Both the position numbers and the translations under genes were made by a program. 64,000 bases of DNA from Cloeon dipterum (lineage: Eukaryota > Arthropoda > Insecta > Ephemeroptera > Baetidae), in assembly GCF_949628265.1 (NCBI RefSeq), contig NC_088788.1, positions 6,758,001-6,822,000 on the forward strand, in the 5' to 3' direction. Numbering within the stretch: the first letter of the stretch is position 1; each line of letters starts with the position of its first letter. The notes below the pieces were generated by a model. It was given only the letters and a program-made list of their open reading frames with translations, was not told the origin of the DNA and did not search any database. Below, piece by piece: positions 1-64,000 of this stretch.

Positions 1-930
1 CCGCGAGTACCGAAAAATACGTTTTTCAACTTTGAAGGGTCTCCGTTGACCCTGAGGAGGTCACCCGGATTTCATACTCGCTGTGCCTTAGTTTTTTGGG
101 CAAACTTAATTGGAATTTTGATCCCAAACAAAGTGGGCTCCCATGTTAACCTTATGGGAGCTACGACTTTTGCCTGTTTTTAACCTTTTCGGCCCTTCCA
201 CCTCCGGCGCCGTTTAAGCAGGCTGGCGAACCTGAACATCAAAATGAAGCTAATTGCAGCTTCTTTCGAATGAGTGGTCGCGGCGGGCCGTTGGACATCG
301 TGGGCCTTCGCGGGGGCTCCTCAAAAAAAAATTATTGTCCAACCCACGTTTTTGCACCTTCCGAATTTTATATCTTGGTCGCTGTGGGACTTGCGGGCTA
401 AAACTGGTGATGACTGAACTTGCCGTTAAATTCTGCGGGCGATGGCACCGGTTTCAACCCCCCATCCCCCACGAACCCCCCGCTGCCCCTGAAAGACCCT
501 CAAAAATGCCCCTTTTAGTTTTATTTTTTTTTTAAATTCGCTTATAGGAGGAATCCGGGCTTGCACACCTGAAAACGCGTTTGTTGGCGACCCTGCGTCG
601 ACCACCCGGGTTTCACCCCGATCCGCCCCATTTTGGCGATTTTTTTACACAGGAGCATAGGGAGGCCGCTTGCTTAGAAGGGGCTCCCCGGGCCCCTATG
701 GGGCGGCGGCAAAAAACCTTTGGGGCCCCAACCCCCCTCGGCCCCCCGCCCCCGCCCCCGTCCCTTAACTGCGCCCGCCCCTTTCGATGGTTATTATATA
801 GGAGTGTCTCGGCATGAGAGCGAGCCCGCCACGGCGCGTACGCGATATCACGGGGGCATGGAGTAATTCCAGCGCGGAAGAGCCGCTGGCGCGAGCGGTC
901 GGCGCCCGCTATTACAGTGGATTTACATAC
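1..930. other. Anomalous GC-rich stretch at the window edge
   Basis: This stretch is far richer in G and C than the following sequence and is full of short homopolymers such as runs of C, G, A and T. Near 905-930 it changes abruptly to ordinary AT-rich sequence. No reading frame resembles a known protein, and no splice-bounded exon chain can be built. It may be low-quality sequence at a contig edge, foreign DNA, or an unrecognised GC-rich repeat. Confidence 0.5.
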
Positions 931-1545
931 TTATTGGTGACAATTGAAACTTATTTTAATCTTGTGTATTACTGTAATTGTGTAGTTGTGAAAAATCAAT
1001 TTATCAAAATCTAGAATAAACTAGGACAATAATTTCTTGCAAAATCTACTCTGCTTGACTAAACTTTAACGGCTGATTTCTGTTCTTCTTGGTGAAAGCG
1101 ATTGACGTATGTCATTTTTTGGGTAACCTGTTTGATTATTTAATGTAAAAAAAAGAATTTACGCAGAGTGGCAGCTCTTCTTTGTGCTAATGACAAAAGT
1201 AACCTGCTATTTTGGCTTTACGACGATCCTCGATGATTCTTTTTGAATTGACAGCAAGTATTTTCTTGGCGTTTGCAGTAGAATATAAATCCTCTTTATT
1301 TGATACAAAGGGAAGTCAATTTTACTAGCCGCACGCAGTTTGGATAGATTGTAATAATAGAAATCGAAATAAAGTGAGAAAACATGGTGAAGCCACATTT
1401 TCCCAGGATTTTGGCAGATTCCGAATTTTTATTGTTGCTCATCATTGATCATTGTTGCGCAATATACGTGCAGAGAGTTACGTCGTTGGTAGATTCCTAT
1501 TTCTAAAATAATTGACTGAGTGGACAGCTTGCCAAACTTGTTATT
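931..1545. other. AT-rich intergenic sequence, nothing recognised
   Basis: No coding exon, RNA gene or repeat boundary was recognised here on either strand. Confidence 0.5.
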
Positions 1546-1795
1546 TTAAAGTGGAATGATACAGGCCAACAATTGAAAATTATTTGAATTGTTGGATGTC
1601 ATGAACAATTTATCGATAAACATTTTGTTCAACAATTTGCAATAGTAAAAAAGGACCTTCCTTTAGTAAAAATTCAAATTTTGCCAATTTCCTCCAAAAT
1701 TTACAGTGCTTGAACATATTTTCTTGACAAATTCCGATTCCTCTCGTCGAGATCTGTTTAACGGTGTATGCCACTTATTGGGCAAACTCTTGATT
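1546..1795 (-). mobile_element. Truncated copy of the TTAA-flanked 442-bp MITE (family B)
   Basis: One end is intact: TTAA followed by AGTGGAATGATAC, then the family sequence in the same order as the copies at 41692 and 42516. Similarity stops near 1795, so about 190 bp of the other end, including its terminal repeat, is missing. Confidence 0.75.
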
Positions 1796-3570
1796 GCAAT
1801 TGGTCTGGTCACGATCTATCTGAATAAATGCAAATTATTAGGTTAATTTCCCAACTAGCAAAATTCTTAAAACAATACGCGCAACGGATAGACCGATGGT
1901 CAGCGTTGCAGGTCAAACAGTTTCAAATTGTGGTGCAAGCAAACGCCATGCTTAGGGCGCAGCAGCAGCAGCATCCAGCAGCGCTGGCATAGCATCCGGA
2001 GGCCGCGCGCTGTGCTTCTGCAGGCGCATGTCGGGGCAAATCAGGCCGAGTCATGTCACGACAAAAATAAACCACTGACTGATTAGCATGTAAATTCTTC
2101 AGGTGATTTTCTCGGAAATTTAAACGGCTTTCCGGGCAAATAGAGCTATTCCCGAATTTATGAATATTATTTTTGGTACACGGAAAGGGAAATTTTCAAA
2201 ATTCATCAGAGCTTGTCCACTGCTTTAACATGTTTGACATGGTAATTAAGAATTTTTCCAATTATCAATTAAATCTACAAAAACCTTTTTACTTACGATT
2301 AAAATTCAAAGTTGCGCCACGCAATGTAACCGTCTTTGTCCGCAAATAAACATAAATTCAACGTTCTTCATTCGAGACTTATTTTCCATGACAAATATAA
2401 ATCGCTTTTAATTCCAAAAAACCGATTGATTGATTAATTTAAACCCATTATGAGGCGCCGAGGATGGAGACAGCTTAGAAAATTCAAATAAGCGATCAAT
2501 AATTGAGCTGCCCGTCACGTGGAGGGTATTGTGCGGTGATCCGCCTGCTGTGGCGCTCCTCGCTACCTGTTTGCTCTAGGCACGCACGGAGCAGTCGACT
2601 CGCAGACTGCAACAATTATAGCGTACGCCCGTTGCCCGGAGCAATTGATCAAATTAGCAAACTTTTTAGCCGTCCGATAATAGCACTGAGTTTTGTTTGA
2701 GATACATATACCAAGTGACAGAGGGGGATGCCGACAGAGCGCATGCATTGCGCGCGTATGCGTAACATCAATTGATTTCGATGTGTGTACCTGCTGCACG
2801 CAATTTGCCTCTTGATTCCAATTCACGGAGCGTCGCAAGAAGTTATTTGTGATGCTGGATTGTCACGATACACTTTGAGAGTAGTTTGCTAGACAAAATC
2901 ACACTTGGTTTTCCGTGGAATAATTGTTCTGGTTTATTTCTGCTCAGGTTAAAGAGACACTATCTAACTATCTGCCCATTTTGGCTTTTCACCGTCTCTT
3001 GACCAGCATTTAGCAAAATCAGCTGTGAAGGGAAATTTAGAAGACGCTTTGAATTTATATAAAAATCAGGAGTGGTGCGAATTTATGTGACATTTTAGCA
3101 AAAAGGCAGAAGCGTCAAAGAGCCGAGATTTATGAGAGTTTAATTGTTCAAAAATATTCAGCGATTTGTTTCGCAAGCGTATCCCTTCTCTACATGTGGG
3201 CTGCTCACACGATTTCTCTCCCCGATTTTTTCGCCGGCGCTCCATCTCCGCGCATCGTGGCGCGTCGATTTCCTTCACGCTCGTATTAATTAACTCTTTT
3301 ACCGTGTCTGGACGGTGGTTGTTCCTTTTAAAATATTCCGTCCTTAGCGCGCTATGTATATTGCGCGCTTTTCTCGACTCTGACACAAAAGGGAGAAGAG
3401 CTTAAATTGGGGCGAGGAGCAGCAAGCCGCGTTCGAAAGAAACTCTAACCGCGCCTCCATTGCTAAAGCATTTTTTCAATCCAAAATTAAAAACGTTTTT
3501 GGAAGTGGATTTGACTCCAGCGCGTGGGCAGTGGGCGCCATGTATCAGCGCATCGCTAAATTTATCCTAA
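1796..3570. other. Intergenic sequence without a recognised gene
   Basis: Mostly AT-rich with two GC-richer patches. One near 1950-2060 contains a CAG-type triplet run (GCAGCAGCAGCAGCATCCAG). The other is near 2500-2700. No exon chain could be built through either. A short repeat shared with 22448-22525 lies inside. Confidence 0.45.
3023..3140. repeat. Short dispersed repeat shared with 22448-22525
   Basis: Two blocks recur in the window. One, near 3088-3135, contains GTGACATTTTA and CAAAGAGCCGAGATTTA; the other, near 3030-3058, contains AAATTTAGAAGACGCTTTGA. At 22448-22525 the first block has the same orientation while the second is inverted, so this is a rearranged remnant of some mobile sequence. 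Confidence 0.55.
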
Positions 3571-4059
3571 AGGCCCACTTTGACGAAAATTTTGAGCACA
3601 CGAATCGATTCCTGAGATCCTGAGGGTCAAATTAGGTAGATTTGATATTTTTTCCGACCAAATAGTTCAGCGTGACGTGCGTAGCACTCGCGGAACTTTT
3701 TTGCCACAAAATAATATGAACCTTTTGTGCGCGAACGCGCGAACTACGCACGCGTCAGATCTGGTGGGGCGGCCGGCCAGCCGACGCACATTATTTTCTC
3801 TTGCCGCTTGCCTGCTGACAAGATGCGAAGCACGTTTATTTCCCCCTCTCCATCTGCGTCAGCTGGCCGGCCGCCCCACCAGGTCTGAAGCATGCGTATA
3901 GTTCGCGCACGAAAGGTTCATATTATTTGGCGGCAAAAGAAGTTCCGCGTGTGCTACGCACGTCACGCTGAACATTTTGGTCGGAAAAAATATCAAATTT
4001 TCCTAATTCGACCCTCAGGAATCGATTCACGTGCTCAAAAATTTCGTCAAAGTGGGCCT
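3571..4059. mobile_element. Foldback element with about 210-bp inverted arms
   Basis: The two arms (about 3571-3788 and 3854-4059) are near-perfect reverse complements, from AGGCCCACTTTGACGAAAAT at the left end to a GC-rich inner block GGTGGGGCGGCCGGCCAG beside a roughly 65-bp loop. The whole is 489 bp. Short ORFs inside are mirror images of one another and are not genes. No convincing target-site duplication was seen. Confidence 0.85.
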
Positions 4060-4874
4060 GCCACTCTTTCTGTCTACTAAATTTTATGAATTTAATATTT
4101 TCTATAACTACAGGAAGTGTACAACCGACTAATTAAATTTGGATATAAATGCGTCTTTTAAGATCTGAATCATTAAATTTTCAGATAGTTAAAAGCTAGA
4201 ATATTTGACGATTGAATGAAATGCTCTACTTCTGTGTGGAAAGTTATACAAGTCAGCTGGTGGTGAACATTTTGAGAGGAAATTTTGATAACACATTATT
4301 TATCGTGCACTGTAGAGCGTGACAGTTTCGGCCCCGCTGGCCTCATCAGCAGTAAAATTCCCCCAAAACGAAATTCAAATCCATAGAATTGATTGCAGAG
4401 AGTTTTTAATCAGCAATAATCGTAAAAAAATGACCGGCTTTTCTCGCTGTTAATAAGTAGCATTGAAAAGAGGCTGTTAAAATTTTAATTTCATAAAAAT
4501 TAACTGCGCGTATATTTAATTTTCTATTAAATAAGTTAGTAATTACATATTTAATTAATCAAATAATTATCATAATTATATTCATGAAAGTGGCGTAAAT
4601 TTTTCTGTTCTATTACAAATGAAAGAAAACTATAAATTGGCGCTGGCATAGTTACAACTCTAATAGTTGCAAACACACTTATCCGTTCTAGTTTAAATTC
4701 TATTTAAATACGAAGTGATGAATTCTTGTCACCCTCCCTGTGATTTAACCTTTACTGACGAAAAACCACAAAAGCTCAAAAATACTCCATCCATTGCAAT
4801 GAAAAGCTAGTTTCAAATAAAGAGGAATTCTCCTTTTTTTCACATCAAAATTTATAAAGGAAAAATTCCTTATG
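4060..4874. other. AT-rich intergenic sequence, nothing recognised
   Basis: No exon chain, RNA gene or repeat was recognised. Confidence 0.5.
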
Positions 4875-5435
4875 GTTGTGACACTCTCTGGCCTGTTACT
4901 GACCTTAGAGGCGCCATGACCAGGCGCAAATATCGACAGTCGAGAGCACCGTATATTTTACAGAATTGGCATTTATTTTGGAAGCGTAAGACGAGCACTG
5001 TTTAACTTTAACGTGATTTTCGCGCCCTCAGCGCACTATTTGTCTGAACTAACCACTGGCTGACGCGTAAACTGGCAGCCAAATGCACCCTCCCCGGAGT
5101 TATCGGAGAGGCTGCATTTGGGCTTCCTCTGAGATGGTTTTCCGACCTCTGCCGAGTAACACCTAGCGTACGCGCCAGCCAGCCTGTGATGGTTCGATTC
5201 TCTCGCTTTTTTTCATCTGCGGCGTCGCTGTGGGGTTTCCGCCCCCTAAGCGCGAGGAGAGCAGAGCGCAAAACTCTGCTCTTGTGCTGGATAAGTGTCG
5301 GGGGTGGTCGCTTCTCCTTTGCTGCTCGTTCCGAACGGCGCCGCGGCCCTGGTAGTCGCTGGTTCATCTCTTAAGTGTATAGGCGCCTGGACATGGCGCC
5401 TCTAAGGTCAGTAACAGGCCAAAGAGTGTAACAAC
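4875..5435. mobile_element. 561-bp element with about 55-bp terminal inverted repeats (family C)
   Basis: The left end (4875-4928) contains GTTGTGACACTCTCTGGCCT and GTTACTGACCTTAGAGGCGC. The right end (about 5381-5435) is its reverse complement with few mismatches. The interior is GC-richer, and its ORFs show no transposase similarity that I recognise. A lone copy of one terminal repeat lies at 45711-45765. A GGTTCGATTCT stretch at about 5191 resembles a pol III B box, but no A box or tRNA fold accompanies it. Confidence 0.8.
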
Positions 5436-5934
5436 ACTTATTAATTTCCGACGGCTGCAAACTGTTGCGTATTCAAAGAGGTTTTTAGGAAAAGTACCTG
5501 AAACATCTTCCCATTCAAGAAATATTATTTAAGGCAATCATAAATGAATTACACAGACGTGCATGTTTAATCATTAAATTTAAATAAAACTAAATGGAAA
5601 ATTAATTCCGGATATGGTCGTCAACTAAATAGTGAAATAAAATTAATATATTATGCAATTTAGAAAAGTTGAGTTTTCTGATGTTATGGATATTTAAGTA
5701 GTTAATTTTTTGATGCCTATATCCTAATATGTTTCTAGGGTTATGGTAATCCAGAGTGGATTAAAAAAAATAAAAAAATCAACAATTTTGAGAATTATTG
5801 AAAACTTAACTTTATTTTGACCTGATTTCTGATTATGAGAATTTGGAGCATCATATCTATTAGGTTACAAAAATAAATAAATCCAAAATTGGACCTCAAA
5901 ATTATTTATAATTGATTTATTTCAATATTCCGCC
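5436..5934. other. AT-rich sequence upstream of the LRR gene
   Basis: Nothing recognised apart from its position as the upstream region of the gene starting at 5999. Confidence 0.45.
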
Positions 5935-5942
5935 TTTATAAT
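5935..5942 (+). promoter_or_regulatory. Possible TATA box of the LRR gene
   Basis: TTTATAAT lies about 60 bp before the ATG at 5999, a spacing similar to the TATA-like boxes of the lectin genes here. The region is AT-rich, so chance is quite possible. Confidence 0.3.
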
Positions 5943-5998
5943 TTTTACAAATTAAAGGATTTTCAAGTGGCATATTTGTTTTTTAAGGGAAACCGGCC

Positions 5999-8542
5999 AT
6001 GGACCTCGATAATGATGTAAAACTGGAGATGACAGAAACAAAACTGGATGATTTGAAGAGGCGGAACATGAAACTGACTGATTTCGCGGCTGAAATGGTT
6101 GTGTACAAACCAGAAATCTACTTGGATCACCACGATAAGAGAATGCAGCTGTCACGTTTGCGTGAGTTGAAAATTTTAAAATAATTGTATTCCAAAGAAT
6201 TTTAAGCCAGACATGCTTGTTTTGTATTTTAACTGCTTTAAAATTGTGATTTTTAGCTGTAGTTTTGCGAGTGAAACTTCTAAACCTGCTGATGAACCAA
6301 AAAACGTCCAGGTTTCAACTATCAAAAGAGCAAAATTTTGAAATCCGTAAGAAAACATTCGAAATTTTGCTCTGTCCAGCGGTAAAACATATAAATTTGA
6401 CTGGAATCCTGGGATTCTGCCCAATAACTAAGCAGTGCCACCATCTCATAAAAGTAAGAATTCTATTTTGATATAATTTCTCCTTTTGCAATAATTTTTT
6501 TTTTCAAATAGCTCATACGAATTATTGCCGAGAAGGCTCCTGAAGTTGAATCAATCACCATTCAAGGCTATATTTGGATGATTTCTGTGAGGATGTTTGC
6601 AAAGGAAATGTTTCTCTGCTATCTTGGAAAACTTACCAAGCTGAAAAAACTGATAATGCCCGATGAGGGATTTCCGATCAACTTTGCAAGCTTGAAAGAG
6701 CTCTGCAGAGACAAGTTGATAAATCTGCAGCATCTCGAGGTGCAATTGTATTGCGAATTGCTTGCTGATTTTGAAGACATCGAGGACTTCAAGAAAAGCT
6801 TTTCCAACCTGAGGGTGTTCATCTTCAGAGCGATTAGAGAGTCGGCAGTTCAAGTGGATGGGGATGTTTTGAAGGAGACACTCACGCGCTTATGTCTGCA
6901 GCATCTGCCAAAAATAATGATTGTCCGACATTTCGCCGATTACCCCGAGAGCGAGAACAAAAATCGGACGATTTCTGCATTTCCCTCGGAGCCGTCAGCG
7001 CTGCTTCACCTGCTGACGCACCCCAGCTCGGCCGGACTGCATCTCATGTTCCCGAACGTGACTCATCTCATGGTAATAATGAGGTCCAAACCAGCGGGAG
7101 CCAGACGTGCGATAAAATTGGTTCGCACTGCGCAGATCCAAGATGGCGTCTGAATGTTGGAAACAAAAAGCCCTCTTTGGATTGCCGTACGAGTGTCAAG
7201 AGTTTGTTTTTACGATCCAAAAGACACAATTAGTTAAGAGTTATTAAAATTGTGTCACAATTTTGACGAAAACTCGCTTCTTTTCGCGCATTTTCACGTA
7301 GTGACCGTTTACTCCACCTGACGCCATATCTGCGCGTCGCACGAATCTGGTCCCCGCTGGTCCAAACAACAGGCTTTTGGATTTTTTTTTGTATTTCAGA
7401 TCGATTGGAGGAATTGGCAACACAACGAGCGTGATATCGACGCAATGCTGCAGTTTCCTAAATTGGAAAGCTTGAATTTCAAGGATGTCCCGTCGGACAG
7501 AATCGTCGAACGATTTCTCATCAAATACGGAATGAATTTGCGCACGCTCATTATTTCTGATACGGAGGAGCATGACCTCCAATTGCAATTCAGCGATATT
7601 TTCCATTTTTGCCCGATTCTGGAGAATCTAGTTTTGTGGGATGTCGACATGATTGATGACTCAACTCCTCTCCGGAATTTTGCGAAACTGAGGAGTTTGA
7701 AGTGGCGTCCACTTGAGTAAGTTTATATTTATGAGATTTCGCGTTTTTTTTAACAATAATAAATAAATAAATATTAAAAGGCTCCACCACAAGACATTAG
7801 TAAATTTTCTCTCGTATGAAAATATAATTAAGATCAAGCAGTAAAGGTGAAACAGTTGCTTTAAAAAATAAAAAATAAAAAACAGTTGATTATTATTTTT
7901 GTTACTCCTAAAATCATGCAAATTATTTTAAACTTTTTAGTCTAGAAAAATGAAAATAAATATTTTTCTCCTCAGGAACATTGAAATTTATCAATGCAAG
8001 GAATTTTTAACAGTGCAACATTTAAAAATTGCAGCTCGAGGAACGTCTGCCTTTCCAACATTCTCGCAGCACCAGAATTGAGAAAATTCAGTATGGAAGG
8101 TACCGAGTACGACCCCGAGGATATGATAAAAGTTTCTCGTCTGATCAGGAAGCAGGAAATCCTGAAAAAGCTGAGAAAATTCGAATATGACCTGATGGGA
8201 TTGTATGACGTTCCTGTGGAGCCTGAAGATTTTGAGGGAGACGAATTTTTGCGATTTTTCGCGCCTTTCTGTTCTTTAATTAAAAACGCATCGGCCTTTC
8301 TGCCCGAGTTGAAAAATCTTAGCGTAAATTTCGATTTTGAAAGTGACGACGACGGTAGGGAGACGATTGGGGCAGATTTTTACTGCAACCTTTCCGTTCC
8401 GTTATTTTACGATTCGTATGACGCTGCTGTCTTCAAGTGGCTTGGGGATGATACGCTTGTCAATTTCCTCGCGGCTTTTAACCGCAGGAAATACTTTTTG
8501 TCGTCTGATTTGAGCGAACTCACCAGGGGTAAATACACTTAA
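5999..8542 (+). CDS. F-box/leucine-rich-repeat-like protein, 581 aa, five exons
   Basis: Exons are 5999-6161, 6257-6453, 6512-7072, 7400-7716 and 8035-8542. All introns are GT-AG and the phases agree (1746 nt). Start: ATG within AACCGGCCATGG. Near residues 53-66 a segment with LPVVLRVKLLNLL resembles the LPxxLRxxLL core of F-box-type motifs. Downstream, repeated leucine-rich segments such as LTKLKKLIMPD, LINLQHLEV, FPKLESLNF and LENLVLWDVD indicate degenerate LRRs. F-box/LRR proteins usually choose substrates for SCF ubiquitin ligases; that role is inferred, and the F-box assignment is weak. Exon 5 must start at 8035 rather than at the upstream CAG (7973-7975), because only 8035 keeps the frame. 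Intron 3 is long only because a MITE sits in it. The last exon and 3' flank are duplicated at 9425-10470. Confidence 0.8.
7092..7359 (+). mobile_element. hAT-type MITE (family A), copy 1, with 8-bp target duplication
   Basis: The ends are inverted: CAGCGGGAGCCAGA at the left and the complement of CAGCGGGGACCAGATTCGTG at the right. The element is flanked by a perfect 8-bp duplication, GTCCAAAC (7084-7091 and 7360-7367). CAG termini with 8-bp duplications are typical of hAT transposons. It lies in intron 3 of the LRR gene; without it that intron would be about 50 bp. Related copies are at 38372-38646 and, inverted, at 48560-48835. Confidence 0.9.
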
Positions 8543-9424
8543 TCGCTTTGACCTATAGTACATGCTAGCCAATAATCGGAAACTATGGGTGTTAAATGTT
8601 TAGAAAACGTTATTTCACTGAATATCTTACTTAGTAAAATGAGATTTCATTGGTAAGTTCATCACAGGGCTGTGAATTTAAAGGTTTTTTATACTAGAAC
8701 CTCTACTCAGCACATTCTGTGGTATATGAAATCACCAGGTGCCAATAACACATTATAAAAACTATACCTGATTGGGGAAATATTGATTAAAACACAAATC
8801 AATATTTTTTCAGACTTAAAAATTTATTAAAAATATTGAATTTTGTGAAAACCTGCGATATTTCCTCAGAAGATATTTAAATGAATTAAAATTGCTTGGT
8901 TTTTGCTTAGCTCGGAAACATGGTCAATTGGAGTAAAAATTTCACAGCTCTATAATTAAAACTTATTTATAAATGTGATGGTTTGTGATAAAAAATCTGT
9001 GAATGTAAAAACGTTTATCCCCTGATCTTAACTTATATATGTGAGAATAAACAACAACAAATAATAATAACAATATAGCATGAGAAAGTTAGCTGTTACC
9101 CTGCTGTGAAAAAAAATGTAGAAATCGTCCTGGTCCCGGCAAAATTGCGCAACGTTCAACAAATTACCTAAATTTTCACTGTCGAATTGATTTTTGTACC
9201 TTTTCTTGCAACAAGGAAATTCGCGTTTGCGGTTGTTGAAAGTAAAGCAATTTTTCCGTGACCAGGACGAAATGTTAGAAAATATTCACTTCGGTGTAAT
9301 TTCATTGTTGTAATTTACAATCGTTTCTTTAATCTAAATTATTTGTTTTGTATTTTGACATTGCTCACAAGGATATTTATTCCTTAATATCTAAAATTCC
9401 TTCAAATTGTATCAATGTATGCAA
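8543..9424 (+). repeat. 3' flank of the LRR gene, upstream unit of a tandem duplication
   Basis: From the last intron end of the LRR gene to about 9410 this sequence matches 9425-10470 (for example ATTTAAAGGTTTTTTATACT and CACAAGGATATTTATTCCTT in both). It carries a 144-bp MITE and extra AT-rich sequence near 9050-9110 that the other unit lacks. No further gene was seen. Confidence 0.8.
9126..9269. mobile_element. 144-bp MITE (family D) with empty site in the neighbouring duplicate
   Basis: The ends are CGTCCTGGTC and GACCAGGACG, extending imperfectly to about 22 bp. Flanks are AAAT on both sides (GAAAT if one end base is counted as target). The paralogous site near 10325 reads straight through as GTAGAAATGTTAG, without the element, so the insertion followed the local duplication or was cleanly lost from the other copy. 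Confidence 0.85.
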
Positions 9425-9765
9425 TATTATTTAAAAATTGCAGCTCGAGGAATGCGTCTGCCCTTCCAACATTCTCGCAGAATCGCAGTTGAGAAAATTC
9501 AGAATGGAAGGTACCGGGTACGACCTGACATGAGGATATGATAAAGGTTTCTCTTCTGATCAGCAAGCGGGAAATCCTGAAAAAGCTGAAAAAAGGGAGA
9601 CGATTGGGGCAGATTTTTACTGCAACCTTTCCGTTCCGTTATTTTATAATTGGTATGAGGATGCTGTTTTCACCTGGCTTGGGGAAGAATACGCTTATCA
9701 ATTTCCTTGCGGCTTTTAACTGCAGGAAATACATTTTGCTGTCTGAGTGTGGTAAATACACTTAA
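9425..9765 (+). pseudogene. Decayed duplicate of the last LRR-gene exon
   Basis: The acceptor context (AAATTGCAGCTCGAGGAA) and most of exon 5 of the gene at 5999-8542 are repeated here, but the reading frame is broken near 9464-9540 and about 170 bp of the middle (matching roughly 8182-8354) is deleted. The end still reads to a stop after GKYT. No upstream exons are present, so this is a partial gene copy that cannot make the LRR protein. Confidence 0.85.
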
Positions 9766-10470
9766 ACGCTTTTACCAAAAATTCACGATAGCCATTCATA
9801 ATCGGAAACTGGGTGTTAAATGTCAAGAAAAAGTTATTTCACTGAATATCTGAACAAAAAATGCTTTCATTGATAAGTTAATGTTTAAATTAAATAATAA
9901 TCACAGGGCTGTGAATTTAAAGGTTTTTTATACTAAAATCTCTACTCAGCTCATCCTGTGGTATATGAAAACACCAGGTGCCAATAACACAACAATAACA
10001 AACTATACCTATGAATAGGGAAATATTGATTGAAAAACTAATAAATATTTTATCAGACTTTAAAAATGTATTAAAAATATTGAATTTTGTGAAAACCTGC
10101 GATATTTCCTCAGAAGATATTTAAATATGATTTAAAATTGCTTGGTTTTTGCTTAGCTCGGAAACCTGGTCAATTGGAGTAAAAATTTCACAGCTCTATA
10201 ATTGTAACTTATTTATAAATGTGATGGTTTGTGATGAAAAAACTCTGACAGTAAAAAAGTTCGCCCCTGATCTCCAATTTAGCAAGAGTAAGTTTGCTGT
10301 TACCCTGCTGTGAAAAAAAAATGTAGAAATGTTAGAAAATATTCACATCGGTGTAATTTCATTGTTGTAATTTATACATAAGTGTTTCGATTATCCAAGT
10401 ACATATTTGCTTTGTCTTTTGACATTGCTCACAAGGATATTTATTCCTTAATATCTCAAATTCCTTGAAA
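9766..10470 (+). repeat. Downstream unit of the LRR 3' duplication
   Basis: This is the paralogue of 8543-9410. It ends near 10470 after the shared CACAAGGATATTTATTCCTT block. It lacks the family D MITE and the AT-rich stretch found in the first unit. Confidence 0.8.
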
Positions 10471-10868
10471 TAAGAAAATAAGATGACAATAAAATTCAAT
10501 TGTGTAGTTCTTAGAAGCAACAGATGTGCAGTGTCTATTTTATAGCAGAACATACAAATAAAGCTCAAATAAAATTTAAAACGAACTTGATTTTTTGCAT
10601 TTATCTTTGACCTCTAGACTCTTTACTTTCAAGGTTAATTGGCATCTCTTTATAATTACAAAATACCTTTTTAATTTGCTTGTTTTATAATTTGTCACAT
10701 TATTCTCACAACAATCAATTTATTTATTTATTTGATTGTTTGCTATATTTAAAAGTTATTTGTTGCAACAGACAAATTAGATTTGGCATTTATTAACTAG
10801 CGATTATTAATTTAGTTCTGTTTTGAAAGAAATCACATCAAATTTTTTTAAAATTTCTTGCTGAAAAC
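10471..10868. other. AT-rich sequence upstream of the m-AAA protease gene
   Basis: No upstream coding exon for a mitochondrial presequence was found. No splice acceptor lies directly before the ATG at 10869. Confidence 0.45.
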
Positions 10869-13800
10869 ATGTTGTGGCTGCTAGGCGCCGTGACTTTGGG
10901 AGCAGCGGCGTTTAAAATTCTACCCAACAAAAAGAAAGAAATTTCTTGGACGGAATTCGTAGACAGGTGCTTCAAAATTAATCTGTCCCCGACTTTAACT
11001 GATACATAGTTGATTTTTATAGTTATCTGGACAAGGATTTGGTGAAAGAAGTGCAAGTCGTGAACAAGGAATGGGTCCGGGTGTTAACAAGTAGTCCTGA
11101 AAATGAGGTAGAGCTCTTTGGTTTTTATTTTTTTTTAAATAATTATTTTGTTTCCTGATGAAATTAATTAATTTTCTATCTATTTTTAAATAGGTTGTTT
11201 GGTTTGGAATCGGCAGCCTTCGCAGTTTCGAGTCGAGAGTGAGCAAACTGGAGGAGCAGAGGAACATTTCCCTTCCCATCACACACAAGAGCGAAGTGCG
11301 CCTGATGAACACACTCTTAGAGATTTTCGAATTAATCCTCCGATTCGTTCCTGCAGTCCTTTTAACCTCCGGTACTTGGAACACATCAGGAACAATTTTA
11401 TATTTAATTCTTTCTTCTCAGCTTTGGTCTTTTTCTTTTTCGGTTGGCCACGTCTCAGTTCTAACAACGCTTTTCAAAAAGAATCAGATTCTTCTGCAGC
11501 CCCAAAAGGAGCAATTATCGGCGGAGATGTTGACCTTGCTCTCAACTTCAGGTAATATTAATAGAAGAATTTTTTACAGAAATTAATTAAAAAAATGCTT
11601 CAGTGACATCGTTGGTTGCGACCAGGCAAAAATCGAAATCATGGAGCTGGTCAACTTTCTGCGCTACCCCGAAATCTACACCGCCATGGGGGCGAAAATT
11701 CCGCGAGGAGCGCTGCTCTACGGGCCTCCAGGGACGGGAAAGACGATTTTGGCCAAGGCCGCAGCGGCCGAGGCCAACGTCACTTTCATCGCCATGTCTG
11801 GACCAGAGTTCAAAGAGGTCTACATTGGAATCGGCCCCAAAAGAGTGAGTTTTATATTAATTTAACTATTTTAAGGTATTTTAATTTGAAAATTAGGTTC
11901 GCCAGTTGTTTTTATTTGCACGGAAACACTCGCCGAGCATTATTTTCATCGACGAAATCGACAGCATTGCGAAAAAGCGGATGAAAGCGAGCAGTGTCGG
12001 TGGTGGCTCTGATGAGGGAGAAAATACACTCAACCAACTGCTGATTGAAATGGATGGTAAGGAAAATTAGTTATTTTTTGGCTTTGGGATTGATTATAAG
12101 TATAAGACAATGATGGCATATTTTTTCCACTGCGATTGCTTCACTTCAAGAATTTAAATTAGTAAAAAAATCACAATTTTAAGACTACAAGCTCCACTTA
12201 AAATCGTTTACACCACTTCTGAATCTGGGAAACCATTTAAAAAAGAGTTAAAACTTCTGGTTTCATTTTTTTAGATTATCCATTCATGAATAATAATTTA
12301 AAATATTGCCAGAAAAATGAAATTTACTTCATTTTGCTCCTGAAAAATGGTTAAATTCAGGAAAATCGGGAAAACCATAAAATCTCGAGGGGGTAAATAG
12401 TGAGAAACAGTGCAAAATAATTATATTCGTCTTCCAAATAATTTTAAAATCATGCTCAAAGAATCTCGAAACTGTGTTGTTTAATATTTGTCTTGTAAAA
12501 ATTAAACTCAAATAATTTAATTACATACAGTTTGCCATTAGCAAAGGTCTGAAAACCCAAAACAGTTGTGAAATAAAATTCTATTAATAAATAAATAAAT
12601 AAATAATCGTTTGTGATTTTCAGGATTTAAGGCAAAAGAGCGAGTGATCATCCTAGCAGCGACCAACAGGCTCGACTCCCTTGACCCAGCTATAATGCGA
12701 CCTGGAAGGTTCGACCGGCTCGTCAACGTGCCGGCACCCAACCAAAAGGGCAGAACTGACCTTTTCGAAAAGTATCTCAAACCGATTCACCTGGACATCG
12801 CAATCAAACGATCTGAAATTGCCGAAGAACTGGCCAAACTCACTCCGGGATTTACAGGTTTTTATTATTTCTCTTTTAGATTGCAATAAATATTTTATTA
12901 AAAATTAGGAGCGGAAATTGCGGGAGTGTGCAACGACGCGGCCGTGTTGGCCACCCGAAACAACCAGTGCTCGGTGGAGAGGGAGAATCTGTACGAGGCC
13001 ATCGACAGGGCGCAGGTCGGCATGGGACAGGCGCAGCTCGATGTCAGTCCTGAGGAACTCAAAGTCGTTGCTTACCACGAGGCTGGACACGTCGTCACCG
13101 CCTGGTTCTTACAGCACGCCGACCCCCTCGTCAAAGTAATTAGTATTCATAAAAAATTATCGACAAAAAGCTAAAATACGAAAATTGAGAAAAAATGATA
13201 GTTTGATTTTGATTATTCTTATGTGAAGCTTTTTTGTTTTAATTTAAAATTTAAAATGTGTATTTTCTGAAGGTGACCATTAAGGCTCGTGGAGACTCTC
13301 TGGGACACACGCAGTTTAGGCCGAGGAGCCTGCAGCTGCACACTGAGGAGCAGCTGTTCCACAGGATGTGCGTCCTGCTCGGCGGCCGCGTGGCCGAGCA
13401 GATGACCTTCGGCGTCATATCCACAGGGGCCACCTCCGACCTGCAAGTCGTCACCAAGTTGGCTTACGGAACCGTAAGAAATCATTATTTTAAAAATATT
13501 TCAAAAAACGAAATAATTGTGCCTTTTGAAATTTACGTTCTAAGTTTCTTCTTCTAAAAAACTTAAAATTAAAACTGAACTCTAATATGATTTATAATGT
13601 AGCGGTTCCCGCTTATTGGCGTTAACTCAGTTTAATAATAATTTATTTCTTACAAAATTGAAAACTTTTAATGGAAAATCAATAAAAACAATATTTTTTC
13701 GGCCTGAATTGTCTTTTAATTATTTATTATAAAATGGTAGAAAATATAAATTTTCTGAAATAGTGTCTTATTTAGGTTGCGCATCTGGGCATGAACAAGA

Positions 13801-14093
13801 AGGTTGGACCTTTGAGTTTTGGCGGCGAACGCAAGCCGCTCTCAGAGGATATGTCCAAAATGATTGACGCCGAAGTGCACAAGCTCGTTTCCAAAGCCCT
13901 GAAGACCACAACCGATCTCCTCTCAAGCCACAAAAAGGACTTGAAGTTGGTGAGAACTACGACCGATGGTATTTTGATACAATTAAATATATATTTGGGT
14001 TTAAAACAGATTGCGGAGACCCTTCTGAAAGTGGACACCCTGAGTGCTGGAGAAGTAGGTGAGCTGATTGGACCTAGACCTTTCCTACAATGA
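10869..14093 (+). CDS. m-AAA protease, AFG3L2/paraplegin-like, 603 aa, eleven exons
   Basis: Exons: 10869-10966, 11023-11107, 11194-11371, 11422-11551, 11604-11844, 11897-12056, 12624-12857, 12909-13135, 13273-13473, 13776-13949, 14010-14093; all phases agree. The family forms an ATP-driven, zinc-dependent protease in the inner mitochondrial membrane. Visible are a first membrane span at residues 1-19, an FtsH extracellular-type domain with SWTEFVDSYL, a second span near residue 100-115, Walker A GPPGTGKT (204-211), pore loop YIG, Walker B IIFIDE, the arginine region RPGRFDR, the zinc motif HEAGH (432-436) and the third ligand in ATSD (about D507). All catalytic residues are present, so it is probably active. 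The N terminus starts at the first span, about 120-130 residues later than AFG3L2; a presequence exon is missing or absent. The last intron (13950-14009) is also an open frame, so its retention would not stop translation. Confidence 0.88.
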
Positions 14094-15666
14094 ATTGAAA
14101 ATTTTAATTCGTCCTGAACAAAAGACAATACAAAATATAAATAAACAAAATAATTAAAGTATCCCAACAAAACTAGACAAATAATCAAAACCGGTAAAAA
14201 TTTGTTGGAAGTTAAAAACCAGCCCGTTGGCTCGCATTGTTAAGGCACTCTCAGGAGTGTCAAAGCAATGTGAGGTATTTGAGCAGTTGGGAGATCTAAT
14301 ACTGGCTACCCAATGTCAGAAATGGCAAAAAGTGGTTAGTTTAGTGACTCGAATTGCTCAAATTGCTCAACGGGCTGGGAGGCGCACCGGCGCCGACTCG
14401 CTACTTGCTGGTTTGCACCTTTCCAGCATGCGTGATTTGGCTTCACGGGACGAATGTCTAGCGTTTCAATGCAGAGTCCTCGGTGCGGAGGCAAGTGGCC
14501 CTTGAGTGGGCTGGGTCCCTGTGCGGCCCGGTGCGCCCATGTTATCCGTTCGCGGTGTTATTGGGACCCGGGTTTCAGCATTCGTGCTAGTGCAGTGCGC
14601 GCCCTTCTCGGTCCTCCGGTCCTCGGACAGGGATAAAATGAGCAAAAAATTACGAGTTTGTGATGATTTGTCCTCAATACTGTGCACTGGAACTTCCTGA
14701 TACAAGTAAGTTCCAGAATCACACACTCGATTCCTCGTCAGTGAAAATTCCAGATCATTTGAGATTGAATTTAATATTTTTAGCTTTCTAATTGTTCACT
14801 TTTTTAATTAATAAGCCCCTGTAAATTAATATCTCGAAAAGATTAATTATTATTCTAGACATAATAAATGCCCGCATAGTAACTATTTCATTTATCAGTT
14901 AATCAATCGCGATACAATAGCAAATAAAATTCAAATCAAACTATCATTCATGATGCGAATTGCTATTAACACCTGATATCATGACCCTACGTTGATTTGC
15001 TAATTTCTGTAGAAAGAGGTTTAAGTATTAAGTTACTCTCTTCATAGTTCATAGGGAAATCACTTTGATGCATATATTAACGGACCTGAACTTGCACGGT
15101 TCAATATATGGGTGGAAAAGAAATAGCGAAAGTTGGATCGGACTGCTAAAACAGACAACCGGTGCAACGCCAATGCAACACAGTTTGCCTATTTTCGAAT
15201 GATTTAATTTAATCACACGTACATCATCAAATTAAAAGCATGCTGGCCAACATGAAATTGGGAAGCTTCCATTAAGGCTTCATTAAGTTGAAAATTAATG
15301 GCTTTAAAGATGAGCAATGCCACTATTAAACAAAGAGGATGAGTGGCGGGGTTATCCCCATTTCGCTCTCATTTTCTACTTTTAAAATTGCTCAGCAATC
15401 AGTGAAGTTGGACGTCTCATTCAGATTTCTCTGCAGCAAACTTCTCTATTAATTTTGTTTTGAAGGCAAAGTACTACCGATCGGAGCTGCTGCTGTACAG
15501 CAAGAAGAGCGTGTCATTTAATTATTTATATTTGAAATTTCGCTAGCTATCAATCCTTAGTAAATTAGCGCGAAGCTAAGAAGACAAACAACAGTTTATT
15601 TTTTGCTCTTTATATTTCCGGGAGTTTCACAGTAAAGTGAAAGTACATTTGCTATATCAGGAAACT
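14094..15666. other. Intergenic region with an unexplained GC-richer island
   Basis: Poly(A)-type AATAAA sequence follows the protease stop near 14138. 14221-14705 is markedly GC-richer and includes a 92-codon open frame (14227-14505) with a helical-looking, glutamine-rich translation that I do not recognise. Around 14690-14720 lies a short palindrome, GGAACTT...AAGTTCC. From 14720 to 15595 the sequence is AT-rich without a recognised gene; AATAAA for the first lectin gene lies at about 15596-15601 on the minus strand. Confidence 0.45.
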
Positions 15667-16419
15667 TCATGGACTTGTTTCAGAGCAAATGTACGTCTGT
15701 GACTCACAAATGTACCGATTCAGATGCAAACAGTCAGCGTCATCCCAGAGGTGACCAATTACGTTCGCCCACAGTAAGAGGCAGTTCCCAGAATGATCAG
15801 GTTGACCTGGAGTCCAGTTTTGTGTTGGCCCGAAGTCCAATCCAGTTGAATCCCAGTACCATGAATCTTCTTGCCATTTGTCTGATCCGGCAGTCCAAAA
15901 TGACTCAATTTTGAAAGAACCTATAAAATTAGAGATGATCTAAAATAAATTTGGTTTAAAACATAATGATATTTCGGGACTGCATACTGATTGCATTTAA
16001 GATAGCTGTATTTTCGCCTTCGGTTTCAATGCTCACTAAATCCAGTCCTTGCTGCCTGCATTTATTTCTAGCAGTGTACCAGTTAACCTAAAAATAACTT
16101 TCACTTTTATTCAAAAATTAAATCAATGCTTGGATCCGTACCGCTGTGTGATATAAAATATAAGAGCTATTCCCGTAGTCAAACTTCAACAATGAAGGCT
16201 CGTCTGGAGTTATTTTGTATATTAGTTTATCATTTTGGATTTTGATTATTTAAAAATTCAACTCACCATTTATCCCCACTTCAGGTCCAGCAGCCTGAAA
16301 AAATAATGAAAATATGTTGTGCTTTGTTAGTTTAAAGATCATTGAGATATAATTTTACTCACTGTAACACTCAGGCCGAGCAAGAGTATTTCACAAATAG
16401 CTACAGCAATTTTCATCAT
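15667..16419 (-). CDS. Secreted C-type lectin, type I (lectin 1), 166 aa
   Basis: Exons in transcript order: 16363-16419, 16267-16294, 16142-16203, 15988-16087, 15667-15920; 501 nt, phases consistent. The start MMKIAVAICEILLLGL is a signal peptide. One C-type lectin domain fills the rest: NWYTARNKCRQQGLDLVSIE, ESFWTAGSD, WYWDSTGLDFG, then QPD, NCLLLW, HLWDDADC and YICES. The loop tripeptide QPD is the one usually linked with galactose-type binding; calcium residues in WDD are kept. Such small soluble lectins commonly act in recognition of microbes or other glycans; the target here is unknown. First gene of the five-gene cluster, all on the minus strand. Confidence 0.88.
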
Positions 16420-16475
16420 ATCATTCACGGTTCACGGATTTAAAAGATTTGACTTTTAGACTTGTTAAGCCTCGA

Positions 16476-16485
16476 TATTATATAT
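16476..16485 (-). promoter_or_regulatory. TATA box of lectin 1
   Basis: TATATAATAT on the minus strand, about 60 bp before the first ATG. The same spacing recurs at all five lectin genes. Confidence 0.6.
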
Positions 16486-17105
16486 GAAACTCATGTCAAG
16501 ATAAAAATAATAAGAAGGGGAACTTCAAATGTGAGAGCCCGAGTGAGTGGAATATGAGAAAAGGGAGGGAATGAAAGATAAGTAGTGGAAAATGGAGAGG
16601 AGGGATTCAGCGAATGGAATCGATTTACAGAGATCAATAAAGAAATGAGGAGCGTAATTCATGGAAAAGTGATTTTCTATCTTCAGATCAAGCTCCAGGC
16701 TTATTTTTAATCACAGTAAACAAGATTTTTATCTTATCAGGATTAGAAAATTTCGCTCTTGTCGCAAATGTGCTCGTACATAATTTATATTAAATGTGTA
16801 GCATAATGTAATCGTTCTTTATGTAAGAATGAGGGCGACACTTCTGGAAAACAGTGAAGAGTATACTAGGCAACTGGTGCAACACAAATTAATGCGACAC
16901 GAACATAATTTATATTCCTTATTTAAATGAATATGCATCAAATAATAAATTTGGGTATTATTTGTTTCGGAAAAGTATTGTTTAATGGATGCTGTGGAAA
17001 ATAAAGAAGACCTGTAAACAGGCTCACTCATATATGTATAATTACGTTGCAAGATTTTTAATTAATTAATGATAATGATTTCAAAGAAAACATTTCATGC
17101 GTCAA
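16486..17105. other. Lectin 1 upstream region with purine-rich tract and TAGGCAAC motif
   Basis: 16500-16680 is purine-rich on the plus strand (GAGAAAAGGGAGGGAATGAA). The motif TAGGCAACTGGTGCAACAC at about 16864 recurs near the other gene blocks. 16890-17060 weakly resembles sequence before lectin 4 (20590-20760), as expected for duplicated 3' flanks. No other gene seen. Confidence 0.5.
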
Positions 17106-17814
17106 TTAAGAGCAGAGATATCCCTCACAAATATAATTTGCCAAAACGTCGCAATCTTCATCGCTCCAGAGATAATATTGATAGCCCGACATTTGCATAC
17201 AGTTCTCGTTGCCTTTCAGGTTGTTCGGCTCACCAGGATACCAGGTAGTGAAAGGTCCTATGAGTTGACCAGTTGCCTCCCAATAAAATTCACCCTCTTG
17301 ACCATCATCAGAACCCGACATCCAAATTGATAAGTTGAACGGGGCTTTCCAAGATATAAAAATTATAAGTATTTACCGTATTTGCATTTAAAATTGGATA
17401 CCTATAACTTCCAAGATTGTATAGTACTCGTCAACGCTTTCAATGCTCACTAGCCGCATTCCTTTCCTTCGGCAATCATTCTTGGCTTGCACCCATTCGA
17501 GCTGTTCAAATAATACATTGCTCTTTAGAAGACAGCAGTGCATGTCCAACAGAGAATAAATACCTCATCAGCAGTATTCAACTCGTAGGTACTATTTTGG
17601 AACGTCCATCTCTTGGCTGTAAGTTTCAAATTAATATTTGCTTTGAAAAGTGAGTGTCCTATGACCGTATTTCCCTTACTTAAATTTTCGGTACCAGTAA
17701 CGACCTACGATAAAATAAAACAAAATATTAACGAGTAAGAGGAAATTTAAGTATTTTTACCAGCACAATAATGCAGCAGAAAAAAGTTATTGAACATACT
17801 CTGTAGGAGTCCAT
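17106..17814 (-). CDS. Secreted C-type lectin, type II (lectin 2), 156 aa
   Basis: Exons in transcript order: 17761-17814, 17680-17704, 17564-17616, 17402-17501, 17106-17344; 471 nt, phases consistent. The start MDSYRVCSITFFCCIIVL is a signal peptide. The domain reads WTFQNSTYELN, EWVQAKNDCRRKGMRLVSIE, IWMSGSDDG, FYWEATG, PGEPNN, ENCMQM, LWSDEDC and NYICEG. EPN is the mannose-type tripeptide, although the usual WND is changed to WSD. It differs from type I genes in its second and third exon sizes (25 and 53 nt against 28 and 62) and in using GEFYWEATG rather than WYWDSTG. Its closest relative here is lectin 4. Confidence 0.88.
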
Positions 17815-17870
17815 TCTATGGTTGATTAGAACTTGAATGCCTGATTATTTTAACAAAGCTCCTGTTTTAA

Positions 17871-17876
17871 CTTATA
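17871..17876 (-). promoter_or_regulatory. TATA box of lectin 2
   Basis: TATAAG on the minus strand, about 60 bp before the ATG. It is weaker than the other four but has the same spacing. Confidence 0.45.
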
Positions 17877-18369
17877 ATCTCTAGCTTCGATAAGAAAATG
17901 ATACCGATTTAATTAAATTAATTTGATGCAGCTGTTGTTTTACTTCCCTCTTCTTTTCCTCTGTTTAAATCGCTCCTTTTATTTCTCTTCCCTTTCTCTC
18001 ACCTCACTTTCCAGAAAGAAGTCGTTCAGAAATAAGATATTATTCCAGCATAATTTTAATATGCATTAAACATACATAGAAAATACCAGTTTTGAGTGCA
18101 GGTGGACGTTTTCAACGATATCTGACTCAAAATTCTCTGCAGCTGATGTTGTAGAGCTACGAATTTTGATTTGGAGGTAAATTACTGCAGATGAGGCCAG
18201 AAACAGCTGCTGTGTACATTACGAGAGCGCCTGGTATATTATTTTTTTTATTCAAATTTGTATTCTTCCATCACACGTTCGAGCAGAAATTGTAAGTTCC
18301 AGTTTATTTATTTGACATCATGATTTAAGATTAAATTCAGTATCGCATCAACTGCCATAAACTTGCAAC
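17877..18369. other. Lectin 2 upstream region with pyrimidine-rich tract
   Basis: 17940-18015 is pyrimidine-rich on the plus strand (TTCCCTCTTCTTTTCCTCTG) and matches the similar tract upstream of lectin 4 (about 22000-22080) in kind and position. No gene recognised. Confidence 0.5.
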
Positions 18370-19064
18370 TTAATAAAAGCATGTTTTCGGCTGCGTCTCA
18401 CAAATGTACCAATTAAGAAAACTGCATTCAGCATCATCCCAGTGATGGCCAACTTCGTTCCAGAGTCTGAGGCAGGGACCGGAGTCATTTGGCTCATCAA
18501 TGCCCCAAAATTGATTTTCCCCGATATCCAGCCCAGTTGAATCCCAGTAAAGAAAACCATCTTTCCGTCTATATCCAGAAAGCCAAAATGATTCTCTAAA
18601 ATATGAGCCTGTAATATTTAGGGAAAAACATAAATTAAGTAAAAAAAACAATCATTGTGATATGGCTTACTAATGGCGTTGAAAATAGCGGCATTCTCGT
18701 CGGCAGTTTCAATGCTTGCTAAATCATGTCCAACTTGCCTGCATAAATTTCTTGCAGAAAACCAGCCAACCTAAAAAGTGGATTTTAACTTCTTCATTTA
18801 TGCATAAATGATTTCGTTCTTACAAACGTTGAGTACACGTAATAAGTGCTATTGCCAAACTCAAAACTCAAAAAAGGTTCTGAAGCTAAATGTTTGAAAT
18901 AAATTAATTAGTCAACTTTATATGTACTATTCATTCCTACCTTTCGTTTCATTTACGAGCTCTGCAGACTACAAAATTATTATTAGCCTTCCTCTTAAAC
19001 AACTAACCGTAAAATTGGGCCCAAGTATTAAAATAGTACAAATTGCTAAGGAAACATGCGCCAT
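18370..19064 (-). CDS. Secreted C-type lectin, type I (lectin 3), 161 aa
   Basis: Exons in transcript order: 19008-19064, 18941-18968, 18824-18885, 18671-18770, 18370-18608; 486 nt, phases consistent. The start MAHVSLAICTILILGPNFT is a signal peptide. Domain landmarks are GWFSARNLCRQVGHDLASIE, ESFWLSGY, LYWDSTGLDIG, DEPND, PCLRLWNEVGHHWDDAEC and WYICET. The tripeptide is EPN (mannose-type), unlike QPD of lectin 1 and QPN of lectin 5, although exon sizes are the same. The region upstream, through 19300-20590, is paralogous to that of lectin 5. Confidence 0.88.
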
Positions 19065-19114
19065 CTTTCTTGTGGATTTTTTAAGTTTGCTTCAGACAAA
19101 CTAACCGTCAATGT

Positions 19115-19122
19115 TATTTATA
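19115..19122 (-). promoter_or_regulatory. TATA box of lectin 3
   Basis: TATAAATA on the minus strand, about 55-60 bp before the ATG. Confidence 0.6.
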
Positions 19123-19708
19123 ATTGAAAAACATCTCCCGATAATAATAAATAATACAGGTGGGGAAATGTTGGAGATAGGGCAAGAGTGAATTGGTTGA
19201 TATAAGATTAAGGAGAGGAAATCGACTTTTTAATAAAAGTATAGATAGAGAGAGGCGCTGAGCGATGCTAAAAGAAGCGATATTCTTAGGAAATCAAAAA
19301 TCAATGTGTATATTGACTCAATAAAAATAATATCAATTATGAGTTGTAATTTTCCAGATATCTTCAAGCAGCAGAAATTTTTTAATGTTACAACTTCTTG
19401 CACATATTTATATAAATCTGATATAAGAGTTGTCAATCATTTAACTGATTCTGTTAAATTAAAGCTGGACAGATTAACCGGTACAAAGAAAAAGACGCGT
19501 ATTGTGACCTGCATCGCAAAATTTCAGTTTATTATCGCTGCCTCAATTTTTTTCACAGAGGGTTCCAACAAAAGGGTTAAATTTATATTGTTGTTTATTT
19601 TTGAGCGATTTTTGCAACACTTGAATTTGTGTTTCATTCAGTTGTGAGCCATTATACTAGCAATCACCGCTGCCTCAGCGATATACCACCAAAAATCGCT
19701 AGGATAGG
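19123..19708. other. Lectin 3 upstream region, shared with that of lectin 5
   Basis: The purine-rich block at 19155-19260 and the following sequence to about 19560 resemble the sequence upstream of lectin 5 (23880-24130 and, after an insertion, 25600-25740). For example CGGTACAAAGAAAA occurs near both 19490 and 25677. No coding exon seen. Confidence 0.5.
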
Positions 19709-20590
19709 ATGGCGCTGCTCTTCAGACCGCTGCCAACACAAGCGCGCAGAATTAGGCTTGTTAGGCAACTGGCGCAACGCAAGAGCAACACAGGATGCCT
19801 ACTCGCATAGCAATGTTAAATAATAATATTTGATTATTAATTTTAATTATAAAAAATACAAATATTTATCGAATTAAATTAACAAGGGATTATTAAAGAA
19901 CTAGGATTAACTCAATGGTTTGTTTTTGTTACATAATTAAAAATTCTTAATGGTAAATCACTAAAAATAAATATTTTGCAGTTAATACCACCCTGAATTT
20001 TGGTTCAGGAAGAAGGTTGGATTTCACAATTCGGCGGCGAACGCAAGCCTTTTTCGGAGGAAATATCCAAGATGATCGACGCTTAAGTGCACAAGCTTGT
20101 CGCTAGAGCCCTGAAGACCACAACTACAGATGTTCTCTCGCGGCACAAAAAGAACTGAACTTTAGAAATTAATTTGACATTTTAACTTTTTGATGCGATT
20201 AAGTATTATATTTGGGGTTGAACCAGATTGCTGAGAGCCTTCTGAAGGAGGACACTCTGAGCTCCAATGACGTCTTTGAGCTGATTGGAGATCGACCTTT
20301 TCTCACAAAAATTTTAAAATGAGGAATCAATACTTTTTTATCAAACAAAGATACAATTTAAGAGTGAATAAACTAAAACAAAATTGACAAGAAATACTAA
20401 AATAACGTACGTTTTACATTTTTAGTTTTTTGAATAAGAGGGTTTAACTATTATAGTTATTGTTTAAAATATCATGAAAGTTCTATAATCCACAGTTTTT
20501 CTATAGATTTTCTCGGAGAAATGAGATTATAGTGTTGAGTATTAGGCAAATTTCGCAACTCAAATGCGAGACAAATTGCATAACGTCTTA
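19709..20590 (+). repeat. Duplicated block with protease 3' fragment, copy 1
   Basis: Highly similar to 27601-28500 over nearly the whole length, starting near TGGCGCTGCTCTT and ending after a TATTAGGCAA motif. It contains the decayed protease exons at 19981-20322. Both ends carry the TAGGCAAC-type motif in direct orientation. Confidence 0.85.
19981..20322 (+). pseudogene. Decayed copy of the last two m-AAA protease exons (copy 1)
   Basis: The sequence matches exons 10-11 of the gene at 10869-14093 (GGCGGCGAACGCAAGC, then ATCGACGC, CACAAGCTTGTC and, after an intron-like stretch, ATTGCTGAGAGCCTTCTG) and ends with a TGA in the expected place. A one-base loss before GGCGGCGAACGC shifts the frame; this lesion is shared with the copy at 27874. 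A TAA inside the first exon (GACGCTTAAGTG) is private to this copy. Confidence 0.88.
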
Positions 20591-21150
20591 ACTTTTATTA
20601 ATAAGTAATATATTGCTGTGTATTTGAATGAAGATTAATAATTAAATAAGCACGTTAGAAATGTTGATTTGATTTTTTCTAAATCTTCACAGACACACAT
20701 TTTCCATCTATGCTATTGAAAATAAAAAGGATCACACATTAAAATGAATAATAATTATATTTGTTCCGGTGGCCTTTTTGATCTTTTTCCAATTGAGATA
20801 GAGATCAATGCATTTTTCTGCTTCCATTTTTTTTAACAATTATGAATTTTTTTACCTTTTATATAGGTTCAAGCTTGGTTTTTTGTTTGCTTATCTCTTT
20901 CTAGCAAAAGGAATTTGAACCAATTAAAAAACTTCTGTGGAATAAATTGATATAGTGCTATTTCTCTGACTCCAAAATTATTATGAGTGATGAAATATAA
21001 ATATTTAACATGCTAATTGATCCGTGAACTTCCCAACAAATTAAAAACAATATTGTCCATTTCAATTTCTTTATTTTTCAGTTCTATCAATTGGTTATTA
21101 CTCTATTGAATAAGTTTACAAAAACATTTCACACATCAGTTAAGAGCAGA
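20591..21150. other. AT-rich sequence between the fragment and lectin 4
   Basis: No gene seen. Parts weakly resemble 16890-17060, the corresponding 3' flank of lectin 2. Confidence 0.45.
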
Positions 21151-21858
21151 TCACGGGCAAACCTCTCCCTCACATATATAATTTGCCGTTTTGTTGCAAT
21201 CTTCATTACTCCAGAGAAATTCATTATAGTCTGCCATCTGCAGGCAGTGCTCAAGGTCAGTCCCAATTGTTGGCTCACCAGGTAACCAGCTAGTGAAAGA
21301 TCCGATACTTTTCCCAGTTGCCTCCCAATAAAACTCGCCATCGTGACCGTCATCAGAACCCGACGTCCAAAATATCATTTTCAACGGTTCTTTGCATAGA
21401 AAAAAACTTGTCAGTATTTTTCTCATTCCTATTTAAAATTTTAAATACTTATAAATTCGAGGACTGTATAGTATTCTTCATCGGATTCAAAGCTCACTAG
21501 CCACATTCCTTTTCTTCTGCATTCGTTCTTGGCTTGCGCCCAACCAAGCTGTTGAAATAATTATAATTACTGTTTATGTTAATGTGTATGTTCAAGAGAA
21601 TACCTCAGTATCAGTGACCAACTCGTAGAAGCTATTTTGGAACGTCCATCTCAGAGCTGTAAGTTGCACAAAATAATTTTTAGGGAAAAGTGAGTGTAAT
21701 TTGATCATATTACCCTTATTCGAATTTTCGGTACCAGTAACACCCTATGAAAGCACAAAATTAAACACGATATAAAAGATTCAGAGTAAATTGAAGTCTT
21801 TTACCAGCACAGCAGTGCAGCAGCAAACGGCAACTAAAAACGCTTTGTAGGTGTTCAT
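21151..21858 (-). CDS. Secreted C-type lectin, type II (lectin 4), 158 aa
   Basis: Exons in transcript order: 21805-21858, 21714-21744, 21604-21656, 21449-21548, 21151-21389; 477 nt, phases consistent. The start MNTYKAFLVAVCCCTAVL is a signal peptide. Landmarks are WTFQNSFYELVTD, GWAQAKNECRRKGMWLVS, FWTSGSDDG, FYWEATG, PGEPTIG, EHCLQMADY, LWSNEDC and NYICEG. The sugar tripeptide is EPT, not EPN, so calcium-dependent sugar binding is doubtful. At the exon 2 end, the donor used by lectin 2 has changed from GT to AT; a GT six bases further on keeps the frame and adds two codons. Confidence 0.86.
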
Positions 21859-21909
21859 CTTTGGCTGATTTCAACTAGAATGCCTGATTATTTTAATTCA
21901 GAGTCTCCC

Positions 21910-21916
21910 TTTTATA
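21910..21916 (-). promoter_or_regulatory. TATA box of lectin 4
   Basis: TATAAAA on the minus strand, about 55 bp before the ATG. Confidence 0.6.
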
Positions 21917-23067
21917 TTATAATCGCTGAGTTTGATAAAAATCGATATTGTCACGATTTTATAAAATTAAGATTTGAGATAACATTTGTTTTTGCATAAT
22001 CTTATTTCTTCCCTACTCTTTTTACTCCTATACCTTTAACTCTCGCTTCCCCTTCTCTCATCCCTCCCTCCAGCTAGAAGTCATCAAAATTAACGCAGTT
22101 AAGTACTAATTGCATTAAAAACCTATCAAAACGTTCACATTTATTTTCATCGAGATTAATACTGGAGGTTAATGTTTTCCTGATTGGTGGGCTTAGGTTT
22201 CTCCTGTTTGGGGGCTTGCGTGAAAATGTGCGATGGAGCTAGCGTAGCATTCATGCTTTTTAAATGCAAAGCAAAGGATTGGATAATTTAATAAAAATCT
22301 TGTGGCAGGGTAAAACTAGGATTTCGGTCATTATTATGAAGTCATAACAGATGCCGTGTACCAATTGTAAAATCTCATCGGGTACCAAGAACACCACCGC
22401 TGACAATGAGCAAAATAAAATAAGAGTCCGAGTGGCTGCAGAGGAGTGTGACATTTTATTAAAAATTTAGCCGCTTCAAAGAGCCGAGATTTAAATTCAA
22501 AGCGTCTTCTAAATTTGCCTTCACAAGGAGTTTGTGCTTAATTTGGACATCTTTTAGTTTAACCGCACCGAGGTCTTTTCATTAAACGATTAAAAACAAG
22601 ACATTTGTCCGTAAATTCGCTGGTTAAGTGGGAAAACCAGCTCATTGAACCAAGTTATTAGAGCTTTTTTGAGTCATTTAATTAACCTGTTTTTGCCATC
22701 TTTAATATTTGACAGCCAGTGGTACCTGATATACTCTCATAATCAAAGCATGCCTTATGTTAATTGTAAGCTTTGTGTTTTTGTGAGGCATAAGGCCAAA
22801 AATTAAAAATTTGATGATGAAGAAATCTGCTTTTTTATGAAACAAAAACTGATTTTAAAAATGAAGCTAAAAATGTCAATCTTTTTTAGGAGCTTCAATT
22901 TTTTAGTTTAAAATATCACCATTCCAAATTGGAAACCTTTGTACTCGGGGCCGATTAAGTTATTTATTGGCTGTTAAAAACAGTAGGTTTTAGAGTAAAA
23001 ACCATTATTTCACATTAATGCAAGAGAAAATTTATTATCAACAATTGTTATATGCTTGTATAATAGC
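21917..23067. other. Intergenic region between lectins 4 and 5
   Basis: A pyrimidine-rich tract lies at 22000-22080, as upstream of lectin 2. On the minus strand, 22260-22454 reads as a 64-codon ORF starting MSHSSAATRTLILFCSL, which looks like a signal sequence but has no continuation or family that I recognise. 22448-22525 is the short repeat shared with 3023-3140. The rest is AT-rich without a gene. Confidence 0.4.
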
Positions 23068-23799
23068 TTAAGTGCATAGGCTAATCTGCGTCTCACAAAT
23101 GTACGCATGCTTTGATACACAGTCCTCATCGTCCCAGAGATGACCAACATCGTTCCAGAGTCTGAGGCAGTTGCCGGAATTATTAGGCTGATTAGGACTC
23201 CAAAAAGGATTTGACCCAAAATCCACTCCTGTTGAGTCCCAGTACCAATTGCCTTCTTGCCATTGATCCGATCCAGACACCCAGAACGATTCGCTATAGG
23301 CGCCTGTAATTTTAAGGAAAAACAAACTACAAGTTAAACAATACAACCATTGTACTATGTGTAGCTTTTACTTATAGCGGACAAAATAGCGGAATTCTCG
23401 GCGGAATTTTGAATGCTCGCTAAATCTAGTCCTTCTTCCCTACATAAATTTCTCGCGCCAAACCAGTCAACCTTAATTGGGGATTTTATTAACTGTTCTG
23501 TTCATTAGCATGAATGATTGGGTTCTTACTGCTGATGCACGTATGTAATAAGTGTGTCCTCCATAATCAAACCTCGGAGAAGGTTCTGCAGCTACAAATT
23601 TGAAATTAATTAATAACACCTAATGTTGATTATAAATATTATTCATCCTACCCTTTGTTTCATTTACGGGCCCTGCAAACTTCAAAATGAAAATGATTAT
23701 TAACTGAACAATTCCAATTCAAGAATTAATATTACTAACCGTAAAATTGAGGCCAAGAAAGCAAATAGCAAAAAATGCTAAAACAACGCGCGTCGTCAT
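23068..23799 (-). CDS. Secreted C-type lectin, type I (lectin 5), 161 aa
   Basis: Exons in transcript order: 23740-23799, 23652-23679, 23530-23591, 23372-23471, 23068-23303; 486 nt, phases consistent. The start MTTRVVLAFFAICFLGLNFT is a signal peptide. Landmarks are DWFGARNLCREEGLDLASIQ, ESFWVSGSDQW, WYWDSTGVDFG, QPNNSGNCLRLW, HLWDDEDC and YICET. The tripeptide is QPN, a mixed form between the galactose-type QPD and mannose-type EPN. It is closest to lectin 3, and the sequence upstream is paralogous to that of lectin 3. Confidence 0.88.
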
Positions 23800-23852
23800 C
23801 TTTCTGATGGTTTTTCAAAGCTTGCATCTGTACTGGTGATTGTCAATACATG

Positions 23853-23859
23853 TTATATA
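23853..23859 (-). promoter_or_regulatory. TATA box of lectin 5
   Basis: TATATAA on the minus strand, about 55-60 bp before the ATG. Confidence 0.6.
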
Positions 23860-24399
23860 TGAAAAGCATCTCCAGATAATAATGAATACAGGGGGGGGGG
23901 GGGAAATGATGGAGAGAGGGCGATAGTAAATGGTAAAGAAAGGGAATGTAAAATTAATGGTAGATATAAAGGCGGGCAAAAGATTATTCAAACATAGCTT
24001 TAGATAGAGGGGGGCAATCAGACGCGGAGAAAGGAGATATTCTTTAGTAATATCTCACATAAATGGTAGAATTTGTATAATTTAATGACGTGAAAGGTGA
24101 ATAAAAAATTACTATCGATTTTGAGTTCTAATACTTTATACGAAATTAATTTGTGTGAATTGGGTGGTCATTCAGAGTTCATCCGAAAAGCAAAAATGGA
24201 ATTCGTTCATTGTCCGAAATTTTAAATTTCTCAAAATGATGCTGATATATATGGCCACTTCAAATAAAAAAGCAACGGAGCAATAATTCTATTGAGTCCT
24301 TTCATCGTCAGCCTTTAAAGAAAAAAAAAATAAAATTCCTTATCAAAACTGCGCTGGTGATTCACTGGTTTTTGTTTAAAAAAATATTAATAGAAAATG
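23860..24399. other. Lectin 5 upstream region
   Basis: Contains a run of 13 G (23891-23903) inside a purine-rich block matching that upstream of lectin 3, then AT-rich sequence. No gene recognised. Confidence 0.5.
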
Positions 24400-24694
24400 T
24401 TATGCCTTGAACTGTGCCCTAAATCCGAGCAGATTGAGTGGCAAACAGGTCACAATTTCATCCAAGACATTTATATTTTTCGCGAGATCGACCAAGGAAC
24501 TTGATGATGCAGGCATCAATCTGTTTGGGAACTACTAAAAATGACGTGCAAAAACACAATCGCAACCTTGCGTGAGAGCGGCTTTGTATGATCAGTCTGC
24601 AGAAGTACCAAAAATATTGAAGAATATGCTACCAGCTCCACCATAAGATTCTTACTCATTGGCTGCATGACTCTGATTAGATGACCAAATATAC
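24400..24694 (-). pseudogene. Possible 3' exon remnant of an unrecognised helical protein
   Basis: After a good acceptor (TTTTGTCCCCCAG, ending at 24695) the minus strand reads IFGHLIRVMQPMSKNL and continues VELVAYSSIFLVLLQTDH and VAIVFLHVIF to a stop at 24516. The next frame then stays open as SSSSLVDLAKNINVLDE and CLPLNLLGFRAQ to a stop at 24400. Two coding-like frames joined by a shift suggest a broken last exon of a helical-repeat type protein. I do not recognise the family and found no upstream exon. It interrupts the duplicated block between lectin 5 and the second protease fragment. Confidence 0.35.
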
Positions 24695-26080
24695 CTGGGG
24701 GACAAAATAAAATAAAAAAACAGGTGTTTTCAGAAAAAGGACGCACTCCCGTTTTGATTTCTAGGGCCATTTTTTTCGATAAAATTTCTACCAAATTAAC
24801 TTATTCTGCTGACAGCGTTATATTATACGTATTATGCTCACATATATGGCAAAGATTGAAGGAGAGACTAATTAACTACTCACAAAGTTTCAGCACAATC
24901 AAGAATAAATTCTAATTCATTTCATTTTCACTCTGGTTGAATAAAAGCTAGTAACGTTTCTAACCAAGAAATTTCCTGCAAAATATATGTATAATCTGTG
25001 TTCTGTGAATTTTGGATAGTAAAATGTTTTTTCTAGACTATATGTCAACCGTCGTAGAATCAACAAATGAACATACCTACTGAAATTTTAATATATTTTA
25101 CTGAGCCATACTTTAAAACGCGTCTAATGGTTACAACCATCCATTAGTCTAGAACTGTTTGAATCAGTTAAAAATTTTGGTTTAAAATTAGAGAATTTTT
25201 TCAAAGTATATACATACACTTTCAGCTCCAAATTTTTAACCGTGGGAACTCGTTTTTTTATATATTTTTTCCTGCATATCATATAAAGCTCAGACGACAC
25301 ACAAGAAGATCAAAATAGTTTTTTCAAAGAGATTCAAAATAAGGCTTTGGTCATTGATAACAAATAATTAATTTTATTAATTATTAATATTTTTGTCTGT
25401 TATATATTTAACGATTTAAACTTTTTAAAACTCTAAATTAGTCAACTGTATCTAATTAGTTCGAAAACTGCGCAAAATGTGAATATTTAATTTTATTCAA
25501 ACAATTTTATTCTCTTTTGTTTGGCTGTTTTTTTTTTTCGAAACATTTAATAATAAAAATATTTATGACACACACCTATATTTGGAACAATGAAGTAATT
25601 GTCTGGTGCTGATATGACTAAGTAAGAGATGCCAATCATTTGACACGGATTGTCCAATTATCGCTGAAGAGATAGACGGTACAAAGAAAACCGCATCACA
25701 AAATCTCATTGTCAGTTTATCGCTGACTCAATTTGTGCAATGCAGAATCAAGATTGTAATAACCAGTGCAATCAAGATACAGACTGTTGGCCTATCTATA
25801 TTAATTACGCATCCGGACAAAAAGTACATGCACCAGATTCGTCAGAGGGCAAAAAGAAGAGTGAGTGTACCTTGAATTATGCGTCAGCGGTCAAAAGGTA
25901 CACCTGCAGTGCAGTTGACGTGATTTTAAAGGAGGGGTTTTATTTGTCTGCTGCTCTAATCAAGCGCACACCGTTTTAACGACTCCAAAATTTTAACTTA
26001 GGACTGATTGCCACTTATTTAAAACAAAAGATCGTCTTGATGAATGCTAAAAAAGCGGGGAAATCACCCTTTGTTTGCCA
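24695..26080. other. AT-rich sequence, nothing firm recognised
   Basis: About 25600-25740 matches the region before the first protease fragment (19410-19560). A 79-codon ORF at 25740-25979 has no recognised features. No exon chain found. Confidence 0.45.
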
Positions 26081-26512
26081 GCTTTATTCAAAATTAGTTT
26101 CAAAGTAATCTTTATTATGGTTCTGCAGGGCTATTTTGCCCCATACATTGCCATATCCAGACAAAATAATATCAGTTTGAACATAATTGTATAAAAGAGA
26201 GGTGATTCAATATTTCTTGAGGTACTGTTCTTTTAAAAATTCCTTGAATGCACTTTGGTTTCCGTTGAGACACAAATTCGGCGGAAGATTGTTCCAGAGG
26301 CGGTAGCTCAGCACTTGAAAACAGTTTTCGGGCACTTCAACACTTACAAATGGGGCCAGTAGTTTCATTTGATGCGCTCTTGTCCTGCCAAAAAGATTTA
26401 CATCGTACATTTTGGTTGCTAAATGGCACAGATAAGGCGGACAATTTTTATTCAGAATTTTGTGTGTCTGCACTAACAAGTCCAAATTAGTCCAATTTGC
26501 TAATTTATTTTA
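26081..26512 (-). mobile_element. 5'-truncated non-LTR retrotransposon (reverse-transcriptase C-terminal tail)
   Basis: The minus strand reads LANWTNLDLLVQTHKILN from about 26512, then CPPYLCHLATKM, GRTRAHQMKLLAPF, SYRLWNNLPPNLC and FKEFLKEQYLKKY to a stop at 26207. The order hKILN...PPYL...RTR...LhxPF...RLWNxLP...FKxxLKxxL is the typical end of LINE ORF2 proteins. Everything upstream, including the polymerase domain, is absent, as in 5'-truncated insertions. About 130 bp of 3' UTR with ATAATAAAG follows. Confidence 0.75.
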
Positions 26513-27600
26513 AAATTTAATATCTAATGCGAAGTCAGAAAATGTTGAATATATTTAATAGCAAAAACAGCTTACTATAAACGTATATGAATTACAATAA
26601 TAAATATTTAGAAAAAAAGTTTTGAGGCTCTTTGCCGTATCATAAATAATTGATGATGGAAGAGCAGTTTTACTGTTCTAACGTTTAAATATTTTTTGTC
26701 TAAAAAAAATCACATTCAAAATATTTAAAAAAATAAAAAAAAAATACAGGGACAAACGACAGCAGTTTGGCTTTATAAATTAGCGGCTAGCGAAAAATTC
26801 TTGATGAATTCGCAGACACACACCGCAGACACATAAAAGCATGACTCAAAAACACTATCTTATCTGATGTCTCCGGAATTTCGGAGGCTAAATATTACGT
26901 TTCAAATCAAATTTCTTGATAAAGAATTCAAGACAAACTAAAAAAGTGCGCTAATTACAGCTGACATTTATCAAAGCCCAAAAACCACCCAATTTCAACC
27001 CACAAAAGGCGTTCGTAAACGTCAAATTTTTTGGAACGAAGGAATCTTGGTCCTATGATAACTGGCGGTTTTTTAAGGAAATCGGCCATATATTTAAGTA
27101 ACCTCTTAAACTTGACATTTATTGCCGATTTGTTGCCAACTCAATTCGCTTTGAAATGGCGTCAAGTTTGTTTCATTTGCACTTCTGGAAGCCGAAATAT
27201 AGGAGGGAAAACACATTACGTTTAACATTATGGATGGAAGACACACACGTTTCGACCAACTCTCGCATTTCTCGGTAGAATAGGGCATTAAAAATTGATT
27301 CTTTCTATCAGACCGAGAAGTGTAAAGTGAGCGTAAAGCATGTGTCTACCATACATTTGGATTGGATTAGTACTTTATTTGCGTTTATCTTCGGTACAAC
27401 GCTGTAATATCGTCTAGTGCTGTCCAAAAATTTGCAAACATGTCAAAATAGAAGTATGAAACAATGGAAAAGAGAACAAAATTTTGTACAGACCCGATGA
27501 GCCACATGTACCTTATGCCCGCTGACGCATAAGGCGCATGTCATTGAACTTTTTGTCGGACGCGTAACGTGTAATCACCGATAGGAGTAAAACTCGCTTG
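26513..27600. other. AT-rich sequence with one hairpin, no gene
   Basis: No exon chain seen. A 38-bp hairpin (ACATGTACCTTATGC and its imperfect reverse complement) lies at about 27504-27541. Confidence 0.45.
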
Positions 27601-28500
27601 AGTGGCGCTGCTCTTTAAGCTGCTGCCTAGACAAGCACGCAGAATTAGGCTTGTTAGGCAACTGGCGCAACGCAAGAGCAACACAGGATGCCTACTCGCA
27701 TAGAAATGTTAAATAATAATATTTGATTATTAATTTTAATTATAAAAAATACAAATATTTATAGAATTGAATTAACAAAGGATTAATAAAGAACTAGGAT
27801 TAACTCAAAGGTTTGTTTTTGTTACAAAATCAAAAATTCTTAATGGTAAATCACTAAAAATAAATATTTTTCAGTTAATACCACCCTGAATTTTTGTTCA
27901 GGAAGAAGGTTGGATTTCACAATTCGGCGGCGAACGCAAGCCTTTTTCGGAGGAAATATCCAAGATGATCGACGCTCAAGTGCACAAGCTTGTCGCTAGA
28001 GCCCTGAAGACCACAACTACTGATGTTCTCTCGCGACACAAAAAGAACTTAACTTTAGAAAGAAATTTGACATTTTAACTTTTTGATGCGATTAAGTATT
28101 ATATTTGGGGTCGAACCAGATTGCTGAGAGCCTTCTTAAGGAGGACACCCTGAGCTCCAATGACGTCTCTGAGCTTATTGGACCTCGAACTTTTCTCACA
28201 AAAATTATAAAATGAGGTAGCTCTTTAGGGAAAAATATTTTTCAGTGAAACAGAGTAAAATTGACAAGAATTTTTAAAATAACTTTATATTTTTAGGGTT
28301 TTTAAATAAGTGGGTTTATTCATAGTTTATGTTTAAAATATGACGAAAAGTTTTATATAAAAGAAAACAGAGAAATGTAGAGAATCTATACTATCCTCAG
28401 TTTGCAAAGTTTTTATTGAATTTTCTCGGAGAAATTAAAGTAGTGTTGAGTATTAGGCAACTTGCGCAACACAAATGCAAGACAAATTGCCTAATTTCTA
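27601..28500 (+). repeat. Duplicated block with protease 3' fragment, copy 2
   Basis: Paralogue of 19709-20590, same orientation, with the same TAGGCAAC-type motifs at both ends. It contains the protease exon fragment at 27874-28215. Confidence 0.85.
27874..28215 (+). pseudogene. Decayed copy of the last two m-AAA protease exons (copy 2)
   Basis: It matches exons 10-11 of the gene at 10869-14093, and is closer to the fragment at 19981 than to the gene. It shares the one-base loss before GGCGGCGAACGC, but reads GACGCTCAAGTG where copy 1 has a stop. No upstream exons are present, so it cannot make a protease. Confidence 0.88.
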
Positions 28501-29871
28501 AAGTATTACTAATTTTGTAGTATTGTGTATTAAAATATAAATTAATAATTAAATACTACGCCCTGTCAAGAAAAAGACCAGCTAATTTTCCTGCCCCTGC
28601 ATCGTGGTCTTTGTAGAAACGCAAGAAATTCATCCTGTGTAATTCACGTAATTCATCAACGCAAGTAGCAAAAATCGGGAAGCCTTCTAATCCTCCCAAA
28701 TAGGAATGGACTCGAGATTACAATGCAAGAGAGCTAAGTGTAGGCCCAAATCAACCCGCACTTAACTCCCGAACATTACTTGGGTTCCCAAATTGCAACC
28801 ATGGTTAGAATTTTAGATACGACCAAAATCATAAATAATATTGTATTGGGATAAATCTTTATTCTTTATCGAAAATATGGCTTTTTTAACTTAGGTATAT
28901 TTGTCCTTTCATCGTAATCCCGAAAATAATTATTACCTAAAAGCAAATATCTCCAATTTATCGAAAAAAAATGGGAAAAGTTAGGTATTTGAAGCATCAA
29001 AGAAGAGAGTCCTATAATTTTTTCATCAATAAATTCACTCGCCTGCATTTTTAACTTTAATATTAGATGGAATTAACCGTTTAACAATTCTAACATCGAA
29101 TATTTATCAAATTTCACGCCTCTAGTGAAGAAATTCAAGAGCGGAATTTGAACCCAGTAGTGTTATTTTATTTCAATGTACAGATAACAATCTAGACGAT
29201 CTGTGAAAATATTCGAGTGATGCAGCTGAGGATGGCGAGCCAATGTTCCAAGCATTTTGTGAGTGAATTCACTTAATCCTGAGATCTCCTGGAAACCGGT
29301 CGCTGCTTCTCTGATATTTGCGGCTGAGCATACTTGAGGGACAAATTGTCAAAGGTAATTTTAATTTTTAGAGTGTGTGTGTGCTCGTGCTTTTTTATAC
29401 AATACAACCAAATATAATGTTTGACTCATTTATTTATAATTTATAAAATTAGAAAAATTTTAGATTTTAGAATTGAATATATATAAACATGGATTATATC
29501 GTTAAATTGGAAGTATTTATTTTAATTCTTTTTTTTTAAGTTGCAATCAAGAGGGAAGTGTTTATAATATTTCTTTTAACTCAGAATCAGGTGTAATTTT
29601 TGTGGTGTTTCCTATTAGAATTTATTAAAATTTAAGCTTGACATTCCTGAAATTGTCCACATGTCTTACATATTTATTCATTCTTATTGCTCGTAAGGGA
29701 CAAATAAACTAATTTTTCAAATTGCGTTTCCTGTTGGAGAATTAGGAAATTTTTACAATAACAGGTTTTGCTGGTAAATACCAATATGAGAGGCTCAGGA
29801 TTAAATCTACTAATAATGTTGTGTAAATCGTGTTTGTTTCTCAGAAAAATGCCTGATAATTCTGGAAAAAA
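28501..29871. other. Intergenic sequence, nothing recognised
   Basis: No exon chain, repeat boundary or RNA gene was recognised. Confidence 0.45.
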
Positions 29872-30485
29872 ATGGACACGCACCCCCCGAAAATGCCCAA
29901 TGTAGTGATGAGAGCCAAGCGAAAAACGATCGTTGAAATCGTTGAATTAGAAAATATGCTAACTATAATTCCTTCAAACTCTTTTGATCGTGAATTTACG
30001 AAATGTTTTAAGTGCAAATTTGTGGTGATTGTATCCTCACAATGGATGTTTTTCAAAAGTTGCTTGCAAGCAGATCGGACGTGATAAATTTTATTGTTTA
30101 TTGTGGCAGCATCGGTTTGAAACTTTTTTAGGACTTGATGAACATTTGCTTTTATTCCATTTTCATAATGCTATTTATAGCATGGTCCTAATTCGAGGGC
30201 TTTTTACACCCTTCCTAAAATCATCGATTTATTTCGTTCAATGCAATTTTGCTGTCCAATTTATAAATGTTTCAGTTTTGTAAACCGGCTATAATGTTCC
30301 TGTGGAAGAAGAGAATCGTGAGATCAGGTCCCAACAAAACTCTTGTCCCTGCTAATAGCGCCCAGTCCGAGTTTTTACAATGTGTAATTTGTAAAAACAA
30401 CTTTGTTTTTTCAAATCGAATTCATTCTTACCGTCCTTGCTACTCATTGTCAGACAATCCTGTTTTCGTCCTTGAAATGAAATAA
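29872..30485 (+). CDS. Doubtful or decaying zinc-finger-like gene
   Basis: Three open segments follow one another in three frames. The first starts MDTHPPKMPN and ends near EFTKCFKCKFV before a possible GT donor at about 30031. The second has FYCLLWQHRFETFLGLDEH followed by LLLFH, which keeps exact C2H2 zinc-finger spacing except that the second cysteine is tryptophan. The third (about 30276-30485, after the acceptor ATGTTTCAG) has EFLQCVICKNNFVF and ends in a stop. CFKC and CVIC follow similar leader residues, which hints at an internal repeat. The donor between segments two and three is not convincing, so this may be a pseudogene. Confidence 0.3.
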
Positions 30486-30845
30486 TTTTTATTTCCCCAT
30501 GTTTCAAGAAAAATTGTATAGATTTATATTTTAAGAAAAAAAAATTTTAACCAGAGCGCATAGTCAAATGTCTTATTTTTCCGCTACCTGTTAATTTGGA
30601 TGTGATGGTTCTTGCAGAAATAAAATAAATATTAATGAAAGTTCAGGTTTTAATTTTGCATTCCAGACACTTATTTGGTTCAATTTCTTGCAGAAAAGTT
30701 TAAGAAAAGAAAATCATTCTATTTTTGTATTAATTAAGAAAAATGCATTAAAATATAGTTTGGGTTTGGTAATAAAGGCAATTCAGGAATAAAAAAAACA
30801 CATTGAGATTAAATTGTCGCACATAATTTAGACATACATCTAAAA
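30486..30845. other. Short intergenic gap between convergent transcription units
   Basis: AT-rich. AATAAAATAAAT occurs on the plus strand near 30620 and could serve the unit at 29872. Confidence 0.4.
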
Positions 30846-30851
30846 TTTATT
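30846..30851 (-). other. Poly(A) signal of the furrowed-like gene
   Basis: AATAAA on the minus strand, about 140 bp after the stop codon at 30990-30992. Confidence 0.55.
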
Positions 30852-30989
30852 CACGTATTCACACGCATCGGATCATAAAAATAAAAATTACCCAGCTATT
30901 ATGTACACAGCTAACTAACTAAAAATAAAGGTTCACTCTCATTCGTCCTAAAGTCGTGTTCGTGTATCACAATTGTGGCGCCGCGCAGG

Positions 30990-33900
30990 TCAGCGAATGG
31001 CGACGCCGTTGATGGTGACCGTGCTCTCGACCCTGGTGGGCGTGGGCGACGGCTCGTAGTGGCCGCTGTCGCCGCTGTCCCGCCGGCCGGCCGTCTCGTA
31101 CGGCGTGTCGTACGTGTTCGTCTCGCCGGCGATGTTCTCGTAGATGTTCGGTCCGCGGTTGTACGGGTCGCTCAGCGTCGCGTACGACATCACCGCCGCA
31201 CGCGTCTCCTCCTTCACCTCGGCACCCTGCACGTTTTCAGAATTCTTCACCAGCGTTGGCCTCCGCCTGAAAAACGAGTTAATTTAGCTTAAAAATTAAA
31301 AACAATAAATAATGCACCAGTTTATTTTTATCGAGAAATTGATAAACGTTTAGTTAGTAGCCGCATTATAATAATTGTTATGAATTATGTTTTTGTTTGA
31401 AATTAAAGCTTTTTTTAAATTAAATTTAATTACAGCCGGTAATTTTTATTTGTAATTTTCCTATTGTGAGGATCGATGAGGCATCTTAAAACATGGAATA
31501 AAATAACGTATTAATTGAATTAGAGATCTTAAATACACCAGTTGCATAGGCACTAAATGTTCAAAGCCACCAACAGATGGCACCACCGTATACTTCCGTA
31601 ATAAATTTAATTTTAAGGCACTTTCCGCTGCGATTTCAGACTCAATCCTTCCAATGTGCATTCTTCACATAATGAGCTTTCTTTTGACGTGCTGAAAACC
31701 AAAATCGGTTAGCCAATCGCCGTAGAATCGTGCAAAACCAATTTTTGTTTTTTGAAAAATAAAACATTTTCCAATCTGGATTTTCAGCACATCTGAAGAT
31801 ATAATTCTAAAAGCAGAATGCACAGCAGCAGGATTGAGTCTGAAATCGCAGCGGAAGTGCCTTAAAATTAAAATATTACGAAAGTATACGGTGGCACCAT
31901 CTGTTGGCGGCTTTAACAACTAAGGGTTTATGCAACTGGTGAAAATCAGTAGGAAAACCCCTTGAAATTCCAATAAGACTAAAATCTCACAACTATCTAA
32001 AAACTACACACTCCGCCCCCTTTCATTGGGAACCAAACACCTTTAAAATGCAACTCCGGTAGCAGCAGGGGGATCCATTGTGATGTTTGATAGATATTCA
32101 GCTTATTAACAGTGTTTTTAAAGATAATTATGTTCAAATTTCCAGGAAATGAACCCATTATCCCATGTTTAATTTATTTTATCTCATAAACTACAATGCA
32201 GCTGCAGGATTTGTGACCAATCAGTCGCTCCTCTGTGACTATATTTTAAAGAAAAGCCAAAAGCAACCTCTCTCTTCTGAATTTCAATCACAATTCTTTA
32301 CTGTTATTACATCTAAAAAATTCATACTTCCAGCCTGAGAAAGGGGGCATGTGTGTGACAATACAAAAAAAATGTTGAATTTCATAAAAACTCACAGTCT
32401 CATGTAAAAAACTCCGAGCAGGAGCAGCAGGAAGAGCAGCACTCCGGCGCAGATGCCGATGATGAGTCCCATCTGCTGGGAGGCTGCACTGTCCGCCAAG
32501 GAAGCTTCTGTAAAGTGATTTCCATTTAAATTAAATAACTCAAACTCTTACATATTAATTCAACTTACGTTCGCAAGTGGGCTCGTCTCCAGACCAGGAT
32601 CCGTCCTCCTTGCAGCGCCTCAGGTATTGGCCAACCAGTTTATACTGCGGAATGCAGTGGTACTCGACAGGGCTCAGGTAGATCGTCGTCTGGTTGGGCA
32701 GCACCACGCGGCCGTTTTCGACTATTCCAGGGTGTCCGCAGTCAACGGCTAGAAAAAAAAATTAATTTTAATAGGACAGGTGCATTTTTGGGGGCTTGAA
32801 ATTTTTTACCTCTGCAGGCGGGCATGTAGCCGCTCCAGGTTCCACCCTGGAGGCAGACGCGGGTGTCGTTGCCCTCCATGTTGTAGCCCCTGGGGCAGAA
32901 GTAGCGAGCAACGCCACCCACGCTGTACGAGCTCACCTGGGCGATCAGACCGTTGTCTTGCGTCGGGGACGGACACAGGATTTCTGTGGAAATTTAAAAA
33001 TTAATACGCTTCAAGACAAAATTCTAACAGATTATTAATTTTTAAGACATTTAAATTAATCTCTGTAGGGATTCTATTCTTAGCAATGTTTTACCTGAGC
33101 AAACGGGAGGTGAGTGACTCCAAGAGCCATTTTCAAGGCACATTCTTCGCTCGTAACCGTCGATTTTGTAGTTCTTGACGCAGTCATAAAGCGCGACGAC
33201 GCCGTAGTAGGTCGCGTTGGAGGCCAGGTTGACCCGTCCGAACGGAATTTCTTCCGGCTGACCACAGTCAACGTCTGAAAATTAATTAAATTGTATTATT
33301 TTCATGCAGTCAAACAGTCAACACAAAATAAAATTATCTTTTGACTATCCAATGTTCAATAACGGATCTTTGCTATATTTGTTTTTTAATTTAAAATTTT
33401 CCTATTCAATAAAAGATCATTGTATAAAAATACGATACTCTACATATTACCACAAAAATTATTACAGAAATAAAAATAATGTTTTAAATTTATAATTCTT
33501 CTTGATTTTTGTTTCAACTTACATTCACATTGTGGCACACCGCCACTCCAGATGCCCGACTCTTCGCAGGTGCGCAGCCCTTCGCCGATGAGTCGGTAGC
33601 CGCGTTCACACCTGTACTTGGCCTGCGCCGAAATCTTGTAGGTCGCGGCCGAGTTGGCGTTGCTCTCGGCCGCCGTCCTGATCAGGGTTCGTCCGTAGGC
33701 GCGGTCGTTACCTGTCACGCTCAGGATCGCGTGCTCGGCCAGCACAGGCTCCGGACAACGAATTTCTAGGAGAGAAATATTACATATTTTATCTCAATTT
33801 CATTAAAAATGTATTGCTAACCTTCACATCTTGGCGTGGATCCACTCCACGATCCGTCCTCCTGGCAAACGCGGTGCGCCTGGCCTCCGCTCAGTCTGTA

Positions 33901-36900
33901 ATTCCGCACGCACGAGAACTCGACCTCGCTGTTCACGTAGGTCGTGTCGTTGAGCAACTTTACCGAGCCGTATGGCACAGGTGAGAATTTTCCACAGTCC
34001 ACGTCTGCAAATTAAAGATTTAATTAAACTATTTCTTTTCTATACAGATTTTTTTTAAGAATCTTCGGAAGTCCAGACAATTCAGAAGAATTAACGGCTT
34101 GAAATAATTCCTTCAAAATAAAATGAATATAATAAGTTGCATTAAATTTATACCTTTGCATAAACAGTAAGATATATTTAATTTGTACATTGGTTGTTTA
34201 AAATGTAATTATTTTTTAATGTCAATATTTTTTTGTAGAAAAATTATTTAAAAAAATATTGAATATTTACGTATCATGCAATCAAACGACTAAAGACTTA
34301 TACATCATTACGATCGAGGCTATTTGGGTAGAAAAATAACATTAGGAAAGAATTGGAGCAATTGTTGGAATTAAATGATGAAAATTGAGTCCACTCACAT
34401 TGGCAGGAAGGAGCGCGCGAGGACCACTCTCCGTTGCTGTTGCACTCGCGCGTGGGCTCTCCACGCAGCAAGTGTCCCGGCTCGCAGTGGTACTCGATGC
34501 GCGAATGCACGTTGAAATCGTAGCCGATCACGAAGCCACCATTCGGCACCTCAGGCTCCTCGCACGTAATCACTGCAAAACGGGGCAAATTCGATATCAA
34601 TCTCGACGCGTCAACCTCCCAAATCTGATCACTGCACGCATGCTTTCGCTGCTCGAATTAATTTTTTACACAAATAAAGATTCTATCTGCTCTGGCAAAA
34701 TTGAAAATTATTTATGACCGGGTGTGAACGTGAACTACAAATTCAACAGTGAGGAACGAGATATTTATTGTTCGAGAAAAGGAGGAAGGAATTAAAATTC
34801 TCAGTGTGAAAATAAAAGATCTAAAAATAATTTTTAGCGTTAAAGAGGAATGATACTGGAAAAGCCGGGAAAATGCTTGTTGCAAATGCATAAACTCATC
34901 CCTTAGGATTCAGTTAAAGCCTAAATTGACCTAAAAAGCACTGTAATTTTTTGAGAAAATTGGCTGGAAAGTTAGCGTGCTTTTCAAATGGAAATGGCTG
35001 TCTCCTTACTTGAAATGCGATTTAATTTCAAAACCAAGAGTTTCTCCAATAAGTGGCATACACCGTTGGACAGATCTCGACGAGAGGAATCGGAATATGC
35101 CAAGAAAATATGTTCAAACACTGTACATTTTGGAGAAAATTGGCCAAATTTGAATTTTTAGTGTAGGAAGGTCCTTTTTTAATATTGCAAAATTGTTGAA
35201 CAAATTGTTCATCGATCAATTGTTTAAGGCATCCAACAATTTAAATAATTTTCAATTGTTGCCCAGTATCATTCCACTTTAAATAAAATGATTTTGGCTG
35301 CCGGCAGGAAAATATAAATGTTTTCTTTTTCTGTAATTTGAATTTGTAGTGTAATTTTCATGACAATTAATTTTAAATTGTCTAGAAATGTTATTTGGCA
35401 CAAATTTACCCGATTTAACACAGAATAAATATTTTTAAATAAAATATTTGAATTTTCACATTTATTTTATCCGAAATAGAATTCTTACGTTCGCAGGAGG
35501 GCGTGTGGGCGCTCCACTTTCCGTCGAGTCCGCAGGTGATGATGGAGTCGCCCTCGAGCCAGTAGTCGGCCTCGCACTCGTACCTGGCCACGCTGCCGGC
35601 CGTCGTGGTCGCGTTCAGCAACTCAACGCGGCCGTGGAACGTGTTGGCCGGCGCCCCGCAGTCCACAAATCGACACTCTGGCGCGCGGCCCGACCACGTG
35701 CCCCCCAGGCCGCAAGTCAGAACCTTTGAAAAAAGGGAAGATGAATTAGAAATAAAGGTTTCATAAAGTAAATTTTATATTAAAATTTAAATTAGCAGGA
35801 GAACGAAATTTCTTAATGCTGCGAAAATTAATTTTTGTTAAAATTATTGCATTAAAACTTACAGCTTCGCCGAGAAGGATGAAGCCAGCTTGGCACTTGT
35901 AGGTGGCAGTGGAGCCAGCTTTGCGTCCTGTCATCTCCACGCGTCCTCCGGCAACCTCCGGCGGCTCGGGACACCAGGCAACTATAAAAATAATTTAGTT
36001 TTATAATTTTGTTGTTTTAATAAATAATTGATGTTTGCTTACAGAGACACTGAGGCTCTTCTCCGGACCAGACACCCTCGTCACCGCACTTTTTCTTTGC
36101 GTCACCCTTCAGGGTGTAGTTGCTCTCGCAGGTGACTTCGGCCAATGCTCCGTGTGTCGTTCTTCCACTCAGCATCTGCACTGAGCCGTGTTCTGGAGCC
36201 TTGATCGAACCGCAGTCCACGTCTAAAGTAAAGAGATTAAATAAATTTAAATGGAAAGACTCAAATTAAATTAATGTTAAAAATATTATTAAATTATGTA
36301 TTTAATTAAAAAACAATATATGCTATTTTTCTATTTCTTATTAAAATTTCAAAATAAAAAATAGGCATTTTTCAACAATTATAAGTTAGCCGATGCAATT
36401 TTATGTTTTATTAAGGCAAGAAACTATTAAACAGTAAATAATAAAAATTCTTTGAAGAGATCTCAAATTTGTATCATTGATTAAATGATTTATCATTCAT
36501 CTGAGTGAAATAAATTTGCAAAAAATTAATATTTTGTTGCAATAAGGGAATGAGAAATTGCATATGTTAACTCACATTTGCAAGTGGGAGCCACGCCCGA
36601 CCAGAAGCCAGTGTTGAGGCACTCGCGGGTCGCGTTCCCGACCAGCATGTGACCCTCGGGACACGAGTAGGTGATCGACTTGCCGACGACGTGATCTCCG
36701 CCGGCGATGCTCGTGTTCAGGTTGCGATCTGGACTGCCGCACGCGGCCGGCTCTGCAAAAATTAAACACAAATTCGATTACTTTCACGCACGCAACCAAG
36801 AAAATAACTAAAATTCGTGACTGTTTATTCTTTACTTTTATAAATACGGAATTTTATTTCTATTGGCTGCGAACTATATTACATTTTATCTTATTTTAAA

Positions 36901-39900
36901 TTAATCTTGAATGTTTTGGTTATAAATTTTCAGTTTTTTGTTGTTTTTTCTGCCAAAATAATCACTGGTAGAAAATTAAATTTTATCCTTTATAATTTTA
37001 AATTACGTATATTATTTAAATTTTGAATCAACACAAAAATGAATATTATTAAAGCATGTTTGGCTTTAAAAACTATTACATAATAAATAATTTTAAATAG
37101 TAAAGCAATAAAAAACAAATTTATTAATGTAAATTATGCTTAAATACTATTTAAAAAGTGTTAAAATTGTAAATTTCTTTTTAATAATGACAAACGTATA
37201 TTAAAATTATAGATAATAACAATAATGTTTTAAAAAAAAGTAATTTTCCTATAAAATTGCAAGTAAATTGAAAATATTTTTCACTTTACATCCTTTCAAA
37301 TTGAGAAAGGCCGTGATAATCGAGAAACAAGGTCTCACAGCGCCGACAATTAAAAAATGATCCGGGCCAGTGACCGTGGAGAGAAGCAGCTTTTTACGAA
37401 TCTACGCCGCCTTTCTTCTTTCATTTCATCGAAAGTGCGCGGCTCCATTTTTCTCTCTACGCAACGTGCGATCCGAGAGTGAAATTAATCGAGCGGGCGC
37501 CGATCGTTAAATCCGCGAGAGATGATTAGTCGCGTGTGAGAGAATGTCGCCCGCATTTCCAATGTGTCACTTTCTTTCGCGCGCGCGCGCGCGCGTAATT
37601 AGAATAAGAAATCGGCGCCGCGGATGAATGGAACAAACAACAAGACAGCACAGAGCAGCACGCCCGGTGAATAACAATAATGAAGGTGCCATGGGAGACT
37701 TTGTAATAATTGCAACAGCACTAATATTTCTTCTTTCCTTCACGCTGTAATGAGCTCGGTATGCAGCGGTACGTGCAAATATTCTTTTTTGGATGATTCT
37801 TTTTAGTTTTCTCCTGATGATTGTAAGTGAGAGAAAGTAATGTTTGATTTTAACCACCGAGATAAATTGTTCAAACAGCTACAGCTGTTATTAAAAATTG
37901 AAATGAATAAATAGAATATCATTTGATTACAAATAAATCATAAAATTTTTCTTAAGAATAAGTAGGTCTAATCCTAGATATTTTTAAAAGATTTTATTTT
38001 AATTTTTTAGCCAGATCAGTTGCTATAAATCAAGTTTAATGTTGCGACAATTTTAACAATTTAATCAAATTTAATTAAAAAAAGGAAAAAATATTTTATA
38101 TTTTTTAAACTGTGTTAATTTAACTAGACATAATATAAATGGTTCAATTATTTTGACATTTTAAATTTGCTTAAAAAATTTTTACAAATGTTTGTTAACT
38201 TTTTATATTTATTTCATACCTGAATTTTAATTTTGGAGCAAAATATTTCTAAGCGTATTTTTTTGAAAAATTTTGGAAGGTATAAAATGATCTAAATTAA
38301 AAAAAATGTTTGTAATTTGTATTAGAATCACCCAAAAAGTGTTTTTAAGTCCAAATAAATTACGCATAAAACAGCGGGGGCGGGAAGTGCGGTAAAATTG
38401 GTTCGCACTGCGCAGATCCAAAATGTCGCCTGATTGTTGGAAATAAAAAGCTCGATTTGGATTCCCTTACGAGTGTCAAGAGTTTGTTTTTACGATCCAA
38501 AAGACACAATTAGTAAAAGTAATGCAAATTTTGTCACAATATTAACGAAAACTTGCTTCTTTTCGCGCATTTTCCCGTGACCGTTTTTTCGCGCCATATT
38601 CCACCGGCCGCCATATCTGCGCGTCACACGAATCTGGCCCTCGCTGATATAAAAAATGGTTTTATTAAAAAAAATGGTACAACACTTCTTGTTGCCTTGC
38701 ATTTTTGTTTTGAGTCGGTCATCAGTAATAAAATAAAGCAATACACTCACGGTGCTGGCACACCCAGTGGAGGTAGTCAAGGTTGCAACCGACGTCGTTC
38801 CACTGCCACCCGCGGCCACCGTCCAAAACCACGCAGTTCTGCTCGCCATTGTAGTTATTTGGCTGGTCCTTTCCCCACACAGGCTTGCCAACCGCCTCTC
38901 CTGCAAGAAAAAAAATCCAAATAAGATTGAAATTTAAATATGACAAATTAACAGTCAATTTCAGCTTTAAATGAATCCATATTATTTTTTTTTAACAAAA
39001 AAAATATTTCTTCTCTTACCGTTGACCCATCGCCAGGTGCGGGAGGTGTATCCAGGGTCGCGGGTGGCGCCGAGCCACACGAGCTGAGTCTTCAGCTTGG
39101 GCTTCCTGCGTTCCAGTTCGGAGAGGACGAAGCCGTTGTGCGCTGTGCCAGGGGCGTGCAGCAGGTCTCCGCCGGGCACCCGCCGACATGAGGCCCTCGC
39201 CTGCTCGTAAGAGGCGCCCTTGGTTGTGTGGAACTCGTAGCACGTGCGCGAGAAGACGGCCGACTCGCTGCCCTCCTGCACCACGCCGCTCGGCACGCAA
39301 CGCTCGTTCGAAAATTCTAAAAGGATTTTTATTCGTTAAATTTACACAAATTTAAGAATTAAATGCAAAACAGTCAAATATAATATTTCTAGTTTTTAAT
39401 TTACTGACAAAATATAAAATTGAATATTAAGTTGCTATTTTTGCAATTTTAAAAATTTAGATTTTCTTTTAAATTGCAAATTTAAAAATTATTTTTAAAT
39501 TTTTACAAAATAAATTGAATAATTTAGTTTTTTACACATTTGACTAATTCCTTTAAATTATATAATTTATTTTTAAATATTCCCAACTGTCTTCAGTGAA
39601 TATTTATGTTACAAAATAATCGTCTTATTATTCTATAGATAAAGTCGTCGAATTCTACTGTACAAATTAAATTAATTTAACTAGATGATCAATAAATATC
39701 AAAAGAATCTCGTGACAATCAATAAAAAGTACATCATTTAAAATATTAATTTCAAAAAATCCCTTACCGTCAGTGGTGAAAACCTCCACCTCGCAGAGGG
39801 AGAGAGACCCTTCGACGCCGACCATTTGCACGGCAACGTGTCTGCCGACGATCGGCCTGGCACAAGTGAAAATTTTTGTCGTGCCCTCATCTGCAGAAAA

Positions 39901-42900
39901 ATTAATAAATAAAAATGTTTAAAATCATTTCAAAAAATTATTTATTCACCTATCGTGCCTGGATACCACGCACAAAGAGGGTTTCTCTGCAAATCAGAAC
40001 TGTTGCCCACCCTGATTTCCAGGTCCTGCAGCAATTGGTGACCTGAAAGCAGGAATTGTTATTGTTTATAAAGATTATTGATTTTTTGATACTAAGATAG
40101 ACATAATTCAATTTTGAGCCTCCTTAATTATTTTTTTAATGATTAAAAGATTCATTTGTAGAGCTTTAATTAATTAAACAATCAGTTTCGTAAAAATACG
40201 GCTCAACGCATTATGATAAATTTATTTTAAAGTTTTTTAAATTAACAAATATTCAATTTTTGTAATTCCTACCGCAGCATCCTCTTGAAGTGAGTCTGAC
40301 GGCCCTGACAGGGTACTCCCTGAGCAGATCAACTCTCCACCAGGGCGAGGGCTCCCTGCCCGTCTCGGTGCACCTTTTGCCGTCATGGATGACCTCTTTG
40401 TCACCGTCGACCGCGTTCGGCGCGGCGCCGCCTCTCATCGACGACGACTGGTTCGCCGGCTTCCTGTAAGCCACGTTTGTGCCTGAAAAAAAATTAAAAC
40501 CGACAGTCATTAAATTTAGAAATTATTAGATTATTTGTCAACGAATTGATCCGGGTAAAAATTAGACTCAATTTTCGAGAAATTATAGATTAGCAATTTG
40601 AACAAGTAAGTGCTAATTTTACAAATTGTCCGAAAGTGAGCTAAAGTTAAAAATTTATAATTCAATTATTTCCTGCCATTATATCGTCTTTTGCCAATTA
40701 ACGAAACGGGAGACGGAGATGAGAGAAACTTAATTTGAGCCGCAATAATTACGATAAAAGTAGAGAATATACGCTCGATCTGACCTCGACTCTCGCGCCG
40801 CGCGGCAAATGATTTTATGTATGTATAATGCGTGAATCAGCAGACAAAGTAGCCCATCCAGCACTCCATAGAAGCGGCTAATAAAAAAGAACAGGTGCTT
40901 CCGCGGCCCAAACACGGCGATTACACCGCAAAGTGCTTTCTTCCGAATGCGCGAGAGCAGCAAGCAGCAACTACTTTTCTTTCGGCCTGGCTGGCACAGT
41001 TTTCTTCCAAAGCTCTTTTTGTCTCACAATCCAGTGAGCGAGAAATATTTTTTTTTGCGTTGTATGCTTTCATTATGCTGAGATAATTTTCACTTCAATC
41101 TTACTTTTGTATTCTCTTTTTGTAATTGTTAGCGGATCGGACAGATTTTGATTTGGGGTTTTAATCCGTAATTAAAACACTAGTAAAGACATTTAATATC
41201 TGAACAGCTTTAAGAAGATATAATACTTTCTTACAATCTAATTTTTGTTTTACAATTGTTCCAGCTCATTTCTTTTTATGGATAAATAATTTAAATTATT
41301 TCAGGATGCCATATCAATGTAGTGCCATTAGAGAATATCGATTCCGTTAATGAAAAAGGTAAGTCGACTAACTATTAATAAAAAAAGGTAAAAAGTTAAG
41401 CTTCTTTAATAAAAAGTTGCATATTTTATCTTTAATCAATTTTCCTTGAAAAAATATATTAATATATTGAAAATAAAATAAATACAAATAAAAATGAATT
41501 TAAAATGCAAAACTATAAAAATATTTTTAGCATTAATATTTATTAAACTTAACCTAATTGTTAATTATTAAAATAATTACTACCATATCTACTGCAATTT
41601 AGTTATAAAAGTAATGTTTTCTGAGTCGAAATTAAAGGGTAAAAATGTCATTGTTAGCATACTAATTAGTTCGTCGAGTTTATTGTTATTGTTTGTGGAA
41701 TGATACAGGGCAACAATTGAAAATTATTTGAAATGTTGGATGCCATAAACAATGGATCGATAAACAATTTGTTCAACAATTTGCAATAATAAAAAAGGAC
41801 CATTCCTACATTAAAAATTCAAATTTAGCCAATTTTCTCCTTAATTTAGAGTGTTTGAACATATTTTCCTGGCATATTCCGATTCCTCTCGTCGAGATCT
41901 GTCCAATTGTGTATGCCACTTATTGGGGAAACTCTTGGTTTTGAAATAAAATCGGATTTCAAGTAAGGAGACAGCCATTACCATTTGAAAAGCACGCTAA
42001 CTTTGCAGCCAATTTTCTCAAAAAATTACAGCGCTCCTTAGGTCAATTTAGGCTTTAACTGAATCCTAAGGGATGATTTTATGCATTGGCAACAAGCATT
42101 TTCCAGGCTTCCGCAGTATCATTCCTCTTTAAGCAACAATTTATCTCTGCAAAGTGCAATAAACAATTCACTTCTAACAGCAGTTATTTTCATCGAGCCG
42201 ATTTTCTATCGAAATTTTAAATTTAGCTCTTTCCTCATTTTTAAAGAGTATATACGCGTATTTCAAGTAAAGGTTAAATGGATTTTTCATTGTTATTCTG
42301 TAAAGCTTTACTTTTCAAATTATCCCGTTCACGTTTGTGTTCTATTTACAGTCCCAGCGACAGCACCTCGTGCCAGGTGTCTACGGTTTTTTGAACCGGT
42401 GAGACACCTGTCATGCATAACAATGCTTTTTTGAACGTGTGTATCTTTTACTGTTTTTAGCCACACAAATGAACGTGATGGGACAAACTTGACCGAAAAT
42501 GTACGTAATTCGTAGTTAAAGTGGTATGATACTGGGCAACAATTGAAAATTATTTGAAATGTTGGATGCCTTAAACAATTGACCGATAAACAATTTGTTC
42601 AGCAATTATAAATAATAAAAAAGGACCTTCCTACACCAAAAATTCAAATTTTGCCAATTTTCTCCAAAATTTGCAGTGCTTGAACATATTTTCTTGGCAT
42701 ATTCCGATTCCTCTCGTCCAGATCTGTCCAACGGTGTATGCTACTCATTGGGGAAACTCTTGGTTTTGAAATTAAATCGGATTTCAAGTAAGGAGACAGC
42801 CATTGCCATTTGAAAAGCACGGTAACTTTCCAGCCAATTTTCTCAAAAAATTACAGTGCTTTTTAGGTCAATTTAGGCTTTAACTGAATCCTTAGGGATG

Positions 42901-45900
42901 AGTTAATGCATTGGCAAAAACCAATTTCCAGGCTTTTCCAGTATCATTCCTCTTAAACAAACGCTCATTTTTCCCTACCATTCGATGGATTGTTAGTTTT
43001 GACTGTTTAATTGTTGGAAAACAGTTTATTCTTTATTATTTTCGGAAGATGACCCAAATTGTGAGTGAAATCATTTAAATTTTGACCCCTTTTATCCCTA
43101 ATCATGGGCTTTTCCTCCAGATGTTAATAATTTTGAAATCGTTCGTCTCAAGTGCGATTTGCGCCACGAGCCTGCTAATTTCGAACCTGGCCCTGTGGAC
43201 CGTGATGCGATGTGATGGTTTCATTGCAAAACCCTACAGGACACTGGCTGATTTGTAATTAATTTGCAGACGTTGAATACAACGAGTGCTCGAGCCCTCT
43301 TTGCCTGATTGCGGCCATCAGCGTGGCCACCGACGTGCACATAACGACCTCCGCGCTTCTTACTCCGCTCGCCTTTCATTTATTTGGCTTGGTAATAATT
43401 TATCAAAGAATATTATTTATGTACAATTCAACCAAAAGATAATGACACAAACAATTTAAATTTTAAATCATTCCACGTGATTTGAAGTAATTTTTTGTAA
43501 ATATTTTATTAAATTGTTTTAAACACAGCACGAAGATAGAAATTAGTTTTCACAAATGTTAACTGGATTTTGGTACTTTCATGAAATGAAAATGAAAAAT
43601 GATTAATAAGTGGGCAAGAATTTCTTCATCCTCAAGTAGAGAATTTATACAATATATTTATAATTATTTTAATTTTTCAGTCATCTGAAAATGCAGCCTC
43701 AGAGGCACTGTGGCTGTCAATAGTGAGTCTTTTGCTGCTTCCAAGTCAGCCGATTGCTTTTCACAGCCTTCTGAGTAAGTACATATAATTATATTTAAAT
43801 ATGATATAATGATAATTAAAGAAATTCATAATAAATTATTTATACAGGTTTAAGGAGATTGGGAATTATTTATGGAGCGTCCTTGTGTCACCTGACTCTC
43901 CTCAACTGGTTTTCAAGAAACTGAACAGCATATTAAATTATTCAAGTCAAAATTAGCAAGAAAAATCATGACTTGGTGTTTAAAAAAGTTGCTGGCAAAA
44001 TAAATTAATTTACCCAGATGGTCTTTTAATATTTTTGGCGTCAGTTCTAGTTTACCTTGAAATTCAATTGCACAATAAACTCATGGAAAATAATAATAAT
44101 AAAAAGTAAACCTTTGTGATTCTTACAAAAAGTCAATTTTTTAACCCTAGAAAATTATCTAGAAATTCAGCTATATTTTTTTAAAGGTTCAGCACTCTGC
44201 CTGCTGACAATAATTATTGTTTTTTTTTATAAAAAAACTTCATGTTTTTAAAAAAACATCAAGATTAGCATATTATTGATTAATTAATATTAATTAATTC
44301 AAGTCTGAAAGCGTAATTCATTATTGTCCAGCGACATTCTTTTAAAAACACGTAACCTCTGCTTCTTTAACAATCAACAATGGCTGCTTCCCGTGTTTTA
44401 ATTTGAGCTACTTGACATTCCTCGCGAAATATATGTTCGAAAACAATTCATCGGCCCACATTTTCATTGTCTCCTGAAGGTGGAGTCGCGAGAACGACAC
44501 ACTCTCGCACCTGCTTTTTTTTGTTCAAAGAGGCTTCGTCATTGCGCCATTTACGTCGATTGGGTATTATTACGCGCGCCGTGCAAAGTGCCGATTCCTT
44601 TTCCTGGTCAGCTCGCTCTTTCTCTCTGCTCTGCTGTCATCGCGGCGAGAAATTTAATAACGGTAGCCGCGCAGGCGAGTGCAGTGTTACACACACACAC
44701 ACACACACAACACACAAACTGCAGCTAGGTGCAAAAAATAGATAATAATATACGAAGGCTCAGATGCAGCAGCTGCTCGGTTGGAATTTCTAGGTTGATC
44801 TCCTGGATGCAAATGATCGGATATTTTAATTGGTTGATTAGAGGAAAAATATAAACACTGCTCCAGGGTTGCTAATAACCTGCATTTTTCAAAAACAAAA
44901 AATGCAATGCAGTGGTAAAAAGCATATTTTATATTTTAACCAGTTTCTAGCAATCAATGTTTGCACTGTAGTTTTAAATAATTTTCTAATTATTTGCTCG
45001 TGGCCTCGACTTGAAAAATTGTCGGAGAGAAATTTTGCCAACAAGTGGCAATTTAAAAGAAAGAATCTATACAGCAGAGAAAATTTTGACCACTCCAAAT
45101 ACAAAATTTAGATTTTCACAGGGGAAAAATGGAATAAATTAATTTCTCGCGCAAGAAATTGGTAAAAATTGAGTGGTGGTAAAAACTGGGTGGAAAGCAA
45201 TTGCACAATTAAGGAATGTTTGATAGGAAGGGTTTAAAATAGCTGCACAACCCAGGAAAACCCTGTTTCCAATGTTAGCAATTAAATTGAGTAAATTTAA
45301 AGCAAATACGTTATAGCCTTGTGATTTGTTTTCTTTTAGAAAAGTTAGCAAAATGGGGAGAACTCTCTCCCTACTTGAAATCTTATTTTATTTTTGAAGA
45401 AAGGGTTTCCCAAAATACCGTTGGATAGATCTTGAAGAAAGGAATCGAAATTTACCAAGAAAATATGGCAAAGAGCGCTGTAAATTTTGGAAACGATTGG
45501 CAAAATTTGAATTTTCACCGCAACAAGGTCATTTTTTTACAAATTGCTCGTTGTATTGAAGGTGGCAATTTAATTATGTATTTATACATCATGCTTTTTA
45601 TTTATTTCATAAAATTATTCCGAAATTATTATCACATATTAGATCGAAGGAATAAAAATTACAAAAAAAGGTCACATCTTTCTCATTAAAGCATTAATTT
45701 CAACAATACTGTTGTGACACTCTTTGGCCTGTTACTGACCTTAGAGGCGCCATGACCAGGCGCCACGTCAGGGGACCCTCCAAAATGACACAATAAATAC
45801 TCTTTTCACTATAGTGATTTAGTATTAGAATTAATCTTACGTCAGACTTGCTCTCTATACACGTCGACTCAAAGCCCAACAGTTATGATCCCAAGATTAT

Positions 45901-48900
45901 TTAACACCCTGCCGGTTGAAATTAAAATGATACAAGACAAGACCCATAGAAGATAACCAACTATTTCTAAATATTGTGAAAAGAATATTGAAACAACACA
46001 AATATATGTTTTATAAATAGTTGTAGATAGGATTAGTTTTGACGTATTTTAATCAGTCAACAACTTAAATATTAACTTAAACTAAATAAAAAAATAGTAT
46101 AAATCATTTGAATTTTTCTAAAGCATTTTACCAGTTTCAAAATGACATAATAAATATCTAAAATCTAAAGGGACCATGAATTACAATATCGTGTGGAAAT
46201 TTGGAACAAGGAATGAGATTTAACTTAGTTATTTATAAATTCAGCGAATTCCTGTGCAACAAAGGAAAAATGGCCCAGCAGGCTAGATCATTTTGTAATT
46301 CAGGCCTCGTCGGGAGCAAAAAAAACGTCGTGGGACAACGATGATTTGCAACAACAGCGAGCTATATAGTGGGTTTGTGGCATAACGGGGACAAAAACAC
46401 GAGTGTGTGAGTAATAGCAGCGCAGCAAGCAAGCAAGTTTGTTGAACAACTCGGTGTGCATGTCGTGAAAATTGCACTCTTGTGTACATATTTGCACGCG
46501 CGGTGTGCTGTTTGTCCCACAATTAGACTCTGCCAGCGAATAAAAGGAGCCTAATCGAAAGCGCATACATATACATACACATATGTATTATTGTGTGACG
46601 CACCACTTATGCAAATCATTAGGCCGCTGAGCACGACCTCTGAGCAACCTGTCTAACTGGACAGTAATCAAGGGAATCGATCAGTCAATTATTATATTTT
46701 TAAATAAGATTCTTCAATACTTCATTTTAGAAGAATCTGTAGCTCTGATGAACGTTTGCAATAAACATTCGTATCATTCGTATTTGTAAAATATCTATTA
46801 TCTATATTTTTATCCCCACATTTTCGTGTTTTCATGTTTTTTTGTAAACCTTAATTTCATTTGTTCTTTTTTCCCCCTAGCACATTTTTAAATCAAATTT
46901 TATTTCATTTTTTAAAGTTGATAAAATTTACTGGTTTGAATTTATGAAAATTTAAACAAAACTTTTAATTAACACAAAATTTATTATTTATAAAAAATAA
47001 TCTAGATTGAAAAAAGCAGAAATTGACTCAATTATTTTAAGTTTTTAGAATGATTTAATATTTTCTTTCCAGATTTTTAATTTAGCAAAGAACATTTTTT
47101 CAGTATTTGTAAGAGAAAGTAGTCCAGAAAACCTGTTGGAGCAATAAAAAGGTCAATTTTCCCCATTTTTTCCGCTTGTCAAAGTGTGACCAATGACCAA
47201 GCAGGCACCAGCTTGTCTCCATCTCCGTAGCAAAAAATTCATTGGTTACACATCTGCAGGTTTTTGGCCTCTGCTTTGTTTGCATTCGGCTCGCGAGACT
47301 CCTTCTCGCTTTCCCATAAAAAGCTGAATTAACTAAGTAAGTAAGCAGTTCGCTCCCACGCACGCACGACTCTCGCGCTAAAAATGCAGTTTCATCGCTG
47401 CATCTGAGATTTATTGTCTTTATATTTATTTTCTTCTCTTGTGAAACGGCGGAATAGCGACTCAGCCGAGCATGGAAAAGCCAAAAGCCGAGGTGCATTT
47501 TGCAAGCTGCCGAGAATTCCGCTCGCTCGCTCGCTCGCTAAGCAGCCAACCTTGTGCCGGAAGTTCCGCCAGCCTTGGCTCTTTATCTTTCCAGCCTTTT
47601 TTCTTTTGCACAAAGGACGAATAAGGTGAAAAATTACATAAGGGACGACCGACGAACAACTGATAACTAGTTATTTAGTATTAGGGTTTCAAAAAAATTA
47701 AATTTATCACAAAGTAGATGAAGCTTCGTATCAAATCGAATCGCTATTGATCAGTAATATATAAATTGATACTGGTACGTTCATTCGGTTCGAAATATAT
47801 ATTTATTTTCTATGAAAGAAAGCTGTAATAATATATGAGAAATTTAATTAAATTACAAAAGATTTTTGTAACTTATAATTAAATATAGAAATAAAAAAAC
47901 CATTTTGTGTATTAAAATGAAATAAAAAATTAGAATTAGTTACTGAACTATTTGATAAATTTGCTTAAATATTTTTTAAAATTATTTTTATGTAGATCTG
48001 AATAGTAAAAAATGTTTATTCTCTTCATTTTTAAGTTGGCGTTTTTTAATGCAACGTTTCAATTAAGAGCCTTGGATAGAATTTTAAATATCTTACGCTT
48101 CATCCTTTGTTGTTGATCAGTTCTAATTTATTTAGGCAAATTGAGGTTTTAAATGCTTGTAGAATTACTTTTAAATTTGCTAAAATGGGGACAGATAATC
48201 GGAATTTGGCTTTGAAATTTTGATTTCTTCTTCAGGATAAGAAATAAATAAACCACGTCCGTCAAAATCAAAGTTACTGAACCACGTATTAATTTTAAAA
48301 TTTAACTATGTGCAAAAAATTAATAAAAAAGCTCATCAAATAATTGAGTTTACTCAACCCTACCCTAGAAAAGAAATTTTTCAAACATAAATTCGTTAGA
48401 GTGCTCTGTGTACGTCCAAAGAATAATTTTTTAACATTAAAATCATAATAATATCGACCTTTTCATCTGTGAGAACGGCTAATTTAGCCTAGAATATTCA
48501 ACTGGAATTTCCAAGTTTATTAACATCAAACGGTTAACGAGTGCAAAAAGCGTTTAAATCAGTGGGGGCCAAATTCGTGCGACGCACAGATATGGCGTCC
48601 GGTAGAGTATGGCGCGAAAAAACGGTCACGTGAAAATGCGCGAAAAGAAGCAAGTTTTCGTTAATATTGTGACACAATTTGCATTACTCTTAACTAATTG
48701 TGTCTCTTGGATCTTAAAAACAAATTCTTGACACTCGTATGGTAATCCAAAGAGAGCTATTTGTTTCCCACATTCAGACGCCATCTTGGATCTGCGCAGT
48801 GCGAACCAATTTTATCGCACATCTGGGCCCCGCTGTTTAAAATTAAAATAAAATTTGTTTATCCTATAAAATTAATTTTCAAGCAATAATTATTTTTAAA

Positions 48901-51900
48901 AAAAAACCTGAATCTGTACAAAGATCTCGTTTGTCACTCTCGAGTGCTAAATTGAAAAGAAAAAGTAAATCAAGCGAGTCGTCATTCTAAATATGGTGAA
49001 TCCAGTCCGTCCACCTCCGACCTTTCACGTGCATTTTCGAAAGGTCCGCGCCCGTCAGCTATACGTACACACACCGTTTATATGTATGCCTGGCTCACGA
49101 TTATCGCCTGCTGCAATATAATAATAGTTGCGGCGTGGAAGGGAAAGGGAATCGAGCGAGTGACCAGTTTGAAGTTTGCGCGACCACGCCTGTGCGACCG
49201 CCGCCGACTCGCTTTCCTCCGCGATCCGATCAAGCAAGTGCATTCTAATTGCACGGATCACTTGCCGACCTGCATGCAATTACGCTGCGCTTTCCTTATC
49301 TCAAACCGATCGTTATTGTTGTGCTCCAATGAGGAAATATCAAATAATAATAAGCGCGTGGAAATTTTCGGCCGTTTAACAAAACCAACGCATTGTTTCG
49401 AACTGTCTCCTGATTATTTTGTTATGAAATTTGAGGGATCGTTAAAATAACAACCGACAGGTTATAGGTTTCCCTTTCAAATTAGTTCAGGCTTATATAT
49501 TAAAGACAGTTCCTATTTGTTTATCAATATTTTAGAAATAAATAAATTATAAAATCAGAAACAAAAAAGTGGAAAATAATTTCCAAGAGTCAAAATTCAA
49601 CCCTTGAAAAGTATGGTTTTTCGGGAATGTTGACTAAAATTTTTATAGCCAGATCAGTTCATTTTTTAGACATAGTCGTCCTCAAGCAATGTACAGTAGT
49701 GGTTCAATAATTGGAACAAAAATCAAACAAAAAATCGTTTTTCAAATAAATCTTGAATTTTTAATGCCTTGAAACCTTCCAGGAAGATGAAATTACAAAT
49801 TGGATATACAACCTCTAAATTTTTCAGAAGAAAAATATTGGGCTAAAAAAGCAAATCGGAGTTGCATGGCAAATTGAGGCTTGTTATTCGTAATTTTGAG
49901 AAGTAGATCTTTTTATGGAAAAATGCTCGATTTAATACATGTTAGAAAAAAGATTTTGGCTTATATTTTAATCCTGGAATAACTTAAAATGAGAAAATTA
50001 TTTCCATAACATTCATTTTTTACTATTAAATATTTCCAATTCAATTTTCTCAGTTTGCTTAAATCATGTCAAAATAATTTCATTTAATTAATAATATTTT
50101 TACTAATTTAACAAAATATTACATTAGAATTTTAATTATGAATAATATATGTTTTCTAAAAGGTCAAATAATTTGTATAAATATGATCTGACGCCAGCAA
50201 ACGGAACCTAGATATAAACAAAACTTTAATGCCTAAAAACCATTATTTTAAATGACATTTAGAGCGCGTTTAACTAATAGAAAATTTAGGATTATGAACA
50301 GACAACCCGGAAATAAAAATGGGAAGTAATCTAAAAATATGAGTCCGTTTGAGCCTAAAAAATCGATCGCAGTCCAAATAGAATGTAATTATTTGCACGA
50401 CGGCAATCAATATATTTCGTTTCTTCGCAAATTTTTAGAGAAATGAGTGGCTTTTGCGATATACGTTGGATAGATAATATCGAAAATTACAGTCCAATTT
50501 TTAATGAAATTACTGCAAAAACAAAATAGAGATTTAAGCAACATCGAACACTCGGTTTATAGCAGCACAGGATTGATAAATAATGTTTGGTCTACTCAGG
50601 ACAAAGGCCAACTCTAAGGTTTTATTGGTTTTATTAAAAAATATGTAATGGAAATAACAAAAAATATGTTTTTACAGTAATGATACTAAAAATAAAATAA
50701 TAATAATGATGAAATTGTATAAACAAAATTATTTTCGTAAACTTTTCAAATTGCAAAAATTGAAAAACATTTTTTCTTAATTTTTTAGCAAATGCAGACG
50801 GTTTTAGATGGTGGTAGACGAATTTAAATATGGTTTGATGGCTTTAAATTGCTTATTTAGTGCTTTTTCGAGGGCCCCGCAATGATTTGTGGCTCAGTAA
50901 AAATTCAATCATCTAAATTTCTCAGCCTAATTCAGAAAAAAAATAAATTAACAAATATTTGTAATAAACTTTTATAACGGCCGCATAGAAAACCACAATT
51001 GAGAAGTGTGCCAAATTCAAATTCGCCATAAACAAAAATCTAGAATTGAGTCACTAGACAGGCTAATCAGGCTGGAATGATTCTTGCCCGGGCGCACAAT
51101 GAGCAATTCTTTCTCTCGCGTTATTTCTTAACGTCCGATGCAAATGTATAAATTTATTATTTTTCAACACACCGCACGCGATCGCTGAGCCGGAATAATA
51201 ACACGTTGGCGTTCGTTTCTTTGCCGATCCTCCACGCAGCCAGATTGAAAAGCATCTATTCTATCTCTTGGCTGAGTTTTTTATTATTAGCGTATGTACA
51301 CCCGCGCATTAGGCTCCGACTGACTGCTCTTTAGGATCTCGTCACGCCTATTGACGCTCGCGTGTGTGCTTTCCATTGTCTCCCAGCATCCGAATCGCCG
51401 CTGGTTCTTTTCCCTCGCGTGCGAATGGTTTAATTAATTCCTGCTGGACTGTGATCGATTTATTTGGTATTTGGCTCAAATACATATTTTCTTAGTCTAA
51501 TTCCAATTTATTTCTTGGTGCCTGTCTATGTATATTATCCGATATTTCTCTACGTAATTTCATGAACATTACTAAAAAACTATGTTATTTATGAAAATCT
51601 GATCATTCAATAACGTCAGATCACATTTATAAAAATATATTACTCATATTAAAACATTATTCTCTTTTTAAAATTTAAAGATAATATTCAGTTAAATAAG
51701 TAAAAATTTATTTTGTATATTTTAAATTTAATATAAAAATTACATGATGTTAAAACAAACTGAAAAAATTAATCTAAAAATGTTTGATAGCTAAAAATAA
51801 ATGTTTAGCAAAGAATTTTAAATATTTATTAATTTAGTTTTTATTTTTAACTGGTCCAGATAATAGTTCATAAGTTCCAGCACAAACAGGCCAAATTGGA

Positions 51901-53878
51901 ATAAATAATTATTCCTTTAAACATACATTTTTCTTCATATTTACACAAAATGTGACGATCTTGTTGCATATACAATAATTTTGACCCTTTTTGTAACCTT
52001 TATGGCCTCTGAGGAAATCTAGTATCGACGTGGAAGGCCAATTTTATGAAATTTGCGTGCGTTGAAATCTCTTTTGTGATAACCATATAGAAAACAAAAA
52101 TTGCCTTGCGAGGCCGGCGAAGAAATGAATAATTGAAAAAGCGTGAGATTCGTGATTAAGAGGTCAAGAGGAGCACGACGCTTTTATATTAATATTTGAA
52201 AAATGCATATCTCATTTTCTATTGTCTCTCTCTCTCGGCGCAAGAGTGTCGAACGAACAGTTCACGAAATTAGAATCGCCTTGAATTTTCGATTTTCGCA
52301 TATCTTCAGCGGTCAAGAATCGTTAACTGCGACGGCATCAAGGAGAAATTCCCTCGCTGCTAATTAGGAAGACGGCATTATTTTTTTTTCTTAACTGCCA
52401 GATTTACGATGGAGAGCACTTTACGAGAGAATTTCACGAGTTCGGAGGAATTTTTATTTTTTAACTCACCGCAGAATGGGAGGTCTCCCTGCCAGACCGC
52501 GCGAGATCCTTGTTGGACGCAGGGCAACGAGATCGATCTGAAAAATTTGTAAAAATCTTATTATATTAAAGGGACAAATTTATTAAAAATGGAAAAAATA
52601 CAGTCTCTCTAAAATTTAAAGCATTTTCTTGGCATATTTTAAATCCTCTCGTCGAGATCTATTCAACGGTGTTTGCAACTCTTTTGGGAAACTATTTGTA
52701 GTGAAATAAAACGAGATTTCACGTAGGAAGAGTGTCTTTAACATAACTGAAAAGCATCTAACTTTGCAGCCACTTAACTCAAATATTTAAAAAAATTGTT
52801 TTTAACTGAATTAAAAGGGATTGTTTTATTTATTCCATGTAAAAAGTAATTTCTAGGGGTTAAATCTTTTTTAATCCGAAATATTTTGTAAAATTGTAAA
52901 TTTTCGTAAAGTAAAAAAAAGCAGACAGTACAAATGGTGATCAGATGTAATTTTAAATAATTTTTTATTCCACATGGAACAAAGACTTATATTAAAATTG
53001 ACACATCATGCACTGTTGGATAGATCTGGGTGAAATTAGGAACTAAAATTAGTTCTAAAATTAATGCCAAGCACTGTGAGTTTGAAGTAAATTGCCAAAA
53101 TTTGAATTTTACCTCGAAAGTTCGTAGTGCATTTAATTGTTAAATTGATCAATTTAAATTAATATTTATTTTAATTAAACTGTTTGAGCTATTCTTTATA
53201 TCACTAGATATAATGAACGCTTTATTCCCACTGAGTTGCAAGAATGAATTTCGGTAAGTAAAAATGAGATAAATAAAGAAACCTGTCACCTATTGGAAGC
53301 CCAATTTTCCTCCTAAACGTGTTTAATTGATTTTCTAAAGTCTTCTTCATTCCAATTAAAAATAGATACATATTAAGAAAACTAAAAAATATAATCATTT
53401 TACTACATACTGAGCGTGAAAAGAAGAAAAGTTATCTCAAGGAATACATTAAAATTACATAATTAATTAATGAATTAATGTATCTCCAGCAAAACAGGTC
53501 AGAAAGTGATATTTTATATAACAAACTACCGCAATTAAATGAGAATAATAAAAGCAGAGCATATTGTGCTGTCAGAGCGCACTGCTTGTGTGAAGCAACA
53601 TTCATTCACAAACAACATTTTAACGCTCACTGGCCGATAAGCACGCGAGTGCAGAGCGTCGATAAAGAAATTTCCCAGCACGTTCATTATTGCAGGTGAA
53701 AGAAAGCTGCAGGTTGGGTGAGAGAAAGAGCAGAGGAAGAGGACTCACCCGAAGAGCTCGTAGCCGTCGTCGCACGAGTAGGTGGCCGTGGCGCCCACGC
53801 CGGGGGTGCTGCTGCTCAGGCTCACCCTCGAGTTCAGAGGAACCGCCGGCAGCGGACACTGCTGTCCCACGCTCAGAC
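30990..53878 (-). CDS. fw: Furrowed-like selectin-type membrane protein (19 coding exons, N terminus incomplete)
   Basis: Exons in transcript order: 53749-53878, 52470-52537, 40273-40482, 39950-40042, 39768-39890, 39020-39316, 38751-38900, 36576-36752, 36043-36222, 35863-35981, 35489-35723, 34399-34572, 33822-34004, 33523-33765, 33095-33274, 32810-32983, 32569-32748, 32396-32507, 30990-31266. All junctions are in phase, giving 1100 residues plus a missing signal-peptide exon. Domain order: sushi, FTP fucolectin, C-type lectin, ten sushi, one membrane span, cytoplasmic tail. This is the layout of Drosophila furrowed, a cell-surface adhesion protein known from eye and bristle development and planar cell polarity. 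The 12-kb intron between exons 2 and 3 holds an opposite-strand gene. The exon before 53878 must end in phase 1; none was found up to 64000. Confidence 0.9.
31267..32395. other. Furrowed-like gene, last intron
   Basis: 1.1-kb intron holding the foldback element at 31536-31941 and otherwise AT-rich sequence. Confidence 0.7.
31536..31941. mobile_element. Foldback element with about 130-bp inverted arms
   Basis: The left arm (31536-31665) and right arm (31810-31941) are reverse complements at roughly nine bases in ten, beginning CACCAGTTGCAT and including CCAACAGATGG and GCTGCGATTTCAGACTCAAT. The loop is about 150 bp. It lies in the last intron of the furrowed-like gene. Confidence 0.85.
34573..35488. 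other. Furrowed-like gene intron with a complete MITE
   Basis: 0.9-kb intron, about half of it the family B element at 34840-35282. Confidence 0.8.
34840..35282 (+). mobile_element. TTAA-flanked 442-bp MITE (family B), complete copy
   Basis: TTAA, then AGAGGAATGATACTGG at the left; CCAGTATCATTCCACT, then TTAA at the right. The ends are inverted repeats of about 15 bp and the flanking TTAA fits a target duplication. Closely related complete copies are at 41692, 42516, 55630 and 59875. No coding capacity. Confidence 0.88.
36753..38750. other. Furrowed-like gene intron, 2.0 kb
   Basis: AT-rich flanks around a GC-richer part near 37320-37640 that includes nine CG dinucleotides in a row (37578-37595). 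The hAT-type MITE copy 2 lies close to the downstream exon. No nested gene seen. Confidence 0.55.
38372..38646 (+). mobile_element. hAT-type MITE (family A), copy 2
   Basis: Starts CAGCGGGGGCGGGAAG and ends CTGGCCCTCGCTG, with the family interior (GGTTCGCACTGCGCAGATCC and TTCGCGCATTTTC). Flanks GCATAAAA and ATATAAAA match at six of eight positions, an aged duplication. It sits about 100 bp from a furrowed-like exon. Confidence 0.85.
38751..39316 (-). other. fw: Furrowed-like: C-type lectin domain
   Basis: Two exons encode the domain: CYEFHTTKGASYEQARASC, LVWLGATRDPGYTSRTWRWV, then QPNNYNGEQNC, WQWNDVGC and HWVCQH. The four conserved cysteines and the WND calcium motif are present; the sugar tripeptide is QPN. 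Calcium-dependent glycan binding is therefore plausible. Confidence 0.88.
39768..40482 (-). other. fw: Furrowed-like: FTP fucolectin (F5/8-type) domain
   Basis: Three exons encode NVAYRKPANQSS, NAVDGDKEV, CTETGREPSPWWRVDL, LTSRGCCGHQLLQDLEIRVG, NPLCAWYPG, FTCARPIVGRHVAVQ and GSLSLCEVEVF. This is the tachylectin-4/fucolectin pattern, including the paired CC and the GRHV stretch. Members usually bind fucose; that is family knowledge, not shown here. Confidence 0.9.
41350..43924 (+). CDS. Nested four-pass membrane protein gene, 165 aa, eight exons
   Basis: Coding exons: 41350-41358, 42352-42398, 42461-42500, 43049-43060, 43121-43217, 43270-43391, 43681-43774, 43848-43924. Every intron is GT-AG and all phases agree (498 nt), which is hard to get by chance. 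It lies within an intron of the furrowed-like gene on the other strand. The product has a polar N terminus with an NLTE glycosylation-type site, then four hydrophobic segments near residues 37-65 (LLISNLALWTVM), 79-108 (CLIAAISVATDV), 118-139 (LWLSIVSLLLLP) and 145-162 (GIIYGASLCHLTLLNWF). A loop has two cysteines (ECSSPLC). Exon 4 is only 12 nt. The first exon appears to have 5' UTR from 41305 after an acceptor. AATAAA follows near 44000. I do not recognise the family. If translation starts at the exon 4 or 5 ATG, the upstream exons are untranslated. Confidence 0.7.
41692..42132 (-). mobile_element. TTAA-flanked 442-bp MITE (family B), near-complete copy
   Basis: Left end TTGTGGAATGATACAGGGC (first bases altered), right end CAGTATCATTCCTCT then TTAA. 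It lies in intron 1 of the nested gene and within the large furrowed-like intron. Confidence 0.85.
42516..42956 (-). mobile_element. TTAA-flanked 442-bp MITE (family B), complete copy
   Basis: TTAA on both sides, ends AGTGGTATGATACTGG and CCAGTATCATTCCTC. It lies in intron 3 of the nested gene, in the same orientation as the copy at 41692, so the two flank exons 2 and 3 as direct repeats. Confidence 0.87.
45340..45560 (+). mobile_element. Old, diverged relic of MITE family B
   Basis: The core of the family is still readable (CTCCCTACTTGAAATC, CCGTTGGATAGATCTTGA, GGCAAAATTTGAATTTT), but the ends are lost and many bases differ. Confidence 0.65.
45711..45765 (+). repeat. Solitary terminal repeat of element C
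   Basis: GTTGTGACACTCTTTGGCCT and GTTACTGACCTTAGAGGCGC match the ends of the element at 4875-5435. No second arm or interior lies nearby. Confidence 0.85.
45830..46010 (+). mobile_element. Decayed tail of a second non-LTR retrotransposon
   Basis: One frame reads SPTVMIPRLFNTLPVEIKMI, which has the RLWNxLPxxI pattern found near the end of LINE ORF2 proteins. The preceding part is in another frame and stops follow soon after, so it is a broken fragment. Confidence 0.45.
48560..48835 (-). mobile_element. hAT-type MITE (family A), copy 3, inverted
   Basis: Starts CAGTGGGGGCCAAATTCGTG and ends ATCTGGGCCCCGCTG; the interior is the reverse of copies 1 and 2. Flanks GTTTAAAT and TTTAAAAT match at six of eight positions. 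Confidence 0.87.
52470..53878 (-). other. fw: Furrowed-like: N-terminal sushi domain split over two exons
   Basis: Exon 53749-53878 encodes GQQCPLPAVPLNSRV, GVGATATYSCDDGYELF; exon 52470-52537 encodes SISLPCVQQGSRAVWQGDLP ending in FC. Together they make one sushi domain that joins in phase to the FTP domain exon at 40482. The donor after GGCTACGAGCTCTTCGG must be used for the phase to work. Confidence 0.87.
52600..53110. mobile_element. Two diverged relics of MITE family B
   Basis: 52600-52860 reads in reverse orientation (CCTCTCGTCGAGATCTATTC) and 53010-53110 in forward orientation (CACTGTTGGATAGATCTGGG, GCCAAAATTTGAATTTT). Both lack recognisable ends. They lie in the intron between the first two visible furrowed-like exons. 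Confidence 0.6.
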
Positions 53879-55629
53879 CTGAGAAGCAGAATAATAACAA
53901 ATTAATTAATTGATTGAAATTGAGATTGTGGTTAATTCTGCATATATATGTATTTTCTAAGTAGGAATTCATCTGATGCAGAGAACTATTTTGCGGACAT
54001 AAAATTGTGGAATATATAAAATCCATATATCTAAGAGTTTTAAAGATTGGATAATTTGAACTGTTTTTAGTTGTTTTAATATTTTTGTAAATGATAATCA
54101 ATGCAAATAAATTTCTGTGAGTATCAAAAAACATTTGATTAAAAAAAAATAACAAAGAGAATACATGAAGATTGCAGTTTATTAAATTTTTTGTTAAAAT
54201 TGTTTTTGATTAATTTATGTAACGAACTTTATAATTTGAATATTTTTTAAAAAAATATATAATTTTGCTAGTATATTTAGTACAAATAATTTTATATTTT
54301 TTATTTGCTTTTTGAATAATTTTAATTTAAAAAAAATATAAAATCAAACTTAATCAGCTATTGAATTGAGCTATAATGAAACAAATAACTAAGTCTAACT
54401 TGCCTTTTATTATACACATTAAATTTAAATGAAGAATACTATTTTTGGCTGGAACCATTTAATGTTTAAAGTTTGCAATTATTTATTTACTAAGGAGCGT
54501 GTTATTTATAAATAAGCGAAATAACTTTTTTCCATTTCATATCCCAGTTATAAAAAAATATATAATCAACTGGCGGTAATTATCATAATTAGGAAGAGGC
54601 ACCAATCTCTTCCGCCTACGCTAATTTTATAAATGAGATTCGATTTGGCGGAGGTATGCAAAGCGAAATATCAAGGTCTTTCTTTCGACCAGAATGTTTT
54701 CTTTTGTTGATCTCTTCCTATACACAAGACGAAAGATAGCAAAGATGGGCTGACCTGAAGGTCACGGCCGCTGGCACATTCGAGCGCGTGATTTTACAAA
54801 ATAAATATAACCAGCAAGAGTCCGCGCCCAGTACATTTGACAGGTGGTAGAATCGAGCCGGAACAATTTATCCCATTGAGACTAATTCACGGTTCCCATA
54901 GCCGGCAATTCCGCGCGAGCCTTTGTTGTTGCGCGCAGCCTTGTCTGCGCTAAATGCAGCTTGTATTATGTGTTCTTCTACATTCAGGTTTAAATAAATA
55001 ATGCAACCTTGGGCTCGTCCTCTTTTTTTCTCTCACGACGGATCAAATTGGAGACACGATGAGAAACGGATGCTTGCTGCATTTTTGCGTCATTTTTTTT
55101 TTATCAAATGACAACTGCAGCAGCCGTGACTCGTGAGAAGTGAAGAGATTTCCAAGTACAAAAATAAATTAAAGGCTTAAGCTTTTAAGCAACACTTCTA
55201 CCACCTCAAGTCAATTTTACTGAATCTTAAAAATTGCATGGGGCTTAATTTTTTAATTGATTTTCATCGTAATCCTCACAACAAAAAGGAAAATAAAGTT
55301 TTAAAAAAATCTCAAAATGTTTATAAACATAAGATTGTTTTGAGTTTTATTTTAAATTATGAAAAAAAGGTAAAACAGCTCGCAGTTTATTTTTTAAATT
55401 TGCTGAAATAATTATCTAGTATTTTTTTATATCTGCAGACAAAAACCAGCTATCAAACAAGCATAAAATCACAGTCAGAAATCACTCACCAACGGCTTGA
55501 GCTGAGAACTGATGATTAATTCAACAAGAAATGTTTTTAAATTTATTTTATTTTTAATTTCAAACCCCTCAAAATTTCAATTTAATTAATATAAATTAAA
55601 TTGAATGTTTCAGCTCAATTTTAAAATAT
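53879..55629. other. Upstream region or first intron of the furrowed-like gene
   Basis: AT-rich, with a GC-richer part near 54760-55160. No signal-peptide exon ending in phase 1 with a GT donor was found on the minus strand. Confidence 0.45.
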
Positions 55630-56071
55630 TTAAAGAGGAATGATACTGGAAAAGCCTGGAAAATGCTTGTTGCCAATGCATAAACTCGTCCCTTGGGATT
55701 CAGTTAAAGCCTAAATTGACCTAAGAAGCGCTGTAATTTTTTGAGAAAATTGGCTGGAAAGGTACCGTGCTTTTCAAATGGTAATGGCTGTCTCCTTACT
55801 TGAAATCCGATTTAATTTCAAAACCAAGAGTTTCCCCAATAAGTGGCATACACAATTGGACAGATCTCGACGAGAGGAATCGGAATATGCCGAGAAAATA
55901 TGTTCAAACACTGTACATTTTGGAGAAAATTGACAAAATTTGAATTTTTACTGGAGTAAGGTCCTTTTTTATAATTTCAAATTGTTGAAGTAATTGTTTA
56001 TCGATCAATTGTTTATGGCGTCCAAAAATTCAAATAATTTTCAATTGCTGCCCTGTATCATTCCACTTTAA
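55630..56071 (+). mobile_element. TTAA-flanked 442-bp MITE (family B), complete copy
   Basis: TTAA on both sides, ends AGAGGAATGATACTGG and CTGTATCATTCCACT, interior closely matching the copies at 34840 and 59875. Confidence 0.88.
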
Positions 56072-59000
56072 ATTGCCAAGAGTAAATTCCTGAACCGTCT
56101 TGAACGAAACCATATTCAGTTTTTTTTTCGAATTGCCAACAAATAAAATAATGCAGACGCATTGTTTGGCGACAAAGTTCAAGGCTCGCAGACCGCACAG
56201 ATCCATCTGTTGCCACGCATGTTATCGGAACAGCACCATAAACCAAGTGTGGGAATCGAAGGTCGAAAATGTTCGTATGCGATTTTAATGTGGTTTTTAC
56301 AGAAATAAAAATCATGCCGTGGGATTTGACCTCGCGGGCAATTATTTAAAAAAAATAGGGACTAACTGTACAATTTCATTAGCGCAGCGCAGGAAACTTT
56401 TTTCCTTCCTGCTCCACTTTGAGTTATTGCAAATCATCCGATGCATTACTGTCGATGTACAGCTTTGTTACGTAAAAAAGGTTGTAATACAATTTCCACG
56501 TTGCATAGAACAGTCGCATCTTGATAAGGCATCATCACGCGCCGTTTGATCATTATTTTATTATTGCGCTGAGAGCTAATCAAAGCAGTCGAGCTATAAT
56601 TGCTCGTGAGTACGTACTCTCGCTTTCAGCGCCACGCGTTGTGACTTTTGTTGCCTGCAGGATAACTCAGTGAGTAAAATTCTGTTCGTTGCGAACTTAT
56701 AATCATACCAACTACAGAGACTCTAAACTCTAACTAAAATTAAACAGTTTTTGAAATGGGTGACCACTCGAGGTTGTTTTCATATTGGGAATAAATGAAA
56801 ACAGGCTTCTTTCTCGTCGTTCTTTTAGTTCTCGACTATAATTTCGACGTCACCCAGTACGTTCTAATCACGAGTAAACAATTAAAAACCAATACAATAT
56901 GACGTTACAATTCAAATTACAACAATTTCAGAGATAAACATTTTTCTAATTAAAATATTTTACATTTGATCAACTTAGCCGGCTAGTGTTATTTGCCATT
57001 CAACTGCGTTTCGAGTTTTTATTAATTTAAACACATAATTATATTTATAAAATTTATATGGCTCTAATTGATATCGAATAAACGTTTTAGGAAGAATTTG
57101 AATATTCAGAAAATTAAAAATGCAAAATCAGTTTTTAAATAAAATATTGTTTTAAAGAAATTTCTGTCTTTCTAATTTAATAACGAATTTAAAAACAAAC
57201 AGAGTATTAAAACTCAAAGGTTTTACTAAAAGTAGACTAAACATTGTGTATAGAAAAAAGCAAGTTGTGAAACCTCCAGCATTGCGTTCCTTTTATTGAA
57301 ACGCAATTAGGCTATAGGTAATCGCCCCGTGAAATTAATTCACGTATTCTGGAAGGGTGCTCACCAGCAAGTAGCAAGTTGGAAAGGTTTCACAATCCTC
57401 CCTAGCATAGAGTTCACAATAGCCCTCTTTGTTCCGAAAACACCCTCTGCATCGCAAAAACCGCTTCGTTTCGGGTTTTACTGCAATTTTGAACATTTTA
57501 CTCGCATGTATAAGTATATAGGAGATCATAAATATATCCGTTTTGGATTTTAGAAATTAAATTTCAGTGAAAAAGACTTAAAAACGGATCAATTATAATT
57601 TCATAGAATTTTCCATGCTCTCTGTCATGTTTGGCGCAATACATGTCATTTTAAGCTTCGGTTAAATCCAAAATTGTAGGAACTTCCAACTTTTTGGCGC
57701 CAAAAAAGCAGTGATACATTTTAGGGCAATGCAAAATTGGTAAGCCCTGCATTTTGAGAGCCTAGAAGTTACAATAAGAAACAAGTCCATCGTCGAAAGC
57801 GGCTCCCAACCATTGAAGAGATATAAAAAAATGAAATCCATTGGAAGTAATATAATCTAACTGTTCAATTTTGCATTTCTTTAAAATGAGGAATAGATTA
57901 TAAACTAAACCTTTTAATTATAAACTTAATTTTTGTTCTAGATGGAATGTTAAATGTTAAAAAAACCCTTTTGGCGTCTGATACTGAACAGTTTTTTGTT
58001 TTTTTGCGCAGCGATTAAATTGAATTTCCCTTATTTTTCCTTTAAATCCGGAGAAGAAGCGAGATTTCACTGCTCACGCGACGCGACGCGGATTATCATA
58101 TTATCTACACGCGTGATAACAATTCACAAATGCAGTCGTCACGCCGGCAAACAAGGGATATAAAGAAATAATTTATTTCGTTGCTGGCGGCGGCGGTGGC
58201 AGTTGGAGCCCAGCACTAGAAAGCGAACCAAAAACGAAGGAAAAGTATTCAAATTTTCATGCTCTCAAAGGCATGATTGGAAATTGCGCGCGCGAGACAG
58301 AAAGCAGTCAGCTGCATGGCGCAATTTCGTCCTCTCGCGACAGATGTAGCGCCAAATCGCGTGGGAAAACATCTGCTTTATTAATTATTATAAAAATTAG
58401 AAAATGCAGCTTACAATTTCTCTCCCACGCATTCCTTTTCTTTTATTCAAATATAATCACTCAATAATAAAATTTATGGCTTTTGATACATTTCAAGAAT
58501 TAAAGGAGGCTGCGGTTTTCTCAGCTTAATTAGTCAAGAGAGCTATTATTAAAAATTAATTTCCGAGAAAGGTCGACTGAATTAAATAAATAACATTCTG
58601 TAACTTCACAACGCGGTGGGAAAATAAACATGAAGGCAAAACGGTTTTGGACCGTTGCATAAGCTGTGTGTGAATATAAAACGGTCCTTAAGTCATTATT
58701 TGGCTCACTCACACTTAAGAAAAGAGGCTCATTTCGTAACTGCGAGTTGGTATATGATGATAATTAATAGCATTTTGATAAATGTAACGAGATGTTCTTG
58801 AAACTGCTGCACTTAACTAATGTTTGAATGAAGCCTAATGTTGAGCCAATAATTTATATTATTTATATGTTTATTTAAAATATATGACTTTCAAATAATA
58901 TAAAAACTAAAATATTTAAAAAGGTACTTAAAATTATAAAAACACGTAAAAATTATTTTACTAGATGCTAAATAATAAGTTTTTAAAAAACCTAAATTTG

Positions 59001-59874
59001 ACAAAAACTATTTTTATTTAACTGAATAATTTTATCTTTTTTTAATTTATTAAGTTTTATTTTTTAATATCTAATAAAACATTGTAAAATTGCGTTTTGG
59101 AATTTGTGTTTGACCCTGTTACATTAGTGTATAGAATTCATATTAATTAAAGTTAAGTAATAAAGCAGGTGGCGCAGAAAAATAATGAGATTGTGATCGC
59201 TGCGCCACGGATTAAATGAGCCAGCAGCTCTCTCGACAGACTGCTTCGATTGGTTTTCTGCTCTTTTTTGCACCGCAACGCGAATTGGATGTGCACTCAA
59301 GTGAGCTGTGCTGTGCAGCTGCAGTTAGTTTGCTGCTTTCTCTCCGATTTGTACGACCTTTGCAGTCGCAACTTTGGATTTGCCACGCTAAGCACTTGAC
59401 AGAAATGAAATTGAACAGAGATCGCACTTTTCGTGACGAGGCATGACAAAACAAAAGTGTATAGATGCATGCGCTTCTGGAGATCTATAATTTGCCAGAG
59501 GCTTTTCAAGAGGAATAAATTATGTGTGATGCATCTCACACGAAATGTTTTTTATTATTTTTATCTAGATCGGGTATACACGCACGTGTCGCTGCGGAGA
59601 AATCTCGATCGTCCGGATGCTGCATCGAGTTTAGTGCACGGCCCACCGCAATCGTGCATCTACTTAATCGCATTCCTGCACAGAATGAGAATGGAATAAA
59701 GAGGAATTGTCTGCTTTTAACTTTCGGGAAGTGAGTGGTCTTCTTTGTTTTTTTTAGATGCGATTGTTGGAATGAAGCCGCAGGCACTGGATTTTTATTT
59801 AGACCTGAAATTGAATTTAGTTTCATGCTTCCTTTTTTACGGCCGTTGCAGGACAATTTTGGAAAAAAGACCTT
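56072..59874. other. Non-coding sequence, no firm gene
   Basis: AT-rich DNA with GC-richer islands near 56540-56680, 58030-58340 and 59160-59660. One signal-peptide-like start (MKTGFFLVVLLVLDYNFDV) lies on the plus strand at about 56796, followed by a GTACGT donor, but no convincing further exons were found. Confidence 0.45.
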
Positions 59875-60316
59875 TTAAAGAGGAATGATACTTCAAAAGC
59901 CTGGAACATGCTTGTTGCCAATGAATAAACTCATTTCTTAGGATTCAGTTGAAGCCTAAATTTACCCAAGAAGCACTGTAATTTTTTGAGAAAATTTGCT
60001 GGAAAGTTACCGTGCTCTTCAAATGGTAATGGCTGTCTCCTTACTTGAAATCCGATTTAATTTCAAAACCAAGAGTTTCCCCGATAAGTGGCATACACAG
60101 TTGGACAGATCTCGACGAGAGGAATCGGAATATGCCAAGAAAATATGTTCAAGCACAGTAAATTTTCAAGAAAATTGGCAAAATTTGAATTTTTACTGTA
60201 GGAAGGTCCTATCTTATTATTGCAAATTGTTGAACAAATTGTTTATCGATCAATTGTTCATGGCATCCAACATTTCAAATGATTTTTAATTGTTGCCTTG
60301 CATCATTCCACTTTAA
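59875..60316 (+). mobile_element. TTAA-flanked 442-bp MITE (family B), complete copy
   Basis: TTAA on both sides, ends AGAGGAATGATACTTC and GCATCATTCCACT, interior matching the other copies. Confidence 0.87.
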
Positions 60317-63300
60317 TTATGTGTAGTATCTCATCTCCTCGTGCGGTGCAATTTCAAATACAGTATTTGGGTTGCTTTGGATTCCTCTCGACCATCCCAA
60401 TAAAATTAGCTTACACCAAGTTTGATTTTCTTGGTCAATTCTAAGGTCCAATTTTGTAATATTGAAAGTATTTTTGTTTCTAATCTGTCCCATGGCCTGT
60501 GAACTCTTGAAATATTTAAGTAAAATTTCTAGAATTTCTCTTCAGAAATGAAAAAAAAAATGTTTTTTCTACTTTTTTTGTGTTTTGCATATAATGTCAA
60601 CTCCAAATATCGGATTCCGACCATTAGAATTGCAAAACCTACCCACCGTTTGACTCGTCTAGAGCTCCCCTGACCAACTGCGAAGGGTTTAAGGTGGGGG
60701 GGGGGGGGGAGCTTTCCCTAGAAAATTGATTTTTCCCTGACCATCATGATGACAAAACAACATGGAAATGATTTTTTTTCTTAGAAACGTTTTTAAATCT
60801 TCAATGCTAATAACTTAATTAATTATTGGGAATCCTGGGTTTGAGCAATAACAATTTTACATCATTTTTAAAAATATAACGACTTTAAATTGATTGTTTA
60901 AACGCTTTAAGTCGTTTTAAAAACAAAAACTGCTATTAATTACAAATAATTTAGCAATGGAGATCATTTTTGTAGTTTTAAATAAATTTTTGCGGCCTTT
61001 TCTTAGAGTTGCTAATTTATATAACGATAAAATTCAACAGTCTCCGAAGTGTCTATTTATTATAAAAAGGATAATTATTTGATATGTACTAGAATCATTT
61101 CTTCCTTATTCTTCATGTAAATTTTGCAGCTCTTAACCCTTTGACCCAGATGAATTTGGCAGAGCGAGAGACACGCTCAGCACTCACTCACGTCAGTGAG
61201 TCAGAGAGCGGCGAGGGGGCCGTTATTCACGCACTGTCCGCCCCGTTATCACTGCCCTGGCACTCGTCGTCGTCATTCAGTGTGCGGCGGCGGCGGCGAC
61301 AAATGCAGCCTGACCCCCGAGAGGCCGAGAGCGCGTATCGCACACCGTTAATTGAAACTGGAAACGCCAACGCGCGCGCGTATGTAAGGCCTTTATTTCA
61401 TTATTTGCTGTTAGCGAGCGGCCGCTAACGACGCTTGCCAAAAATTACCAGCCAACGGATAATTCCTCGACACACGTACACGGGTGTGATGCAAGAATTT
61501 TAAAAAGGTCTATGGACTTTAGTCAGTGGCTCGCGAAAACTCGTGTGTCCCGCTTCGACAACACTTCTTTTCTCGCCTAATCAACGGGAAATTTTAATAA
61601 TTTGGTTCGTTTATTCTGGTTAAAGGTCAAACAGAGAGAGCTATGATGAAATCGATTTTGTTTATGTATTTTCGACACTTAAAATGAGGAAGATTCTTGA
61701 GATATTTGTGAAAGAATTCAATAAAAAAATGCAATTTTTAAACCAAATTTATCAATACATGTTAATTAGTTAAAAGATTTTTCTTTCACTTATAGTGAAT
61801 ACAATATTAAAGCGTCTTTACAATTTTAAAGTTAAAGGAAAAAATAAAAATTTCAAATTTTGCTTGTAGAATTTAATAAAAGCATCGCCGTGAATATCAG
61901 TTTTTGGGTGTGGAAGAAATCAAGGAGTGAATATATTTTGAAGTGGAAAAGGTTTGCTTTTAATTTAAATCAGCTGAACAGCGCTTATTTTCTTTTTAAT
62001 GATATCGATTTATTTATTTTAAAAAAATGATAATAAAAAGTTAACTCTTGCCGACCAATTTTTTAAAATTAATTTTGACCAAAAGTGCCCCAAAATCCAA
62101 TTTTAATTAATTTAATCAATTTAATTGATTGCTTCCCGGGCGAGAAAAAAAATATGAAAATTTGATAGTAAGAAGATAAAAAAATATGTAGTATTTTTGA
62201 TTCCTGAAAGTTTTTTTATTTCAAAAATTGCACATTTGTTAAAGGGGTCTGTGTTTGGCCTCGTTAAAATTCAGCAGTTGATAGTAGCGTCAAAAACTGC
62301 CTATATTCAGAAATCTGATTCAATTTCCAGTTTTTTTCCTATTGAGCAAATTTTTCTCAAATTTACCATTTTCACCAAAAATTTGTATGAAAACTTCAAC
62401 TGGCCGCAAGGGAACTTTTAAAATTAAGCGGGACAATCCAAATACCCAAAATTAAGTTAATTTATCGCAATTTCAAAATTTCTTTGAGAATTCTCCATTT
62501 GAAACAATGCTAACCTTGAAGCCGATTGTCTTGAAAATTTATACCTATGAATTTTTTTTTAACTGAAAATGATCCTTAGGACCTACAATCAAATGATTCA
62601 CATCATCATTTCACTTTTAGCACTTTCTTTCGAGAAAAAACAGCTCTGGTTCTGATAGATCCTTTCCTTGTTTTTATTTTAGTTTGAAATGTGAGGGGAT
62701 GACACAATCATGATTTATTATAAAAGGCTTTCAAGGTCCAATAAGGGATAAGAACAATAATTCATTTTTAAAATCTAAAAAGGTCTCATTACTATAAATG
62801 GATTTTCAATTAAAAAATAATAAGTGCCCTCCTACACGACAATGACGGATCATTACTGGCGCCACGTAATCAATATAAAAAAAAAAAACTTTGAAATATG
62901 CTGAGACTGACATGACAAGTCGTCTGCATCGAGCAAAAGTGAAATCCAATCTGGCCAAAATTCGACTGGTGGAAAATACTCAGCTCGCCGAGCGACAGAC
63001 ACACTCGAGTGCGTGTTTGCGTCGGTGTCAAACATGCACACAAATTGTGCACATTGGAGGTGCGCAATTAGTCCCGACGAAAGAGTGAAAGCAGCCGCGA
63101 GAATGGAAACTTGAACGCCGGCCGGCCAACGTCGATTCACTTTTGACCTTTATCCACTACATTTCCAGCAGATCTCTGCAATTCATTATGATAAGTTTTA
63201 TTGTAAGATAATTTTTGGTTATGCAAACGTTTCTGTATGTACACTTAGCTTTTGCGGGTCGTATTTTAATAATTCTGATTTTCCATATAGCAAACAGTTG

Positions 63301-64000
63301 AAATTTTAAATTAAAAACTATTTTGACGTGTCAACTTCTGTAAAAATATTGTTATTTTTAGTTCAAAACACAAAGAACAGTAATTATTTATTTAGATTAT
63401 TACATTAAATATTTTTAAGCATTTTTCTTTTAGGCAAAAATTCTTTTTTTTGCTCTAAGTGTTGTAGATTTGGCTTTGTTTAAATGTATAGCAAATAAAT
63501 ACAAAAGTTGGATCCCTTGAAACTCTTGTGAGAATTATACTCAAATAATAGCGATTTCCGTCATATCATTTGTTTTAAATTCCTCGAGATATAAAATTAT
63601 GCGAAAATTATAGAGGTATCATGAATGATATTGAATTTTCACGCAAAATCGTTAAACACACACAGATCGTGTACAGTTAAGAAATGCAAAGGTGGCGCAG
63701 TAAATTTTCGAGAAAATCGGTTTCAAAGTTAACATTGTTTTAAATGGAGAATTCGCAAAGGAAATTATTTGCAATCGCAATACATTTTAAGTATTTTAAT
63801 TTTTCTCCAAAAATCCAATTGACATTTTCAGACAAATTTTGTGCGAAAATAGTAAATTTGAGAAAAGTTTGCTCAATAGGAAATAAACTGGATATTTAAT
63901 CATCTTTCTGAATTTAGTCAGTTTTTGGCGCTACTATGAACCGATGAATTTAAATGAGGCCAAACACTGACCGCTTTCGAAAATCTGCAATTTTTGGAAA
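60317..64000. other. Non-coding sequence, possible distal promoter region
   Basis: A run of 14 G lies at 60696-60709. 61140-61440 is GC- and CpG-rich with a CGG triplet run near 61285. On the minus strand it contains CACTGACGTGAGTGAG, which could be an exon end with a GT donor; it might be an untranslated first exon of the furrowed-like gene, but nothing proves it. A second GC-richer patch is at 62900-63130. No coding gene was recognised. Confidence 0.4.

Follow-up and report, generated by a model that had tools for sequence, protein, structure and literature searches.

In insects, it is common for one gene to lie within another. According to PMC3786989, about 6% of D. melanogaster genes are nested and often run opposite to the host, and PMC3689595 places most embedded mosquito genes in introns. 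Since nested genes are common in insects, an intronic setting gives no reason for doubt. For instance, 2mit is described in PMC3786989 as lying inside a large intron of Drosophila timeless2, opposite to its host. We compared this situation with a locus of the mayfly Cloeon dipterum, in a window of 64,000 nucleotides (the whole stretch of DNA analysed). Here, a first-pass annotation had proposed an eight-exon gene of 165 residues at 41350..43924, which contains a five-exon core at 43049-43924. Like 2mit, the core lies inside a large intron and opposite to its host. 2mit is a characterised gene in that source, whereas the core is a candidate known from sequence alone, with neither a relative nor a convincing coding signal. 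Our literature search found nothing on nested genes in Cloeon dipterum or on a nested gene in a furrowed intron, and no relevant work on mayfly lineage-specific transmembrane genes.

The host, a furrowed-like gene, is encoded on the minus strand, and a domain search found sushi and C-type lectin domains in it. The best match of its exon translations was a Cloeon dipterum protein, with 85% identity across 73% of the query, and furrowed and sushi-domain proteins of many arthropods ranked next; this search returned at least 201 proteins at E ≤ 1e-5 among 7,995 candidates scored. Among the matches listed, each host exon was about 95-100% identical to the C. dipterum protein where the alignment stays within the exon ends, and 16 of the 18 host introns were placed using this protein. 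The second host intron (40483-52469, minus strand, 11,987 nt; donor GCG/GTGAGT, acceptor TTTCAG/G) contains all of the chain, core and upstream features considered below. The placement within a furrowed-like intron and antisense to the host was therefore confirmed, as the chain region lies wholly inside this intron, read from 52469 to 40483 on the opposite strand. It is the host gene, and not the core, that belongs with the furrowed and sushi-domain selectin-like insect proteins. In addition, a GC-rich segment at 40278-40465 has a high plus-strand score; it was rejected as a plus-strand exon because it is a minus-strand host exon.

Other features were also seen in the window. Exons at 13255-14093 (plus strand) with a peptidase family M41 domain belong to an FtsH/AFG3-type mitochondrial protease gene. 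Two long frames of 213 and 185 aa at 6512-8542 (plus strand) look like pieces of a single leucine-rich protein and have no Pfam match at E ≤ 0.01. A Pfam match at this level was also lacking for a 100-aa frame at 26207-26509 (minus strand), which we take to resemble the final part of a reverse transcriptase from a retroelement.

The ATG at 41350 encodes MKK and is followed by a strong donor (AAG/GTAAGT), and the proposed chain ends with the TGA at 43924. The first-pass annotation gave no exon list, and we counted the chains between 41350 and 43924 that keep one frame and encode exactly 165 residues. There were 2,640,043 such eight-exon chains at lenient thresholds (donor ≥ -6, acceptor ≥ -3) and 2,400 at moderate thresholds (donor ≥ -3, acceptor ≥ -1). 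With donor ≥ 0 and acceptor ≥ 1, zero chains of up to eight exons linked the two positions. Furthermore, when comparison segments of 2,575 nt were taken from both strands and scanned at lenient thresholds, all 90 of them held a chain of at least 165 codons in at most eight exons, the lowest maximum being 168 codons. Because every segment offered a chain of this length and the alternatives run to millions, the chain is what intron DNA offers. Thus, the eight-exon, 165-residue gene was not borne out, there being no unique path among these alternatives. The GT-AG exons in one frame can be followed for the last four exons, and in the first part there is no unique way on from 41350. Meanwhile, two smaller details agreed with the sequence: the longest exon, given as 122 nt, fits 43270-43391 (122 nt), and the ECSSPLC loop is encoded in it.

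The 5' half of the eight-exon model spans two copies of a dispersed repeat. One copy, at 41695-42133 (plus strand), has genome-wide matches and terminal inverted repeats, with the ends GGAATGATAC; the other, at 42516-42958 (plus strand), ends 91 nt before core exon 1. A third copy lies at about 34839-35285 on the minus strand. The copies are about 440 bp each and non-coding, and their terminal inverted repeats read GGAATGATAC(TGG), with one mismatch in one copy. At least 45 further genome matches with 66-95% identity were found when 40 of 2,783 candidates were scored, and at several genome sites two copies lie near each other in opposite orientation. This repeat resembles a MITE family.

Upstream of the core, a possible exon at 41305-41358 (plus strand, 54 nt; acceptor 3.99) contains the ATG at 41350. 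Its donor (AAG/GTAAGT, 8.18) is near-perfect and exceeds all 16 host donors. The single open frame of this segment lacks an ATG and is not the frame of the ATG at 41350; the segment may belong, as an exon, to a non-coding or unrelated transcript. A possible joining exon at 42352-42398 (plus strand; acceptor 2.96, donor CCG/GTGAGA 5.98) would link it to core exon 2 in phase, a link that we regard as unproven. We rejected a longer gene made of these two segments and core exon 2: its phases fit, but it had no relatives in our searches and no fitting first exon. Three first exons with a donor above 0 were listed upstream of 41305-41358, and none leaves the needed phase.

With up to five exons allowed and thresholds of donor ≥ -3 and acceptor ≥ -1, no chain in 43049-43924 is longer than the core, which has 131 codons. 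These thresholds were set so that the core is admitted, and they therefore favour it. All its exons are on the plus strand. Exon 1 (43049-43060) encodes MTQI from a putative start codon that is preceded by A at position -3 and has the donor ATT/GTGAGT (1.95). Exon 2 (43121-43211) begins with ATG and encodes the first hydrophobic segment (acceptor 3.3, donor GAT/GTGATG -1.39); an alternative end lies at 43217 (donor ATG/GTTTCA -5.5). Exon 3 (43270-43391) carries ECSSPLC and the second hydrophobic stretch (acceptor 1.4, donor TTG/GTAATA -1.40), is open in one of six frames and, with a codon score of +13.1 bits, is the one clearly positive core exon. Exon 4 (43681-43774) encodes the third hydrophobic segment (acceptor 3.2, donor TGA/GTAAGT 1.04, codon score -8.3 bits), and exon 5 (43848-43924) a weak fourth one before the TGA (acceptor 2.7, codon score -13.3 bits). 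An AATAAA stands downstream at 43999, a motif frequent in AT-rich DNA. The GC content was 48% in the core exons versus 25% in the core introns.

The core was not longer than expected by chance. Among the comparison segments, which overlap each other and include a few host exons, 23 of 380 in one set and 20 of 356 in another matched its 131 codons. This length was also attained in 11 of 400 resamples of its own segment and in 563 and 469 of 20,000 simulated sequences. In loci with real genes, 362 of 1,086 segments (kinase) and 348 of 1,098 segments (GPCR) reached this length. For codons plus splice score, 22 of 706 comparison segments came up to the value of the core.

The total Kyte-Doolittle hydropathy gave a different result. 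The core scored 123.2, and 0 of 356 window segments reached it (maximum 111.9). It was also reached in 0 of 500 resamples and in 2 of 20,000 Markov-3 and 14 of 20,000 Markov-1 sequences. In the kinase loci, the maximum was 123.1, and thus 0 of 1,086 segments attained the core value. As a positive control, 41 of 1,098 GPCR-locus segments reached the core value. One and the same chain, the core, was best for both length and hydropathy. With lenient thresholds, 1 of 356 segments reached the core hydropathy. When the thresholds were set to the range of the host sites (-0.5 and -1.1), the core chain was lost, and the best remaining chain scored 82.9, which was equalled by 3 of 356 segments. From the simulations, about 0.02 to 0.1 chance occurrences of such a hydrophobic chain are expected in the window (about 150 non-overlapping segments, two strands), a range tighter than the real-DNA comparison sets, given their size, can bound. 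In addition, the GRAVY of the core (0.94) was higher than in all 151 comparison chains of at least 100 codons (maximum 0.90).

The first-pass annotation had described four clear hydrophobic segments, and the hydropathy profile departs from this. The 19-residue Kyte-Doolittle maxima were 2.03, 1.58, 1.71, and 1.22, with a shoulder of 1.35 beside the second. Two segments (2.03 and 1.71) thus exceed the threshold of 1.6, one lies just below it, and one is weak, which falls short of a four-pass profile. Two segments above 1.6 were also found in 8 of the 151 comparison chains of at least 100 codons.

Splice sites were scored with generic matrices, which were not trained on this genome, and the 16 placed host introns served as calibration. 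On this scale, the host donors ranged from -0.42 to 7.73 (median 3.3). Two of the four core donors (-1.39 and -1.40) were below all 16 of them, and a third (1.04) was below 15 of 16, whereas all four core acceptors were inside the host range. With two donors out of range, the core sites are not like those of the genes of this genome.

Codon usage was equivocal. The training set consisted of 79 stop-free coding segments (55 kinase and 24 GPCR, taken from 126 and 146 matches), and the non-coding set contains some host exons. The core scored -0.05 per codon, the 9th percentile of the 79 coding segments; seven conserved stretches of the known genes of the window scored 0.37 to 1.06. Its synonymous score was at the 15th percentile of the coding segments and above 93% of 121 non-coding chains. 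Meanwhile, a GC3 as high as that of the core (0.573) occurred in 5% of 121 hydrophobic non-coding chains and in 0.2% of 434 simulated chains. For codon plus splice score, 56% of 380 segments equalled the core model; this share was 5% for membrane amino acids plus splice sites and 3% for openness plus splice sites. A cost of 6 bits per intron raised the last two values to 68% and 100%, and with this cost the core model was equalled by 68-100% of the 380 segments across four scoring schemes. When GPCR codon usage was used for scoring, 380 of 380 segments beat the core model. Furthermore, with codon usage as the score, the search favours a chain ending shortly downstream of core exon 3.

The searches for relatives gave negative results. 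In a protein database whose coverage of C. dipterum is known for the host protein only, nothing was found at E ≤ 1 for the core product among 162 candidates of about 73-233 residues, nor for the longer product among 1,526 candidates of about 198-630 residues. No Pfam family matched three product versions at E ≤ 10, insect chemoreceptors and PMP22/claudin included, and NCBIfam had no match to the product at E ≤ 10. In PDB, nothing fell below E 0.93, and three matches at E 0.93 to 2 were taken as chance. Rfam returned nothing across the window at gathering thresholds. In the genome itself (190 Mb in 10 contigs, five of 33-43 Mb), we found no second copy of the product at the protein level and no second DNA copy of 42960-44010 or 41180-41700; the uniqueness of 42134-42515 at the DNA level was examined only inside the repeat search, with its 40 scored candidates out of 2,783. 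Like PMP22/claudin-type four-pass proteins (LW...C...C), the core product is short and hydrophobic and has a cysteine-bearing first loop. In contrast to that family, it has no Pfam match at E ≤ 10 and only two segments above the hydropathy threshold. A claudin/PMP22 resemblance and a truncated chemoreceptor were both considered and dropped for want of a profile match.

Taken together, we consider that the eight-exon chain and the five-exon core are incidental intron sequence and not a gene, with a probability of roughly two in three (0.68); this value, like the weights behind our wording of the alternatives, is a judgement and not a computed posterior. The reading is carried by the number of alternative chains, the null frequencies, the repeats, the weak donors and the searches that found no relatives. 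The eight-exon path would be one of very many open GT-AG chains through the non-coding DNA of the furrowed-like intron, and its first half would simply cross copies of the dispersed repeat. Most likely, the core is a chance product as well, and the best such stretch: a GC-rich, stop-poor patch (43121-43391) would be joined to two short hydrophobic pieces. It would probably have neither a transcript nor a protein of its own; if transcribed, it would be part of the host pre-mRNA and then be spliced out. However, its total hydropathy, GC3, GRAVY and codons plus splice score (22/706) are points against chance. Hydrophobic chains as large as this one seldom arise by chance, and this one is among many features open to being picked. 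Membrane protein genes that are short, single-copy and unannotated and have two poor donors are rare.

We regard such a gene as unlikely. It would be a small, mayfly-restricted, single-copy gene of four or five exons (from 43049 or 43121 to 43924), antisense in the host intron, with a putative hydrophobic product of 127-133 residues and two to four membrane passes. Its own promoter would lie near the downstream repeat copy, and it would have escaped annotation through its small size, single copy, lack of relatives and narrow expression. That the core was born or kept in the furrowed-like intron and overlooked by transcript-guided annotation is part of this reading and equally doubtful. The rarity of the hydropathy by chance, a GC3 above most non-coding hydrophobic chains, the higher GC of exons than introns, the single chain best by both length and hydropathy and, as PMC3786989 reports, the frequency of opposite-strand nested genes in insects all argue for it. 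Against it, two donors are weaker than every placed host donor, codon usage is near neutral, with negative scores for exons 4 and 5, and a database that contains the C. dipterum host protein gave no relative, despite an annotation described in PMC7250882 as built with 37 RNA-seq datasets and yielding 16,364 evidence-based models. The idea of an undescribed, lineage-restricted membrane protein is thus tenable as a minority hypothesis for the five-exon core, on account of hydropathy and GC3; it fails for the full model, and poor donors, equivocal codon usage and the searches without relatives stand against it. The raised hydropathy and GC3 alongside eroded donors and near-zero codon scores, with repeat copies directly upstream, could also be the remains of a decayed gene, a former intronic membrane protein gene that would have lost its good splice sites and its expression. 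We consider this quite improbable: the chain is free of stops and frameshifts, and since neither the own genome nor the protein database yielded an intact relative, such a gene would have no known parent. Incidental intron sequence is therefore the reading that we prefer.

If the eight-exon claim were true, it would describe an orphan gene, concealed from ORF scans by its small exons, for a membrane protein in an early-branching winged insect. Our check shows that an unaided eight-exon chain proves little, and it narrows the claim to one core of 876 nt with one unusual property, its hydropathy.
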